A stretch of DNA of 64,000 nucleotides, from positions 372,001-436,000 of the forward strand of contig NC_011684.1 in NCBI RefSeq assembly GCF_000150955.2. The letters are read 5' to 3'. Origin of the DNA: Phaeodactylum tricornutum CCAP 1055/1. Lineage: Eukaryota > Bacillariophyta > Bacillariophyceae > Surirellales > Neidiaceae. The translations under genes and the position numbers were made by a program. The notes below the pieces were generated by a model. That model saw only the letters and a program-made list of their open reading frames with translations. It searched no databases and had not been told where the DNA came from. Each line of letters opens with the position of its first letter. The stretch's first letter is position 1. Of this stretch, positions 1-64,000 are shown one piece after another.

Positions 1-3000
1 GTATCAGCAAGTTTCGGCTCCGCTGTTGACGAGCTTTGTTGATGGCTACAACGCGACTGTACGTACTAGCTAGTTCGCCACCAGGTTTGCAGCACTGTTT
101 GCCTCACACCTCGAATTTGACATGCTTTCAGATTATGGCCTATGGGCAGACTGGTTCGGGAAAGACTTTTACGATGGGGAGCGAAGCTCACACCGAGCTG
201 GAAGTAGGAATTAACACCGGCTTGATTCCTCGCTTTATGCACGGACTTTTCACGAGTTTGCAAAGCAAAAAAGACGCTTCCGACCTCGAACACTCCAACA
301 ACAGCCTGATCGACTATCATCTGCAGGCTTCATTTCTGGAAGTCTACGGCGAAGATGTACACGATCTCTTGGATCCAAGGCGCCATTCTCTGCCTCTACG
401 AGAAGATTCCAGCGGCGCTATCGTTTGCAACGGGCTCACGCATCGGGGCGTACAGACAGCTCAAGAGGTCTTGAACGTGTTGCACGAGGGGACCTTGAAC
501 CGCACCACTGCCGCAACGCTCATGAACTTGACGAGTAGTCGATCCCACGCCGTTTTCACCGTCACTCTTGCACAAAAATACTGTCGAGATGGAGTGGACG
601 TATCGGTGAGCAGTCGCTTTACCTTTGTTGACCTGGCGGGCAGTGAAAGAATGAAAAAGACTGGAGCTCAGGGGGAACGCGCTCGGGAGGGTATCAAAAT
701 TAACGAAGGTCTTCTCGCGTTAGGAAATGTCATCAATGCTTTAGCAGAAAACAAGAAAGCTCACGTTCCCTACCGCCAGTCCAAACTGACGCGCTTGCTA
801 CAAGATGCTCTGGGTGGAAATAGCCAGACGCTCTTTTTGGCCTGCGTTTCACCATCGGACACAAACGCCTCCGAAACCTTATCCACTATGCACTACGCCA
901 ATCGGGCCCGCAATATTCAAAACGCTCCCGTGCAGAATATCGATGCGGGTTTGCTGGAGTTGCAGCGCTACAAGGCTCTGACACACGTGCTTCAAGCGGA
1001 ACTCGTCAAGAGAGCTTTCGGTGTGCTTAACGAGAACTCCAACGTCGGTGAGGTCGAAGATGTATTGCTGGAACGTCCAGACGTCGTAGAGTACCTGCAA
1101 CATCTACAAGCTGTGGCGCAGGAGAAGCAAGCCTCGGTGTGTGTGACTGTTTCCCCGTCAACAGCAGCTACTATGCAGATGACTTCACCACGTGCCAAGG
1201 GCAAGACTGTTTCCATTGTCCAGTATTCTTCCCCTCAACCAAATATTGCTCCTGGTGGATCAGACAGTGATAAATCGGTCTTGGAACAATTTGACTCGGC
1301 CTTTTTGGATGAAGTGAACCCAGATGAAGAAATGGCGATTCTCGATCAGCTCCTGGAGCTTCAACAACGCGACCACGAGTTTGGAAAGGAAAAGCAGAAG
1401 GATGATGCCGAACTCAAGCAAATGGAGGGCGAGCTGGCCGAGCAACAGACAATGCTTCTGCAATTGCGCGAAAGTCTTCGGGTATATCACGACATGAAAA
1501 TAAAATACGAAGCACTAATGGCAGAGGTTGGACAACTCGAGGCGGAAAAGGCGCAGTTAGCAGAACAGCTCGACAAGGCTGCAGCTGATCCGTCGAAAGG
1601 ATGCTCCAAGGCCATTAAAAAAGAGCTCGAAATGGTGGAACAGTCATTGGCTCGGGCGCGGAATGAAACTCGAAAGCACCGACAACTATATCGTAAGGCT
1701 GAACAGGAAGCACAAAGATGCAAAGTCATGGAACGCAAAATTTCGGAGCTTAAACATGGTCGAGCTAACTTGATAAAAAAGCAAAAAGAAGCCGCAACGC
1801 GACACCGAGAGTACACCGAAGCACGGACAAGAGAAATTGCAACTTTAAAACGGAAAGAACGTAACGCAGAGAAGCGTGTTGGCAAACTGCAGACTGAAGT
1901 CTCCGTCCACAAGAGGAACCTCGACAAACGGCAGACTTATATCACTAAACTGTCAACGAAGTTGAAGCAAACAGAGTCCCATTTGATGAAATTACTGTCG
2001 CTACGAAATCGAGAGCTTCGAGACCGTACTAGTGCGACGCCGCAAAACCGCCTTTCGCTTTGTCCAAGCGGTCGTCGGAGCTCGGTCGTTGTGAAAAAAA
2101 GTGGTGGAGAACATGAGTTTGCTTCGTTGAACGACGAAGTCATATCGTTGAAGTTCCTTATCGAAAGACTCGTTTCGGAGAGAGTGGGAAAAGTGGAAAT
2201 TCAAGCAGAATATGAACAAAAGGTTGCCGAATACAGTCTAACGATGCGATCGATGGTAGAAGCTGTGAAGGATCTAGAGGAATCACGGAACAGTCGCTCC
2301 GAGCGCTTAAGTAATGATACAGAGGAAATGGTCCAAGAACATGAGCACGCGGTAGGGGAACTAGAGCTAAAGGTTGAGCTACTTGGGTCAGACCTAGAGA
2401 ATCTCCAAACGCATCTTGATACGTTTGAAGACGGCGATGAAACTAAGAGTGGGTCAGAAGTCAAAAATCTTGTGGCCAACCAAAGTGCCCCAGTTCTTCG
2501 TACACTCCTCGTTGAGATTTGTGAAACTCTGACAGAAGCCGAGGTAGGTCGTGTATCACTTTTTGCTGAATCTCTGTAACAAATAAACTCACCGCTCATT
2601 TTTTAATAGATCGAACGAAAAAAAACTACGAATGCTGTAAGCCGAAAAGATTCCGCACTGCGATGTCTCGAAAACGAAGTTGATGCTCTCAACTCTCGAC
2701 TGTTCGTTTTTACGAGAGAGCTGGCTGACCAAAGGCGTACTTCCGACAGTCAAACGGATCCACTAGAGACACTTGCCACCATACAAGCCCAGAATCTCTC
2801 TCTTACTAATCAAATAGAAGACTTGGTACGGGAAAGGTCTTTTCTGACGACGCAAACTGCAGATCTCCTTAAGCGTTTGCAAGTTGTCGATTTGGATTGC
2901 TTTGATGCGAAGGAACGGCTAGCGATGATGGAGGTCGCCTTGGAGCAAGTGGATGGCGTAGCAATGCCAGACCAAGTCCTGACAAAGATGCAGTCCCTTT

Positions 3001-5075
3001 GGCGCGAACTCGGAGTCTCGATAGACTCAAGGGCCTGCGTTCATACCGAGATTGAAAACTGTTTGGCTGATACGTGTAGCCGGAAACTTCGGGAAGTCTC
3101 GGAGCTGAAGGCGACGACAGAGGCAGACATTCTTAAGCTGGAGCAAGAGCTGCTGTCGATGCAAGCCTCTCTTGGAATCACGCCATCCGTAGACACAAAA
3201 TTGGCGGAGTCTAGCCTGGTTGAAAAGCTTAGATCGCTTCGCCAGAAACATGCCGAGATTCGCCCTTCTTATGCTAATGCCGTCAAGCGTCGAGAACATT
3301 TCGCGAAGCAAGCTTCCGACCTATGTTCTGCGATGGAAATTAATGTGCAAGATTTACCCGCAGAGCTTCAGGATATCATTACTAAGACATCAACACCTGA
3401 AAGTGATCTGGCCTCTTGTCAGCTGAACGAGAATTTTCTTGATCAGTGCAATAAGGAAATTACGGCTCTTCGTGTCAAAAAGTCCGAGCGGCTCGTGAAG
3501 AATTCGGAGATCCATAAAAAGTGTTTTGTACTTTGTCGTGAAATGAACTTGATTGATTCAGATGTAGTCAGTCTTGTTACGCAGAGCGCAAGGCACCGGC
3601 TAAAAAGTCTTCCAGGATGGTGGACTTCCGACGCCATCAACTGCGTTTCCAGAGCTGTTGTTGCCGATGCCGGAGTCATTAGAACGACGTCTTCTTTTAC
3701 CAATCATCTTAACATGGTGCACGAGGCATTGGAAAAGATCTCGAAGAGCCGTCGTGCATTGTCTGATAGACTTCGCGACATCATCGAGCGAACTCAGAAA
3801 ACACTTCTCGAAACTGTTGAAGGAGAAGTCGAAGCGATCGACGCATACGCCAGCTTCCATGAAGCGCTTTTCCGTTTGCCTGCTCTGTCGAAAGAGTGCA
3901 TTCAGGCCTGTATTACAGAGGTCAAAGCCCTTGTACCGGGAGTGGAAGCTATGACTCAAAGCGAGATCGAAGCCCTTACCGTGGTGTGGGAGGCTTTGAG
4001 CGTATCCTCCGGCGACCGAGGCAATTTCTGGAGCAGAATAGAAGAAAATTCGACGGAAATGCAGGCACTAGTTCTACGCCCTTTCGACGAGCTTTTGACT
4101 TTGTCGGCGTGCGATGGGGAACAATGGATACTCTCTGCAGTCAAGGACGTTACCAATCAATTCGTCGAATTGGAGACTCGGCTCTTTAAACTTCAAAGTA
4201 TTCATGGCGAAGTTGAAAAGCTTCGGGCCAAACAGGAAGCCAAGAGCAGCATAATTTCACTTGATTCTGAGATTCGAATCCTTAGTGCAGAGCTAGCTGA
4301 ATTTGAAGACAGCCAGTGCAACAAACAACGCCTTTTAAGCAAGAAATCTGGTAGCTCCAACTTACTCAAGGAGGAGCGCTTTCGCAAACAGATGCAGGGA
4401 AAATTTGCCGCAAAACTTGAGCAACTCTCATCGTTACTGAAGGCTTGGCTCAGCGACGAAGGAACAAACTTCCATTCCAACCTTTTGAGTTATGAAGTCA
4501 GCTCACTTTTACAGAGCTCTGAACATATGGACACCTGGGTCGAGCAAAGGACCGAGTTTATGCACCTCCGTACTGTCCAGGCAAAAAGTGCAATGAAGAG
4601 ACCAAAGAGCGCTCAAGGGGAAGACCGTTTTTCACCGGTCAGTCGCAAACGCTCCGCTCGCTCCCAACTTCCCCAACCTGGTGAGTCAGTTTTGAAGAAG
4701 CCGAAGACTTCTGTGACGGATACTGCACAGCCACGACGACCTGCTACCTTCGCACGCGGTAGCAAGCGGAAGCCATCACCTGAAAACGTAGTGCCGACAC
4801 AGGCACGCCTTACGAAAGCTTCGCGAACAACACGCACAGCTTCATCTTCTTCCTCCTCCAGTCGAAGCGCATCACCTAGTCCGGGCAAAGATATGGCTAA
4901 GGTAAAGAACATCCGCCGACAGCCGCTATCCCCAAAGCGAGTCCAGAGGCAAACTGATTCAAAGGCCACCAAAGCAAATTCGAAGCGTTTGACGTTGCCG
5001 CCCTTTGGCCATGTTTTGGAGCAGGCGTCGACCCCACGAAACATGAGCAAGGAAAACAGCACCGACATTGACTGA
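1..5075 (+). CDS. Kinesin-4-like motor fused to a PRC1/Ase1/MAP65-like region (5' partial)
   Basis: The gene runs off the left edge. Visible exons are 1..58, 132..2543 and 2610..5075, joined by two phase-0 introns (59..131 GTACGT...TTTCAG; 2544..2609 GTAGGT...AATAG), giving about 1,640 visible residues. Exon 1 plus exon 2 read DGYNAT-IMAYGQTGSGKT, the kinesin P-loop. Switch I (SSRSHAVF), switch II (VDLAGSER) and the kinesin-4-type PYRQSKLTRLLQD follow by nt 830. Nt 1290-2870 encode long charged coiled coils. From about nt 2880 the protein resembles the MAP65/Ase1/PRC1 family: LWRELGVS (nt 2997), VVWEALSV (about 3980) and NLLKEERFRK (about 4360). The last 160 residues are basic and rich in Ser/Pro, with a KEN box at 5049..5057. 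Inference: an anaphase midzone motor carrying its own antiparallel microtubule bundler. The N-terminal motor start lies upstream of the window. The kinesin call is very secure; the MAP65 call is good. Confidence 0.9.
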
Positions 5076-5218
5076 ACTTATAACTATACAAAAAAAACGA
5101 AGTTTTTGATCGCTCTCTTTAGTATACATCGAATATTATTACTAGTGATCGCAAAAGCATAGCAGCACTCACTCAGTTTACATGCAAGTGCATAAATAAG
5201 GAGGTTCACAATCTAAAT

Positions 5219-6802
5219 TCATCGCAACCCCATATCATTCAGCCACACCATGAGAACGCAAACATTGTCGGCTGATCCACGGCGCATCGCTTCGCGGGCG
5301 ACGAACTTCGCCATATTCCTCCGGAGTACCAGTTTGTAGTTCTCGCGATCATCCTTGTGTAAGCTCTCTCGATCTAATTCCTGTTCCATCTGTCTATGCA
5401 CATAAGAGATAACATCCTGACTCGTCATGACATCCCACAACCCATCCGAAGCGAGTAAAAAGAATTCATCGTCTTGTTCCTGCACAGGATAGTGTTGAAT
5501 TTCGACTTGCCCAGATACGATGGGTTTGGCGTACCGATCGCCGATCGCTCGACTAAGACTCAGATTTCGGACTCGATGCACCTTGCTTATAAGATCCCAT
5601 TCAATTGTTTCGCCCATGGCCAAGATACGCGCCTTCTCGCGATCATCATTTGGTTTGTGGTCTCGCGTGAGATCAACGGCGTTTTGATTACGCGACAAGA
5701 TAGCCCGACTATCGCCAACGTTAGCCGACAGCAAAGTTCGCTTTCCTTCTTCCGATTCATGTACGACCACCACCACAGCTGTGCTTCCTTGATATTGCAA
5801 GCCATCATCTTCCAGAACATCCTGCTCCATTTCGTCGAAGGCATCCCGTAAGGCTGCCACGTGCGAAAGCACCGAACTCGCATCGGTCAATTCGTGTTGT
5901 TTGCGTGCGAGGGCGGCGCAAGTTTTGTTGTACAAATTAACCCGTAGCCGCTGGCTGACTCCTCCACCCCCGTGTCCGTCAAAGACACCAGCAAAACGGC
6001 CGCCGTTGGCTACTACGTATTCGTCTTCCATGGTCATGCGGCCTCCTTGAAGTGCGCGGACCGAAACCTGCAGGGTCCGGACAAGAAACAACCGCACAGA
6101 ATAACGAAGAGGTCAGCAACTCAGTGAATAAATGAATACACGAAAAGCCATTCTCTGGGACGCAAATTCACTTACATCGTACGGTTTCTGACGCACACTT
6201 CCTCTCGTAACAGAGTTGCCACCCAATTGTACTACGGTAGCTGTTTCTATAGAACTCGCTGGATTTTCGGTGGTACTAGCACTAGTGGCAGCAGCAGATA
6301 TAGACAAAGCCTTCCGGTTCGGTGATTTCGAGGGGCAATGCTCGCCGATCGAGTGCGCGACATCGGCGAACACGAGCGAGCCCAAGATACCGTTCGTCCC
6401 TTTGCCGTCCCCATCGTTACCTCCGCCGCCGTGCGATACCAACTTTGTGGGTTCAGACCAAATTGAAGAGACAACGAGTTGAGCAGGACTGTTTGGTGCA
6501 GGAATAGTGTGGTTATGGGGATCTTCAGAGGTAGCAGTAGTTGTGGGAAACGCCAAGACTAAGACGCTAGTAGTTAAGAGAGCCAGCGCGCTGGCGACGA
6601 TTACTTCAGTGCATCGTGAATTCACTGGACGGTGGATGTAAAGTGACAATGAAGATACAGAGTTCGAGGAAAACCACACTTTCACTGATTGATGGGTTGC
6701 CCAGCTTGAATTAGCTGCCTCGAGCCCACGTACTCGTCTTTGTGCTACCAACGACGGGGAAGTGAATCGAGAGGAAGAGAGATGCGCCAGACGGTAGCTC
6801 AT
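5219..6802 (-). CDS. PP2C-family Ser/Thr phosphatase with N-terminal membrane segment
   Basis: Two exons, complement(join(5219..6067,6176..6802)); the 108-bp phase-0 intron joins QKPYD to VSVRALQGG. The product is 491 residues. All PP2C metal-binding blocks are present in exon 2: MTMEDEY, VFDGHGGGG, NVGDSRAILSR, LSLSRAIGDRYAKP, LLASDGLWDVM and SADNVCVLM. It should be a Mg/Mn-dependent protein phosphatase. The exon 1 product is low complexity except for a strongly hydrophobic stretch at residues 65-86, probably a signal anchor, so the enzyme is likely membrane-tethered. The start is the first ATG (6802); the frame continues upstream only with non-ATG codons. It lies tail to tail with the kinesin gene, 143 bp away. 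Substrate and compartment cannot be read from sequence. Confidence 0.93.
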
Positions 6803-7871
6803 TCTAGGGTGCAACCGAGATTGGACTTAATCAGTAGAGTGTGTGTGAGCGGAGTATCAAACGGTAAGGATCAGATATATGTCAGATCAACCGACTCTAT
6901 TGCCCGTTTCCCAATTCTGAATTCGTGTAGGTGAGTATGTTGCGTTGTTCGTGCGGTTTGTTTTGCTTTGTTCTGGATTGTGTTCTCTCCTCGTGACACC
7001 ATACTCACCTTGACGACAGGCTGTCCGCGAACTGGTATGTTTTCATTCGTCGATACTGATCGTCTCTGATCGCGGAAAGATACCGTTAGACGACGGACGT
7101 ACCCTTCGGGGGGCTTCTACCAATCCAGAGACCTCCTATAATTAACTTCGACACAGTCACCGGAGTTTAGTAGCGAATCTGGGTCTTCAAACCCACATCT
7201 TTCCCTCTCACTAACGGCAACATAACACAGCGTGGGTTTTGCGAAGATGTTCGGATTGCTTCTGGATCAGCAAGCCGACGCCAAAAAACATTGTTAGGGC
7301 CATCATGACCGTTCAATAGCGAAGCCGTAAGTTTGGTTTCACCAGACTTGACGGCGGAAGAAGCACGCCCGAGCAGGATTCTCGGGACGTTGTTGCGTCA
7401 TGTTCGAGCCTCCTCGGATACCATATCAGCAATCGAAACGAAAAACGGAATTGTGTTGGGTGTCACCGATACAAATTTGTAGCCCCAAACAATAGTCTTC
7501 ATTTTGGCTGCGAAATGTGTTTGACGGCGGATCTGCAAAGTGTACACACCAGTACGAGTGAAAATTTTGGGAATCCGTGCTTGATGCCTCTCAACGAGGA
7601 GCTCGCTTCCAAATCGCCAATGTCGAAGTATGGACTAGTACTCCACATTCAATAGTTGATGAGTCGGAACAAGCCGAAATGTCCACGCTCTCTTTGGACG
7701 GAGGCCCCGAATGCAACGATTGACCGTCGTATTCTCATCGGTAACATGTAAAAGCGGTTTTGACAAAGCTTTGTTTTAAAATGAACCATTGACTACCATT
7801 CCTAGCCACACATGTAGACGACGAAATGAGTCTCTTTGTTGTTGATTCATCACTTAATACGTGTCTAATAT
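6803..7871. other. Intergenic region between PP2C and galactokinase, no gene seen
   Basis: About 1.07 kb between two minus-strand genes. The right part must hold the galactokinase 3' end and the left part the PP2C promoter. Only short ORFs without recognisable motifs occur. A small stem (TGGGT/ACCCA) sits near 7180-7200. I see no tRNA, tandem array or transposon protein. Confidence 0.6.
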
Positions 7872-9251
7872 TTACTTCAAAAAGGCACTCTCCGCCTTGC
7901 AATCCATATCAATCGCTAAAACCCGGGCTCCTTCCGCCGGTTCTGTCAAAAAGCACTCGGCTTGTTTCCCATACTTGGCTTCGTAAGATGATTGTAAATG
8001 CTTTATGAGTCCTTCGACAACTCGGCGTTGAACGAAAGTGACCGTACAACCGCCAAAACCGCCGCCGGTCATGCGGGAACCGTACACACCTTCGTACGCC
8101 TGAGCTACTTCGACGAGATAGTCAACTTCTTCACAGCTTACTTCGTACTCGTCTCGCAAGCTTGCGTGGGACGCATTCATAAGTTCTCCAACATGATCCC
8201 ACAGTCCCATTTTCAGAGCAACCTTGCACTCTTTGGTGCGAACATTTTCGTTAACGACGTGGAGAGCTCGATGGTAAGAAATCTTATTCATCTTAGCTTC
8301 GGCCTCTTTCACGTCATCCTTAGTGGCGTCTCGCAGAGAAAGTACGTGGTAGAGCGGAATGGACTGCATTGCTAGGAGCGCATCGTGACACTGGGCTCGT
8401 CGGATCCCATACTCGGAATCGGCAATGCTGTGCGTGACCTTTGAGTTGGTGATAAGAATAACGGGATCTTCTGGTGTATTTGCTTTCATAGTGACGTGTT
8501 CAATTTCCAGTGATTGGCAGTCAATGAGCATAAGTTTGCCGACTTGGGCGGCAGACGAGGCTAGTTGATCCATGATACCGCATGGCGAATGTGCCCAATC
8601 GTTTTCGGCTTTCTGACAACGTAACGCGCGTTCCTTTCGAATATCCTTTTCTTTGGCGGAGGAATAGGCCATATTTTCCGGCAGGAAGCATTCGAAGAAT
8701 GTCGCGACTGCAACTTCGAGCGATGCCGAACTGGACAGACCGGAGCTCAAAGGAACATCGCTAGCAATGGCCATAGACAGGTCTATAGTGCACCCTTCTT
8801 TGGGAAGATCGTGCATGTACTGTTGTACTACCCCGACTACGTAGTTGACCCATGATCGCGGTTCATCCGCATCTGGTGGACGACTTGTGCCGTTCAGCCG
8901 GCGTTCTTCAACAATACTTCCGTTAAGGGCCTTTTCGGAAATGAGTCGCAGACGCATCGACGTCGGTCCATTGCCCTTGCCGGTATGGCAAAAGCCGGTT
9001 CCGTAAATCACGGTGGAAAAGTCGATGGCCAAGGGTAAGACAAATCCACCCGTGTAATCGACGTGCTCGCCAATTAAATTGACCCGTCCTGGTGCCGCCA
9101 CCACGTACGCCGGGGGTTTGTGGTCCTGCACAAAGGAGGAAAGGTGTTTCTGGTACAAGCCCTTGGCGGAGTCTACAAGAGTCTGCAAGTTCGGTGCCAA
9201 CGAAGCCTTGGCTATCTTGGGAGGCAACGCCGTACTCGCAGAATCCGTCAT
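7872..9251 (-). CDS. Galactokinase (GHMP kinase)
   Basis: Single exon, 459 residues from the ATG at 9251. The frame stays open a further 102 codons upstream without looking conserved, and its upstream codons include no better start next to the family N-terminus. It phosphorylates galactose at C1 with ATP, the first step of the Leloir pathway. Motif 1, the galactokinase signature (GRVNLIGEHVDYTGG, residues 55-69), is complete. GHMP motif 2 (PLSSGLSSSASLE) and motif 3 (GSRMTGGGFGGCTV) are also intact, as is the CGIMDQLASSA segment containing the catalytic Asp. Length fits the eukaryotic enzyme. No targeting peptide is obvious, so it is presumably cytosolic. It is divergent from the MATE transporter gene with 685 bp between the starts. 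Confidence 0.95.
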   Translation of the reverse strand: MTDSASTALPPKIAKASLAPNLQTLVDSAKGLYQKHLSSFVQDHKPPAYVVAAPGRVNLIGEHVDYTGGFVLPLAIDFSTVIYGTGFCHTGKGNGPTSMRLRLISEKALNGSIVEERRLNGTSRPPDADEPRSWVNYVVGVVQQYMHDLPKEGCTIDLSMAIASDVPLSSGLSSSASLEVAVATFFECFLPENMAYSSAKEKDIRKERALRCQKAENDWAHSPCGIMDQLASSAAQVGKLMLIDCQSLEIEHVTMKANTPEDPVILITNSKVTHSIADSEYGIRRAQCHDALLAMQSIPLYHVLSLRDATKDDVKEAEAKMNKISYHRALHVVNENVRTKECKVALKMGLWDHVGELMNASHASLRDEYEVSCEEVDYLVEVAQAYEGVYGSRMTGGGFGGCTVTFVQRRVVEGLIKHLQSSYEAKYGKQAECFLTEPAEGARVLAIDMDCKAESAFLK

Positions 9252-9936
9252 GCTTGAGACACTGCAATCGATCAGGGTTCTGATGTCAAGTATTGAGTGG
9301 TACAAGCAAGAAAGAACGTGAGAGGTCAACGGAGAAGAGTCTTTCCAAGTTGCAAAAGCCCAAACCTCCAAGAGACAGGCGAGTTCCTTCCAAAAGATTT
9401 TCGGTTGGCGTCGCAAAGCAGAAACGTCAAGGTAAAATACCCAGCGGTGATTGGTCGTTGGCGGGTAGCAGTCATTGATGACGCCGCTAGCGCTCGGGAA
9501 TCGATACATCCCTGGGACTTGAAATGCGTTTCTTTGAAAATTGAGAGTGAGTCGCATATAATGCAGCTTTGTGTTCCCGATTGGTCAGTGTACAATCAAC
9601 CACTACTTGTCGTGCGTGCTCAGATTCTACGGCGGTAACATTAACATGACATAAATTCAAATGTTTATGACTGTGACAGCATTCGGGTCGCGCATCGTGA
9701 AATGCCCCCCTACCCTCTCGCCTAGCTAATAGAGTTTTCTTTACAATCAGGTGCATTTCAACGATGACAGGAGATGACTAAATGTGAAAAGGGACTCGCA
9801 CAAAGAAAAAGGAACAAACAGATACCAACGGAAGCTCTCGAGCACCATTCCGTCATCAATTCAATGTACAGCATATTTCTTGGTTCCTAGTATTGTTTTG
9901 TGGAATGCATTGTGCGTAACTGTCTTTTTAGGAATT
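9252..9936. promoter_or_regulatory. Shared divergent upstream region of galactokinase and MATE genes
   Basis: The 685 bp between two divergent ATGs must contain both promoters. A pyrimidine-rich CTGTCTTTTTAG ends at 9931, just before the MATE ATG at 9937. It resembles a splice acceptor, so a 5'-UTR intron is possible. No specific factor site can be named. Confidence 0.4.
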
Positions 9937-11619
9937 ATGACAGAAACATCATTTTACGTTTCGAGTGGGAATCCCGAGCTCGACACAGAAGATGATCACA
10001 CCAGCTCCAGCTGGGAAGAGCTCCGGCAAGGCTACGACTGCGCTGAGACGGCAGGAATACAAACAAATAAGTTGGTGTCACTCACAAATTCCCCCCTGAC
10101 AGAGCCTTTTCAAGTTCTCGAAGAGGCCCAGAAGCTTTTTCACATTGCCTTGCCTTCGGTCTTGATCCAGTTCAGTCTATTTTTCATTTTTCCCATGTCG
10201 GCTTCGGCGGTTGGACGTAATGTTGGAACAGTTGAGCTGGCTGCTTTTTCTCTTGGATCCTTAATTGGAAATCTGACTTGTTTGTCAATCATGGAAGGTG
10301 CCTTGACTGCGGCTGATACGCTCATGCCGCGAGCTTTTGGAACAGGCCAGTACGAGGAAGTTGGACGGATCGCCATTCGGGGCACCGTCGTGTGCTTATG
10401 TCTTTTGCTACCACCTATCATCCCACTCTGTGGCTATGGGGGTTGGATCTTGGAAACACTTGGACAAGACCCAGACGCTTCGCAGCTCGCAGAAACCTGG
10501 ATTCGCGTTTACTTTTTGGGCGTATTCCCGAATTTGGGCTTTAGGATTTTGTTGCGCTTTCTACTATGTCAGCATCAACCATGGCCAATGGTGATTTCTA
10601 GTGCCGTTCCTTGTTTCTTGGTACATCCAATTCTCTTGCGACATTTGGTACCGACTATGGGTCTGGAAGGATCGGCCTTGGCAATTGTTCTAACTCAGTG
10701 GATATCACTGTTCCTACTAATCGCCATACTTGTTGTGAAACCCATGCACAAATCGGAAACCTGGCCCGGTTTGTCCTGGTTGTATGTCAAAGAAGCCTTG
10801 GCAGTAGGACCGTCCCTAAAGTTTCTGCATTTGAGTGTTGGTGGCATCATGTCCATGAACGAATGGTGGTTCTTTGAAATTATGGTAAGATTGGTTTTGC
10901 CACATTTGCTTACAGTTAGCCGTACATCTTGAGACTCAACTACATATGCATTTTTTTCTTCTTAAACAGTGCTTTGTTGCGGGCAGTTTTGGTGTGATCC
11001 CACTCTGCGTTCATACGATCGCCTACAACTTGGTACCACTATTGTTTATGATCCCACTCGGTATTTTGATTGGATTGACGGTCCGCATGGGTCACGTCAT
11101 TGTGGAAAATCCAAAGCATGCCAAACAAATGGCATGCTGGTGTATGGGTCTGACGGCAGGTATCGGAGCTGTGGTTGCAACGTTGCTGCACGTTTTTCGG
11201 TACCAGATCATTGCAACATTTACCAGTGACGAAGAAGTCATTGAACCGATATTTGGGGACATTTATGTTATTACATCTTTCTTTTGTATATATTTGGCAT
11301 CAGCCAAGCCATTCTACGAGCGTTGGGTATGCAGTGGCGCATGGCAGCGATTATTTCGGGTTTTCTGTACTTTTTTACCCTTCCAGCGGTCGTCTACTTT
11401 GCGGTAATTCGGGGCGGTGGACTTGATGCGCTTTGGACTGTCTTGCCTATATTTTACACGATTTTGCAAGGGCTGCTGGCTCTGGGCTATGTAATGGTAG
11501 ATTGGGAGAGGCACGCATGTACTATACGGGAGGGCATTCAGCGGAGTGCAGCCGAAGCCAAGGGTTTGGAATCGAACGAAACGACCTTGCTCCTAGCGTC
11601 GCCGAAACGAACTTTTTAA
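9937..11619 (+). CDS. MATE-family multidrug/metabolite antiporter, with an apparent frame change
   Basis: Exon 1 is 9937..10884. An 85-bp phase-0 intron (10885..10969) follows, with exon 2 from 10970. Exon 1 encodes TM segments typical of MATE proteins (PSVLIQFSLFFIF, LAAFSLGSLIGNLTC, GALTAADTLMPRAFGTGQ). Exon 2 continues with CVHTIAYNLVPLLFMIPLGI and ends in ISQAILRALGMQWRMAAIIS, the family motif after TM10. The frame open to about 11280 (...YVITSFFC) differs from the one that carries ISQAILRALGMQ and ends at 11619. The step is about one base near a TTTCTTTTG run at 11278-11286. No GT/AG pair of correct phase removes it, so this is an indel, a sequencing error or a true break. Family function is Na+- or H+-coupled efflux. 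It is convergent with RBBP5, 49 bp away. Confidence 0.85.
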
Positions 11620-11668
11620 GAGTAAACCCCGTCAAACGAAACAATGAAACCATTGTAATTGTTTATAC

Positions 11669-13702
11669 TCAATCATCAGTTGCTGCCTTCGCCACGCGCC
11701 ACTTCCCACTACGGACGCGTGTTGGAAAAGTAAAGACTTCCGATTCTTCTTCCGAGTCAGACGCAAAGACTGGTACGCGAGCCACCGTTAAAACATCCAC
11801 ATCTGACGCTTCGTCATCATCAAATTGATCCTTAGCATCCAAATCGGCCAGGAACCTACCATTTGTATCAACATCAAATTCGTCTTCTCGTTCCACGTAC
11901 TCGACATTGCTGGGCAGCGCTTGGAAGTCGGGCGCAAAAGCTGTCCAGTTGACCCGCGGCCCCCACATGTCAACCAATCCGTCCGACGTTGCCACAGCCA
12001 AAAATGTCCGTGCTGGATGCCAGGCCACCGCGTACAGGGAGACCCCGGCTCCGGTGAGTTTGTCCATGAGTGCTCCGGTGGACGTATTCCAAACGTAGAC
12101 TTCGTACTTGTTGTCGTCCCCGTTCGCCCCACCAACAATGAATTCGCCGTCGCCACTCAAATCACACGAGGCAAATTTGACCTTGTTGACGACGTCTTGG
12201 AAAACCCAATGGGGTTTGTCCACGGCGTCAGGAGTTTCCCAGCATTCGTTCGTCGCATAAAGACGAAGAGAACCATTGGCGCAATTGACGACAATGTGTT
12301 TGCCGTTGCGAGAGACGAGCAAGTACCAGGCAGCTGCGGAGCTGACGTTGCTTTCGATCGCAAAACGAGGGTACACCATTGGTAGCGTAACCGATTGAAC
12401 GCCTGTGTAGGATTGTAAGGTTTGCAAAAGGCTTTCGATATCCCAACCCAACAGGGTGCCTTCCTTGGTAGCCGCGTAAACCCGATCGCGGTGTGGATGA
12501 AAGGATGCACACGTAATAAAATGTTCGTCGGTATCGTCCCACAATGGAATGATCAAAGTCTTGGCTTGTTCGTACAAAGGAACCGCATCTTGATCATCAT
12601 TGGATGGCTCGCGGTCGTCATCAACGACCTTTCCGTGTGTCCATACGTTTGCCGGCATCCAGAACACGACAAGGGTTCCGTCCGTCAAAGCGGCGAGACC
12701 ACACGTTCGTATGCGGGGATGTACTTGTAGCGATCCTCCGATGGGAACGTCGAAGCTCCAGGAGACGGCCGGGCTCTTACACAGCCTCGAATTGGAGGAC
12801 CAGGTCGGGATCGCGTCTACTGGTAACCAGCGCTGCTCCGGCAAGGTTCTGTTTTCTGTGACTGGTAGAATGTCCAGCGCCAAGGTATTCTGAACCAGTA
12901 CGTAGCGATCGTCGGCATCGTTAAAGGCCGTGGCGGCGGTTTGCTCGGTTGCATGTTGAGCGGACGGGAGATCATCCGCCAGTCCGCTCTGACGTTCTTT
13001 TCTTCCGTGCGGAGATGTGCTTAATCTCTTTTCCGTACTGGCATCGTCGTCGCCACCGTTTTGACTGGATACATGCGTCGCACTCGTCTGGTTATTGGAC
13101 GTCGTATTTGTACTGTTGGTACCGCCGGTGTGATCCTGTACCTGTGCCGCAATAGCGTGGGCGCATTCTTCAGAACCGTACGGATGGGTGGTATCCCAAA
13201 GTCGCACAGTGGCGTCCCCCGCGGCGCCCACCAACAGGGACCGTGAACGCCGTGACCACGAAACACTCGTTACTCCGCGCCGTGTCGTAGCCTTTGACGA
13301 CGCTTCCTGAGCATTGCTGATATTCTTGCTTTTGTGCTTGGCCTTTTGGCTGTTTTTACTACTGCCGAGTCGCTTCGTATCTTCTAGGTCAAGTTCGACT
13401 TCGGGTAGGTCGTCGTTGGGATAGAGCGCACTCAAGGTTCGGCTGAGGACGTTGTGCACACCGACGGCTCCGCTGCCGTATCCCACGGCGAGGTACGTCC
13501 CGCGCCGATTAAAGGCGACGTGGTAAGCGGCTTGCCATTCTGGATCGACGAGGACCGCACGGCCCTTTTTGGACGGCGGTACCGTGTGTGCTTCCAACAG
13601 CTCGTGCCGACGAAAATGAAAACTGGGATCCGCCATGGACAGGGTGGAGTCCACGCGATCCGGGATCTGGCGCCCGAACGGGTCCAGCAATTCCAAATTC
13701 AT
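11669..13702 (-). CDS. RBBP5/Swd1-like WD40 subunit of Set1/COMPASS
   Basis: Single exon, 677 residues. I start at the ATG at 13702 because the product then begins MNLELLDPFG, matching the RBBP5 N-terminus. WD40 blades include a VSWSRRSRSLLVGAAGDATVRLWD stretch. The most diagnostic part is near the C-terminus: LSGDGEFIVGG, AWHPARTFLAVA and NWTAFAPDFQALPSNVEYVERE, the RBBP5 segment with FAPDF and the acidic EYxERExEFD hinge that contacts the other core subunits. Between blades 1 and 4 sits a long disordered, acidic and Ser/Thr-rich insert. The tail is acidic with a DSEEESE patch. Role by family: scaffold for histone H3K4 methylation in the nucleus. Confidence 0.9.
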   Translation of the reverse strand: MNLELLDPFGRQIPDRVDSTLSMADPSFHFRRHELLEAHTVPPSKKGRAVLVDPEWQAAYHVAFNRRGTYLAVGYGSGAVGVHNVLSRTLSALYPNDDLPEVELDLEDTKRLGSSKNSQKAKHKSKNISNAQEASSKATTRRGVTSVSWSRRSRSLLVGAAGDATVRLWDTTHPYGSEECAHAIAAQVQDHTGGTNSTNTTSNNQTSATHVSSQNGGDDDASTEKRLSTSPHGRKERQSGLADDLPSAQHATEQTAATAFNDADDRYVLVQNTLALDILPVTENRTLPEQRWLPVDAIPTWSSNSRLCKSPAVSWSFDVPIGGSLQVHPRIRTCGLAALTDGTLVVFWMPANVWTHGKVVDDDREPSNDDQDAVPLYEQAKTLIIPLWDDTDEHFITCASFHPHRDRVYAATKEGTLLGWDIESLLQTLQSYTGVQSVTLPMVYPRFAIESNVSSAAAWYLLVSRNGKHIVVNCANGSLRLYATNECWETPDAVDKPHWVFQDVVNKVKFASCDLSGDGEFIVGGANGDDNKYEVYVWNTSTGALMDKLTGAGVSLYAVAWHPARTFLAVATSDGLVDMWGPRVNWTAFAPDFQALPSNVEYVEREDEFDVDTNGRFLADLDAKDQFDDDEASDVDVLTVARVPVFASDSEEESEVFTFPTRVRSGKWRVAKAATDD

Positions 13703-13959
13703 TAATGCAAAGGCTTTCTCGCGAAGCTGGACAAAGGGATAGTAGAAACGCAAAAACGTCGAATCCAACCGAGACCAAGCACTTCCGTACTACTGATTAG
13801 ACGCGGCTGCAACAGTTTAGCACTTAGTAACAAGGCTATTTCGTTGCCGGTGTAGCGTTTTGATACATCGTGGTTGCTGCATGATACATTGTGTTCACGG
13901 ATTGGAAGAGTTCACAGTCAACAATGCATGGCATTAGCTGCTGCCAACCATAGTGTTTT
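13703..13959. other. Upstream flank of RBBP5 gene, no gene
   Basis: This 257-bp stretch runs from the RBBP5 start to the first repeat copy. It should hold the RBBP5 promoter. No recognisable element was seen. Confidence 0.4.
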
Positions 13960-14100
13960 CACTGTCAATGTCATGTCCGTTTCCGCTCGAGATAATCAGG
14001 GTTCCTTACCTAGGGTTTTGTGAGCATTCGTCCTATCGTGAAATTTCAATAGTATCCAAAGGGTGTCGAGCGGGACACGGATATCCTTCCCAATTGTTTT
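13960..14100. repeat. Direct repeat copy A1 (141 bp)
   Basis: This stretch is repeated nearly identically at 14732..14871, with shared blocks such as CCGCTCGAGATAATCAGGGT and CGAGCGGGACACGGATATCC. It begins with CACTGTCA, the same octamer that ends the inverted-repeat element to its right. It carries a short internal inverted pair (CCGCTCGA / TCGAGCGG). No coding potential. Confidence 0.85.
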
Positions 14101-14336
14101 GACAGTGGGCGTCACCATAGAATGATCATTTGGCTATAACTTTTCTAGAAACGCGCAAATGGCTCTGCTGTCCCTACAGTGGGAAAGAAATTGATTCGAA
14201 CTTTCTAATTAGTTTTTTTTAATATTCTGACTCCTAGGAGAGATGGAGTTATCATAGTCCAAAAAAATTTGGTCTAGCTCGTGACTCGATTCACGAGTTG
14301 ATTTCGATGCCAAATCGCCAAAACACAAAATTCACC

Positions 14337-14501
14337 ATGGCGGACTTGTATGAAGATTACACCGCTTCTTCAGATGAAGAATCTGATGTAACTTGTAGAG
14401 TCACAAAAAGCTTACAATGGAAGGCCGGAAACCTCTTCAAAATTGTACTTGTTGAAGTCTCCAAAGGCATCCAACACCAAGTTGGGCCGACAAGAGTGTA
14501 A
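14337..14501 (+). CDS. Small ORF inside the inverted-repeat element
   Basis: A 54-codon frame starting MADLYEDYTASSDEESD and ending TAA at 14501. An extension from an earlier ATG at 14307 is possible. The acidic, Ser-rich start followed by a basic part looks protein-like. It could be a transposase N-terminal remnant or a captured host exon; a GTAAGT donor-like site lies just downstream at 14520. No family recognised. Confidence 0.25.
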   Translation: MADLYEDYTASSDEESDVTCRVTKSLQWKAGNLFKIVLVEVSKGIQHQVGPTRV

Positions 14502-14612
14502 AAAACAACTTAACATTTGGTAAGTTGCAATTTATCTATGTATTTTTTTTACTGTTAATACGTAAATACTAGTGGTTCTCCGGGTTATTTATCCAATTTC
14601 AAGGTCTCATCT

Positions 14613-14643
14613 AGGTATCTAGCCGAAGGCGGCTGAGATACCT
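14613..14643. other. Strong hairpin within the element
   Basis: AGGTATCT-AGCCG-AAGG-CGGCT-GAGATACCT pairs almost perfectly around a four-base loop, with one unpaired G. It may be a cruciform or RNA stem. Function unknown. Confidence 0.6.
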
Positions 14644-14731
14644 ACCGCTTCATAAAGTCGCTCAATTGTACATTTAACACGTAAATAGATACCCATATAC
14701 TGAGTTTATTTCTTCATCCTATGGTGACGCC

Positions 14732-14871
14732 CACTGTCACTGTCATGTTCGTTTCCGCTCGAGATAATCAGGGTTCCGTACTTAGGGTTTTGTGAGTGAT
14801 CGTCCTCTCGTGAAATTTCAATAGTATCCAAAGGGTGTCGAGCGGGACACGGATATCCTTCCCATTGTTTT
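14732..14871. repeat. Direct repeat copy A2 (140 bp)
   Basis: Second copy of the 141-bp repeat, same orientation, 772 bp downstream of A1, differing at about ten positions. Its first eight bases overlap the right end of the inverted-repeat element, so the block is A1-element-A2. Confidence 0.85.
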
Positions 14872-15273
14872 CAGTATAGTCACAATGAGTACCATTTGTA
14901 CGAAGGATACCCCTTCCGATTAGGTTATGTTGTTCACAATCTCTGGTTCGGAGGATTGCCCCGACCACCGCAGACTGACGTACTCCACTCCTTAGGGCGT
15001 AGGTAAGTAGTACCAGCGCAGGATGGGCCAATTGATTGCACGCCCACTAACATCATCCCGACCGCGAGGGAGAGCGTGCCAGCGCTGGGCTTGCCCCCGT
15101 CGCTGCTACCAGAAAGTCTCGAATAGTAGGAACGGTACCGTACGGATAGACTACCAAACGAACATCACATCCAGCAGCAGCGCATCGATATTGGCAAAGC
15201 AGTTTCCGTCGTTGGTCCCCATCATCCGAAGCACCTTGAATTGTTTGTGTGGTTTCCGTTTACTTCCTTTATC
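14872..15273. other. Intergenic region before plastid L10
   Basis: About 400 bp following repeat copy A2. It must contain the L10 promoter. No RNA gene or repeat was recognised. Confidence 0.4.
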
Positions 15274-15930
15274 ATGGTGCGACGAGCAATTCTTCTTTTC
15301 CCCACACTCGCGTGTATCGCCGCCGCGTTTACGGGCCAGCCGTTGGTATCGCGAAGTCCGTCGGCTTCCTACAGCCTCTCGATGGGTGGGGCACAGGGAT
15401 ACGCCACTTCGCTCGAGGGCAAGAAGAATACCGTGACCAAAGTGCAGAGTCTGTTGGATTCTTCCCAAATGGTCTTCACAATCCCCGCCGGATCCATAAC
15501 TGTGGCACAGACGCAAGCGCTCCGACGCAGCATGCCGAGCGGTACCACCGTACAGATTGTCAAGAACAAGCTAATGGCCCGGGCCGTCGAAGGCACGGAC
15601 TACGCCGTCGCCACCAGCTTGCTCCAGGGCGCCAACGCCTGGTTCTTTATTGAAGAAGATATCGGCGGTACTTTGAAAGCCTACAACGCGTTCTTGAAGA
15701 ATTTCGGCAAGCGGGAGTCGCACCCTATTCTGGGCGGCGTGATCGAAGGTAACACGTACGACGCTGCCGGCGTCGAAGCCATTGGCAAATTACCCTCCAA
15801 GCAAGATCTGTACGCCAAGATTGCCGGATCGATCAAGGCCGTTCCCACCAAGGTGGCGCGGGTTATCAAGGCGCCAAACTCCAAGTTGGCGCGGGCCATC
15901 AAACTCGCCACGGACGAAGTTCACAAGTAA
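15274..15930 (+). CDS. Plastid-targeted ribosomal protein L10 (uL10)
   Basis: Single exon, 218 residues from the ATG at 15274. The N-terminus is a signal peptide (RRAILLFPTLACIAAA) followed directly by Phe (FTGQP), the diatom ASAFAP-type site, then a Ser/Arg-rich transit peptide. The mature part is bacterial-type L10: KVQSLLDSSQMVFTIP, ITVAQTQALRRSM, VQIVKNKLMARAVEGT and a C-terminal helix binding L7/L12. It should form the stalk base of the plastid ribosome after passing ER and plastid membranes. Confidence 0.92.
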   Translation: MVRRAILLFPTLACIAAAFTGQPLVSRSPSASYSLSMGGAQGYATSLEGKKNTVTKVQSLLDSSQMVFTIPAGSITVAQTQALRRSMPSGTTVQIVKNKLMARAVEGTDYAVATSLLQGANAWFFIEEDIGGTLKAYNAFLKNFGKRESHPILGGVIEGNTYDAAGVEAIGKLPSKQDLYAKIAGSIKAVPTKVARVIKAPNSKLARAIKLATDEVHK

Positions 15931-16443
15931 AGAAAAAACAACGTTGGATCGTACACCTACTCGTTCTTGTAGTATATACCATTGTATCGTGTTCTATCGT
16001 TGGCCGAGTAAGAAGGAATTACTACTAGGTACATATTTCGTAATGCTTGGATCTACCGCTTAGCTCCTTGCTTGCCTTCAGACCTAGCTAGCTAGCTAGG
16101 TAACCGTACAGTGTACACGAGGGGGTGACTCGAAAGAATCGTGGCGGCGGGTAGCTCAAACGAACACGACAGACGGTGGAATGTGTGATGGGCGCAACGT
16201 GTCAGTCCGTACGTCTTACGGCTGGACGGAACCGGAACCTTACTGTTAGTTCGGATTTTTCCAACGCGACGCGATCCAGAGAAGCACGCACAAGGATATG
16301 GCAAAAGGATGGGTCAGGCAGGAACACATCCTGTGCCTGCCTACCCCGCTGTGAAGGTATAGCAAGCATAGCAGTATTGTACACGCCAGCCTCGTCCCCA
16401 ATATTCGCGTATACCGTGTTGTGTACGGTGAACAAGGAACCAC
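15931..16443. other. Intergenic region with a (CTAG)4 run
   Basis: 513 bp between two same-strand genes. A CTAG tetranucleotide run lies at 16084..16099. No gene or RNA recognised; the right part should hold the next promoter. Confidence 0.4.
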
Positions 16444-18057
16444 ATGAGGCGGCGAGACCGCACGTCGCAGTGGACTAAACGACCAATCGGATGGCCCAAC
16501 GTCACCTGGGGCTTGTTGCTTTGGTCGGCGACTCGGCGTAGTCCGCCCGTGTCGCAGGCGTTCGTGTTCCGTTGCCGACCATCATCGACGATTATACCTT
16601 CTTTCGAGCTTTCCTCGTCGGGACTTCGCTTTCGACAGCGGCAACTACAACCTAAGCCATTGCAATCGTTACAACCTCGATCGGTTCGTTGTCCGATATT
16701 CCCTTTACGTACGTCGCCACACAACAATCAAGACGAACAACCGAACGATACCACTGCAAATGTCCCAACGTCCGCATCGTTCCGTTTGTGGGAAAACGCC
16801 GGTGCCGAAATGTACGACGAACAACGTCCACGTCGGACGCTGTCGTCCGTCACCGAGAACCCACACGCGCCTCCGCCGTGGGCGAGCCTTACCGATCGGA
16901 ACGATTGGGGCGTGCACGTTCGTTCCCACCCGCCATTATACCCACACACTTTGGACCAGGTCGTGTCCCACATCTTTCACGCTGTCGCCGCCACTCTGTA
17001 CGGTCAACAAATGCCGGACCCGAACGTGGTGCGCAATATTTGGCAGGGGGACACCCTGCACGGACGACGACCCACCCGCGCGCGCTGGGATGCCGGACGC
17101 ATCGGAATCGAACTGGATCACGTACAGGCACTCTTTGCGCGAGAGAATAGCAGCAGTAGTAGCAGCAGTAGTGCCAGTGGAATCCGCAAATTGTCGTTGC
17201 TCTTGGCTGGTAAACTGGCCACGCAACCGTGGGATGGATACGAAACGAAACAATTTCACTCCGATACGCACCGCATCACGAAAGGGGAACCAACTCGCCC
17301 AATTGTGCTCTATTTCAGCACAATCAAGCAAGCTCTCATGGCGAGCCACGAACTCGGGATATTGCGTCGGATCGAACACGAAACGCACGCTACAACAACG
17401 TCCACTGCATCCACACGATACGATAGCGTGACGATTCTCTCGTTGGACCGCGAAGCGACCATTCCGGAATCGCTGTGCCGGCGGCCCCGGCGCAAGGGCA
17501 CGTCGTCCAATCCAGCCGTGAACGGTTGCGTGGATCCTACGCGTGGTCTCTTGATCCTGGTGCAACCCACCGACTACGACGACGAATACCGTCCACCCGG
17601 TCCGAACGTGGGTTCCGTGGAGCGCCTACAGCGGCTCGTTGCCCAAGCCGCCATTTACCAACTCCCCACTGTTGTTCTGTCTCCAAGGTATCTCAAACAT
17701 CCACACTTTCCGGAAGAAGCCTACGAGCAGAGTGGTTTCCAACAATCGGGCTATTACGGTGGTGTGGAACCCCCGAAAGGGCCGACCCCTTGGGTCCTCC
17801 GGGACTTTACGCCGCCCGTCTTGAGTTGGATCGGTAACGCGCTACCGGTGACTCGAAACGCCCGCTACCGTGGGGTCGCCCTATGGCAGAGCAATTTGGA
17901 CGAAGGCCATGGTTGGCATGTGTACGGCGTCCCCCGGATGGGTGGGACGACGCCGGACTACCTGGCGAGCACCCGGACCGCCTCGGGCCGACCCACCCAG
18001 GACGTGATGCGGCGGGTCCTAGCCGAGTTTTCGCGGTACGACGAATCCACGGAATGA
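16444..18057 (+). CDS. DUF1995-like protein with possible plastid pre-sequence
   Basis: Single exon, 537 residues from the first ATG. The N-terminus has a hydrophobic patch (TWGLLLWSA) and VSQAFVFRC, resembling a signal-peptide cleavage before Phe, then a basic Ser-rich stretch as in plastid transit peptides. The C-terminal half resembles the algal/plant DUF1995 family: a nucleotide-binding-like core with GLLILVQPTDYDDE, YQLPTVVLSPRYL, then WVLRDFTPPVLSWIG and a final GVALWQSNLDEGHGWHVY. A Ser homopolymer at about residues 235-245 is coded by AGC/AGT repeats. Molecular function of the family is unknown. An assignment by memory, so moderate confidence. Confidence 0.6.
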   Translation: MRRRDRTSQWTKRPIGWPNVTWGLLLWSATRRSPPVSQAFVFRCRPSSTIIPSFELSSSGLRFRQRQLQPKPLQSLQPRSVRCPIFPLRTSPHNNQDEQPNDTTANVPTSASFRLWENAGAEMYDEQRPRRTLSSVTENPHAPPPWASLTDRNDWGVHVRSHPPLYPHTLDQVVSHIFHAVAATLYGQQMPDPNVVRNIWQGDTLHGRRPTRARWDAGRIGIELDHVQALFARENSSSSSSSSASGIRKLSLLLAGKLATQPWDGYETKQFHSDTHRITKGEPTRPIVLYFSTIKQALMASHELGILRRIEHETHATTTSTASTRYDSVTILSLDREATIPESLCRRPRRKGTSSNPAVNGCVDPTRGLLILVQPTDYDDEYRPPGPNVGSVERLQRLVAQAAIYQLPTVVLSPRYLKHPHFPEEAYEQSGFQQSGYYGGVEPPKGPTPWVLRDFTPPVLSWIGNALPVTRNARYRGVALWQSNLDEGHGWHVYGVPRMGGTTPDYLASTRTASGRPTQDVMRRVLAEFSRYDESTE

Positions 18058-18601
18058 ATGCTCGACGACCCAGGGTAATGTAAGGAATAGGCGACTTTGG
18101 GAAGGGAGGGAACGATTGGGCGACCTTGGAGGCTTTCCCTGGAATCCAAGACTCGATTGTTTCCGGGTTTCGCTAATTGATGTGAATTTGTAAAGTGCTC
18201 TCGAAATCCGGGCCGACGCGCCGTGTCTGACCGGAGTACCGCGGATTTGAGTTCGATGACGGCAAATTCTTCGCAAACAATCCGGTCACGGACGGGTGTC
18301 AACCCTCCGTGAGTCTCATTCAGTAACTGTTGGTCCATACATTGTTCCGTTGTATTGACTTACTTAACATAGTTGATATAGAGACAAACATTCAATTTGG
18401 GCATTCGAGTCATTGAAAAGTCTTTTTTCGCGGTCACCAAACCGAGGCCTATTGGGTTCTTGGTATCCCTCGCCCCCCCGAACCCGCGCACAGGGGAGCG
18501 CGATTCGCTGTGTCACCTTCTACTCACTACCGCGTTACGATTCCTTCCATTGCATATTATATTACCCGTACCGGTGGTTCGGATCTCTCTCGACGACTAC
18601 C
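18058..18601. other. Intergenic region, no gene seen
   Basis: 544 bp between same-strand genes, presumably the terminator of the left gene and promoter of the ankyrin gene. No distinctive element. Confidence 0.4.
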
Positions 18602-21221
18602 ATGGCCTTTCCGGGACGCACGGAAGACGCCTTGTTTACGGCGGTGGCGGTGGGAGATCACGTCCAACTGTCGAATGTCGTGGCGGCGCACGCGCACCGT
18701 GCGTTGGGGAATTTCCTCGCGATGCGGCAACGTTGGAACGTCGGAGCGTGCACCTCACGATCGACACGGATGGGTACGTAGAATACGACACGTTGGCTTT
18801 TTGCGAGAGAGAGAATGAGTATATATATGTGTGTGTGCGTGCGTTGGAGTTGGAACAACCGGGGATCCAGGGGACTCGGGTGTGTAAAAGTGTGCGTGTG
18901 CGTGCACTGTACACGACGATGGATTGCTCCCCGGAACAATTCCCTTCTTTAGACATCTCTGTACCACGGCAACATCGTCATCGTCACTGCCGTAAGCACT
19001 CTTTTACTTATTCTTCTTGTTGACTTTTGGAAATATTACAGAAGAAAAGGCGGACGAATTCCATCAGGTAGCGGCACCGTATCCCTTCGCTTCTCCATCC
19101 GACAGTCGCATGGCTCATTCGCCCCAGGCTTCCCACCAGGCCTGCAACGACTTGCTCCACGAGCTTGCCGCCTTTTTGACGAACCGCGTGGAGTCACGCT
19201 CCTCGTTCGGCGACTCGTCGTATCGCCCGGAGCTCGAGCGCTTGGTACGGGACGCTTCGGCGAGTTTGACGGAGATCCGTCCACCCGCCAACTTGGTCGT
19301 CTACGCCGACGGCACGACACACTGGGAACCCCCACCGGACGCCATTGACGCTACCGTCGCTACGACGACACTACCGCACAACAATCATATTCGAGCGTGG
19401 TGTTCGACGACACCCCCGGTCTTTGACGGGAGTGTGGCCAACGCCACGCCACCGCCGCTGGGCCACGGGAATGGGCCGGCGGGAGGCGCCGGAACGATCC
19501 TGCACTTGGCCTGTGCCGTCGACAACCCCTTGGCTCTCGCGTTTTTGCTCGCCATCGGAGCCGACGCACGCTCCTCGCATACGGCCTTTCGACGACTCGT
19601 TGTACACGAAGCGGCCTGCAACGGATCCCTACAGTGTTTGACGCTGTTGCTCGAAACCGGACGCCGCTTGCGGGAAATGAACGAACCCAAGCCCGCGCGG
19701 ACGACCCACTCTTGCTCCCCCACGAGTGCGTCCGAATTCAATCTGCCCTATTTGCCGCGCCGTGTGCAGCCCAACATCGAATCGACCACGGCGGTGGATT
19801 CGAGTGAGACCGATCCGTCTTGTTGGCGCCCGTACCGTGCCGAGTCATCCAAACTCCAATGCGAAAGCGAACCGGAACTCTGTCGGACGCGACCGTCACT
19901 CGATTTCGTTTCTTTGTTGTGGTTGTTTCGTGACTGCGCGGAACAAGTCAAACGCGGGGAAATTACTACACTGGACGCGGCCCGACAGGTTCTGGACTAT
20001 GGGTCTCTCTCCGGTGTTTCCAAGGCCTCCTTGGCACGCTCTTGTGCCTTGGGGAGTCACCTCCACGTTCGGAGTATTGGTCGGCCCCCCGGAGGAACCG
20101 CCGACGGGCACGGCAACACACCATTGCACTGGGCCGCCTTTAAAAACGAAACGGAATGCGTCAACCTATTGTTACGGTACGGATCCGATCCAAACGCCCG
20201 GGCTCATCCATCCGGATGGACGCCACTGCACGATGCCGCCTACAGCAACTCCAGAGAATGCATCGCCCTCCTCATGGATGCTGGTGCGCTGGTCGATGCC
20301 CGCGCCAACAGTGGAGCCACGCCGTTGTGCTTTGCCGCCCAGGAAGACTCGGCCGAAGCCGCCGCTCTCCTATTGCGGTACGGCTCCGATCTGCAAACAC
20401 GCTGTGCGGGAGGACCTGTACGGGATGATAATACCATTGGACCCGGGGGGAATCCGTTGCATCCGCATAGTCGGTTCAGTGGATACACACCCTTGCATTA
20501 TTGTGCGCATTACAACGCCCACGAGGCCGCTCGTGTATTGCTCAAACATCCAACTGCCTTGGCGGCCACGGAAATGGCTGATTTGAATGATCGTCTCCCG
20601 ATTCACGTAGCCGTGGCGCGAGGCAGTAGTGATGTCTTGCGGGAATTGCTACACGCCGGGGCGCGTGTAGAAACTCGATCGCGATCGTACTCCCAGGACT
20701 CGTATTTAAACGACTTTGGACGTCCCGTCACTCCTATACGGCTAGGGTCGACGGCACCGCCCGCGCCGGAACGCGTTGCGACTCCCCGACGTGCGCAGGG
20801 AGCGTCTCCGCGAGTGTCGACGCCCGTATCCTCTCCAATGCTGCGTTCCATGATTCCGTCGCAGCCCGTCATGTCCGCGAAGCCTTGGAATTGCCTGACG
20901 CAGCGCTCAATCGATGAATGTAGGCATCTGGTTGCCGAAGCAGAAAAGCAATGGGCCCCGGATCGACATTTGTTGTTCACCCCGAACGATCGACGAGCCG
21001 TCATGCAACTTTTGCGTGTGGGGAAGCGGCTCGAATTGGACGGTACCGGTATATTTATCGACTTGTGGCCACAAGTACTGTCTTTTTGTGGTCGAGGCTG
21101 GTTCGAAATAGAGGAAGTGTCCGCCAAGAGTGCAATGTCGGAAGAAATGGAGCCAGCCAATGATAAGGATAGAGGCTTTGCGGAGGACAGCGACAGATCT
21201 TTTTCACTATCACGGTTTTAG
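18602..21221 (+). CDS. Ankyrin-repeat protein with conserved C-terminal WFE module
   Basis: Proposed model join(18602..18773,19042..21221), a phase-1 intron of 268 bp (GTACGT...ATTACAG). Exon 1 begins MAFPGRTEDALFTAVAVGDH, which itself looks like the start of an ankyrin repeat. Exon 2 has at least six ankyrin units (GTILHLACAVDNPLALAFLL, GNTPLHWAAFKNETECVNLL, GWTPLHDAAYSNSRECIALL, GATPLCFAAQ, GYTPLHYCAHYNAHEAARVL, RLPIHVAVARGSSDVLREL). It ends in NDRRAVMQLLRVGKRLE and LWPQVLSFCGRGWFE, a module I associate with a stramenopile ankyrin family. Role: protein-protein interaction scaffold, partners unknown. If the intron is wrong, the alternative start is the ATG at 19110. Confidence 0.8.
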
Positions 21222-21378
21222 ACATTGCAAAGCGTTACGAAGGCAATGAGTCGCATTTTGGCGTATATGGTACTAAGCCTCTTGTACTAATTAGACAGTC
21301 TACACTGTATAAATTCCGACACTTTTAAGGTTTACCTATATGCTGCTGTGACCGAACAAGACCAGCACTATGTTCCGA
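21222..21378. other. Short convergent intergenic gap
   Basis: 157 bp between the ankyrin gene stop and the hemerythrin-like gene stop on the other strand. Nothing recognisable beyond presumed 3' ends. Confidence 0.4.
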
Positions 21379-22224
21379 CTAAAGGATGTTGCAACTTCCA
21401 CATTTCGGTTCGGTGGGCGCAGTTCCGCTTGTCAAAGCCTCAACATTGGTGATGAACTGCTGCACAAAGATTTTGTGTGAGCGTTTGAACATGATGAACC
21501 ACACAAAGTCGGGAATACCTTCATTCTTCATAAACATGGAGCGAAACTTTTCGGTGCCGAGAAAGTATACAAATGACCCCATCTCCAGTCTACTGGCCTG
21601 TCGTGCGATTTTCTGCGTAATCTTTGCGGCTGCCTTGGGTTCAAAGTAGGAGCGGAATAGAGGCAAGCCAACTTCCTCTTCTTCTAGCAAATGGGGCAGC
21701 ATCATATCTTGGTACTCGATCCACTCGTGCAATAGATTATCGACCTTACTGCCCACATCGAGGCCGAGCATGATGCCCTTGATAGTTTCAATTTTTTTCA
21801 CGAGAATTTCGTGATCAGTTTCGAGCTGTCAAGGGCCAAAGGAAAAAAATTAGCGAAATGTGAAGGACGCACATCTCAATCGCTACTGCAGTCGTGATTC
21901 AAAACGTACTTTTTCTGGATAAAGAAAGCGTTTGCGACATTCGGGCACGACGATATCATCTTCATTCGAATGATGTCCCAGCATGTGCAATATATGCCCA
22001 TCAATAGCAGACTGCAATGAAGCGACCTCCCAATCTTGAAGACTTTGGTCACGCTGTTTCATGGCGTACAAGGCATCGCGGAGCAATTGGATTTCCCCGC
22101 GTAAAGCATTGTGCGCGATGACCCAACCATCCTGCTCAATGGGATGTTTGTATTGTTTTTCCTTGTCCGGCTTATATTGGTCCGAGAGTTGATACTTTGG
22201 ATCAAGGACATCTATTCTCACCAT
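21379..22224 (-). CDS. Hemerythrin-like (HHE-type) protein
   Basis: Two exons, complement(join(21379..21825,21910..22224)), with an 84-bp phase-0 intron that joins LYPEK to LETDHE. The product is 253 residues. Helical His/Glu motifs typical of di-iron hemerythrin domains are visible: IAHNALRGEI, HILHMLGHHSNEDDIVVPE, TDHEILV and LLHEWIEYQDMMLPHLLEEEEVGLP. The C-terminus ends CGSCNIL, two close Cys residues that could be a metal site or prenyl-like tail. Role by family: binding of oxygen, iron or NO; substrate unknown. The start at 22224 is the first ATG in frame. Confidence 0.8.
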
Positions 22225-22888
22225 ATTCTCTAGGCTTGTTTCTACACAACGGAGGAAACGAGTATTGCTGTTGTGAGATGTAAGTGCTTGCGAAACTCGC
22301 CAAGATGCCAGAGCAGTTTATTCGGGTTTTCAAGTTTTATTACTTCAACCGATTCCTGAAATGTCTCGGTAGCCAGCGCGATGCCATGAAAATGATGACT
22401 ACTTCCATTTGACCTATTAACTGTAAGGGGGAAAGAAAATCGATTTATGTTAGTATCCTGCTGAAGAAGTATGGCACTGTTTAACAACTTGAACTAAGAA
22501 GCATAAGCGGGAAGCAAAACTAAAAGACAAGAACGCAAAATCTCCATGCTACAGTAGATATAAGTAAGTAAATGTTTGTACATGTTTGCACACAAACTGC
22601 TTAAAGTATTTCCGACGGAACTTATGTCTCAATGATTATTTACAATTGTTCAAGTTTACAGTTCTATCTAACCGAAACAAACTAAAATTGACTGTGATAA
22701 AAATCTAGATTCGCTTTCAAATCCAAAGAGACATTTCAAAAGACTACCAACCGGTATGGGTATTTTTCTCGTGCACATCGCACCAGTCAGATCTTCGACC
22801 GTCGGTTCTAGTAGGGAGACAAAATCCAGTGACAACTGCTCTCCAACTTGAAAAGTATAGTGACAATCGCTCAGTTGTATCTTTTCTT
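22225..22888. other. Intergenic region upstream of hemerythrin-like gene
   Basis: AT-rich, with one open stretch on the minus strand (22242..22487) of uncertain coding status. It must contain the promoter of the hemerythrin-like gene. Confidence 0.35.
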
Positions 22889-22952
22889 CATGAAGTGGAA
22901 ATACAGTTAGCTATTCCTTTCATGAAGTGGAAATACAGTTAGCTATTCCTTT
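22889..22952. repeat. 32-bp tandem duplication
   Basis: The unit starting CATGAAGTGGAAATACAG occurs twice back to back (22889..22920, 22921..22952) without a mismatch, immediately before the YchF start codon at 22959. A recent duplication in the 5' leader or promoter. Confidence 0.95.
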
Positions 22953-22958
22953 CATTCG

Positions 22959-24356
22959 ATGCCCACCTTTCACAAGCTCTTTGGCCGCTTCCTCGTTGCT
23001 TCACTAGTCTACCACACGGAGAGCGCGCCAAGCTGCAATCGCAGCGGGCTGTCTTTCATTGCCGATCGCCCGATCACCAATCTATCGTATCGCAGTCGGC
23101 GAGTCATCCGACAACAATGTAGTTTCAACATGAAGATAAAGGTGGGTATCTTGGGTCTTCCGAATGTTGGAAAGTCAACCCTCTTTAATGCACTTGTGCA
23201 GAAATCCATTGCGCACGCCGCTAATTTGTAAGTCGTGGTATGCATTGGATTGAGTTGCGTTCGAGGACAGCGTCTCACTGCGGTTACCAACAGCCCATTT
23301 TGTACCATCGATCCCAACGTGGCACCAATCCCTGTCCCCGACCCATACTTGGAACGTCTCGGTCGTGTTGCGCAAAGCAAGGCAGTTAAACCAGCAACGA
23401 TGGAATGGGTCGATGTGGCTGGTCTCGCCAAGGGTGCCCATCGTGGAGAAGGTCTTGGCAACCGCTTTCTAGCATCATTGCGGGAATGTGATGCGATTTG
23501 TCATATAATTCGTGCGTTTGAAGACCCAAATGTTGTGCATGTGGACGGACAGGTCGACCCAGTTTCCGATGCCAACGTGATTGGACTGGAACTGATCCTG
23601 GCGGACCTGGCTCACGTCGAGCGTCGTCTAGAGAAAACTACGTGCAGTGGTGTCGAGCGAGCGACGCTAGAGTCCATTGCCGAATCTCTCGAAAAGGGTA
23701 TTCCGGCACGGGATCTACAATTGTCGAAAGAAGACTTGCTTTCCATCAAATCTATGGGATTGCTGACGCTCAAACCATTCTTATATGTGTTCAATGTTGA
23801 CGAGGTTGACTTTTGCTACCGAGAACAAGCTCTCGAGACGGCCAGAGAAAGACTGCAGTTAATTCCGTATTGTGATCTTGAAACGAAGGATAACTTTACG
23901 ATCGTGAGCGCAAAGATGGAAGCGAATTTAGGGGAAAAACCCAGAGAGACCCAATTGAGTTACCTCCAGGATATGGGAATGGAGTTTGAGAAGGATGACC
24001 AGCTTGAAGGCATACGGAGTTACAATGTAATGCCCACCATGGTTCAAAGATTGCTAAACCTGGGTTTAGTGTACACGGGACCCGGCGTTGCGTCCAGTAG
24101 GTCGCAAACCACCAAAGCGTACATGATCGACAGCGGCGGTGGTGCCAGTACCGGACGAGCAACCACCGCCCATGACTTTTCCGGTCGGTTGCATGGCGAC
24201 ATTCGCAAGGGATTCACCCGAGCCGAAATCACCAAGGCGGAAGCGCTGTTAAAATACGACTCCTACGTAGCCGCCAAAGATGCTGGCATTGTCCGTACCG
24301 AAGGCCGTGACTACATCCTCCAACCGGACGAAGTCGTCTATATCAAATGGAAATAG
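22959..24356 (+). CDS. Organelle-type YchF/OLA1 GTPase/ATPase
   Basis: join(22959..23227,23294..24356), a 66-bp phase-2 intron that restores the family sequence HAANFPFCTIDPNV; 443 residues. An Obg-family P-loop protein with GLPNVGKST (residues 66-74), VDVAGLAKGAHRGEGLGNRFL and a C-terminal TGS domain ending EGRDYILQPDEVVYIKW. Bacterial YchF is about 363 residues and starts at the equivalent of Met58 here (MKIKVGILGLPNVG). The extra 57 residues begin with a hydrophobic segment and become Arg/Ser-rich, suggesting import into plastid or mitochondrion. Family role: ATP-hydrolysing factor linked to ribosomes and redox stress. The TGS sequence looks more bacterial than like cytosolic OLA1. Confidence 0.92.
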
Positions 24357-25320
24357 GATTGCGAAAATATTTAGAAGCATGTACCATAGAGACGCGCAAT
24401 GAGGGGCAAGGCCCTTGTTGCTGGATGTCCTCTTGCTGGGGAGCGGCAAAAAGCAATGACGTAGGCCTTATAGGCCTTTCTCGCCACTGTTTCTCTAGGC
24501 GAAGGAATCCTACGGTGCGCAACACAAAAGTTCGTCCCGGCGAGAAAGCAGCAAATGCTGGAAAGTATGAGTGGCAAGCACATAAACAAAGAGACAGGCA
24601 TGAACAATTCAACAAACTAAACGGTCCGTGAGCGGATGGCGACGGAATCTAGACCAAAAGGTATCTTTCCGCTGACACCACCATGGTTCCAGTGTCACAG
24701 TTAGTTGACCACAGCTGGCTGTGTAGGTTGACGGTGAATGATGGTCTTCGTAGAAACTCTATGCCAATTCTTCCCAGTCCCTCTTTTATTTTAACCAATG
24801 AAAACCTACAGAATACTATATCTATATACAAGTCTGTAGGCTACAAAACTCACAATTATGCCTTGATAGCGCGGAGCCACGTATTTAATGACAGAATTCT
24901 GATAGGCTCTTCTGCTCCTTAGTGCTCCATGCCATAGTTGCCAACTCGCTAAGATTATTTTATATTTTTTGTCATTGGACGCTGAAGTTTGGGAAGGAAT
25001 TGCATCACGGCATCTGGCTACCGGTGCGGTTCGCGATCGCCATCCGTAGGTCCCCTCGGCAGCTTTCGAACAATCTGTACTTGTTCTTTCGCTTCGCTCG
25101 TTGCTTGGCATCACCAGCACATGCGTCCTGTCGACATCTTCCAGTAAGTGAAGAATCAGAACTCCGCAGCAAGTCTCAACGAGCAACCACTGCTGACCAA
25201 AGCGCCAACCGTAAAGGCAAAGCCCGCTTCCTTCCTACCTGGATTGCTGTTCTTGCTCTTCCTATTCTAGTCCTTGACAGGCCCTTTCAATCCGTTTCAC
25301 AAAGATACATCTGTACGAAA
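24357..25320. other. Intergenic region, no gene seen
   Basis: 964 bp between same-strand genes. The frame of the next gene stays open to 24922 without an ATG before 25321. No repeat or RNA recognised. Confidence 0.4.
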
Positions 25321-26595
25321 ATGACACTTTCAAGACTTTTCCAAGCGCTCGCTCTTGTCGTCTCGATGTCGGAAGCTTTTATCGGCTCATCCCGTTCCTC
25401 TCGCTCTTCCTTCGCCTTGTCGAGCAAAAACTCGGATCGGGCACACATTGAGCGCAATCTCGAAGACATGATGGACAACGACTGGCGCTTGTTCCGCGCC
25501 AAGCTTGTGGCGCAGGAAAAGGCCCAAAATACAGCGAACGTCAAAGAGTCTCCGACAGTCTCAGCTTCTTCGGAAACATCCGCGGAGCTTCCCAAGCCGT
25601 TGCCTCTCGGCGTGGACGAGAAACTTACCAAACAGGGACAACTTTCGGAAATCTTTGCCGGTGCTATTTCCAGTATCTTTAAAAAGGACAAGAACGTGAC
25701 AACCAATGCCAGGGCTGTACCAAGCAGCCGCACGAGCTCCAACGAAGACATTTTTCACGGTGACCACGTGGGTGGTGCTGATTTCAGTCAAATCTCTTCG
25801 GATCCGTTCGTTAGTGCTGACGAGCTACCCTTGTGGATCGACACTTCTCGGACTCCCAAAGTGGACAAGCACCGTTGGGCGCACGAAATTTCGCACGTGG
25901 AGCCTGGATGTGTTCTCATTGCCAACGAAAAACTTGGAGGCGTCTTTCACCAGACAGTTGTTTTGATCATTGATCACCACGAGACGACGGGATCGACTGG
26001 AATTGTCATTAATCGGTACGTGAATCCAGGCGTTTCGCCGAAAGCCGTTCGACGAACGGTTTGTCTACTCTCTCTTTTTCTCTAACCTTTTTCACCTGCC
26101 ATTTCCAGACCTATGGATGGTGACTTGCTCAAGATCGCTTCGGAACAAGAGAGCTCTCTGGATTTGTCGCTTAAACTCGCCTTTTCGCAAGCGCGCGTCA
26201 CGTACGGCGGTCCCGTATTGACGGACGAATTCTCCGTCTTGCACGGTTTTGGTGAGGTCGAAGGTTCCCGGAAACTTTGTCCCGGTGTCTACATTGGTGG
26301 CTCGGAGGAGCTCATGAACGAAGTCCGCACCTTACGGTTCGACCCTGCACACGCTTTGTTTGTCAAGGGACACGCGGGTTGGGTGCCGGGACAATTGACG
26401 CGCGAAATTTCCAAGGGAGTATGGTATACTGCGGCTGCGTCGAGCGATTTTATTCTGCGCTACGCCGGCGCACCCGTTACCGAGGACGATAACGCCAACG
26501 ATTTGTGGGCCGATATTCTCTCTTGCATGGGTGGAAACTATGCGAAGATTGCTGGGAAACACAAGGGACGCGGGGACCAACGCGTCTTACCTTGA
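25321..26595 (+). CDS. AlgH/UPF0301 (DUF179) protein, probably plastid-targeted
   Basis: join(25321..26015,26109..26595), with a 93-bp phase-2 intron joining GIVINR to PMDGDLL; 393 residues. The pre-sequence [19 protein letters not shown] is followed by FIGSS, fitting the diatom plastid rule (Phe at +1) and a Ser-rich transit peptide. A long charged linker precedes the DUF179 core: [69 protein letters not shown] and [14 protein letters not shown]. Bacterial members are about 190 residues, so roughly half of this protein is extra. Biochemical function of the family is not settled. Confidence 0.9.
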
Positions 26596-26896
26596 GTATG
26601 GGTGTGAGCTTGACGCACAAACGAGGGTTTAACTACCAGCCAATTGTCCCTGTTTGCTTTGCTTCCAAGAACGTGTCGTCTCGAACCCAAAAGTGTCGTT
26701 TTCCCGTATGATCAAATAACGTTAGTAGATTTCCATTCGTATAAATTCACCAAAAAGAAAAAGATTTTGCAAAGCAATAATCTGAGACGCAGTCGCTATG
26801 CCTAGTTTGCGTTAAATTTAATCTACCAAAGCTGTCGTCAGCTCGAGAACCAATCGTCTCCTTTATGAACAAACACCCGCTGTTGCGATGTCAGGA
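26596..26896. other. Convergent intergenic region
   Basis: 301 bp between two convergent genes, AT-rich; presumably both 3' ends. Nothing else seen. Confidence 0.4.
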
Positions 26897-28226
26897 CTAT
26901 CTAAATCGATGCATTCCGGATCCTCCTTCGTGTTCATGGGCTAGCCACACAATTCCCAAGACGGCAACGGAGGCGGAAATGAACCACTTGGTTATTGTGT
27001 CCGTTCCCTGTACCTCCTTGAAGAAAAAGACACCCCATAGACCACTCACGAACAGTTGCATTTGGCAAAAAGAAAAGCCGGTACCTTGACCGAGATAGGT
27101 GACGGCCAGGATAGAACAAAAATTACCAAAGCTGTATAGTAGACCGGCCATCAGACCTGGTATTAGTAAATGCTCAAAATGCCATTTTGGTAGACAGTCA
27201 ACTGCTTCATTCCAGTGTCCGTTCGTTTGGTGGAGGTAGTAGCCAAGGAAAGCCAGCCATATACATGTATTGACAATGAGAGATCCAGTTGCGTAGCTAA
27301 TTAGATAGCCAGCACCAGTCATGTCCTCTTCCTGCAAAGCGAAGTGTAAGGGAATCCTGCGACAAGCGAAGAACGGAAATTGGTAAGCCGGGCTCGGTCA
27401 TCTTACTTAACAACTACGGAACGCATTCTTGCTCCAGAACGTACAAGTTCATGCCACCCCATGCGCCGTTGATTACGGCTCCAAGAATACCCATTTGCCT
27501 TCTCGTCAGAGAGACTCGTCCACCAAAAAGAACCAGACGATCCTTGCTTAACACCGATTTGGCATCGTCGTACGTGCCCATAACAATGTCTTCCCCATCC
27601 GTTGCAAATGGCTCGATTTCCATCGGAATAACGCCCGAGGCTCCAACGAGCGGAACTGTGATCGAGTTTTCCGCTATTGTGGAACCAGCACGTTTCAACT
27701 TTTGACCAAGGCCAAGAGGATGCGAAGCTGCAGTCTTGACGGATCGGTAAGAAACAGCCAACGTATCCACTTGTTGCTGGTGTGCCGAAAACCGGCTCAT
27801 ACCAATCAAACCAATGATGAGGCAACCAAATGCCAAGCATGTCTGGTAAAAGCTCTTGACACGCTCTTGAAATACAATGATTCCGAAAAAGAAGCTGGTC
27901 AGGACCGTAATGGAGCTCCAAGTTCCCACAGCCACTGCCAAACCGGCATTACGAATACCAAAGATCCCCATAGCGGCGCCGGGTACCCAAAAGAGCCCCG
28001 AAACAATACCGTACGGAGTCCATCGTGGTTCCTCGCCCAAAAGAATTACCAACCAGCATGTCAAAAAGCAGACGGACGTCTTATAGCTTTGCATAACCAG
28101 CGGGTGCACTTCAACCTTGCCGGCGAGCTTGATCGGGACACCAAAGCTTCCAAAGCTTAACACCGCTAGAACAGCGGCTATCCAGCCGCATGTGTCGGAG
28201 CATCCATCAAAGATGGAAGCGGCCAT
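26897..28226 (-). CDS. TMEM144-like (drug/metabolite superfamily) sugar transporter
   Basis: complement(join(26897..27356,27445..28226)), 413 residues. The donor GTACGT inside the first frame gives a phase-2 junction reading WGGMNLIPLHFA, which matches the family better than reading through to the nearby TAG. About ten hydrophobic segments: AAVLAVLSFGSFGVPIKLAG at the N-terminus, GLFWVPGAAMGIFGIRNAG, SFFFGIIVFQERV, a long hydrophilic central loop, then AGYLISYATGSLIVNTCIWL, GLLYSFGNFCSILAVTYLG and WGVFFFKEVQG. TMEM144/GRP family members are believed to move sugars or related metabolites. The start is the first ATG (28226). Divergent from the next gene by 635 bp. Confidence 0.82.
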
Positions 28227-28861
28227 GGTGAATTGTATGTTGATTTGGATACTACAGCTCGCCTTTTGAAAAGCAGATAGTCCTCCACTCTCACGGATAC
28301 GCAAGTACTGCAGCGACAGTGGCCAACAAAATGAAAGTCTGCAACACAGGTTGCCGAAGTTTACCGATGGCACAGGTACCGAGGCAGTAGCAATTTTATT
28401 CGACACCGAACCTTGCAGTAACCTCACCGGTCACTTCTCGAAGGAAACAGGATTTCATAATTACTGCATCGAATGCCCGTTGATGACTTACTGTAACAGT
28501 TGGTGTGGACAATTCTATTCCTCCTGGTGAAACCAACTACTAGCGGACCCTTCTTCTGGTTTGATAAACAATGTCACGTACGCCGACCTGACGTCGCAGA
28601 AAAAAGAGCCTGAAAAAATCTCTTGACAAATGAAGCCTTGACCTTACTGAGAGAAAACAACTCCTCTAGTATTGGAGTATGTTTAATGGCACGCCCCTTA
28701 TGTTTTCCGATGCTTCGTGATTTGCTGGTAAGAAGATGAGTGGATTTCGTTAAATCAGATCAGCCTTCCTGACAGATTGTTGAGACTGGATTCTGCCGTT
28801 TCTCCGTTGGAGTATTTTTCACCAATCAAATCTAAGAACTTTGTACCGTTCTACATAATCC
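28227..28861. promoter_or_regulatory. Divergent promoter region
   Basis: 635 bp between divergent start codons (transporter and orphan gene). AT-rich in the centre. No specific motif identified. Confidence 0.35.
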
Positions 28862-29971
28862 ATGTTCGCAGTAAATTGCCCCGAAGCAGTGGACATTTGC
28901 CCCGTTACCAGCGAAACTGTCAATCTTACCACTCCATGCCTTGACATTCTGATGCACATAGTCCATTCCACGATGAATGAACATAGTAGAGACCTCATCA
29001 AGAGGGCTTCGGAGACGGAGGCTAACTTTGACAATCATTTCTTTGGGAGCTCCAATTCGTTCGGCAGCTTGTTTTCTTTGGCGCTTGCGCGACAAAATAG
29101 TAGCTGCGGGAGCTTGAATGCGTTACTTTCAGAGCTCGGGAACGCGTCGTACGCTTCTCAAAATGTCCTGTGCTCTGCCGCATCTGTGAATCGCCCTCTC
29201 GTGCCGGAGAGCTCTACACAAAGACCCACAAGTATGGCAAACTACCAATGGAACAATCCTGTTGATCCTGTGCAATCACATTCATACGTCCACCAACACA
29301 ATGAGGGCGTCGATGCACTCTTGGGCTTGTCATCGGTAGGGGTGAAGCGTATGGGCTCCTCCTCATTACCGGTATCTGCCTTGCATCAAAGACAGCACGA
29401 GAGCCTTTCAAGTACCAAATTCCAAAATTCTTTAGCAGAACCCATGCCCAAGAAGCAACGTCATGAGTTAGCGTCGTTTGGCCCACACTTATCAGCTGGC
29501 CCGACTGCAACACGGCGGAAAACCGATCTTTTCGAAAGCCTTGGCAACACGATCAGCCCCGACGTTTCGAGGCGGATGGTTCAAGCGGAAACACTGTCTA
29601 TGTCACACCCAATACCTAGCATGACACGCCTTCAGGATCTCATGACCCAATCCAACAAAACTCGAGAGGCTCTGAAGGCTCTATCAAGAGAGCAGCAATT
29701 GTTAGAGCAGCAGCTAGAAAGGAACACTTGCGACTTTCCCAAATTCGCTTCTTTCACCACATCGCTACAATCGCAATGCAACCAAACAGCATCATTCAAT
29801 CAGCGCCAGCTCTCGCAGAACATCAACTGTGACAAAATATGGAGTTGCACGAATCAAAACAATGGGAATGAATACGTTCATGTAGTGAATTTATCAAAAT
29901 GTAAGGCAATGGAATTGGGGCCGTCCAGCAACAATCAGACTATTTGGAATTATCCTGCGATGGAGAGATGA
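28862..29971 (+). CDS. Orphan protein, disordered with a short coiled coil
   Basis: Single exon, 369 residues, not recognised. The N-terminal third is Ser/Asn-rich with FGSSNSFGSLFSLALARQNSS. A central KRMGSSSLPVSALHQRQ and EPMPKKQRHELASFGPHL contain KKQR-type basic patches that could serve nuclear import. A heptad segment (MTQSNKTREALKALSREQ, LLEQQLERN) at about residues 260-285 is likely coiled coil. The C-terminal part is Gln/Asn-rich. Composition resembles transcription cofactors, but no DNA-binding domain is visible. Open frame, ATG and codon use support a real gene. Confidence 0.6.
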   Translation: MFAVNCPEAVDICPVTSETVNLTTPCLDILMHIVHSTMNEHSRDLIKRASETEANFDNHFFGSSNSFGSLFSLALARQNSSCGSLNALLSELGNASYASQNVLCSAASVNRPLVPESSTQRPTSMANYQWNNPVDPVQSHSYVHQHNEGVDALLGLSSVGVKRMGSSSLPVSALHQRQHESLSSTKFQNSLAEPMPKKQRHELASFGPHLSAGPTATRRKTDLFESLGNTISPDVSRRMVQAETLSMSHPIPSMTRLQDLMTQSNKTREALKALSREQQLLEQQLERNTCDFPKFASFTTSLQSQCNQTASFNQRQLSQNINCDKIWSCTNQNNGNEYVHVVNLSKCKAMELGPSSNNQTIWNYPAMER

Positions 29972-30181
29972 ATCCATATTTGTTTACTGGGGAGGCAAAG
30001 ATTGTAGATCCCTTAGAGTATTAAGCTACAAAGCGCCTTTATACATTAATCAATTTCAGGCTAAATTAATTTTAAATTCTAGTAGTAATCTGTTCCAGCC
30101 TTTAAACCAAGAGCTCAGATTTGGTGTAAGTGTACATACATAAAAACATCTATGTAGAAATGTGAAATCGTAACTGTCACA
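29972..30181. other. Convergent intergenic gap
   Basis: 210 bp, AT-rich, between convergent stop codons; probably contains both polyadenylation regions. Confidence 0.4.
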
Positions 30182-31627
30182 TCAGATGCTCATTCCAGGG
30201 TTGTCGACAAACTCTTCCTTGTCACCGTCTTTCCTGGGCTGCTGCTTGTCTGATGGTCTGATTTTGTCTGAATCGTTAAGTAGCAGCCCTTGTTCGAGGG
30301 AGACCACGCTGGGGTATGAGCTTTGAGCGCTCAAGCATTCTTTGTCGATACAGTCCTTCAGAACTGTCCAATACACAGACCTGACTTTGGACGAATCATT
30401 CATAAACTCAAAGTTAAGCAAGCCCGACATGAGAGGTATCTTAGACTCAGCAGATAGAGAAATTTCTATCATCGCGAGCCCAGAATTTGAAGCAGACAAA
30501 GCAATTCCGTCCCCAGATCCGGATACATCATACACCAACAGTGGCAAGACAGCTTCACCAAACCTAGCTGCCACACGGCTCGTCAGTTCCCGGTCGAATT
30601 CCCTCATCTGTCCATCGGCATGATTGTGTTGCCCTCCTACAGAGTAACCTTTCGCAAAAAAAGAGAAGGTAGTCACGTCTTCTACCAAAGTGGCAAGATG
30701 CTGCACGTGTACGTCAGCAGACTGCGCGGGCAAAGCCGGAACCAATGAATCTCGCGCCATACTCGCTCGCAACGCGGAAAAGTCAATAATGCATTGGCGA
30801 CGACGCCGAGCAAGCTCTTCTTTAGCCTGCAAGGCATAGAAACATTTTTCATTGTCTAAGAGCTCCTCATACCGTGCCTTTTTTCGGACACGCGTACTTT
30901 TGGCATGCTCGCGATTTCGTGTACGTGTTAGCTCGAGTCTCTCCAATTCACTCAGATTTTCACGCTTGCGACCACGTTGAGGTTTCGATTTCAAAGCGGC
31001 TTCGACCTTTTCCTGTCGCACCGAAAGCTCCTGAGATGTCGATGACAAGTTGTCGCTCCTTGAGTCCGTCAAAGAATCAGTGGGTAGCGACCTTGTTTGT
31101 GTCTCTGCTGGATGATGCTGAGATGTCAGGAGACCCGAACGCAGTAAATTGAATCGCAGAGCGTGGTTCGAGGCAATCGAAGCTGCACCAACGGCTGCAG
31201 CAGCTTGCAAGGCAGCGAGCTGTTGCTGTGAACTTTGCGCTTGCAAGATCGCAAATCTTGAATTGCCATAAAGCTGATTCGGGGTGGGTGCGAGGGGAGG
31301 AGGAAAAGACGCGGTCCGACAATGGGTCGACGATGTTGGCTCTTGGGATGTAGATCGACCGGATACAGGAACTTCATTCTGACTTTTACCAGAGGGTCGC
31401 TCGTTCCTGGGAGTAGATTCCGATCGAATCTTCAGCAGCGCCGATGCCATGAGAGACTCAGCTTCCGTTGGTTGGCGGTCACCCCAGGATATGTGGTCAC
31501 TAACTGTATACAAGGCGTCGTCGTTGCTCGCTATAAAGAAAATTTGCAAAGCGTCAGATTGTGACAAACAGAAATACGATATGTACGAGGGGATTGGTCG
31601 AAGATATTTCCGAATTGCTTCAAGCAT
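30182..31627 (-). CDS. bZIP transcription factor
   Basis: Single exon, 481 residues from the ATG at 31627. A second ATG at Met60 (MASALLKIRSES) is a possible alternative start. Residues 234-252 hold the basic region TRTRNREHAKSTRVRKKAR with the N-x7-R pattern, followed by a short leucine zipper of poor heptads. A Gln/Ala-rich stretch (residues 130-150) precedes it. The region after the zipper (residues 330-430) is globular, with HNHADGQMREFDRELTSR and VRSVYWTVLKD. It could be a ligand or dimerisation domain not assignable by eye. Role: sequence-specific DNA binding, probably to ACGT cores. ACGT sites lie just upstream of its own start. Confidence 0.85.
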   Translation of the reverse strand: MLEAIRKYLRPIPSYISYFCLSQSDALQIFFIASNDDALYTVSDHISWGDRQPTEAESLMASALLKIRSESTPRNERPSGKSQNEVPVSGRSTSQEPTSSTHCRTASFPPPLAPTPNQLYGNSRFAILQAQSSQQQLAALQAAAAVGAASIASNHALRFNLLRSGLLTSQHHPAETQTRSLPTDSLTDSRSDNLSSTSQELSVRQEKVEAALKSKPQRGRKRENLSELERLELTRTRNREHAKSTRVRKKARYEELLDNEKCFYALQAKEELARRRRQCIIDFSALRASMARDSLVPALPAQSADVHVQHLATLVEDVTTFSFFAKGYSVGGQHNHADGQMREFDRELTSRVAARFGEAVLPLLVYDVSGSGDGIALSASNSGLAMIEISLSAESKIPLMSGLLNFEFMNDSSKVRSVYWTVLKDCIDKECLSAQSSYPSVVSLEQGLLLNDSDKIRPSDKQQPRKDGDKEEFVDNPGMSI

Positions 31628-33426
31628 GAAAGTATAAGATTCACGTCACAAAGACGTGCGACTTATAGCTGTGTACGGGATTGAGTCCCGTACAATAAAC
31701 AATGATAGAGAATACTTAGATAGTTCGACGTGACGAGACCTTTTGTAATCCAAAAACGCGGAAGTATTCGATGACGCGTTCAAGAAGGAACCTCCGCAAG
31801 ATTCTTAAGCATGACCATGGTTAAAGCCAAGCAGGCGAGGAGAGCGAAATGGATATCCTTCATAGCCTTCTATATTGCTATTCCTGTTACCCTTTTAAAG
31901 TCTGAAAGCATTGTCTGTCGACGGATTTGTGGAAGAAGGAAGATCATGACCAACGAGAAAACAAGGACTTGGCATTTCATTTGCAATCAGACCTAGAAAT
32001 GATTCCGGTTCGAGACTTAATTTGACCCGAAAGAAGACGACAAAAACAATGCTAGTGGGAAAGGAGCTGCATGGAAGGCCCAGGTAGTCAACGCATTTGC
32101 TCCTGCGCTTGTCCCATCGAAATTTGAGACGTACGAACAAGAAATCTCTACTCTATCCCTCTCTCCTGCATTCTTTCAATGGCATGTTCGTTCATACAAT
32201 AGGAACTGTCGCCATCTACTTACCCATTTTCTTCTTGTAAGTTCGGTTTAATAAAAGCAGAGGTAGAGTACTGCTGTCTTCCACACTCAAACAAAAAAGT
32301 GACAGATGGTGTTGGGCTGGTGTTTACCCTTCACGGAAGACTGTGGAAGCCTTTTGTTACAAACAAAACATTGCCAGATGTCGCTGACGGATGCCAATTG
32401 CAAGGAGGAAGGCGAACGCTTTCTCAGAGAAATCTTGACGTAAGACGATCGAGTCAACGCGGGAAATCTTATACAAGCTCATAACCCTCTGCAGCTTTTT
32501 TGGTTAAATATAAAGTCTCAGCAGACGGTATCCAGATGTTCTTGAAGATGATATCCCTTTTTGGGTTGAATGACGCAAGCAGAATTCTTCTCATTGGCAT
32601 GTGGCTGTCCATGAGCAGGTGCAACAGGACATATTTCGTTGGCTGACGTTTAACTTTTTGTTATTTTTCTGTTGGGAATTCCCGAAATTCAACTTTGTGC
32701 GTTATCCCTCGTTCTATTACAGAAGAAACTTTACCTTGTGTCACAACTTACATATAATACGGTAACCCCAGCCAATAGTTAACCACAATCTTGCATTTTA
32801 CTCATCTTCAAGTCACTGCAACAACGATGTGTTCATATTACAAAAACGGTTACGGAATCAGCTTTTATCCCTATTATCAATGAGACTTGACAAATGACAT
32901 CCTTTGAAACGAACTATTTTCCATTGCGTATCACCGTCAATTTGTCTTCTACAAATATCCTTCTGAGACAAATTGTGTTGTCTTTCATATTGCAAAGCTA
33001 TTATCAGTAGTTACCTTTGAGCGGACCTCTACAAATTTTCTAGTTTGTGAATCAAAAGGGTCCCAGCGCTTGGCTACTACTACCGCTGCTACCAGCGATG
33101 AGCGATTTTGTGCAGTCCATTAAACCTTTGCATCCAACTAGCTCGTAGGAGCTACAATGGAGGAGGAGCAACAGCTTTCAACAACACACCCGCAGCATTG
33201 GGCACGGCCAATACAATGAAGCGACCCCTGACAGCGAATTTCCCTTGTACCATCACAGACGAGAGACTGTTACTGCTCTGATTTTGGTGCAATCTGGAGT
33301 TGACACGATTTGAAAACGCTTCCTCCTATTAGGCACTGACCTCACCAAATTCTCAATAACTATTGGTACCGCAGGTTACCATAGTCGTTGATTCTTGCAT
33401 TGCCCTCACATCGACAACTGGCCGAG
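31628..33426. other. 1.8-kb intergenic region between bZIP and kinase genes
   Basis: The longest gene-free stretch in the window, AT-rich. The left end is the bZIP upstream region with ACGTCA (31643..31648) and further ACGT cores at 31654 and 31728, plus a hairpin. The right end is the 3' flank of the kinase. Two short ATG frames (31811..31996, 32299..32484) show no family features. No tRNA seen. Confidence 0.45.
31672..31694. promoter_or_regulatory. Perfect hairpin upstream of bZIP gene
   Basis: TGTACGGGA, loop TTGAG, TCCCGTACA: a nine-base-pair perfect stem 45 bp upstream of the bZIP ATG. It could be a 5'-UTR RNA stem or a palindromic protein site. Function inferred only from position. Confidence 0.5.
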
Positions 33427-34434
33427 TCAAACCAAGAAAACACTCCAGCCTAACTTGCCGTCCTTCATTGTGTTTGTGTATTGTAGCCAATTTGGCTTTG
33501 CAGGAAGACAGAGGTTCTGGAAATTTAAGGTTGCCTCTCTCCAAAGATCGCAGGAAGCATCGTTTAAGTTGGCAGTCGTGGGAGCCTTGATTCTGAGCTC
33601 GGCACTTGGTTCCAAAAGAGATAGCACCAAACTTTTCCAAATCTCGGGAAGGTATCGAAAATATTCTTTTTTTACCTCCAAGTCGGATTTTATATACCTT
33701 CCAACTCTTTCCACAACCAAAAGACCCGTTTCTGCCGTAAACGGAGACCCGCCTGCAAACATGGCATATACTAGACAACCGTACGACCACAAGTCAACGG
33801 CGATTGTCAGACGACACAGTGGGTTTCCGCGAATGATCTCGGGACTGGCGTAACTGGTCGACCCTTGGTAGCACACGGGCTGATCCCCAATGCTTTCTTT
33901 CTTGTTGCGATTACGCGCAAGATCCACAGCGGCTCCAAAATCGGCGAGTCGAACCTCACCCCGCTCGGTCAGGAGAATATTGCTGGGTTTAACGTCTGCG
34001 TGTACTATTTCTCGATCGTGAAGGAACGCGAGGGCCATCCATATTTCTCTCGCATAGTACGAGACGCTCTGCTGCCATTGGGTGTCCACGCAGACGTGCA
34101 TTCCCGTGTGTAGCTGTTGTTGTCGCAAAAGACCTTGGAGGTCGCCGCCACGACAACACTCTAGCACCAGGTAGAGGCATTCCGCGTCGTGGAACGACGA
34201 GTACAGCTGTACTATACGGTTACAGCTACGGAGCTCGCGTAGGAGTCGTTGTTCTTGCAGAACAGAGTCTCTCCAAGCGGGATTCCTCACGAGCGAATGC
34301 TTGTCGACGACTTTGATGGCAACATCGCGACCGTCCACTTTGTGCCGTCCATGGACAACACGGCCAAACGACCCTTCCCCGATTACCGCTCCCACAAAGT
34401 AGTCATCCGTCCGAACCCACGAGGCTGTGGTCAT
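33427..34434 (-). CDS. PDK1-like AGC-type protein kinase with HAD catalytic loop
   Basis: Single exon, 335 residues. The glycine loop GEGSFGRVV (residues 19-27), VAIK lysine (Lys41), DFG (165-167) and a Ser-Pro-Glu in place of APE (SYASPEII) define a protein kinase. DYFVGAVIGEGSFGRVVHG, RIVQLYSSFHDAECLYLVLE and DLWSYGCLVYAMFAGGSPF are most like PDK1. The catalytic loop is HADVKPSNILL: the Arg of HRD is Ala, the Asp is kept, so it is a non-RD kinase that should not depend on activation-loop phosphate contacts of that Arg. No PH domain follows, and the protein ends about 50 residues after the kinase fold. Divergent from IMP2. Confidence 0.88.
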   Translation of the reverse strand: MTTASWVRTDDYFVGAVIGEGSFGRVVHGRHKVDGRDVAIKVVDKHSLVRNPAWRDSVLQEQRLLRELRSCNRIVQLYSSFHDAECLYLVLECCRGGDLQGLLRQQQLHTGMHVCVDTQWQQSVSYYAREIWMALAFLHDREIVHADVKPSNILLTERGEVRLADFGAAVDLARNRNKKESIGDQPVCYQGSTSYASPEIIRGNPLCRLTIAVDLWSYGCLVYAMFAGGSPFTAETGLLVVERVGRYIKSDLEVKKEYFRYLPEIWKSLVLSLLEPSAELRIKAPTTANLNDASCDLWREATLNFQNLCLPAKPNWLQYTNTMKDGKLGWSVFLV

Positions 34435-34850
34435 CCTCTAGACCAAAAACATTCCCAGGAAGGAGACAATAGAAGACAACCTGGGTCGCTTTTTCACTGT
34501 CAATTCCGGATCACGGTAGGCATAAAAGCGGAATTCGAAGTTGCGATCGTCGACAGTCGGGTGCGCTTTCGTTGTCGCAGCCACGTTTCTAAGAGTAAAA
34601 TAATAGGTAGAGTTGATCATGATAGAGATTGCCTTTCGGGACTTCTTACAGGGACTCGAATCAGCCAATAAAACTCCCTTTCTCTTACGTGTTCTTCCTG
34701 CATCAGGAGTGCGGTATTCTAGTGGACGCTGCCAGGACCTGACCATGGCGCTGCCTGGAAAACAAATCGTTCTCTTGCAAGCAATCAGCCAGTCGATCGC
34801 ATATAAAAACTAACTTGCCCAGCGTTCCCCTTTGCCGTTTCTTCTTGAAT
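34435..34850. promoter_or_regulatory. Divergent promoter region of kinase and IMP2
   Basis: 416 bp between divergent ATGs, holding both promoters. No named motif seen. Confidence 0.35.
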
Positions 34851-35501
34851 ATGAGCGCGTTCGCGCACCGGATTCCGGCGTCTTGGGCGACCGCCGCAGC
34901 CAGCGTTCCCCTTCTGGTATGGGGCCGAGACTCGCTCTTTGGCCTGTGTCGTGTCCACGGCACATCCATGGAACCGGCGATAAAGGAAGGAGACATTCTA
35001 CTCGTACGAAAGGCTGACCGAGGATTACTTTTGGAGTCGCTCGCGTACCTTGTTCACGGCGAAGCCGAGACTGATGCTGTCGACACGGAAGAACGTGCAC
35101 GTCTTCTACGCTTCGATGCCATACACGGTGCAGGCGATCACGTCCCCATGTCGAGGCTTTATGAGAACCCTCCTCTGGCACTGGCGGGACACGTGGTGGT
35201 ATACAAGTCACCGTCGGCGGCCTTGCCGGATGAACTTTTGGTCAAGCGTGTCACAGGGGTTGGTGGGCAGCATTTACGCAATCAATACGGACGTCGTATT
35301 CAGTTGATACCTCCCTATACAATCTATATGGAAGGAGACAATAAGGAAAATAGTGACGACAGTCGCAAAACGGGCCCAATCAGTAAAAATCTCGTGGTGG
35401 GAATTGCGGAATATGTGGTCTGGCCGCCATATCGGTGGAGACGGATAATACGCGAGCAAGCATGTGATGAACTGAAAAGACCAAGGGCTTACTGGCCGTA
35501 G
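34851..35501 (+). CDS. Mitochondrial inner membrane protease subunit 2-like (IMP2/signal peptidase I family)
   Basis: Single exon, 216 residues from the ATG at 34851. A serine-lysine protease of the S26 family: nucleophile Ser39 in HGTSMEPAI, GDILLVRK after it, and general-base Lys132 in LLVKRVTGVGG. The C-terminal YMEGDNKENSDDSRKTGPIS (box E) and EYVVWPPYRW end are typical of IMP2. An N-terminal hydrophobic stretch (residues 12-24) would be the inner-membrane anchor. The family removes sorting signals of proteins in the intermembrane space. A loop of about 50 residues between boxes is longer than in yeast. Confidence 0.9.
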   Translation: MSAFAHRIPASWATAAASVPLLVWGRDSLFGLCRVHGTSMEPAIKEGDILLVRKADRGLLLESLAYLVHGEAETDAVDTEERARLLRFDAIHGAGDHVPMSRLYENPPLALAGHVVVYKSPSAALPDELLVKRVTGVGGQHLRNQYGRRIQLIPPYTIYMEGDNKENSDDSRKTGPISKNLVVGIAEYVVWPPYRWRRIIREQACDELKRPRAYWP

Positions 35502-35582
35502 CACAAAACGTCAAAATACAATATTCTGCTTACAGTCGCAGGCTCCCCTTGCACTAGAGTGCGAAACTTGTGAGACGAATGA

Positions 35583-36590
35583 CTACTCCTCGTCTTGGTC
35601 TTGACTTTGCGTAAGAGCACGTAAAATGCCCTTGGGATTCTTGACTCCCGGGTAGCGGTGGAACTGAAAGTCGGTCTTGTACCGGCGGTACAAATCTTTG
35701 CGAACTTTGTCAGATTCAATGATGATACCCGAAACTACATGCAGCGCCTGTTCGATGCGAACCGCTGACAACGTAATGTCTTCAACAGTTTGTTCGATCT
35801 TGGTTATTTTGTCCGTAGAAATTTCAATTTCCGTGTCGGCGGGCTCCTCATCACTATCGGAATTCTTTTTCTCTTCCAGTGCCTTCATTTCGATTTCTCT
35901 TTGCGAAATGTCTTCCTCCGTATCCTTCCATTGCCTTTCTTCACGGTGCAATTTATTGAGTTCCGTCATGAGATAGGCCACTTCCCTCCACAATTCCTGA
36001 TTACGAGGAAGCTTTTTCTTAAGGTCTCGTCGATGTCTTTCTCTATCTACCTTGGCGAGTCGATCCTGTTCGGCCGCAGCAGTGACCCTTTTGACCTCTT
36101 GCTCAGCTTGCCAGACGGCTTCTCTTTCCCGATCGATTTGGTCGCGAGCAATCCGTGACTCCTTGGCCGCCTCTACCGCCGCACCGATGCTGTCAAACAT
36201 TACCTTACGACAAGCAACGATTGCGGGCTTCGCGTCGGGATTGTCCCGTTGTACCCTGGCCTGGAGAGCCTTGAGTGCATGCTCCTCTTGATACGCAACA
36301 GCCGGCAACAAGACATCCTCGAAGGATAAGAGGCCCGCATCCGATAGTGCATGCTGATTGCTTTCTTTCGAGCTTATAGCTTCTTCGTACAGAGCCTTGA
36401 CGACGCCACGAGAAGGAATCGCGACGTCTTCAGGGTAGACAAAGGTCGCTGTGGGTTCATGAGCGGAAGAGCTCATAGACGATCGATCATTGCCCTTGCT
36501 TTGCGCTCTGGGACGTTTCGATTGGCTCGGACCGCTTTCCCAGGTCTCGTTCGTTGAAAGACGCTGTAGCGGAGATCGTTGTGCTTCCAT
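35583..36590 (-). CDS. Coiled-coil protein of unknown function
   Basis: Single exon, 335 residues from the first ATG (36590). Not recognised. Residues 1-45 are disordered with KRPRAQSK, a possible nuclear signal. Residues 120-250 are a long charged helix (RDQIDREREAVWQAEQEVKR, ELWREVAYLMTELNKLHREE) and then an acidic break SDSDEEPADTE. A final helical region ends in a short globular KTDFQFHRYPGVKNPKG. Architecture recalls kinetochore, spindle or RNA-processing scaffold subunits, but no family can be named. Convergent with IMP2, 81 bp apart. Confidence 0.7.
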   Translation of the reverse strand: MEAQRSPLQRLSTNETWESGPSQSKRPRAQSKGNDRSSMSSSAHEPTATFVYPEDVAIPSRGVVKALYEEAISSKESNQHALSDAGLLSFEDVLLPAVAYQEEHALKALQARVQRDNPDAKPAIVACRKVMFDSIGAAVEAAKESRIARDQIDREREAVWQAEQEVKRVTAAAEQDRLAKVDRERHRRDLKKKLPRNQELWREVAYLMTELNKLHREERQWKDTEEDISQREIEMKALEEKKNSDSDEEPADTEIEISTDKITKIEQTVEDITLSAVRIEQALHVVSGIIIESDKVRKDLYRRYKTDFQFHRYPGVKNPKGILRALTQSQDQDEE

Positions 36591-37253
36591 ACTGTTTCGC
36601 AATTTTGTTCCTTCGAATAGTTCCTCACTGTCAGCATCAATGGAGACGTTATTGTCGAACAGCGGTCTACTAGTAGAGTGCCGAATGATGTTGTCAATTT
36701 ACCGACTCAAGCCGGCTGGCGTATCAACGAACAATTTGAAAATCCCTTTAAACGCTTTATGTCGTGGTGACACAGAGCATTCCAAAATCTCGCAATGCTT
36801 GTCTCCGACCAAAATAACACAAGTGAACTTTTATACAGCCCAATCATATGATTATCAATAGCATACTTGTGTTATAAATCTGAAAATTTGGGAACCTCTC
36901 TGTTGCTTGCAAAAGCTACTTTTTGAATGGGACTACACTTTCGGTCAAATAAATTCGGAAGCTATTGTGCTATCTTTGATCGGATAAGAATTCTCATCAT
37001 CAATCAGGAGACATCCGCAAAGCAGCCGAACTTGGAGCGACAACCCCAAGTTGAAAACGGATAATCCAATTTGATCCTGTAAATATAGCATTCTTTTATG
37101 CGTACAGTTAGTGCTATTTTCGTCAGGAACGCTAGCCGCACGTCAAAGGGTGTTCACATTTCCAATGGGCGGCATGCAAAGATTGTTTCTCTCCTTACAA
37201 AAGGAGACATTTAGTCGAGATTGTTGTGGTACATAGCCTGTTATGTTTTCCGC
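36591..37253. other. Intergenic region, no gene seen
   Basis: 663 bp between two minus-strand genes, AT-rich. It must contain the promoter of the coiled-coil gene and the 3' end of the next. Confidence 0.4.
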
Positions 37254-38432
37254 TTAAGATCGCTCCACCTTACGTTCTTTTGTTTTCGAAGACTTTTTCC
37301 TCGGTTTTCTTATGGATGTCTGAAGGCTCTCGCCTTCGCGGAGCAAGGGCGTGCCGTCCCACTTGGGGATGATACGCCCTTCCAGTAGCTGACGACGCGA
37401 TCGTCCGGTATTGACCATAGTCTGCGAGTGGGACTTGGGAAGGCCTTGCTCAGTATCCCATTCTTGCAAGGCTTTTTGAGTCACCACTGATTGATCCATC
37501 GCAATCTTCAACCGTCGCATCAAAGCCTCCCTTTGTTGGCTGAACATAGTCGCCATCATTGGACTTTGTTGGAGCGGTGGTAAAAATGAAGAGACTGAAT
37601 ATGACGGGTTGTCATTTGGGTGTAGCGCATTCGCTACTATACCCATAGACAGAGAGTCGGCAGGTGCAAAAGGCAGCGAGGCACGCTGTTGCAGAACTGG
37701 AAAGTGCGGTTGGGTCAATTCACTAAAGGTACCGTACGAATTGGACAGCGCATTCATTTGGTGAAAATTCCGCTGCTCAACAAGCTGGAATAAATTCAAC
37801 TGGTTGAAGGGATTTGCATCTCGATTCCGTGACATAGATGTCGACACAGGTACTGATCTCGAATCCGCCATCTGCGCAGGAGGCGGTGGCAACGTATTCC
37901 AGATTGGTGTACCGGACTGTGATGAACCTGACTGTTTACCTTCCGAACCCGACTTGGCACCAATCCCCGTTTGAAAAATTCGAACGTCAGGTTGGCCTGC
38001 AGCCATTGCAATGCCTATAGGTCTTTCGAGAGGAATGGCATTGCGTCCCGTCGGAGTTGAATTAAAGTATTCACTATGATATGGCTCCAAAGAGCCCGGT
38101 CGGAGCATGCTTCTTCCAGTTTGGTATTGAGTAGGCAAGGGCCTTGGCTCAAAAGGATTAAGGTCGTCGAGGGCTAGCGGGCGCAAGCCTTCAACGTCTG
38201 ATTGTGACTCGCCGGTAAACACTGATAACATCCCCTGTGCGCCGTCCGTATACCGAACATCGAACGGGTGTGAGAATTGCAAGGCCGCTTGGCGCCCGCG
38301 ATTAAGGTCGACCTCAGAATCGTCTCTTGGCAAATCGATGCCCTCTTGATTCCTTTCGTTTGCACTTGGAGGATCATAGGTATGCGCTCTCGGACCCAAG
38401 GGACCTTTTCCATACCGTTCCGAATCTTCCAT
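37254..38432 (-). CDS. Orphan disordered protein with a conserved-looking C-terminal basic module
   Basis: Single exon, 392 residues from the first ATG (38432). Most of it is Pro/Ser/Gln/Asn-rich and probably disordered. The C-terminal 90 residues stand out: REALMRRLKIAMDQSVVTQK, ALQEWDTEQGLPKSHSQTM and RSRRQLLEGRIIPKWDGTPL, then a Lys/Arg-rich tail (RKPRKKSSKTKERKVER). The WD-x5-LPKSHS-x-TM pattern with a following RSRRQL looks like a defined motif, possibly lineage-specific. The tail suggests nuclear location. Function unknown. The frame extends upstream without an ATG, so a 5' exon is possible. Confidence 0.6.
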   Translation of the reverse strand: MEDSERYGKGPLGPRAHTYDPPSANERNQEGIDLPRDDSEVDLNRGRQAALQFSHPFDVRYTDGAQGMLSVFTGESQSDVEGLRPLALDDLNPFEPRPLPTQYQTGRSMLRPGSLEPYHSEYFNSTPTGRNAIPLERPIGIAMAAGQPDVRIFQTGIGAKSGSEGKQSGSSQSGTPIWNTLPPPPAQMADSRSVPVSTSMSRNRDANPFNQLNLFQLVEQRNFHQMNALSNSYGTFSELTQPHFPVLQQRASLPFAPADSLSMGIVANALHPNDNPSYSVSSFLPPLQQSPMMATMFSQQREALMRRLKIAMDQSVVTQKALQEWDTEQGLPKSHSQTMVNTGRSRRQLLEGRIIPKWDGTPLLREGESLQTSIRKPRKKSSKTKERKVERS

Positions 38433-39792
38433 CGTTCGGTAAACGGCGTTCCGTACCCACAGTTCCACCCTTTTGCCAAGGTGAATGGGCTCAATCGCAG
38501 TGCTGGGATATTATGAGACTGCGTGATAGTGCCATTGTCAGTGGAAGGCTCGACGCCGTCAAGTTTGGAGAGAATGGGTCCGCTGACAAGCGATAAGCCC
38601 GTTTTCACCAATCTAAAACATATTGCATTCAGACAAAGCAAAATTTTCCCCTCACAGTCAATCAAGACGCCATATTTCTGGTATTTTACATAGTCAGAAA
38701 CTGGTTGCATGTGAATCCATACTTGAAATGATTTCAAGCAGGTCCATACACTTATTGACTTTCGTTTCTGGGTTTAGAATTTGACAGCCAACCGACGCGC
38801 TTTGAAATATTAGCCCGAACGAGTTGCAACTGCGGATAAATTGCTTCCTTTTGTTTATTGCCCGACTCCAACTGTCGTTCCGCAGACAGTTCCGTCAGAG
38901 GAGAGATTTGATATGGCCTCAATGGATCTCTCCCTTATATCATTCACTAGTATCCTTGTCGAAGACAATCTATTTAATTGCTGCTCTTTGCTACCTAGGC
39001 TTGAGTTGATGTCCTATTCCTCGTTTATATTAAATATACTTCTTTTTCCTGTATACAGTGTCTTGCAGAAAAGTGACTCCATTGGGTCTTCCTTGAGAAT
39101 TTGTAAAATGACTACTCATAATCGACAATAGCTGTATGTGAGTACATATTGCCATCCATACTTATCGCTAAAGCAAAACAAGATGGACACGTTTCCGGTA
39201 AGATGTCACGGAAATTGGACATCTTGTGCAGTCATAATTCAAGATCAAATTCTATGATAGCACAGGCAGTTCGGAAAAGTGCAGGAAGGGTACCCGTGGG
39301 AACATTTCTAATATCAAAACCCTTGTAATTGGGCATCTGATCGCGACAAAATTGAGAAGCTAGAGAACATCTTGGACGCTGATACTGATGGGGAGGGATT
39401 TATTCACTGATGTGAGCTAATGTAAGTTGAGCTTCCCAATCCCCAGTTCACGTTTTTGCGAATTCACAGAAAATGAATCGTTTCCTTCTGATTCTCGAAC
39501 TTGGCCAAGACGGACGCAAGACAGGCGCGCAACACGGTAGGTTCATCTCCCGGAGATTTGTGTCAGAGTCACAGTCAATTGATAGCTACCGTTGTAGACT
39601 GTCAACCAGAGACCCCACCCCTTCCCTCTTGTCTCTCCATCGAAACAATTTTTGCTCGAAAACGCGTCATCATACTTTGCGGGAAAACACACTTGCAATC
39701 ACCGTCTTTGCAACTCACCAGGCTCTTCGCGGTTTCACCAAAAGACAGGTTGAAATATTGATCATTTCAGTCATCAAAGCAATCCACATCTA
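38433..39792. promoter_or_regulatory. Divergent 1.36-kb intergenic region
   Basis: Lies between divergent starts of the orphan gene and RRP43. Several short ORFs (for example 39473..39793) have no family features. AT-rich and without visible repeats or RNA genes; both promoters must be here. Confidence 0.35.
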
Positions 39793-40794
39793 ATGAGTGG
39801 AGGTGACACGGCAGCTGTCGTTGCCGTATCGGCCAATCACCCTGCCGATCTCAGCTTATGGTTGGATACTACTCAGCAAGTAGCGAACGCTCTGGATTCC
39901 AAGGTAGACATCCTGATCTTGCAATTTCATGTAATGTTTGTTTGTTGTACGCTTAATTCTCACCATTCACTCTTCCCATCATCTGTTACCTGCCGGTAGC
40001 TGCAAGTTGAGAATTTTTATCAGAATGGAACACGTCCTGATGGTCGTCTGTTTCATCAAACGCGGCAAACGAATATTCAACGAGGGATTTTGAATAACGC
40101 ATGCGGATCTTCGCTGATTAAATTGGGAACAACGCAGGTCCTGGCGGCAGTTACGTATCAAGTTGGACAACCAATTGTTTCCGGATCGAGTGGTGGCTCC
40201 GGGGATGACTCCAACAAGACAAAAGGGGATATAGTGATCGCCGCGGACAACGGGAGCGTCGATGCGGTCTTGCAATCGTGGCTTCAACGGCTCTTGCAGG
40301 ACACCATTGATCTTGAGCAACTATCAATCGTTCCTCAGGCGGCTTTTCGTTTGATCGTGACCGTACAGGTTCTCAATGTGGCCGGCAATCTGAGGGACGC
40401 TTGCTGGTTAGCATGTGTGGCGGCTTTATTAGATACGAAACTTCCGTCAAACACTGTCTATGAAGCTGGCAAAGTGTGGCTAAAGGATAACGACGATACT
40501 GCTGATGCCAATACTGGCACTAAATCACTGGAACTTCCCGTCTTGCCGATTTCGTTAACAATGGGAGTGTGGTCCACCATTGAAGCGGGTATGGTGCACA
40601 TGGTCGACCCGACAATAGAAGAAGAAGAAAGTCTGTCAGGGAGCTTGACGATAATTGTCAATGCTCGACAGCCGGAGGAAGTGTTGTCCGTGGATTTTTC
40701 GTCGCTGACGCCAATGACAAGGACCGACCTCGCTTTGGCGATCAAAATGGCAATAGGGCGAGGGACAGAGGTCGGAGCTATCCTATCCCCATAA
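39793..40794 (+). CDS. Exosome subunit RRP43/EXOSC8 (RNase PH-like)
   Basis: join(39793..39903,40000..40794), with a 96-bp phase-0 intron joining ALDSK to LQVENFYQNGTRPDGR; 301 residues. The RNase PH fold is seen in RPDGRLFHQT, NNACGSSLIKLGTTQVLAAV, VQVLNVAGNLRDACWLACVAAL, LPISLTMGVW and a final MVDPTIEEEESLSGSLTIIV. The pattern fits RRP43/EXOSC8 best among the three RRP42/43/45-like subunits. These eukaryotic ring subunits are catalytically inactive and guide RNA through the nuclear and cytoplasmic exosome core. The C1D/Lrp1 gene at 56.4 kb encodes a cofactor of the same complex. Confidence 0.88.
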
Positions 40795-41180
40795 TTGTCT
40801 ACTGAAATTGAAGAGTTTCTCTCAATTTTTCACGCTTTATATACATATCCTAGTATAACCAAACGAATCGATATCCGTTCACGACAGCACAAGCAATAGG
40901 TTAGCTTGTCAGTTTACCTAGAAGGGAATAGACCGGATATTGTCGTCTAGCTATGTGTTGTAGCGCCTATCTCATACACTCCCTATTTCAGCGTAAGATC
41001 GATGTCTGGAATGATAGTCGCAAGACACTCCAGGCACTCTTAAAAAAGTTGAAGCGCACTTTGGGAGAGAATTCAGAGTCTGGAGAAAAGGACCGAGACT
41101 TTGCATTGTCATTCTCTTGCTGCAAAAAAACGACGGCAAGAACGAGACAAACGGTTCGTTCGGGAAGCTGCACGGATACA
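40795..41180. other. Intergenic region; frame of next gene open from 40953
   Basis: The next gene's frame extends upstream to an ATG at 40953, which would add 76 residues (rich in Lys and Cys). I treat it as 5' leader because the family N-terminus starts at 41181. Confidence 0.4.
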
Positions 41181-42404
41181 ATGGAGGCGAATCCCATCAT
41201 TCTCGCCGCTGTGGAAGGCGGGGGAACATCGTTTCGCGTCGCGGTCTGTCGCGTACCACACGAGCATACCAAGGACAGTGGCACGGCATCGCCATGGCCG
41301 GAAATCCTGGCCCGCACCGAGATCGATTCCAGTCACGATCATCCCCTCGTCACGTTACGAGCGTGTGTAGACTTTTTCGAAGCTTACAAGCCCGTCGGCG
41401 GTTACCACGCGCTGGGTATCGCGTGTTTTGGACCGCTCGGTGTGAACGTGGCCCGGGTGGAGGACTACGGCCGAATATTGGCAACGTCCCCCAAGGCTGC
41501 ATGGCGTGGCGTAGACTTGCTGACCCCCCTGGCTACGTGTTGTCGGGGCGATACGCATGCGCTCGTGACACGTGTAGATACCGACGTGAATGCGCCGGCC
41601 CTGGCCGAGTACTATCTCGCAACGCAACGAGTGAAGCACCCGGGTGCGGTAGCCTATCCTGTCGACGACGCCGTCACGTCGGCATCATCAGAAATATCCA
41701 GTATTGCTTACGTGACGGTCGGAACCGGCGTCGGGGTTGGTTTGGTTGTGCACGGTCAGCCAGTACACGGTCGGATGCATCCGGAAGGAGGCCACGTTGC
41801 GGTACAACCCTTAGCCAACGACGTGTTTCCCGGTTATTCCTGGGGTCAGAAGAACTGTCCGTACGAAGGAGTACACACAGTAGAAGGTCTAGCCTCCTCC
41901 GTGGCCCTGACTGAGCGGCTGGCGCAACTACAACAAATTCCAACGCCCTTGTCCCGGAGTGTCCTGGCCTCTCTACCGGATGATCACGAAGTATGGGATC
42001 ACGCGGTGAACGCGTTGGCGAATTTGTGTGTGACGCTGCTGTTGACATTGTCCATGGAGAAGATTGTGATGGGCGGTGGAATCCTTCGACGAGCATTGTT
42101 GTTGCCCCGCATTCAGGCACGGACGGTGGAGTTGTTGAACGGCTACTTGCCCTTACCGGAGGACATGTCGACACTGATTGCGACGAGTTCGTTCGGAGAC
42201 GACATTGGCTTGATTGGTGCCATGGTGTTGGCGCAATCGAGTCTACAACTCAACGAGCATACCCGCGAATCACGAAAGCGACACGAAACGGTGATGAAGC
42301 AAACGGCATTCAAACACGGACTTTGGCACGGAATGCTGGTGGGCGCTGTCGGTGCAGCCTTGGTATGCAAATACGTGTGGTACGGACCGCGGACTCGAAA
42401 GTAA
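41181..42404 (+). CDS. ROK-family sugar kinase (fructokinase-like) with C-terminal membrane anchor
   Basis: Single exon, 407 residues from the ATG at 41181 (MEANPIILAAVEGGGTSFRV, the ATP-phosphate loop). GIACFGPLGV, YVTVGTGVGVGLVVHGQPVH and GRMHPEGGHVAVQP are ROK motifs of fructokinase-like enzymes. The zinc segment keeps the His in GGHV and one Cys in KNCPYEGVHTVEGLAS, but the second Cys (normally C-L-E-G) is Thr-Val-Glu-Gly, so metal binding may be altered. Unusually, the last 25 residues are GMLVGAVGAALVCKYVWYGP, a hydrophobic segment flanked by Lys/Arg, predicting a tail-anchored enzyme facing the cytosol. Expected reaction: ATP-dependent phosphorylation of a hexose, probably fructose. 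Substrate is not proved by sequence. Confidence 0.88.
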   Translation: MEANPIILAAVEGGGTSFRVAVCRVPHEHTKDSGTASPWPEILARTEIDSSHDHPLVTLRACVDFFEAYKPVGGYHALGIACFGPLGVNVARVEDYGRILATSPKAAWRGVDLLTPLATCCRGDTHALVTRVDTDVNAPALAEYYLATQRVKHPGAVAYPVDDAVTSASSEISSIAYVTVGTGVGVGLVVHGQPVHGRMHPEGGHVAVQPLANDVFPGYSWGQKNCPYEGVHTVEGLASSVALTERLAQLQQIPTPLSRSVLASLPDDHEVWDHAVNALANLCVTLLLTLSMEKIVMGGGILRRALLLPRIQARTVELLNGYLPLPEDMSTLIATSSFGDDIGLIGAMVLAQSSLQLNEHTRESRKRHETVMKQTAFKHGLWHGMLVGAVGAALVCKYVWYGPRTRK

Positions 42405-42625
42405 AAGGACGAGAAGGATACGAGCAAACGTGTCTACTTGGTTTTCATGCGTGGGTCCGCATCATCCGGATGCGTCCATGTTTGTATATACAAACATGCA
42501 ATGAAAAGTACTGTAAAGGAATTCACAATCAGGTCCAATCTAGAATGGTGTGTTCGTTTCTACAATAGTGACTTTGCCAGAGTACATTGTCTGGAAGCGC
42601 TGCGTTCCATTGCGACCCCCGCATT
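42405..42625. other. Convergent intergenic gap
   Basis: 221 bp between convergent stops of the ROK kinase and RanGAP; no other feature. Confidence 0.4.
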
Positions 42626-43963
42626 CTAAACAGCCAACCCTTTCACGCTGTCCACCAACGCATCGACCGCGTCGTCATCCTTTTGCTCCTCATCATGGTC
42701 GTCGTTTTCGTCGATTTCCAAATTCTCGTCCACGTACACCACACAACCCATAGTTTGGTAAAGAGCTTGGAGTCGTTGAGCGCGTTGGCGTCCAATGTCC
42801 ATATTTTCTTCGAGGTGCAGGGCACGGAGGGAGGGAATGGGGTTATCGATTAGCAATTGGAGTGCTAGGCCCTCGAGTTCGTTGCCCTCCAAGCGTAGTT
42901 CGCGGAGGGCGACCCGGGGTGACCGGATCACGGGACGGAGTACACAATTCAGGACGTCGGCGGTTTCCACCTCGTTATTGTCAAAGGCGAGTGACTGGAG
43001 GGTCTGTGGTGCATCGGTGTATTCCAATAACTCACCAAGAGCGTAGGTGCCCCCGGGACCAGCATTGTTGGCGCTCAAGTCCAGGACGGTCAAGGGTGGC
43101 TTGGCGTACCGGATTCCGAGGATGACGAGAAGGAGTCCAGCCGGACCCAGTTCGCAGTCGGGGAGTAGCAGGGTGTGGAGTTTCGGAGAGCGACAGAGCA
43201 CAGTCTTGAGGACCTGGGTTGGATCCTCCCCGTCACCGCCACGGAAGACGCAATCTTCAAAGTTCAAGTACCGCAAGGATGTGACCTCGCTTTTCTCCAA
43301 ACCCTGGACCAAGGCCAAGGTTCCGGCCAATTGCGGCCTGGAAGAAGCGTAGGAGAAGGACTCCAGATGAGGGCAAAGAGCCAAGAGCTCCCCCACACTC
43401 CGCGCCCCTTCTATCCCGATTTGGTTGCGGCCCAACGAGAGACTCTGTAGTTGGAGTGGTCCGGGTGTATCCGGGTCGTCACCGGAAGAATGGGAGAGTA
43501 TCGTGGCCAGTGTAGCAACGACCGCTTCACTGATTCCAACGTTATCGAGAGCAAGGTGTCGGATGTGCGGATTGGACAACAACGGTCGTATTTCTGCCAT
43601 TCCGCGCGTTCCCAAGGCGTTGTCGTTGAGGTTGAGTACGGCGACGGGGGCGTGTTGAAAGACCCGGGCAAACCAACGGAGAGACGCGAGGCCATCTACG
43701 GTGGGGAGAGAGGCAATAATGTCGTCGATTTTGAGGACGCGGACGGTGTCGACGACGTGCGCTTCGAAAAAGGCCTCGAGGACTTGGAGTGAGGACAAGG
43801 GCCAGGCGCGACCGGACAAGTCCAACTTGTCGACTAGGGCGGAACCATCGTCGGTCGTGTAGCGGGCGAGCGTCGCCTGGAAGTTTTGGAGGATCGATTC
43901 GGCGTCGGCGACCTGTACGACGTTGCGGGGTCCGGACGTGTGGAGCGTCACGTGCACGGTCAT
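42626..43963 (-). CDS. RanGAP1-like leucine-rich repeat GTPase activator
   Basis: Single exon, 445 residues from the ATG at 43963. The N-terminal part reads LKIDDIIASLPTVDGLASLR and APVAVLNLNDNALGTRGMAE, close to the plant/yeast RanGAP segment (Asp-Ile-Ile-Ala-x-R/L-Pro followed by LNLSDNALG). Ribonuclease-inhibitor-type LRRs follow (LQSLSLGRNQIGIEGARSV, LHTLLLPDCELGPAGLLLV, LTVLDLSANNAGPGGTYAL, LRELRLEGNELEG). The C-terminus is a highly acidic tail (ENDDHDEEQKDDD), also typical of RanGAP. The plant WPP domain is absent. Role: stimulates GTP hydrolysis by Ran, keeping cytosolic RanGDP high for nuclear transport and spindle assembly. Confidence 0.85.
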   Translation of the reverse strand: MTVHVTLHTSGPRNVVQVADAESILQNFQATLARYTTDDGSALVDKLDLSGRAWPLSSLQVLEAFFEAHVVDTVRVLKIDDIIASLPTVDGLASLRWFARVFQHAPVAVLNLNDNALGTRGMAEIRPLLSNPHIRHLALDNVGISEAVVATLATILSHSSGDDPDTPGPLQLQSLSLGRNQIGIEGARSVGELLALCPHLESFSYASSRPQLAGTLALVQGLEKSEVTSLRYLNFEDCVFRGGDGEDPTQVLKTVLCRSPKLHTLLLPDCELGPAGLLLVILGIRYAKPPLTVLDLSANNAGPGGTYALGELLEYTDAPQTLQSLAFDNNEVETADVLNCVLRPVIRSPRVALRELRLEGNELEGLALQLLIDNPIPSLRALHLEENMDIGRQRAQRLQALYQTMGCVVYVDENLEIDENDDHDEEQKDDDAVDALVDSVKGLAV

Positions 43964-45131
43964 GTGGAGGTTTTGGGAGTGTGCGCAAGAGATACGTAGG
44001 TAGGTAGGTAAGTAGGTATTAAGGCAAGGTACACAAATGGGGGACTGCACGGTGCCGCTAAAGGATTTGTTTGTAACTGGAAGGCAAGTGGGCTAGATTG
44101 GGAATGGATGCACTACTGTTCGGTTGGTACACTCGAGGGAGAAAGGTAGTGAATGGCAATGACAAGGATGGTAAGATGCACGAGACGGAGAGAGATGCAC
44201 GAGTCAGTCGCGTTATCGAGAGGGTACGGCTACGAGAGGAAGTCTGTGCGAGACCAGTAGCGTACGGTACGGTACGGTACCGGATCGATCGATCACTCCA
44301 CACCTGGGTTTGCGATCGGTACCAAGCGACTGTACTACCTATTCGGTCTCCCCGGCACCGTACGGACCGCGACGGCGTCGGCACATACAGACACGTAGAC
44401 ACTTTGACGTACACAGGTACAGACATAGCCAGATAAATACAGACACCCGTACACATATACACACATATACACACAGACAAACTCGGAGGGGAGGGGGGCC
44501 GGTTCCGCCACGCAGTGCACACGTGCACAACGCGCGTTGGGGTTTCTCCCGAGGCGTGCCGTTGCCCTTGCCCTCTCTGGGCGGGAAAAAGTCACGGTGT
44601 CATCCTCACGGGTACACGACCTATGAATGTCAGAACACCACCTTGTTGAGACATTACCTCTCTCGTTGCCCTTTCTTGTTTCTCATGGTGGTGTCGACCT
44701 CCTTGCTCCTCCGTTACAATTTAAACGCCCCAACGACAACGACAAAGAGTCTTCTATAGTAGTCTTTCTCAAGGTCCACCAACACCAAGCACATTTTCAA
44801 CACTGTATCGTTCGGTTCCTTCACTCGTCTTTCTGATTTCCATCATCCCCTCGGATCCTACGGGGCCGTGCGGCTCTACGGGTTGACGTCCATTCCGGCC
44901 AATCCAATCCAAACTGTTACACGCACACTTTCTATCCCCCCAGGCTTCCCTGATCATGAGATCGTCCCAGCCCCTTTCACCCACCGGCTCTGGTTTCGCC
45001 TTGTATCGCTCGCGCACACGTCGCCATCGTCTACCCGGACCGTACCCTTGGGTGTCGAGAGAAACTCGTCCAGGCGACCGCGACGGGGGAGCGTGGCACT
45101 CCGGCGACCAAGGTCGCTATCCTTTACCACC
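43964..45131. promoter_or_regulatory. Divergent 1.17-kb region with short tandem repeats
   Basis: Between divergent RanGAP and phytochelatin synthase starts. It includes a GGTAC pentamer run (about 44261-44280) and the alternating purine-pyrimidine stretch at 44445..44480. Both promoters lie here; a metal-response element was looked for by eye and not found. Confidence 0.45.
44445..44480. repeat. ACACATATAC low-complexity repeat
   Basis: The decamer ACACATATAC occurs twice in tandem (44451..44460, 44461..44470) within a longer CA/TA-alternating tract; a microsatellite-like element with Z-DNA-prone composition. Confidence 0.8.
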
Positions 45132-46244
45132 ATGTCGGCCTACACGCGCACCGATACCCACGCATCCGCCGGTTCCGTCGGCCCCTCCTCTCCACACTGT
45201 CAAACCTGCACTTGTCACTTTCACGAACTCGACGAGGCGCCACACCTTGTACCATCACAACAATTACCACAATCCGTAGTACCATTGCCGCCTCCTTTAC
45301 CGGAACCAACCTATTCCGTACGTCGCCGTGTTCTACCCGCTTCCCTCGTGCCGCTCAACAGCCGACAAGGCACGCTCTGGCTCACGGACTGTCTTACACA
45401 AAACACGGCCGCCTTGTATATTCCGCTTTCGGAGCATTTTTGCAATCAGTCGGATCCCGCCTATTGCGGCGTCACCACACTCCTCATGGTCCTCAACGTC
45501 TTTGCCATGGATCCACACGTACGCTGGAAACACGGTTGGCGATACTTTGGGAACGAAGACGTCCTCTTGTCCCAGTGTTGTTTGACTCCGGAACGGATTC
45601 GACGGGCCGGTATTTCCATGCACGAATTCGCGCAACTCGCCTCCTGCCAAGGCGTGCGGGTCCGTATGCAACGACCGCAACCCCCATCCGCGATAGAGAC
45701 CGACTCGGGGTCCGTCCACACCAACCCATCATTCGACTTGGATGACCTGCAACGCTTCCGATTGGATATTCAACGGGTCTTGTCAGGCACCGCCGAGACC
45801 TCCGGCAATCCGGCCGCCGCGATGGAAACGAATGGCGTTATCGTAGTCAGTTTCAGCCGCGCCGTCCTGGGACAAACGGGGGACGGCCATTTTTCTCCAC
45901 TGGCTGCCTACCACGCCGCCACGGACCAGGTTCTCGTCCTCGACGTGGCGCGCTTCAAGTACCCGCCGTACTGGGTGACCGTGACGGACCTCTACCGGTC
46001 CCTCTTGCCGCACGATCCCGCCACGTCCCAATCGCGGGGATGGTACGTTTTGCAACCCCCGCTCCGGTCCGCCTCGTACCGCGGAAGCGCCGGTGGAGAA
46101 GACCGACGTCCGGCCAAACTCGTACCGCTCGTGGGTGAACCGCACGGTGCTCGCACACACGCCTGTCCCGTGCAGGTCATTAAAACGGCGTATTGCCAAG
46201 TGGCGGAACACGAGCCGCGGAACAATGATGCGAAAGGCCCGTAA
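45132..46244 (+). CDS. Phytochelatin synthase
   Basis: Single exon, 370 residues from the ATG at 45132. The papain-like catalytic triad is intact: Cys112 in SDPAYCGV, His253 in GQTGDGHFSP and Asp271 in LDVARFKYPPYW. The surrounding NVFAMDPHVRWKHGWRYFG and GISMHEFAQLASC are family-typical. It transfers gamma-Glu-Cys from one glutathione to another, making metal-binding phytochelatins in response to Cd, Zn and other metals. The N-terminus has a CQTCTCHFH cluster that might bind metal. The C-terminal regulatory domain found in plants (about 250 residues, Cys-rich) is nearly absent, so the enzyme is close to the catalytic core alone. Open reading continues upstream without sign of conservation. 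Confidence 0.93.
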   Translation: MSAYTRTDTHASAGSVGPSSPHCQTCTCHFHELDEAPHLVPSQQLPQSVVPLPPPLPEPTYSVRRRVLPASLVPLNSRQGTLWLTDCLTQNTAALYIPLSEHFCNQSDPAYCGVTTLLMVLNVFAMDPHVRWKHGWRYFGNEDVLLSQCCLTPERIRRAGISMHEFAQLASCQGVRVRMQRPQPPSAIETDSGSVHTNPSFDLDDLQRFRLDIQRVLSGTAETSGNPAAAMETNGVIVVSFSRAVLGQTGDGHFSPLAAYHAATDQVLVLDVARFKYPPYWVTVTDLYRSLLPHDPATSQSRGWYVLQPPLRSASYRGSAGGEDRRPAKLVPLVGEPHGARTHACPVQVIKTAYCQVAEHEPRNNDAKGP

Positions 46245-46808
46245 CCGTACAGCGTGGGTGTCGTCGTTACGAGATGACCGGCGGATTGGGAATTTTGTCA
46301 AGCCTACGGAGCCTTGTCGGTAGAATGTTGTTTTGCGTCTCGGGGAGGGGGAGAGGAGAGTGTGGTCGGACGCCCCTCTCATGGTCTTTTCCGGTAGAGT
46401 ACATGAAGTTTGTCTCGATTTCCCGAAGACGCACGCTAGCTAGCTAGACTATAATTCACCGTCAAATTGTGTCTAACAATACCCTGTAAACTAGATTCTC
46501 GCGGACACAAGTTACGATGGAACGAATCGGTTTTGGATTTATTGAAACACGACCATACAGGATCGATTTCAACCAACGTAACTGTAGTATAAAACCCCGC
46601 AAAATGGCCGTAGGCTGCACCGCAAGCGAATCGAGGACGTACTGTCGCCGTAGGCCTTACAGTCTTTCAAGTAGAAAGATCGTTTTGGAAGGTTCCAGAG
46701 TCCACACAGTTCTTACTGAACCGCCTCAAATTTGGCTACCTACTGGCATTCTCATTGAACCGCGATTCGCGTACAGCTCCATTCTATTCGTTCGCCCTCA
46801 TCAATACC
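46245..46808. other. Intergenic region, no gene seen
   Basis: 564 bp between same-strand genes. A GCTAGCTAGCTAG run lies at about 46436-46446. The frame 46517..47014 is considered non-coding. Confidence 0.4.
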
Positions 46809-49800
46809 ATGTTTTCGGTCGCCAGCGTGGAAGAAAGACGCCAGGCTCGAATGCGGCGGAGAACCATCCGTCGCTTGGCGGACCCGTCCAAAGCCGACGA
46901 AGCTCGCCGTGCTTCCACTTTGGTAGCCGAAGCGATTTGGCAATCCTGTTCGCAGTTCGTCAACACCGATGCGGAGGACGCGGGGGACGTGTTACCGCCG
47001 GCGTTCCGACCTAGTCTGGACGTTTCCGTCGATTCGTCGTCCTCGTCGCGCGCCGGCAGTCGGACGAACGATGAGGGTGCCACTGCGCCTGGGGAGACGG
47101 GACCGCCGACAACCGGTACGGCGGGATCGATGGCGACCGAAGAGTCATCCGAACGAGCCATCCGGCGGGGACGACGACGTGGAGCGGGGGAAGCCAACGA
47201 AGTGGGGTCTGTATCGGAGTCGCTGTCGAACTTTGACATTACAACCATTACCGACGCGACAGCCGACTGGACTATTTCCAGCAACTGGCCCCACCGAGCG
47301 AAAAAAAGCCGAAAGAAGCGACGGAACGTTCTCGCCCGGAATCTGTACATGGTTAAACGGAATGTCGCAAGCGTGGCCGCTTCGGTTTTAAGAATTCACG
47401 ACGACGATGGAACTGGAGATGCTTGGATGTGTGGGGTTTGCGGTAAAGCCTTTGCTTCTCTGGAGGCGGCTGATCGTCACGAAAGTGATCATATTCAACG
47501 AGTTGTAGCTGGGCTGGGATGGGCGCAAGGAACCAAGGGGGGCAATCCGAACGGCTTTGTCAATTCACCTCGTGCTGATTATTTCGAGTCCCCCAGCACA
47601 TCGCTCAACGATGGAAGTCCCTTACGCAGAACGGAGCAGTTCCCGGAAACGGAAGCCACCAGTCCTGTAGAAGTAGAATTTGCTCACCGACTACAGCAAT
47701 TCAAACGAAGTCGTCGTGAAATCTATGGCACTGGCCCTGGAGAGGAAAAGCTGGAGGACATTATGGAAGAAGAGAGAAGCTCGCCGCTACCACAGCGTTC
47801 TGCCTTGGTGAATGGCAACCGCAAACGTCAGCAATTTGGTGCGGACCTGCCGCCCAACGCACTGATACCGAAGCCTCGCACACGAAACACATCTGAAGTC
47901 CGCTTTGAATCGACTATTCCCGTGCTCTCGATTCGATCATGCCCTGATCCTCTGCTAGGACAACGGCAGCGGTCGCCACGTGAAGATGAGGCTTTGCTGC
48001 TCTCCAACACTGTGCAAAAATCTGCGGTACTAGTGGATGAAGCCTTGCTCGACGTTTCTGAAAAAGCACAATCCATGATATTGACACGGGCTGAGATTTT
48101 AGCGGAACGCGACCTAGCGTTCCTTGCTCGTGACAAAGACTACTATGGAAATCTGTACGATCGGGCATGGAAACGCACTCGTAATCCAACCAATCGTTTT
48201 CGAAGCGACGAGAACGGATTTATCGGTAAGGCCCAGAATAAACTTTTGGACGCGTACCAAATGATGAAGGACGGGGACGGGGAAAAGGGGCTGAACGATC
48301 AATACAATCGGAAAAAGAAAGGAGACAACGAAAGTTCCAGAGCGATTGCACATACAAATAGCACTCTATACGTGAATGTGATGGTGAAGAATAGCATTCA
48401 AGTCGTCAAACACGAGCTGGAGAGAATGGCTCGAGAGAGGTGGGAAGGAGCTGACGAGATTGAAAAATTTACTCGTTTTGAACGCTTTCGAGTGTATGCG
48501 CACGTCAACTTTGTGAAGCTGGCAGGCATCGCGCTGGCCAGCGACTTCACGGTGGGTACTTCCAATATACATGATTTCTTTGGTGAGAACTGATCTTACC
48601 TTGTTTACCTCTCTCTCTAACGATAGCCAAGACGTATTGCCGTTCAACTTTCAAACGATCTTTATCGCTTATTGACACCACGGCTAAAACGAAGGGGCGT
48701 AACGATCGAAACTGAGATTGAATATCGTGTCGGGCCGTTCTTTGTCATTGCGACAAATATCAAAACGATCGATTGGCACCGGCTAATAAAGGCCACTCAC
48801 AAAGACGTGCAGATCCGGAAAGCTCGCTGGGACAAAGAGAGAAAGCACGCAAACGAGGAAGAACCTGAAAAATCAGAGCACGATGGCTTTTTGAATAGCA
48901 TGACACAATGCCTCCGACGCCTTCGCAACATGAGTCAGTACGATGTGATAGCCCAGGTCTTTGCCTGGATGTACTACCTCAATTGGATATTATATTTGCC
49001 ACTATGTTTGGTTTTGTACAATACCATTTTGGGTTCCACTATCCGACAATTTATTATCTCGAGTGTAACGGACGAAATTTTCTTTTACGTCGAAGAGAAG
49101 GGCATGGAAATGGAAATAGAGATAAAAAATGCTGCAACGCAAGCTGCCTTCATGCTCAACGCTTTGCGAGAAATTCGAGCAGACGGTAGAGAATTGAAGA
49201 AGAGGCGTCAACAGGCCGAGTCAGAAGAGAAAGGAAATGTTATTGGTCCTCTTCTTGGACCGGCCATAAAGGCCGACAATGGACAAGTCTCCAAGCCTCC
49301 AGGTTTTGAAGTGCCGGAGAACCTAGAGTTTGTCAGTCTTGAGCTCGAAGTACCTGTAGGATTCTGTCGACTACGGTGGGCTATGCTGAACAAGAACTCC
49401 CGATTTGTTGTTGACGGTATTTACAAAACAGAAGCGCGGTATGAAAACATTACGATGGGAACGTGGAATGTCCACAACGACCACATCGGAGATCCGAACC
49501 CTCCTAGTACGATTGACACTAGCGAGTTTGTAGGCTCGGAGAAAGAAAACAGCTACCTGATGCCTCGGTCAGCATTTGTGAAAGCGAATATGTGCTACGA
49601 GACACAGTGTCTCATTGCATACAACGAATACTGTTTCTGTATCAAGAAGAGGGCTCGAAATCCAGACGCCCCATATGGATCGACCTTCATTGCCTGGACA
49701 CAAATCTTGGTGATCAATACAGGTAACGAAAGTTGCAAGCTGTACTGCTCAGTAGAGCCTGAGTTTCCGAACGGCCCACCACTCGTAAGCCGCCAAATTA

Positions 49801-49883
49801 AGAGCGGTATGAGGGCCGGTGTTGGCGAGCTGTTTGTTCTAATTGGCGAGACCATTACAAAGTATGCGGATGAGTATCCATAA
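46809..49883 (+). CDS. Large C2H2 zinc-finger / membrane / VASt-like protein
   Basis: join(46809..48551,48627..49883), with a 75-bp phase-0 intron; 999 residues. Residues 1-200 are basic and disordered (RRGRRRG, KKSRKKRR). One C2H2 finger uses Cys208, Cys211, His224 and His228 (MCGVCGKAFASLEAADRHES). Residues 430-650 are helical. A hydrophobic segment at about 690-716 (VFAWMYYLNWILYLPLCLVL) is a likely membrane span. The C-terminal 200 residues (YLMPRSAFVKANMCYETQ, DAPYGSTFIAWTQILVI, CSVEPEFPNGPPLVSRQI) resemble the VASt domain of GRAMD1/Lam sterol transporters, with the PYG-x-F and hydrophobic strands. Inference: a membrane-linked lipid sensor or transporter; the finger is unexplained. VASt identity is tentative; the gene itself is secure. 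Confidence 0.75.
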
Positions 49884-49922
49884 ATCGGATAGATTACATG
49901 TGATTGGTTGCTTTTTAAGATT

Positions 49923-52900
49923 TTAGCTATCTTTGACTTGCTTGCATTGCATCTCATCGCCATCAAGTGGCCAAGATACCCTCCCAACAACGAAATGCCG
50001 GTCTTTGGAGCTCTGCATCTCTTTCGCTTTGTCTAAAGCCTTTTTCCGCGCTATTCTCCTTGGACTCGCGCCTGCTTCGCAAGTTGTCCTCCCTAAACTC
50101 TTCGCGGTATCAGCGTTTCTTCTATAGAAATCGGTAGATTGGATACGTTCCAGCATGTGCTTTCCGATAACAATGGCCGCAGATCGTGAAAGACTCATGT
50201 TGAATTTAATGCAATTCGACGCATGTAGACAAGCCGGACAGCCGCCATCGTAGGTTTTGTCCCAGCAGCACGAGTAACACTCCTCGAGGAGCTTGATTGC
50301 GGCGTCTAGAATGCTATTCGGCTGGAAAAAGTAGTTCCACAAACGTTCCGACGATCCAGATCCACCTGCTCTTTCATCAAACAGCATGACTTGAGTGGGT
50401 GCGAAGAAGGAGTGATCACACTCCAAATCAGAGCGAACCAGCCCCGGCGCAAACAGAGGCGCGACTGCAAGAATTGCATGTGAGAGCGCATGAACTCCTG
50501 GACCATATGTTTCACCAAGCCTTGGAGTGAGAGCCCCTGCGTCCGTGTCAAACCACACACCAAAACTTTCAAATTCAAGCTCGGGAAGAGACAATTCAGT
50601 ACGACTTAGTTCAGCACGCGTAATCAACGACAACTTCTTGTATCCATGGACACTTCGTTTCACATTGACAATTCCGTATCCAGCCAGCGTCGAGGACAAC
50701 CCTGCTTCGTCACTTTCTTCCTGCTTCTGGTTAGATTGTTTTGATGGAATCGACGAGGACAATGAATCGGCTTGTTCTAGCTCGTAGCTGAAATCTACCG
50801 ACTTTGCGCCGAACGAATCCCTCGTAACGAAGGACGAGTTTGGTTCCAATTGGATACGCTCCATCTGTTTGACCACAGTTATGTGCATATTACTCAAAGG
50901 TCGCGTCGAATATTTTGCACCCGTTGGTTTTGCAAAAGCTGCCAAGCTCATGCTCCGACCGTAGCTAAAGTTTTCAGGAGTGAAGGCAGGAGGTCGCGTC
51001 ATGGAAAGAACCTTGTATTTTCGACCCCTGTGTGTAATAATAGCTCCTGGATGAGCATGGTAGAATATTCGAGAGTAGGGTAGCGTGTCCATGACAGCCC
51101 CTTCGTCGTGAATACCGTTGGTCCGTCCACCTTGCCCAGGATGCGAGATATCGACCACAGCATAGTTGACGGGCTCAATAGAGCGAATGGAAACGCGAGA
51201 CCATGCTTTCTTCATCAAAGGATGTGCTTTGTATATCGTAATTTTACCGAAGGAAGCCGCAGGGGTTGCAATTATCTCTTCCGTGACGGAACCAGTTGAT
51301 CGCAAAGCGTCCAGTGCCTCCTCGTAAATGTCCATTCCGCCAAAAAGGTCGTAATCGTTCAATAGATCATGGTGCACCTTTGCCGCCTTCGCGGTGCTTT
51401 GGATGGTCGTTGGTGTATATTTTCCAGTCAGCGGAAATTCTTCGCTCGCGCATAGTAGATGGCCTTGCACGAGACCACTGTTGATTGGGATGGTATGCGG
51501 TGCCGAAACACCTTTACTCAATAGGGTCTTGGGATGCCGCCAGATATGTTGTTCAGAAGGAGAATTGAAGCAAACCACAACGGCACAGGACGGAACGTTC
51601 AAACGCGCCGTCCCGCCACGACCGGCGCGTCCAGCCTGCTGGAGCAAACTTGCGTAGGACGACGGATATCCGCAATGTAGCGTCAGATCGATGCCACCAA
51701 TGTCCACGCCCAGCTCTAGAGCATTTGTTCCGACAACACCCAAAAGCTCCGTACGAAACAGCCGTTGCTCAATTTGCCGACGTTCCAGCATACTATATCC
51801 CCCCCGGTAGCTCTCCACTTTCGACGCGAGTGACCTTGTCGAGTCCTCCTTTTGCAGAATCGTCAAGGCTCGTTCAAAGACCCATTCGACCAAATTTCGT
51901 GTTTTGCAAAACGCAATGCATCGGATTCCATTCGCGACGGCCTGGGCTAGAAGCAACGCTGTTTCGTCGGCTGCGTGACGACGGTGAAGTCGCGCTGGTC
52001 CGTGTCCAAAGGCTTGCAACTGTGGATCGTATCCATGATGATTGGATTTGACTTTCGCCTGGTTCGTGCTACTAATTCGGGTGTTCCGTTGCGTACGTGG
52101 ACGTTTTTTCCCAACCAGAGAGGCCTTTGGCTGTTCGTCAGGTGTCATTGACGCTGGCGGGTGTGTGGGTAGAAAGCGCACCTTGCCGGTGGACGTGCCA
52201 TCCTGGTGCAAAATGGGCGGATTCCAGACCCAAAAATGTTTGGCAGAGCGTGGCGACCCATCCTTTTCCGCCGTAAAGACCGCCACAGAATCGGTCGAAG
52301 AAATGGGACAAAGGAGTCGAAAGTGCTGTTCGGGCCAGGGGAGAGTCGCTGACGTGGACACGAATACGGGTGGTCGCAGGGGAGCCGCCGTAGCCGTTCC
52401 ATAGTCTTGGGACACGGCGGCCGCCGCCACGAGACTGATCCGGGCCAAACGCCCGAGGACGAGGGCCACGTGGGCTCCAAAAGCGCCTTCATACATGTGG
52501 GCCTCGTCAATGACGACGAAGCGCACGGCAGAAAGCATGGTACCGTAGGTTGTTTTCCAGTGGGGCAGGACGGCCGCGTGCAACGTATCGGGATTGGTCA
52601 AGATGACGTTGCAGGACTGCGCAATCTCAGCGCGATTTGCGTGGGCCGTATCGCCGTCGAGGGTGGCTACTCGAATGCGGGATGCCAGATCAGCATCCGA
52701 TTGTAGCAACTTCGTGAGCTTGGCCAGTTGATCTTGAGCCAAGGCCTTGGTGGGGAACAAGAGTAGGGATACGCCGTGACCGTGGTAGGCCGCCGTCAAG
52801 GTAGGTAATAAAAAGCACAAGGATTTCCCGGACCCGGTGCCGGTGCAGACAGACGTGTGCGTTCCAGCTAGTATCGACGCAATGGCGGCGGCCTGGTGCG

Positions 52901-53888
52901 TGTACAACTGTTTTGTTCCCTGAATCCCTTGTATCGGTACGGGCAAACCAAAGACGCGTTTCAAGCTGTTGGGAATCTGCGCTGCCGTGTGCTTCGGCAA
53001 TACTGCAAAAGCGGCTTCTTGGGAGGCGTGCGATCCGGCATACGAAGCCTGCGCAGCCAGTATGGAAACGGGCAAGGCATCCTTGTCCAACGTTGGTTCC
53101 GTCTGTCGACATCCCTGCAAACCCAACAGTTTCTGTAGAGCCGGTCGAGCCAGTTTGGCATCTCTCTGTATCGGTTCTTCAGTATCATTGTCCGAGTCTT
53201 CCGGATGTGGTTCCGGTTGCCAGGCCTTGTTGCCGGCGGGTGGTGGTGATGGTAGGGACGATTCGGTCGGCACCGGCGCGGGATCCGACCCGTGTGTAGC
53301 TTCGTGCTGGAGTATGCGTTGCAAGGCCACGATACGTCGACGAGCGGCGGTAGAGGTACTACCGTGCAAAGTCCCCAAGCCACGTCGTGCCGTGTGGAGT
53401 TTGTCGACGACGGCGTGTGCCGTTAGTGGTGGCGGAAAACCAATCCAGATCGTTGCGTCTTCCCATTGCAAAGTTGGTCTAATAGTGGTGGTGGTGGTGG
53501 TACGGGTGAATGTGGACCCGACCTCCATTGTCACACTCGTGGGACTCGTGGTGGTTGTGGGATCTGTGGTTGCCACTGTTGTCGTGGAGGCGGAGTCCCC
53601 AAGATGTTGTTCGTCACAACGTCGGTAGGTGAATTGCAGAATGCCACGATCGTGCAAGGCTTGGAGTTGTTGGAGCAGCGCCGTGGCGTCGTAACCCGCC
53701 GGCAGGGATCGTCGTAGAGTAGGCAACGGAATTCCCGTCTGACCCGTTGCTTTGGAAAGAAATTGCAGTAACGGATCGACTCTCCGTAAAGCCGTAACGA
53801 GGGCCGGTTCCCCCGTCGGCTCGAGCACCGGATGGGCCTTGCCGTCACGCTTTGGGACGTTCCTCGTCGTAGTGGTTGTGGTAGTCAT
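49923..53888 (-). CDS. Hrq1-like DEAH superfamily 2 helicase with C-terminal zinc-binding (DUF1998) domain
   Basis: Single exon, 1,321 residues from the ATG at 53888 (MTTTTTTTRNVPKRDG, Thr run coded by ACT/ACC repeats). An N-terminal winged-helix-like domain (ATALLQQLQALHDRGILQF) precedes an RecA pair: YTHQAAAI, CTGTGSGKSLCF, LLFPTKALAQDQ, VVIDEAHMYEG, VSTSATLPWP, CIAFCKTRNLVEW, GVVGTNALELGVDIGGID and QQAGRAGRGG. The C-terminal domain has the four-Cys cluster SCCWDKTYDGGCPACLHAS. This order matches Hrq1/RecQ4-related helicases with a 3'-5' DNA unwinding role in repair of cross-links and telomere maintenance. Convergent with the preceding gene by 39 bp. Confidence 0.92.
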   Translation of the reverse strand: MTTTTTTTRNVPKRDGKAHPVLEPTGEPALVTALRRVDPLLQFLSKATGQTGIPLPTLRRSLPAGYDATALLQQLQALHDRGILQFTYRRCDEQHLGDSASTTTVATTDPTTTTSPTSVTMEVGSTFTRTTTTTTIRPTLQWEDATIWIGFPPPLTAHAVVDKLHTARRGLGTLHGSTSTAARRRIVALQRILQHEATHGSDPAPVPTESSLPSPPPAGNKAWQPEPHPEDSDNDTEEPIQRDAKLARPALQKLLGLQGCRQTEPTLDKDALPVSILAAQASYAGSHASQEAAFAVLPKHTAAQIPNSLKRVFGLPVPIQGIQGTKQLYTHQAAAIASILAGTHTSVCTGTGSGKSLCFLLPTLTAAYHGHGVSLLLFPTKALAQDQLAKLTKLLQSDADLASRIRVATLDGDTAHANRAEIAQSCNVILTNPDTLHAAVLPHWKTTYGTMLSAVRFVVIDEAHMYEGAFGAHVALVLGRLARISLVAAAAVSQDYGTATAAPLRPPVFVSTSATLPWPEQHFRLLCPISSTDSVAVFTAEKDGSPRSAKHFWVWNPPILHQDGTSTGKVRFLPTHPPASMTPDEQPKASLVGKKRPRTQRNTRISSTNQAKVKSNHHGYDPQLQAFGHGPARLHRRHAADETALLLAQAVANGIRCIAFCKTRNLVEWVFERALTILQKEDSTRSLASKVESYRGGYSMLERRQIEQRLFRTELLGVVGTNALELGVDIGGIDLTLHCGYPSSYASLLQQAGRAGRGGTARLNVPSCAVVVCFNSPSEQHIWRHPKTLLSKGVSAPHTIPINSGLVQGHLLCASEEFPLTGKYTPTTIQSTAKAAKVHHDLLNDYDLFGGMDIYEEALDALRSTGSVTEEIIATPAASFGKITIYKAHPLMKKAWSRVSIRSIEPVNYAVVDISHPGQGGRTNGIHDEGAVMDTLPYSRIFYHAHPGAIITHRGRKYKVLSMTRPPAFTPENFSYGRSMSLAAFAKPTGAKYSTRPLSNMHITVVKQMERIQLEPNSSFVTRDSFGAKSVDFSYELEQADSLSSSIPSKQSNQKQEESDEAGLSSTLAGYGIVNVKRSVHGYKKLSLITRAELSRTELSLPELEFESFGVWFDTDAGALTPRLGETYGPGVHALSHAILAVAPLFAPGLVRSDLECDHSFFAPTQVMLFDERAGGSGSSERLWNYFFQPNSILDAAIKLLEECYSCCWDKTYDGGCPACLHASNCIKFNMSLSRSAAIVIGKHMLERIQSTDFYRRNADTAKSLGRTTCEAGASPRRIARKKALDKAKEMQSSKDRHFVVGRVSWPLDGDEMQCKQVKDS

Positions 53889-54394
53889 TTACGACAGCAA
53901 CGCGGGTCAAGTTGCATCGACAGCGTCCAGTTTCGGGTAGGGTCGTACAATATTTTGGGCTTGTGAGGTCGATTGCCCTGACTGTGAATCTTCCAATCCA
54001 TCAGCGGATGTTTCCATCGTCATGGTCGTTTGTGACGGGGCGGGCGTTTCGATCGGTCGGGGGAGAAACCGAACAAGCTAACGAGGGCTAGGGTTTCTGA
54101 AGAGCCCCGTTCACGAAATGACGTGGTACCACGTATCCAAATACATGGTATCTATGCGAACGCTATTTCGAATTTCATCCACGAAAGTCTTCCGGACGTC
54201 GACACAAGGCCGCTCTTTCCAAACCGCACACACTACCTACCCCTCTCTACTTGGACTGTGGGATTGGTAGCAGAGCAGACCAACAAAAGCTTCTCGTGTA
54301 CCTTTCGTGTGATCCATTGTGTGTCTCTCGAACGGACGTCGTGTGGAACGACGGAATCTGCGCTACCACTCGTTCCGTTGCCGTGGTGTGCATC
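53889..54394. promoter_or_regulatory. Divergent promoter region of Hrq1 and K+ channel
   Basis: 506 bp between divergent start codons. The channel frame stays open from 54251, but a plausible targeting start is 54395. No named site. Confidence 0.35.
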
Positions 54395-55824
54395 ATGCCG
54401 CATCTTTGGCACTGCCGAACGGCCCGGAAGCGTCCGCGTTCCGGGCACCCCATTGTTCCTCTCCTCGTCGTGGTGGTGGTAACGATGGGAACAATGATTC
54501 GGTATACGGACGCCTTGGTCTGCCTGCGATCCTCGAGTCGTCGATGGACAGCCCTGTCCATGTCCGTGACGGGGACGGAACTCCGTCTACGGAAGGGTCG
54601 CCAAAAGGCGCAACAACAACAGGCGGAAGCGGAGTCGCCGTCGTCCGATGGCAAGAATGTCGTATTGGAAACACTCTACGCCTGTGCCGTCAATCTAGAC
54701 GACCTCTCCGTACCATTTCTCACGTCAATCAAGAGTGAATCTACTTTTGTGGAATACACTGACGACGGTTTGGCGATGCCCGATCAAGGCATTGGAAAAT
54801 TCAAGGAAGAGTTGGCCAACATTCTGGCCGAACCCATTGTCGAAATTACGGTTTCCGCTAGTGTCATTTTCAATAGTTTGCTCGTTGCCATTTCGACTAT
54901 TCCCTCCATTCCCTACGAAAACGCCATTCGGATGGCCATCAACGTCGTGGGCGTCATCTTTGCGGCCGATTTCTTTGCTCGTTGGTTTTCCTCCTCCAAG
55001 GACACGGGCAAGCACGTCCTTAATCCACAGTTCGCCATTGACGTCGTGGTCGTCATTCTGCCCCTCGTGTTCGGCGTTGCTCCGGAGTCCTTCTGGGCCA
55101 CCGTGACGTGGATTCCCAACTGGCTGACGAGTCCCTCGGTACTCATCAATCTAGAACTCCTACGCGTCCTGCGTTTGCGACGGGCCCTCCGGGACAAGGC
55201 TACTTTCGCCATGTACGCACAAGCCGTCGGCGTTCCCGGTCAAAACATAAAACCCTGGCAGCTACAACTCGCACGGGTACTCCTGAGTTTATTCACCCTC
55301 CTCTCCATCTCCACCGGACTCATCTACACCGTCGAACACAAAGTCAATCCCGACATTAGCGATTACTTTACCGCACTCTATTTTGGTTTGACCACCCTCA
55401 CCACGGTGGGATTTGGAGGTAGGTTTTCGCAGTCGCACTGCTGCAGCGGTCAATGACGAGTTTTGAACATTTAGACTCACTCACGCCCTCGTTGTTCTTC
55501 TGGTCTCTTCCATCCAATCCGATAGACATTACTCCCGTCACCTGGACGGGAAAGCTGGTTGTATGCGGCAGCATTGTGGCCGGCGTGGCCGTGGTTCCCG
55601 CGCAAGCGGCCAGTCTCGTGGAAGCCTTGCTGCAGCGACAAGACGATCGGGACAACGATCGCCGGCCGCGGCGCGCGACGAGGTTGCGACAATCAGCGTG
55701 GGATGCGGACACTCCCCACGGCGGCAATCGCGTTTTAGACGTCCACCTTGCCTGTCCGACTTGCAATGCGACCCTGCACTGGTCAGACGCACAATTTTGT
55801 TACGCCTGCGGGGCGGAACTTTGA
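54395..55824 (+). CDS. Six-TM voltage-gated-type K+ channel with C-terminal zinc ribbon
   Basis: join(54395..55418,55526..55824), with a 107-bp phase-1 intron that falls inside the selectivity filter and rebuilds TTVGFGDITPVTW; 440 residues. S1-S3 are hydrophobic (VSASVIFNSLLVAIST, MAINVVGVIFAADFFARW, FAIDVVVVILPLVFGVA). S4 is Arg-rich (LLRVLRLRRALRDK), S5 is VLLSLFTLLSISTGLIYT, and S6 is VVCGSIVAGVAVVPAQAAS. The filter is GFGD rather than GYGD. After a short charged tail the C-terminus is LDVHLACPTCNATLHW...FCYACGAEL, two CxxC knuckles forming a zinc ribbon. The N-terminus has a hydrophobic stretch (IVPLLVVVVVTMGTM) after a basic region, possibly a signal peptide or plastid pre-sequence. Start choice is uncertain. 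Confidence 0.88.
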
Positions 55825-56379
55825 TATCGATCACATTTTGGTGTCCAGTAAGGCATCACCATCGCCCACAATCTTACTCTAACGGGAAAACAGGCGAGAA
55901 AATTATTTGCTTTTGACCCTTACCGACCGATAGTACTGTTCTGAATGTAGAGAAACGCATTTCTGGTAGATGCTTTTTCCCTGTTCAACGGTTCCCGCCA
56001 ATTCTTCAATTGCAGAACAAGCAATGCTCGAAGCTTCAATTTTGATACTCTAGATCTGACCATGCACATCCGATAGTGGCTCCATCAGCCATGAACCGAC
56101 AAAGGAGAAGTCTATTAGTACACTCGATATTTAGATCAACGGTCACAATAGTGTGCTTAATGTTGTCATTGCCTGTAAGTAGTAACTAGTTGTACTACAA
56201 AACCTAAACTTAAAATTAGTTTGTGTTAATGTAAATTCAAAACTGTTAATAATGTCTGTCACGGGCACGGGCGGACCACGACAAGTATCACAAAATCGAC
56301 ACCAAGCAATTTTCCGAGCCCACGAATATTAAGTCGGTGTGTCCACACTTTTCTACATTTTTGATTCACTGTGTTACCA
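55825..56379. other. Intergenic region, no gene seen
   Basis: 555 bp, AT-rich, between same-strand genes. No repeat or RNA recognised. Confidence 0.4.
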
Positions 56380-56811
56380 ATGGCGTCGGCGAAAGCCCTG
56401 GACGCGCTACGGAAAGCAGAAGACGCCATTAAGGAGATCCAGGTGCAGGTCAAACCGTTCATGGCCCTGGCCGAGAAGGAAATCGCTACAGCACGGCAAC
56501 GTGCCCAAGCACAAGCGGCGATTGCCCTTTCCCTCGGCACTCTGCGGTACATGGGGGCAAGACTGCGTGGTCTCGACCAGGGACGGCGTAAGGAAGACCC
56601 GCTAAGACAAGAGCTGGATCACATGCGAAAACTTCTAGTCTCGTTACAAAGGAAACAGTCGGAGGAAGAGGAGAAACAGAAAAAAAGAGACGAGATTATA
56701 TCGAAGGTACAAAAGTGTGACGAGAGTCCGAAAAAGCGAAAAGAAACACCGCAGACTTCAGACATCGACAAGCGGGCCAAGCAATCCAGAAGGTCAGATC
56801 GAAAACTTTAG
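56380..56811 (+). CDS. C1D/Lrp1-like nuclear exosome cofactor
   Basis: Single exon, 143 residues from the ATG at 56380. An all-helical Sas10/C1D fold is suggested by ALAEKEIATARQRAQAQAAI, ALSLGTLRYMGARLRGLDQG and DPLRQELDHMRKLLVSLQRK; the last carries the C1D pattern P-x-K/R-Q-E-L-x-R/H-x-R. The tail is Lys/Arg-rich (SPKKRKETPQTSD, KQSRRSDRK), fitting RNA or DNA binding. Yeast Lrp1 pairs with Rrp6 in rRNA and snoRNA processing. Length matches the family (140-180). Convergent with the Myb gene, 118 bp apart. Confidence 0.75.
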   Translation: MASAKALDALRKAEDAIKEIQVQVKPFMALAEKEIATARQRAQAQAAIALSLGTLRYMGARLRGLDQGRRKEDPLRQELDHMRKLLVSLQRKQSEEEEKQKKRDEIISKVQKCDESPKKRKETPQTSDIDKRAKQSRRSDRKL

Positions 56812-56929
56812 TTGCTGTTTCAAATGCGGTGGAAACTATGTACTCGTTATTGATGCTATATAAAACAATATCCTGTCCGTGGCCTCGGAACCATCTCAAT
56901 GTCCCGTACGTGACTGTTGCAGACTCGTT

Positions 56930-58062
56930 CTAGTCTCGGACAGCTCCGGGTACCAACACATCCGTATCCGGTAAGTCAACAGCTTGGACCGTCTCGTCAG
57001 CCATTTTGGCAGAATCGTAGATTTCATCGTACTCGCCGGACGCGTTGACGACGTTTCCCGCCGCGAGGGCTGCCGCTGCCCCCGCAGTGGGAGCCTGCAG
57101 AAAGGCGGACGTCGCTATCCCCGCCTTGGGGACGTCATCCAGCTCCAAATGTTCCACCTTTGCTCGCTTGAACACCGGCTCGTCGCCTGTATCTGCCTTG
57201 GTGGGGGTGGTACGTTTGTAATCGTCCGCGGGAGAGTAGAGCCCCGTCATCTTTTGCCACTTTTTGAAGCAGCTGAGGCGACTACGCTTGACCATGCGTT
57301 TGCTGATTGTACTCCAAGGAATCTGGATATTCTGATCTTCTACCATTTTGCCCAGCGTCTTCATGTCCGTCGTAGGTTCGACGTTCAAGTGCTCACGAAT
57401 CAAACGCTTCAGAATCTCTGTCTCGGATTCCTTCCAACGACCCCGCACGTATTCGTCCGACATTTCTCGGTACTTGTCGCGACAAGAGTCGGCCGAGCGA
57501 TTCAGCTTGGACTGAATCGAGCTCCATTTCTTCCCCAAACGCTGTACAAGTTCTACCAGCTGAGTGCATTCCGTATCACTCCAAGCGCCTCTCTTAAAGG
57601 GGTGCAGCTGACGAATGCCATGACGATAGACCGACTGTACGCTACGGTGCGGAAGCTGCTTGGCAATTTCCATCCAAGCGCCCTTGAGTTCCGCCTACAA
57701 ACAAGTAAGGGTAAGCGAGGTAAGTTGGTGAGAAACTGCGAGCGCCAGGGGTGCTAGATACCTTCACCTTCGCACCCACAACCCCGCAGGGAACCTACCT
57801 TGTGATCGCATTCCGAACATAGTCGTGCCGTCGAGATCTGCTTAGCGGCACAGAATTCTTCCACCGACTTGCGCACTAGCTCGCTTTCGTCTTTGGAAAA
57901 CTTGCCCGATTGCTTCTCGACCTCCGCCCCGAAACCATTCTTGCTCCACTTGTTCGGTGGCGTTGCGTTGGCCCCGTCCTCGTCCACGGCGAAGGCCGCT
58001 TCGTCGCCCAGGTCCGCGACCGGCAGGGCTACTTCCGCGTCTTCGACGACGTTGGCACTCAT
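56930..58062 (-). CDS. Myb-domain protein of the TTF1/Reb1/DMTF1 type
   Basis: complement(join(56930..57694,57799..58062)), with a 104-bp phase-0 intron joining SECDHK to AELKGAWMEIA; 342 residues. The N-terminal 45 residues are acidic. Then come GKFSKDESELVRKSVEEFC and three successive Myb/SANT-like helices: ELKGAWMEIAKQLPHRSVQS, KRGAWSDTECTQLVELVQRL (with KKWSSIQSKLNRSADSCRDK) and VRGRWKESETEILKRLIREH. This arrangement recalls Reb1/TTF1, which bind rDNA terminators and stop RNA polymerase I, and the related animal DMTF1. A basic patch (FKRAKVEH) may serve nuclear import. Function by analogy only. Confidence 0.8.
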
Positions 58063-58763
58063 GGCGACTTGTACAGTACTGACTGTGATTCCTGTCGGTA
58101 AGGAAAGAAGTGGAATAGTTGTGGCGTTTCGTCAATGGATTTTGAAAAATGATGAGGACAGGACCCGGTTCTTTGTTCACACCCGGAAGCCCGATCGTTT
58201 TAATTTGTGGAACCCGAAGTGTTGTGTCCGTCTCTGGGTTGTTGTTGTGGGCAACGCACGGAGAAAAGGATGTGGAAAGGCAAGCATGCGTAGACTGTAG
58301 TAAGAATTCTACGCGAACACGGATCTCCCCATTCGAGGGATGGTGTCGGCTGCTGGCTGTGAATATAAAAGCGTAGGCACCGTCGTAGAAAGCAAAAAGG
58401 TCGTTCCGTATACTCGACGGCACGCGCAGGCCCAACGACGGGAACGATTTGAAAACGGGAAAAAGATAAGTATTCACGTCATCACGTTGTCGTCATGACA
58501 TGAATTTTGGTTCGATCACGGACGTGACCTACTCTAACCAGGACTGACTTTGGGAGTGCCAACGGACTAGTGAAGGGTTCCCGTCTCAATTGTGCGGTCC
58601 GCACGGTTTTGGATGGAGTGCATCGCTCGTCTCTCCGAAGCTGTGTGGTGCTCTCCGAAAGCGAAAACGGCGACACACGGGTCCCCCTCTCGAAGGATTT
58701 CTAGCAGAATCAACGCGAAAGCATAATCGTTCTCCTGCCACGGCACGTACGAATAAAACAATC
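58063..58763. promoter_or_regulatory. Divergent promoter region of Myb gene and signal peptide peptidase
   Basis: 701 bp between divergent starts. Only unrecognised short frames in between. Confidence 0.35.
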
Positions 58764-59987
58764 ATGACGGAAACCAAGGCAGAGGCAAAGTCCTCGGCCG
58801 GAACGAACCCGGCGACTTCGACGGGTAGGAACACCAACTATTTGTTGATGTTGAGCTACTCATCGATCCTCGCTTTGTGGGGGGCCTCGCAAGTCGTCGC
58901 GATTCCGTACGTTGCACATTTGCTGGCACTCGTTACCGCTATCTTGTACGCTGCGTGTCATGCTTCGCTCGTTTTGCGAGAAGAACCCGTTGCCATGGAC
59001 GGCTCCGAGCACAGTCGGCCGTCTTCGGAAAGAGAAATTTTGAGAAAAGAAGACGCCTATCAATTCCCTTTGGTGGGTAGCGTTTCGCTGTTTTCACTCT
59101 ACTTAGCCTTCAAGTTTCTCGACAAAGATCTGGTCAACTTGCTGATCGGAGCCTATTTCGCCGTAGTTGGCTGTATCGCGCTCACCATGACGATCGCTCC
59201 GTTGGTGGAACGAGTAACTCCCCCCTTCTTTCGTCGATCCGTGGGCTGGGATTACAAACTCAAGCACCCTTTACCGGAAATAATTGCTGGCCCAAGTCCG
59301 TGGGATCTCGGCCTGGAAATTACGGGCGCCGAAATTGTTGCCTTCCTCGCGGCAGCGGTTGTGTGTGGCTTATACTTGCAGTCAAAACCTTGGTATCTCA
59401 ACAACGTCCTCGGTATAAGCTTTTGCCTACAAGGAATCGAACGGTTTAGCCTCGGAACCTACAAGATTGGGGCCATCTTGTTGATTGGGCTGTTCTTTTA
59501 TGATATCTTTTGGGTGTTCGGAACGGACGTTATGGTCACCGTGGCCAAAAACTTGGATGGTCCGATCAAGATTCTCTTTCCTCGCTCGTTGGAAGTCAAT
59601 CCTGCAACCGGGAAGCTTGACCTCTCCTTGCTGGGCCTTGGGGACATTGTGATTCCTGGATTTTTCCTGGCCATCTTGCTGCGCTTTGATGCTCACCAGG
59701 CCAAAGTACCGGTTAACGTACCGACCGACTTTCACGCCTCGTTCCCCAAGCCGTACTTTCATTCGGCGCTCCTGGCCTACGTTGCCGGACTTGGAGTGAC
59801 AATGTTCGTCATGATTCAGTTCAACGCCGCTCAACCCGCCCTGCTTTATCTAGTACCAGCGTGTCTCGGCAGCTCGTTTCTGTGCGCATTGGTTCGGGGC
59901 GAAGTGAAGGAATTACTGGACTATTCGGAAGAGGAGGAGGAGGAAGACGTTTCATCAGAAAGTGAAGTGGACAAGAAAGACAAGTAA
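58764..59987 (+). CDS. Signal peptide peptidase (presenilin-type intramembrane aspartyl protease)
   Basis: Single exon, 407 residues from the ATG at 58764. The two catalytic motifs are YD in FFYDIFWVFGT (Asp247) and GLGD in LGLGDIVIPG (Asp294), with the third motif PAL at residues 358-360 (AAQPALLYLVP). About nine TM segments are visible, as expected for SPP. The C-terminus is an acidic Ser/Glu stretch ending VDKKDK, a dilysine KKxx ER-retrieval signal as in animal SPP. It cleaves remnant signal peptides in the ER membrane. No targeting sequence for plastids is seen. Divergent from the Myb gene. Confidence 0.96.
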   Translation: MTETKAEAKSSAGTNPATSTGRNTNYLLMLSYSSILALWGASQVVAIPYVAHLLALVTAILYAACHASLVLREEPVAMDGSEHSRPSSEREILRKEDAYQFPLVGSVSLFSLYLAFKFLDKDLVNLLIGAYFAVVGCIALTMTIAPLVERVTPPFFRRSVGWDYKLKHPLPEIIAGPSPWDLGLEITGAEIVAFLAAAVVCGLYLQSKPWYLNNVLGISFCLQGIERFSLGTYKIGAILLIGLFFYDIFWVFGTDVMVTVAKNLDGPIKILFPRSLEVNPATGKLDLSLLGLGDIVIPGFFLAILLRFDAHQAKVPVNVPTDFHASFPKPYFHSALLAYVAGLGVTMFVMIQFNAAQPALLYLVPACLGSSFLCALVRGEVKELLDYSEEEEEEDVSSESEVDKKDK

Positions 59988-60198
59988 TCATAAAACGCCT
60001 TTGTATAGAGCTACAGGAAAAAAAGCTGTCACCGACATGTATGCTTAAATACTTTTGCAGGTCAAAGGTGTTCTGCTTTCATTCCCAATGTTGGGCAATT
60101 ACCGTTCAACAAACACTTGTGAAGAGCAAGGGAACGATACGCCCTAACTGTAAATCGCACCTAAACTGGTACCTTTGTGACAACCAAAATACGTAAAC

Positions 60199-60204
60199 AA
60201 AAAA
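60199..60204 (-). terminator. RNA polymerase III terminator of tRNA-Val
   Basis: A run of six A on the plus strand reads as T6 on the minus strand, five bases downstream of the tRNA 3' end, as expected for a Pol III stop. Confidence 0.8.
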
Positions 60205-60208
60205 GTGT

Positions 60209-60280
60209 AGGAAGTACCGGGTTCGAACCGGTGACCTTTTCGGTGTAAACGAAACGTGATAACCACTACACTAACCTCCT
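60209..60280 (-). tRNA. tRNA-Val (anticodon UAC)
   Basis: 72-nt cloverleaf on the minus strand. The 7-bp acceptor stem AGGAGGT / ACTTCCT has one G-T pair. The D-arm reads GTGTAGTGGTTATCAC (box A). Anticodon stem TTTCG / CGAAA has loop TTTACAC, giving anticodon TAC at 60245..60247 (plus-strand GTA). The T-arm ACCGG-TTCGAAC-CCGGT is perfect and includes box B. No intron. CCA is not encoded, as in eukaryotes. Confidence 0.95.
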
Positions 60281-60429
60281 TCTTCTCTTGGCTTCTGAAA
60301 CTCATTTGAACAGTTAAAGTTGTAATATAAATATAACTTTGTATCGGTGCTGGAAACATTAGAAATCAAAGTATATGATAAATTGTTAATGCAATATAAA
60401 GGACGCACTAGACTCGCATTACATAAATG

Positions 60430-61476
60430 TCACACTCTAGCCTTGCGATTTATTGTAGGAGGCGAGAAGGGAAACTCAAAAGGCTGACGGAAACCAGCAA
60501 TGCGCCATTTCAATATGTTATCAGGTCCACCATGCAACCAACCTTCAAACACTGCCACTGTCAAATTTGTATGAATCAAACTCTCCGGTACTGACTCTTC
60601 TTCAGAAGCCAACTCTGGTGAACTCTTATTCTCAGGATCAGAGCAGCTTTCCGATGCGTCTTTGTTCGGATCGTCGTGCAAAATCATGTTCGTTTCATTG
60701 AACGTATGCGAAACTTCATACAAAACGTCGATCTGTGCGGCAACACCTCTTTGCTTTATCACTGGTGCGGATTCAGAGCTCGTTTTGTCGGTCACAGCCA
60801 TAGCTCTTGCGTTTAGTATTGCAACTTCGGAAATGTTGCAAGAACCCTCCTCGAAAACTTTATGTGATTTAGGGAGCGCACTGAGCAAATCGAACTTGCT
60901 TGTATAATAAAACGCTTCCAGACAGGCAGGAGTCAAAATCTTGGTTGCCCAAGCTGCGAGCGAATTTGGATTCTCTTTCGCTTGAACATGGAGTTCGTTC
61001 TTCCCTAAAAGTGTCTCAGGCTCGTGTCCGATGGATACCTGATTTGCCAAAATCTCCTCAATTGAATGTTTTAATGTGCTCTCTATCGCAGCCTTCTCTC
61101 CCGGAACAGTGGTTATCATTTCGTTACGTATCTTTCCCAATATTTCGTGTACATTTTCCAGCGCCGGGCCGACAGCCTGCACAAATTCCTTGGCTTTGAA
61201 ATTGTGCTTTTTCCAAATTGGATCCTGCAAATTATTAAAAAGCGCAAAAGTTAGGGTACTTCCGTTGCTAGCATTTTGCAGCACGCTTTCTCGGATAACC
61301 CCATCGCTTGATAATTGCTCAAATGAGTCTCTTGCATCTTGATCCACCACTTGGGCCCAAGCGCCTTTCATGGCGGCAATACCAGTCTCATATATTGACG
61401 GGTTTGGTAGAAGAAGCTGAACTGATTTATTATTTCCGCTCTGAAAGCTAGATAGAAGAAGACAGGTTGGTTTCAT
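60430..61476 (-). CDS. Unrecognised protein, possibly organellar
   Basis: Single exon, 348 residues from the ATG at 61476. Not recognised. The N-terminal 200 residues are mainly helical and mixed-charge (FKAKEFVQAVGPALENVHEI, AIESTLKHSIEEILANQ). A middle segment reads VAAQIDVLYEVSHTFNETNM, and after an acidic loop comes VAVFEGWLHGGPDNILKWRI with AGFRQPFEFPF. The final part loosely resembles the Tim44-like fold end (W-x-hydrophobic strand), but that is a guess. A second ATG (MKGAWAQVV) could be the start. Codon use and length support a true gene. Confidence 0.6.
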   Translation of the reverse strand: MKPTCLLLSSFQSGNNKSVQLLLPNPSIYETGIAAMKGAWAQVVDQDARDSFEQLSSDGVIRESVLQNASNGSTLTFALFNNLQDPIWKKHNFKAKEFVQAVGPALENVHEILGKIRNEMITTVPGEKAAIESTLKHSIEEILANQVSIGHEPETLLGKNELHVQAKENPNSLAAWATKILTPACLEAFYYTSKFDLLSALPKSHKVFEEGSCNISEVAILNARAMAVTDKTSSESAPVIKQRGVAAQIDVLYEVSHTFNETNMILHDDPNKDASESCSDPENKSSPELASEEESVPESLIHTNLTVAVFEGWLHGGPDNILKWRIAGFRQPFEFPFSPPTINRKARV

Positions 61477-62990
61477 GATAGTTCAATTTGCAGTAGCTTA
61501 GCTTCCAGCGCTGTCGATGCTATTCGAAGCAAAGCTTGCGTAAGAGTGTCAAAAAGCGATGAAGAGACTCGTACAAAGTTGGCCTACTCATCTCGCACGA
61601 AAACGCTGATTGTGAGTGAGGATCATCTTTATACATGTCACTGTCAGTCTTATTGTCCGACGGACTGACTGACAGAGAAGGAGATGACATAACCCTTGAT
61701 TCATGGAGGGTTCACAAGGGAGGGACTACTCACATGTCACGGAAAACAACCACTTCGAAGGTGCTTGCCTCTGTGAACTAAAACAACCACTTCGAAGGTG
61801 CTTGCCTCTGTGAACTACCTGCAACCTTGAAACTATTCACAGAATACTATGACAAAAGAGAGTGGAAGTGCGAGTGCATTCTCAAAAGCACAAACAATCA
61901 TTGAATCAATGCTTACAATTAGCAGTCAACATCCTTGCTAGCGGTGTATGTTGATCTGATCTATTTCTGTCCGCTTCAAAAGTTTGGCGCCGATCACTAT
62001 CAACTATGGATACATGTCCCTACTAGCTTGTGACAATCGTCTATTCGGACGTAATCTGGGCAAACACAGCGAATTTAATGCGTAATGTCAAATCACTTCG
62101 CCGGGGGAAGATTTGCGGCATCGCGACATTAAAGGCACCATCTGAGCCAAAATCCGTGATAAAAGAGCATCGAGAAGCGGCTTATAGCATTAGTACAAGC
62201 TCTTTTGTTTCCTCTTTCTGCCGTTTCTTGCTAGTCTATCAGATGACAATATTTCTGGTGTCGCGCCGTTCCCCTTGACTCATAGTCAATCATGTAATGT
62301 TTCTCCTTGTACTATCATAGCGCAAAAAAATAGGCTAGGCCAAAGCACGAGCAGCCTGTGCCGGCCCCACGACAGTCAGACGACGATCCTGGACTAGCTT
62401 GTTGAACTGTTTAGCCATATGCGTAGCGTACGGTGGGGTGCACACCAAGCAACCGTGCGCTTCCAGAATGTCAGTGGCTTCTTAGTCCAATAGTGGACCT
62501 GTCGCAGCGCAAGAAAGTTGTACTCCAGTGCACTTCGTTTTGTGAGGAATACGCCTCGACAAGCCCGACTAAAATTCGCATTCATCCGCCAAAAAAGCCA
62601 ACACTGTATCCACGAAGGCGAAAACCAACTGCCGTCTACTCTGAAACCTTTTCGACCCAATTCTTACGGAATGCAGCTATTGGGTTTTTGCTCAGACTAT
62701 GGCATGAGTTTACTAGGACCCGAAGTGACTTCCACGACGAAAAGTATGACTTTGGCAGTTGGTAACAAGGGAAATATATCTTTGGCCATCGCTCTAGATT
62801 AGGGCAACTTGTGTAGATAGGGTGGGGTTGAACTAGATTACCCACAATTGAGTGTAAAAGTGATTGACGGTGTGAAGGCAGTAATGGAGGGACCCGGCGT
62901 GAGCTCCAACAAGAATGCACAAGACCAAAGCAGCGTCGGGCCAAACAGGACCACGGCCCTCGTATTTCAAGACAGCGAGTGAATAGAACA
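61477..62990. other. 1.5-kb intergenic region with a tandem duplication and a hairpin
   Basis: Contains an inverted repeat at 61641..61675 (CTGTCAGTC / GACTGACAG enclosing GTCCG / CGGAC) and a 37-bp tandem duplication. A minus-strand open stretch ends in TAG at 62335..62337 (see findings). The promoter of the sulfotransferase-like gene lies at the right end. Confidence 0.45.
61743..61816. repeat. 37-bp tandem duplication
   Basis: The unit starting AAAACAACCACTTCGAAGGT occurs twice head to tail (61743..61779, 61780..61816) with no mismatch, so it is recent. It lies upstream of the 60430..61476 gene. Confidence 0.95.
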
Positions 62991-63917
62991 ATGAGCGGTT
63001 TTAAAGTGCGCTTTGAGCCCTGTGCTGTTTTGAAGGTAGCCCTGGCCTTTGCAGCTCTCATGTCTGTGATGTTTTCTGTCATTCGCTCGAACGATTCCAC
63101 TAGAACGGCAGAACATCCAAAGCAGTCAATTTCTCTCGCAAAGCTCGGTAAAAAAACGCCTGTTCTCGTGATGGGCTTGCCTCGTTCCGGAAGTGCGTCG
63201 TTGCACGAATTTTTTCGGTGCAACAACGTCAAATCCAGTCACTTTTGTTGTGGCACAAGCCAAAAGACTTCCTTTGCTTGCGAGCCAGATCAACCGACAT
63301 GCGGCCGCTGTGTCCACCAAAATTTGAACCAAAGTCTTCCGGCATTTCAGGGCTGCGGCAACTTTTCCGTCTACAGCCAGTTCGACGTGGAAAGCGGCCA
63401 ACCCTTTTCGTGGTTTCTGCCACAGCATTTCGCTTTGCCACTCCTACACGAAAGTTTTCCAGAGGCGGTATGGATACTCAATCGCAGGGCGGATGCGCGC
63501 GTATGGGCGAGGGGAGTCCTCCACTGGTATTCCGTAAGTCGGCGTGTGATGAATGCGTTTGGGCTACAGTATCATCATCCCACTCTGATTGCGGCAAAAA
63601 TCTACGATGCTCCAGTTCGTCCCTTGACGGAGGACGGTTTAATTGCGGATATCTCGCTAAGTTTAGCACGAGCTGAAAATGTAACTGAGCATAAACGCCG
63701 TCTGGACGAGCTCACCAGTGTGTACGAAGCGCACTTACACCGGGTGCGCGCATTTGTCACTGCAAACCCTTCGCACTCAATGCTTGAAATTGATGTGGAC
63801 GATCCTGCCTCCGGAGAAACCCTCTCTGCATTTTTTGGTGGTGCTCGCGCCTCCTGCTGGGTATTCGATGCACAGTCCCTAGACAATGACTGGAAGAAAT
63901 TTTCACTTCAAATTTAA
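62991..63917 (+). CDS. Sulfotransferase-like type II membrane protein
   Basis: Single exon, 308 residues from the ATG at 62991. A short cytosolic N-terminus precedes a TM anchor at residues 12-31 (AVLKVALAFAALMSVMFSVI). The PAPS 5'-phosphosulfate loop appears as VLVMGLPRSGSASLHEFF (residues 58-75), with the Arg-Ser-Gly-Ser core where canonical enzymes have Lys/Arg-x-G-T. WILNRRADARVWARG in the middle is like the second PAPS (3'-phosphate) block. Many Cys residues (CCGTSQ, CEPDQPTCGRCVHQN, GCGNFSVY) suggest lumenal disulfides. Inference: a Golgi carbohydrate or protein sulfotransferase, in a family expanded in diatoms. Acceptor unknown. Confidence 0.75.
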   Translation: MSGFKVRFEPCAVLKVALAFAALMSVMFSVIRSNDSTRTAEHPKQSISLAKLGKKTPVLVMGLPRSGSASLHEFFRCNNVKSSHFCCGTSQKTSFACEPDQPTCGRCVHQNLNQSLPAFQGCGNFSVYSQFDVESGQPFSWFLPQHFALPLLHESFPEAVWILNRRADARVWARGVLHWYSVSRRVMNAFGLQYHHPTLIAAKIYDAPVRPLTEDGLIADISLSLARAENVTEHKRRLDELTSVYEAHLHRVRAFVTANPSHSMLEIDVDDPASGETLSAFFGGARASCWVFDAQSLDNDWKKFSLQI

Positions 63918-64000
63918 TGCGTCAAACGGATGGTATGGGGTGTTGAATCTACAACATCAACCTAGTAGCAGATTTTACGAATCCGTACATTATTGCACGG
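63918..64000. other. Right-edge flank, no feature
   Basis: 83 bp after the sulfotransferase-like stop codon; nothing recognised. Confidence 0.4.

Follow-up and report, generated by a model that had tools for sequence, protein, structure and literature searches.

In animals, KIF4A and PRC1 are separate proteins that bind each other and set overlap length at the anaphase midzone. A locus at the start of the window, the 64,000-nucleotide stretch of Phaeodactylum tricornutum DNA analysed here, raises the question of whether a diatom encodes members of both families as a single polypeptide, and what such a protein would do. A preliminary description had claimed a natural fusion of a kinesin-4 motor with a MAP65/PRC1-like protein; Pfam searches, a profile search of the PDB, a motor tree and the relatives carrying both halves all bear this out. 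An open-access literature search found no description of a kinesin-4/MAP65 fusion.

Gene structure

The predicted protein of 1712 amino acids is encoded by three exons of one gene and runs from a kinesin-4 motor through a long coiled coil to a divergent MAP65/Ase1/PRC1 module and a basic tail. Its exons and introns, in window positions, are:

1..58, + strand: 3' portion of exon 1, beginning of the kinesin motor (full exon L004:4798-5058; ATG 202 bases before window base 1)
59..131, + strand: intron 1, GT...AG, phase 0
132..2543, + strand: exon 2, remaining kinesin-4 motor, neck and long coiled coil (Kinesin at about 135-917, KIF21A_4th at about 1359-1859)
2544..2609, + strand: intron 2, GT...AG, phase 0, separating the motor/coil half from the MAP65 half
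2610..5075, + strand: exon 3, with the last part of the coiled coil, the MAP65/Ase1/PRC1-like module, the basic tail and the stop

The preliminary description was correct about the junction of exons 2 and 3 and overlooked exon 1, inside which the window begins; positions 1-78 of the Kinesin profile match G000:C16:371861-372061, on the exon 1 side of the motor. The phase-0 intron that it placed at 2544..2609 is confirmed, with 66 bases, borders GCCGAG/GTAGGT...TAATAG/ATCGAA and a GC content of 35% vs. 49% in exons 2 and 3. Exon 3 was also said to be open with no ATG near its start, and it indeed consists of 821 open codons plus a stop, with the earliest in-frame ATG at 2925 as against an exon start at 2610.

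The motor half

Exon 2 matches the Pfam families Kinesin (2.5e-86) and KIF21A_4th (PF25764; 3.1e-12, 47 bits vs. a cut-off of 33.1), and the motor core of the P. tricornutum protein is complete, with P-loop, switch I and switch II motifs all found. Counting this protein, SSRSH and DLAGSE occur in all 56 aligned motors and GQTGSGKT in 44; among the remaining 12, P0018 has GQTSSGKT, P0019 begins beyond the P-loop and 10 are without a P-loop. A search of the PDB with the motor ranked KIF4, 7x4n (which we take to be KLP-12) and KIF7 first. In a motor tree of 29 rows, 4 of them outside references and several of the other kinesins on long branches, the 11 fusion motors form a single clade (100/99) within a group that holds KIF4, 7x4n and the genome's other kinesin-4, Pt_L007 (95/88), with KIF7 next (92/84). 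The Pfam match, the PDB ranking and the tree agree with the kinesin-4-type motor claimed earlier, and membership of the motor half in kinesin-4 is shown by sequence.

A Cys-rich or DNA-binding chromokinesin tail is a trait of the KIF4 subgroup only. MAP65 is the sole tail domain among the Pfam matches of the protein; a tail without the Cys-rich domain would at most exclude the designation "KIF4 orthologue", not kinesin-4 membership. Two other kinesins searched against the PDB at a strict threshold returned no rows, and one query matched KIFC1.

The MAP65 half

The features of exon 3 that bear on its identity are:

2973..4475, + strand: match to Pfam MAP65_ASE1, profile positions 2-415 of 477
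4320..4388, + strand: NKQRLLSKKSGSSNLLKEERFRK, a conserved basic cluster that aligns with the LLKEE-bearing PRC1 stretch
4587..5072, + strand: basic tail, probably disordered (162 residues; 36 K/R, 11 D/E; four [ST]P sites with K/R close behind)
5001..5018, + strand: PFGHVL, a conserved motif of the tail: PF(G/A), then 1-3 residues and an L
5049..5057, + strand: KEN box near the C-terminus

The segments LWRELGVS, VVWEALSV and NLLKEERFRK, from which a MAP65-like protein had been proposed, are all present in exon 3. The Pfam search suggested as a check of this homology gave MAP65_ASE1 at 2.6e-9 and 36.8 bits, above the curated cut-off of 26.9, which rules out the lack of a significant MAP65/PRC1 match. 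When a family profile of the MAP65 half was compared with 177,635 PDB sequences, PRC1 was the best match, with two collinear stretches (residues 19-260 and 370-426 of 4l3i, the second weak alone with an i-E of 0.99). In these profile alignments the MAP65 half appears collinear with PRC1 from the dimerization region through the rod to the spectrin domain. Aligned by hhalign with the canonical MAP65 of the same genome, the family profile scored 57.6 over 447 columns, whereas none of the controls exceeded 26.5; these were 120 shuffled sequences, a single reversed one and three stretches of two kinesins (the protein's own exon-2 coil and two exons that probably encode the tail of the other kinesin-4). 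The 803-residue exon-2 protein, long coiled coil included, has no Pfam match to MAP65 at E<=1. On the strength of these controls we reject the notion that the MAP65 likeness is that of a generic coiled coil.

The half is nevertheless divergent: its 36.8 bits compare with 226 for the canonical paralogue, MAP65_ASE1 is found at E<=0.01 in 23 of 32 family members and missed in 9, and the search tool's own profile alignment with the canonical MAP65 covers 144 columns only, at 19% identity. A phmmer search of the PDB with the single exon-3 sequence returned nothing at E<=1, and an NCBIfam search gave no informative family.

Among 104 aligned sequences, R1465 of the basic cluster is invariant (104/104), K1478 is K in 80 and R in 10, and R1481 is R in 68 and K in 33. 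Residues R377 and K387 of PRC1 are basic microtubule-binding residues of its spectrin domain, to which these conserved positions of the fusion presumably correspond; a literature search for PRC1 microtubule-binding residues found no paper on R377 and K387. Of 88 complete tails, 76 keep the PF(G/A)...L motif (shuffle mean 0.29) and 69 the KEN box (shuffle mean 2.1).

Relatives and continuity of the gene

Looking for the same architecture in other diatoms, as had been suggested, yielded 106 relatives from protein searches that each scored only the approximately 8000 candidates with most shared words; 58 of them have both halves, 45 the MAP65 half only and 3 the motor only. Three transcriptome-labelled proteins are unbroken over the junction, P0018 (Extubocellulus), P0049 (Triparma pacifica) and P0031 (Kryptoperidinium), the last of which begins inside the motor, without the motor start. 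For the relatives, these contradict the possibility, raised earlier, that no transcript joins exons 2 and 3. In five others (P0006, P0007, P0009, P0019 and P0067) an insertion follows residue 891 or 892, the place of intron 2. Given the 58 two-half relatives, the three transcriptome-labelled proteins and the five junction insertions, the fusion is not an artefact of gene models.

Two separate genes, a motor gene ending in intron 2 and a MAP65 gene beginning in exon 3 at ATG 2925, would accord with the stop that the motor frame meets at 2577-2579 if intron 2 is not spliced, with the start of the MAP65 match 3' of that ATG and with the 45 MAP65-only and 3 motor-only predictions, but we reject this as highly improbable in view of the two-half and transcriptome-labelled relatives that continue through the junction and of the 72 aligned sequences, P. 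tricornutum's own included, that span it. The stretch of exon 3 before the first ATG is moreover retained across relatives (occupancy 0.97-0.99), if weakly conserved (identity 0.19-0.29). Twelve of the 45 MAP65-only relatives start close to the beginning of exon 3, within aligned positions 885-925, and one motor-only relative stops just beyond the junction, a pattern that fits what is expected from gene calling without splicing. The fragment relatives were also considered as standalone orthologues, and this was rejected: none of them proved to be one, and many of their starts would fit such splice-blind calling.

The predicted proteins thus demonstrate the fusion as one protein in diatoms and Parmales. 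The earlier attribution to the diatom lineage holds as far as presence is concerned, while restriction to it does not: Triparma, a member of Parmales, also carries the fusion, which is therefore not only diatom.

The P. tricornutum genome also has an unfused kinesin-4 (C4:1244405-1245466) and a canonical MAP65 (C1:2096451-2097893). As both are kept, the fusion exists alongside the separate partners, and the idea that it replaces them was rejected.

Proposed role in the diatom spindle

The diatom spindle is near-crystalline, and the sliding model has been tested on it in vitro. In 1998 Wein et al. reportedly described DSK1 (U51680), a diatom kinesin of the spindle matrix with a part in anaphase spindle elongation. 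The central spindle of diatoms lengthens by kinesin-driven sliding. A pan-kinesin antibody leads a 2016 review to infer that a sliding kinesin is at work there; the review further speculates that Ase1 is part of the kinesin-anchoring matrix, for which it cites DSK1 (PMC5192431).

The predicted proteins demonstrate the architecture, its occurrence in diatoms and Parmales, the family membership of both halves by sequence and the conserved basic positions. We consider it likely that this kinesin-4 motor, linked covalently through its coiled coil to a crosslinker of the MAP65/Ase1/PRC1 type, acts at antiparallel overlaps, with its two halves in the presumed order of Kif4A-PRC1 binding. The MAP65 half would bind and bundle antiparallel microtubules and the motor half would step to plus ends, so that the joined protein would gather at the antiparallel overlaps of the central spindle, where it may slide microtubules and/or limit plus-end growth and thereby set overlap length. 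It would be a permanent version of what animal Kif4A and PRC1 achieve by binding of motor C-terminus to bundler N-terminus. More tentatively, the [ST]P sites might allow switching by CDK phosphorylation, and the C-terminal KEN box might direct destruction after mitosis. The fusion is a conserved candidate part for the diatom central spindle. Counted against the overlap model are the divergence of the MAP65 half and the geometry of a parallel motor coiled coil that would lead into an antiparallel MAP65 dimer.

DSK1 stands in a tree with kinesin-14 proteins (PMC5680195), and for this reason it is probably another kinesin than the fusion. Since the literature already has DSK1 as a kinesin of the diatom spindle matrix, the fusion is a further candidate and not the first, and with the separate kinesin-4 and MAP65 also present it need not be the main motor of the midzone. 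It is conceivable, though we would not expect it, that the fusion, made before the diatom/Parmales split, is at once a main motor for sliding in the central spindle and a component of its matrix, driving or metering anaphase B with or beside DSK1.

A real fusion might also have a MAP65 half that no longer bundles antiparallel microtubules and instead provides a structural or microtubule-tethering tail to a kinesin-4 at work elsewhere, for instance at cytoplasmic arrays, chromosome arms, the microtubule centre or in valve formation. The divergence of this half and the retention of a canonical MAP65 for ordinary bundling speak for such a tail; we regard it as unlikely, as homology covers the PRC1 dimerization and rod region through to the spectrin domain region, the basic cluster is conserved and the KEN box suggests cell-cycle control. 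Less probable still is an adaptor motor whose MAP65 part has the canonical MAP65 as its main partner, bringing the motor to the overlaps of the ordinary crosslinker. Both MAP65 proteins do occur in one genome and the region aligned with the PRC1 dimerization domain is kept, but the two have diverged far (19% identity over the 144 columns), and the conserved basic cluster is what a direct microtubule binder would need.

Comparison with known systems

The C-terminus of Kif4A is thought to associate with the N-terminus of PRC1 and itself showed no strong microtubule binding (PMC6200392), and the dimerization/rod domain of PRC1 is the binding place of kinesins (PMC10620760). The fusion joins the same two families in the same order of contact, kinesin-4 C-terminus to PRC1 N-terminus and dimerization/rod (PMC6200392, PMC10620760). 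The animal module, in contrast, consists of two genes and a regulated interaction through a hydrophobic motif, whereas the single diatom polypeptide has a fixed 1:1 stoichiometry and no recruitment step to regulate. That two midzone partners are tied in their presumed binding order is an evolutionary hint that their contact, regulated in animals, is the functional unit. Because stoichiometry is fixed, reconstitution would be simpler than with a two-protein system.

With the MAP65/Ase1/PRC1 proteins (the genome's canonical MAP65 and PRC1 4l3i) the fusion shares collinearity of dimerization/rod and spectrin regions, the LLKEE basic cluster and a basic tail; unlike them it is highly diverged and has a kinesin motor and coiled coil before the module. 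Like the kinesin-4 proteins KIF4, KLP-12, KIF21, KIF7 and the genome's own unfused member it has an N-terminal motor and a KIF21A-like coiled-coil domain, and unlike them a MAP65 module in place of the tail, Pfam recognising no other tail domain.

In Thalassiosira pseudonana, gene 119229 is given as a kinesin-4 of 340 amino acids without extra domains (Richardson et al. 2006, PMC1434745 Table 7), the only family-4 row in the portion of that table available to us, and the authors remark that diatom gene models are short. This gene probably belongs to the fusion family or is the unfused paralogue. The fusion also suggests that architectures of this kind can escape kinesin surveys that rely on short gene models.

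Gene structure and neighbourhood

The fusion gene starts 5' of the window, and its three exons (the first given in coordinates of locus L004, where window base 1 is position 5001) together encode 1712 residues.

Features of the fusion gene
L004:4798-5058, forward strand: exon 1
window 59-131, forward strand: intron 1
window 132-2543, forward strand: exon 2
window 2544-2609, forward strand: intron 2 (GT...AG, phase 0)
window 2610-5075, forward strand: exon 3

Intron 2 has a GC content of 35%, versus 49% in exons 2 and 3, and without its splicing the motor frame stops at 2577-2579; intron 2 and exon 3 lie exactly where the preliminary description had placed them. A protein phosphatase 2C gene (window 5222-6112, reverse strand; PF00481, 2.7e-48) and the fusion gene are arranged tail to tail, and a galactokinase-like GHMP kinase is encoded at window 7875-9584 on the reverse strand. 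At its other end, the fusion gene lies head to head with a class III guanylate/adenylate cyclase fragment (L004:1544-2215, reverse strand; PF00211) and with an open frame directly upstream of that fragment (L004:2405-3445, also reverse strand), for which Pfam gives no match at E<=0.001.

Conservation of the fusion

Protein searches, each scoring about 8000 candidates, yielded 106 relatives, of which 58 have motor and MAP65, 45 MAP65 only and three the motor only. Both halves are present in the diatoms Seminavis, Fistulifera, Extubocellulus, Epithemia, Nitzschia (two), Chaetoceros and one Bacillariaceae MAG, in the dinoflagellate Kryptoperidinium, whose endosymbiont is a diatom, and in Triparma pacifica and T. 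verrucosa (Parmales, Bolidophyceae), the Parmales being the sister group of diatoms. Some relatives bear an MMETSP label, which we take to denote a transcriptome source. Among transcriptome-labelled sequences, P0018 (Extubocellulus, MMETSP0696) and P0049 (T. pacifica) are unbroken over the junction and begin near the start of the motor, P0031 (Kryptoperidinium, MMETSP0120) is likewise unbroken at the junction and begins inside the motor, and P0090 (mmetsp) comprises coil and MAP65 with most of the motor missing. The proposal that both halves form one protein is thus borne out, and the same architecture recurs in other diatoms and, in addition, in Triparma. The existence and conservation of the fusion are nearly certain, and the fusion is real and old.

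The MAP65-only entries include Mayamaea (P0008), Fragilaria (P0026), T. columacea (P0075) and, from the Bacillariaceae MAG, a further protein (P0098); none of the 45 was shown to be a standalone gene. Many of them seem to stem from gene calls made without splicing, because 12 of the 45 start within aligned positions 885-925 and the motor-only P0074 terminates in AEVRIVFY slightly beyond the junction. Among the 72 aligned sequences spanning the junction (the window's own counted), five (P0006, P0007, P0009, P0019 and P0067) have an insertion of 23-46 residues after residue 891 or 892, which is what an unspliced intron at the intron 2 site would give. One source gives P0009 and P0017 the name 'DNA repair exonuclease SbcCD ATPase subunit'; this is probably a misannotation due to the coiled coil.

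Among the matches listed in the open-access literature, a scope mostly outside subscription papers, no description of a kinesin-MAP65 fusion was found, in agreement with the preliminary description, which knew of none. Databases label some relatives 'kinesin family member 4/21/27', and some entries carry both Kinesin and MAP65 as precomputed Pfam domains, so that the architecture is visible there. In the accessible part of a 2006 kinesin survey, which calls its own models short, Table 7 gives one T. pseudonana kinesin-4 (gene 119229, 340 aa) with no extra domain (PMC1434745).

Homology of the MAP65 half

Exon 3 matches Pfam MAP65_ASE1 at 2.6e-9 (36.8 bits, cut-off 26.9), upholding the earlier MAP65 assignment, and exon 2 has no match to this profile at E<=1. 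At the sequence level the MAP65 half is divergent: as a single sequence it retrieved nothing from PDB at E<=1, and Pfam MAP65 at E<=0.01 was matched by 23 of 32 relatives and missed by nine. A profile of these 32 placed PRC1 (4l3i) first among 177,635 PDB sequences (E 2.3e-4) through two collinear stretches, PRC1 residues 19-260 and 370-426, of which the latter is weak alone (i-E 0.99). The second-ranked match was an unrelated chain (0.015); this and the next 16 matches were taken as chance.

With hhalign, the 32-relative alignment matched the canonical MAP65 of the same genome with a probability of 90.5 (E 1.4e-6, 144 columns), and on window-sequence columns the score was 57.6 (447 columns, residues 119-655). 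Controls scored at most 26.5: the reversed sequence reached 26.5, the coiled coil of the fusion protein itself 21.6, two stretches of the unfused kinesin-4, Pt_L007, that are probably tail exons 21.1 and 20.4, and the best shuffles 21.4 (60 register-keeping) and 24.7 (60 full). This difference rules out mere coiled-coil similarity and shows that the half is homologous to MAP65 along most of its length.

The motor half and the separate partners

Pfam detects Kinesin (2.5e-86) and KIF21A_4th (3.1e-12) in exon 2, and the best PDB match of the motor is KIF4 (5.2e-69), followed by 7x4n (presumably KLP-12; its record says kinesin-like protein) and KIF7, with kinesin-1 after. In a motor tree of 29 rows with four outside references, where the software flagged some of the other kinesins as long-branched, the 11 fusion motors used (of 59 available) form one clade (100/99) within a group of KIF4, 7x4n and Pt_L007 (95/88), KIF7 being adjacent (92/84). 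Inside the clade, three Parmales-type and eight diatom sequences form separate groups (92/76 and 99/94), the pattern expected from common-ancestor descent. Two adjacent kinesin genes (C9:614739-615659 and C9:618869-619735), one of them long-branched, pair in this tree (100/98) and are probably a local duplication.

A search of the genome (27.45 Mb, 88 contigs) found MAP65 in at least two places, the fusion gene and C1:2096451-2097893, where the canonical MAP65 is encoded (3.4e-66; PRC1 4.1e-23). Pt_L007 (C4:1244405-1245466, reverse strand) has KIF4 as its best PDB match (2.6e-80), and the open frames just 3' of it (probable exons) do no better than background when scored with the MAP65 profile. 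As both separate partners are retained, replacement by the fusion is ruled out, and the fusion is a third component alongside them. The probable downstream exon of Pt_L007 (L028:1653-3335, reverse strand) contains repeated stretches, among them SVFDRLxxPxxxTGxQK and DVFERLQKTTTxxYA, each twice.

A probable motor-bundler

In the accessible parts of a study of the animal proteins, the Kif4A C-terminus is thought to associate with the PRC1 N-terminus, strong microtubule binding by the former was not seen, and the pair slides antiparallel microtubules up to end-tag collision (PMC6200392). Compared with this pair, the same ends are joined covalently in the diatom protein, which on the simplest reading would be a built-in Kif4A-PRC1 unit of fixed stoichiometry at overlaps. 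It probably acts as a joined motor-bundler at antiparallel overlaps; that it is a main anaphase B motor of diatoms seems rather unlikely.

Wein et al. (1998) reportedly describe DSK1 as a kinesin that belongs to the spindle matrix of diatoms. According to the available part of a review, isolated diatom spindles elongate by sliding, which a pan-kinesin antibody inhibits; the review cites that work for a kinesin-anchoring matrix and speculates that this matrix contains Ase1 (PMC5192431). The fusion protein would combine kinesin and Ase1 as one molecule. Since DSK1 groups with kinesin-14 proteins in a tree seen in part of another source (PMC5680195), this already published diatom spindle kinesin is probably of a different family.

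Conserved positions and the C-terminal tail

Mean identity to the fusion protein (40 sequences over 1450 aa) is 0.62-0.90 for residues 251-350 in the motor, 551-650 in the coil and the two MAP65 blocks 1301-1350 and 1451-1500, and 0.19-0.29 around the junction (851-1000). The cluster NKQRLLSKKSGSSNLLKEERFRK aligns to the LLKEE stretch of PRC1; R1465 is kept in 104 of 104 rows, and position 1478 is K in 80 and R in 10 of them. We assume that R1465 and K1478 correspond to PRC1 R377 and K387.

The C-terminal tail of 162 residues has 36 K/R, 11 D/E and four [ST]P sites, with K/R close behind each. Among 88 complete tails selected by pattern, KEN occurs within the last 60 residues in 69 (shuffle mean 2.1, maximum 7) and PF(G/A)x1-3L in 76 (shuffle mean 0.29, maximum 3); in a smaller protein set of 65 tails the counts are 51 and 55, respectively. 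Since the rows are related, these are conservation figures and not independent trials. KEN is an established APC/C degron and may serve as one here. We know of no function for PF(G/A)x1-3L, an example of which lies at window 5001-5018; in 69 tails (all proteins) KEN follows it after 3-23 residues (median 7).
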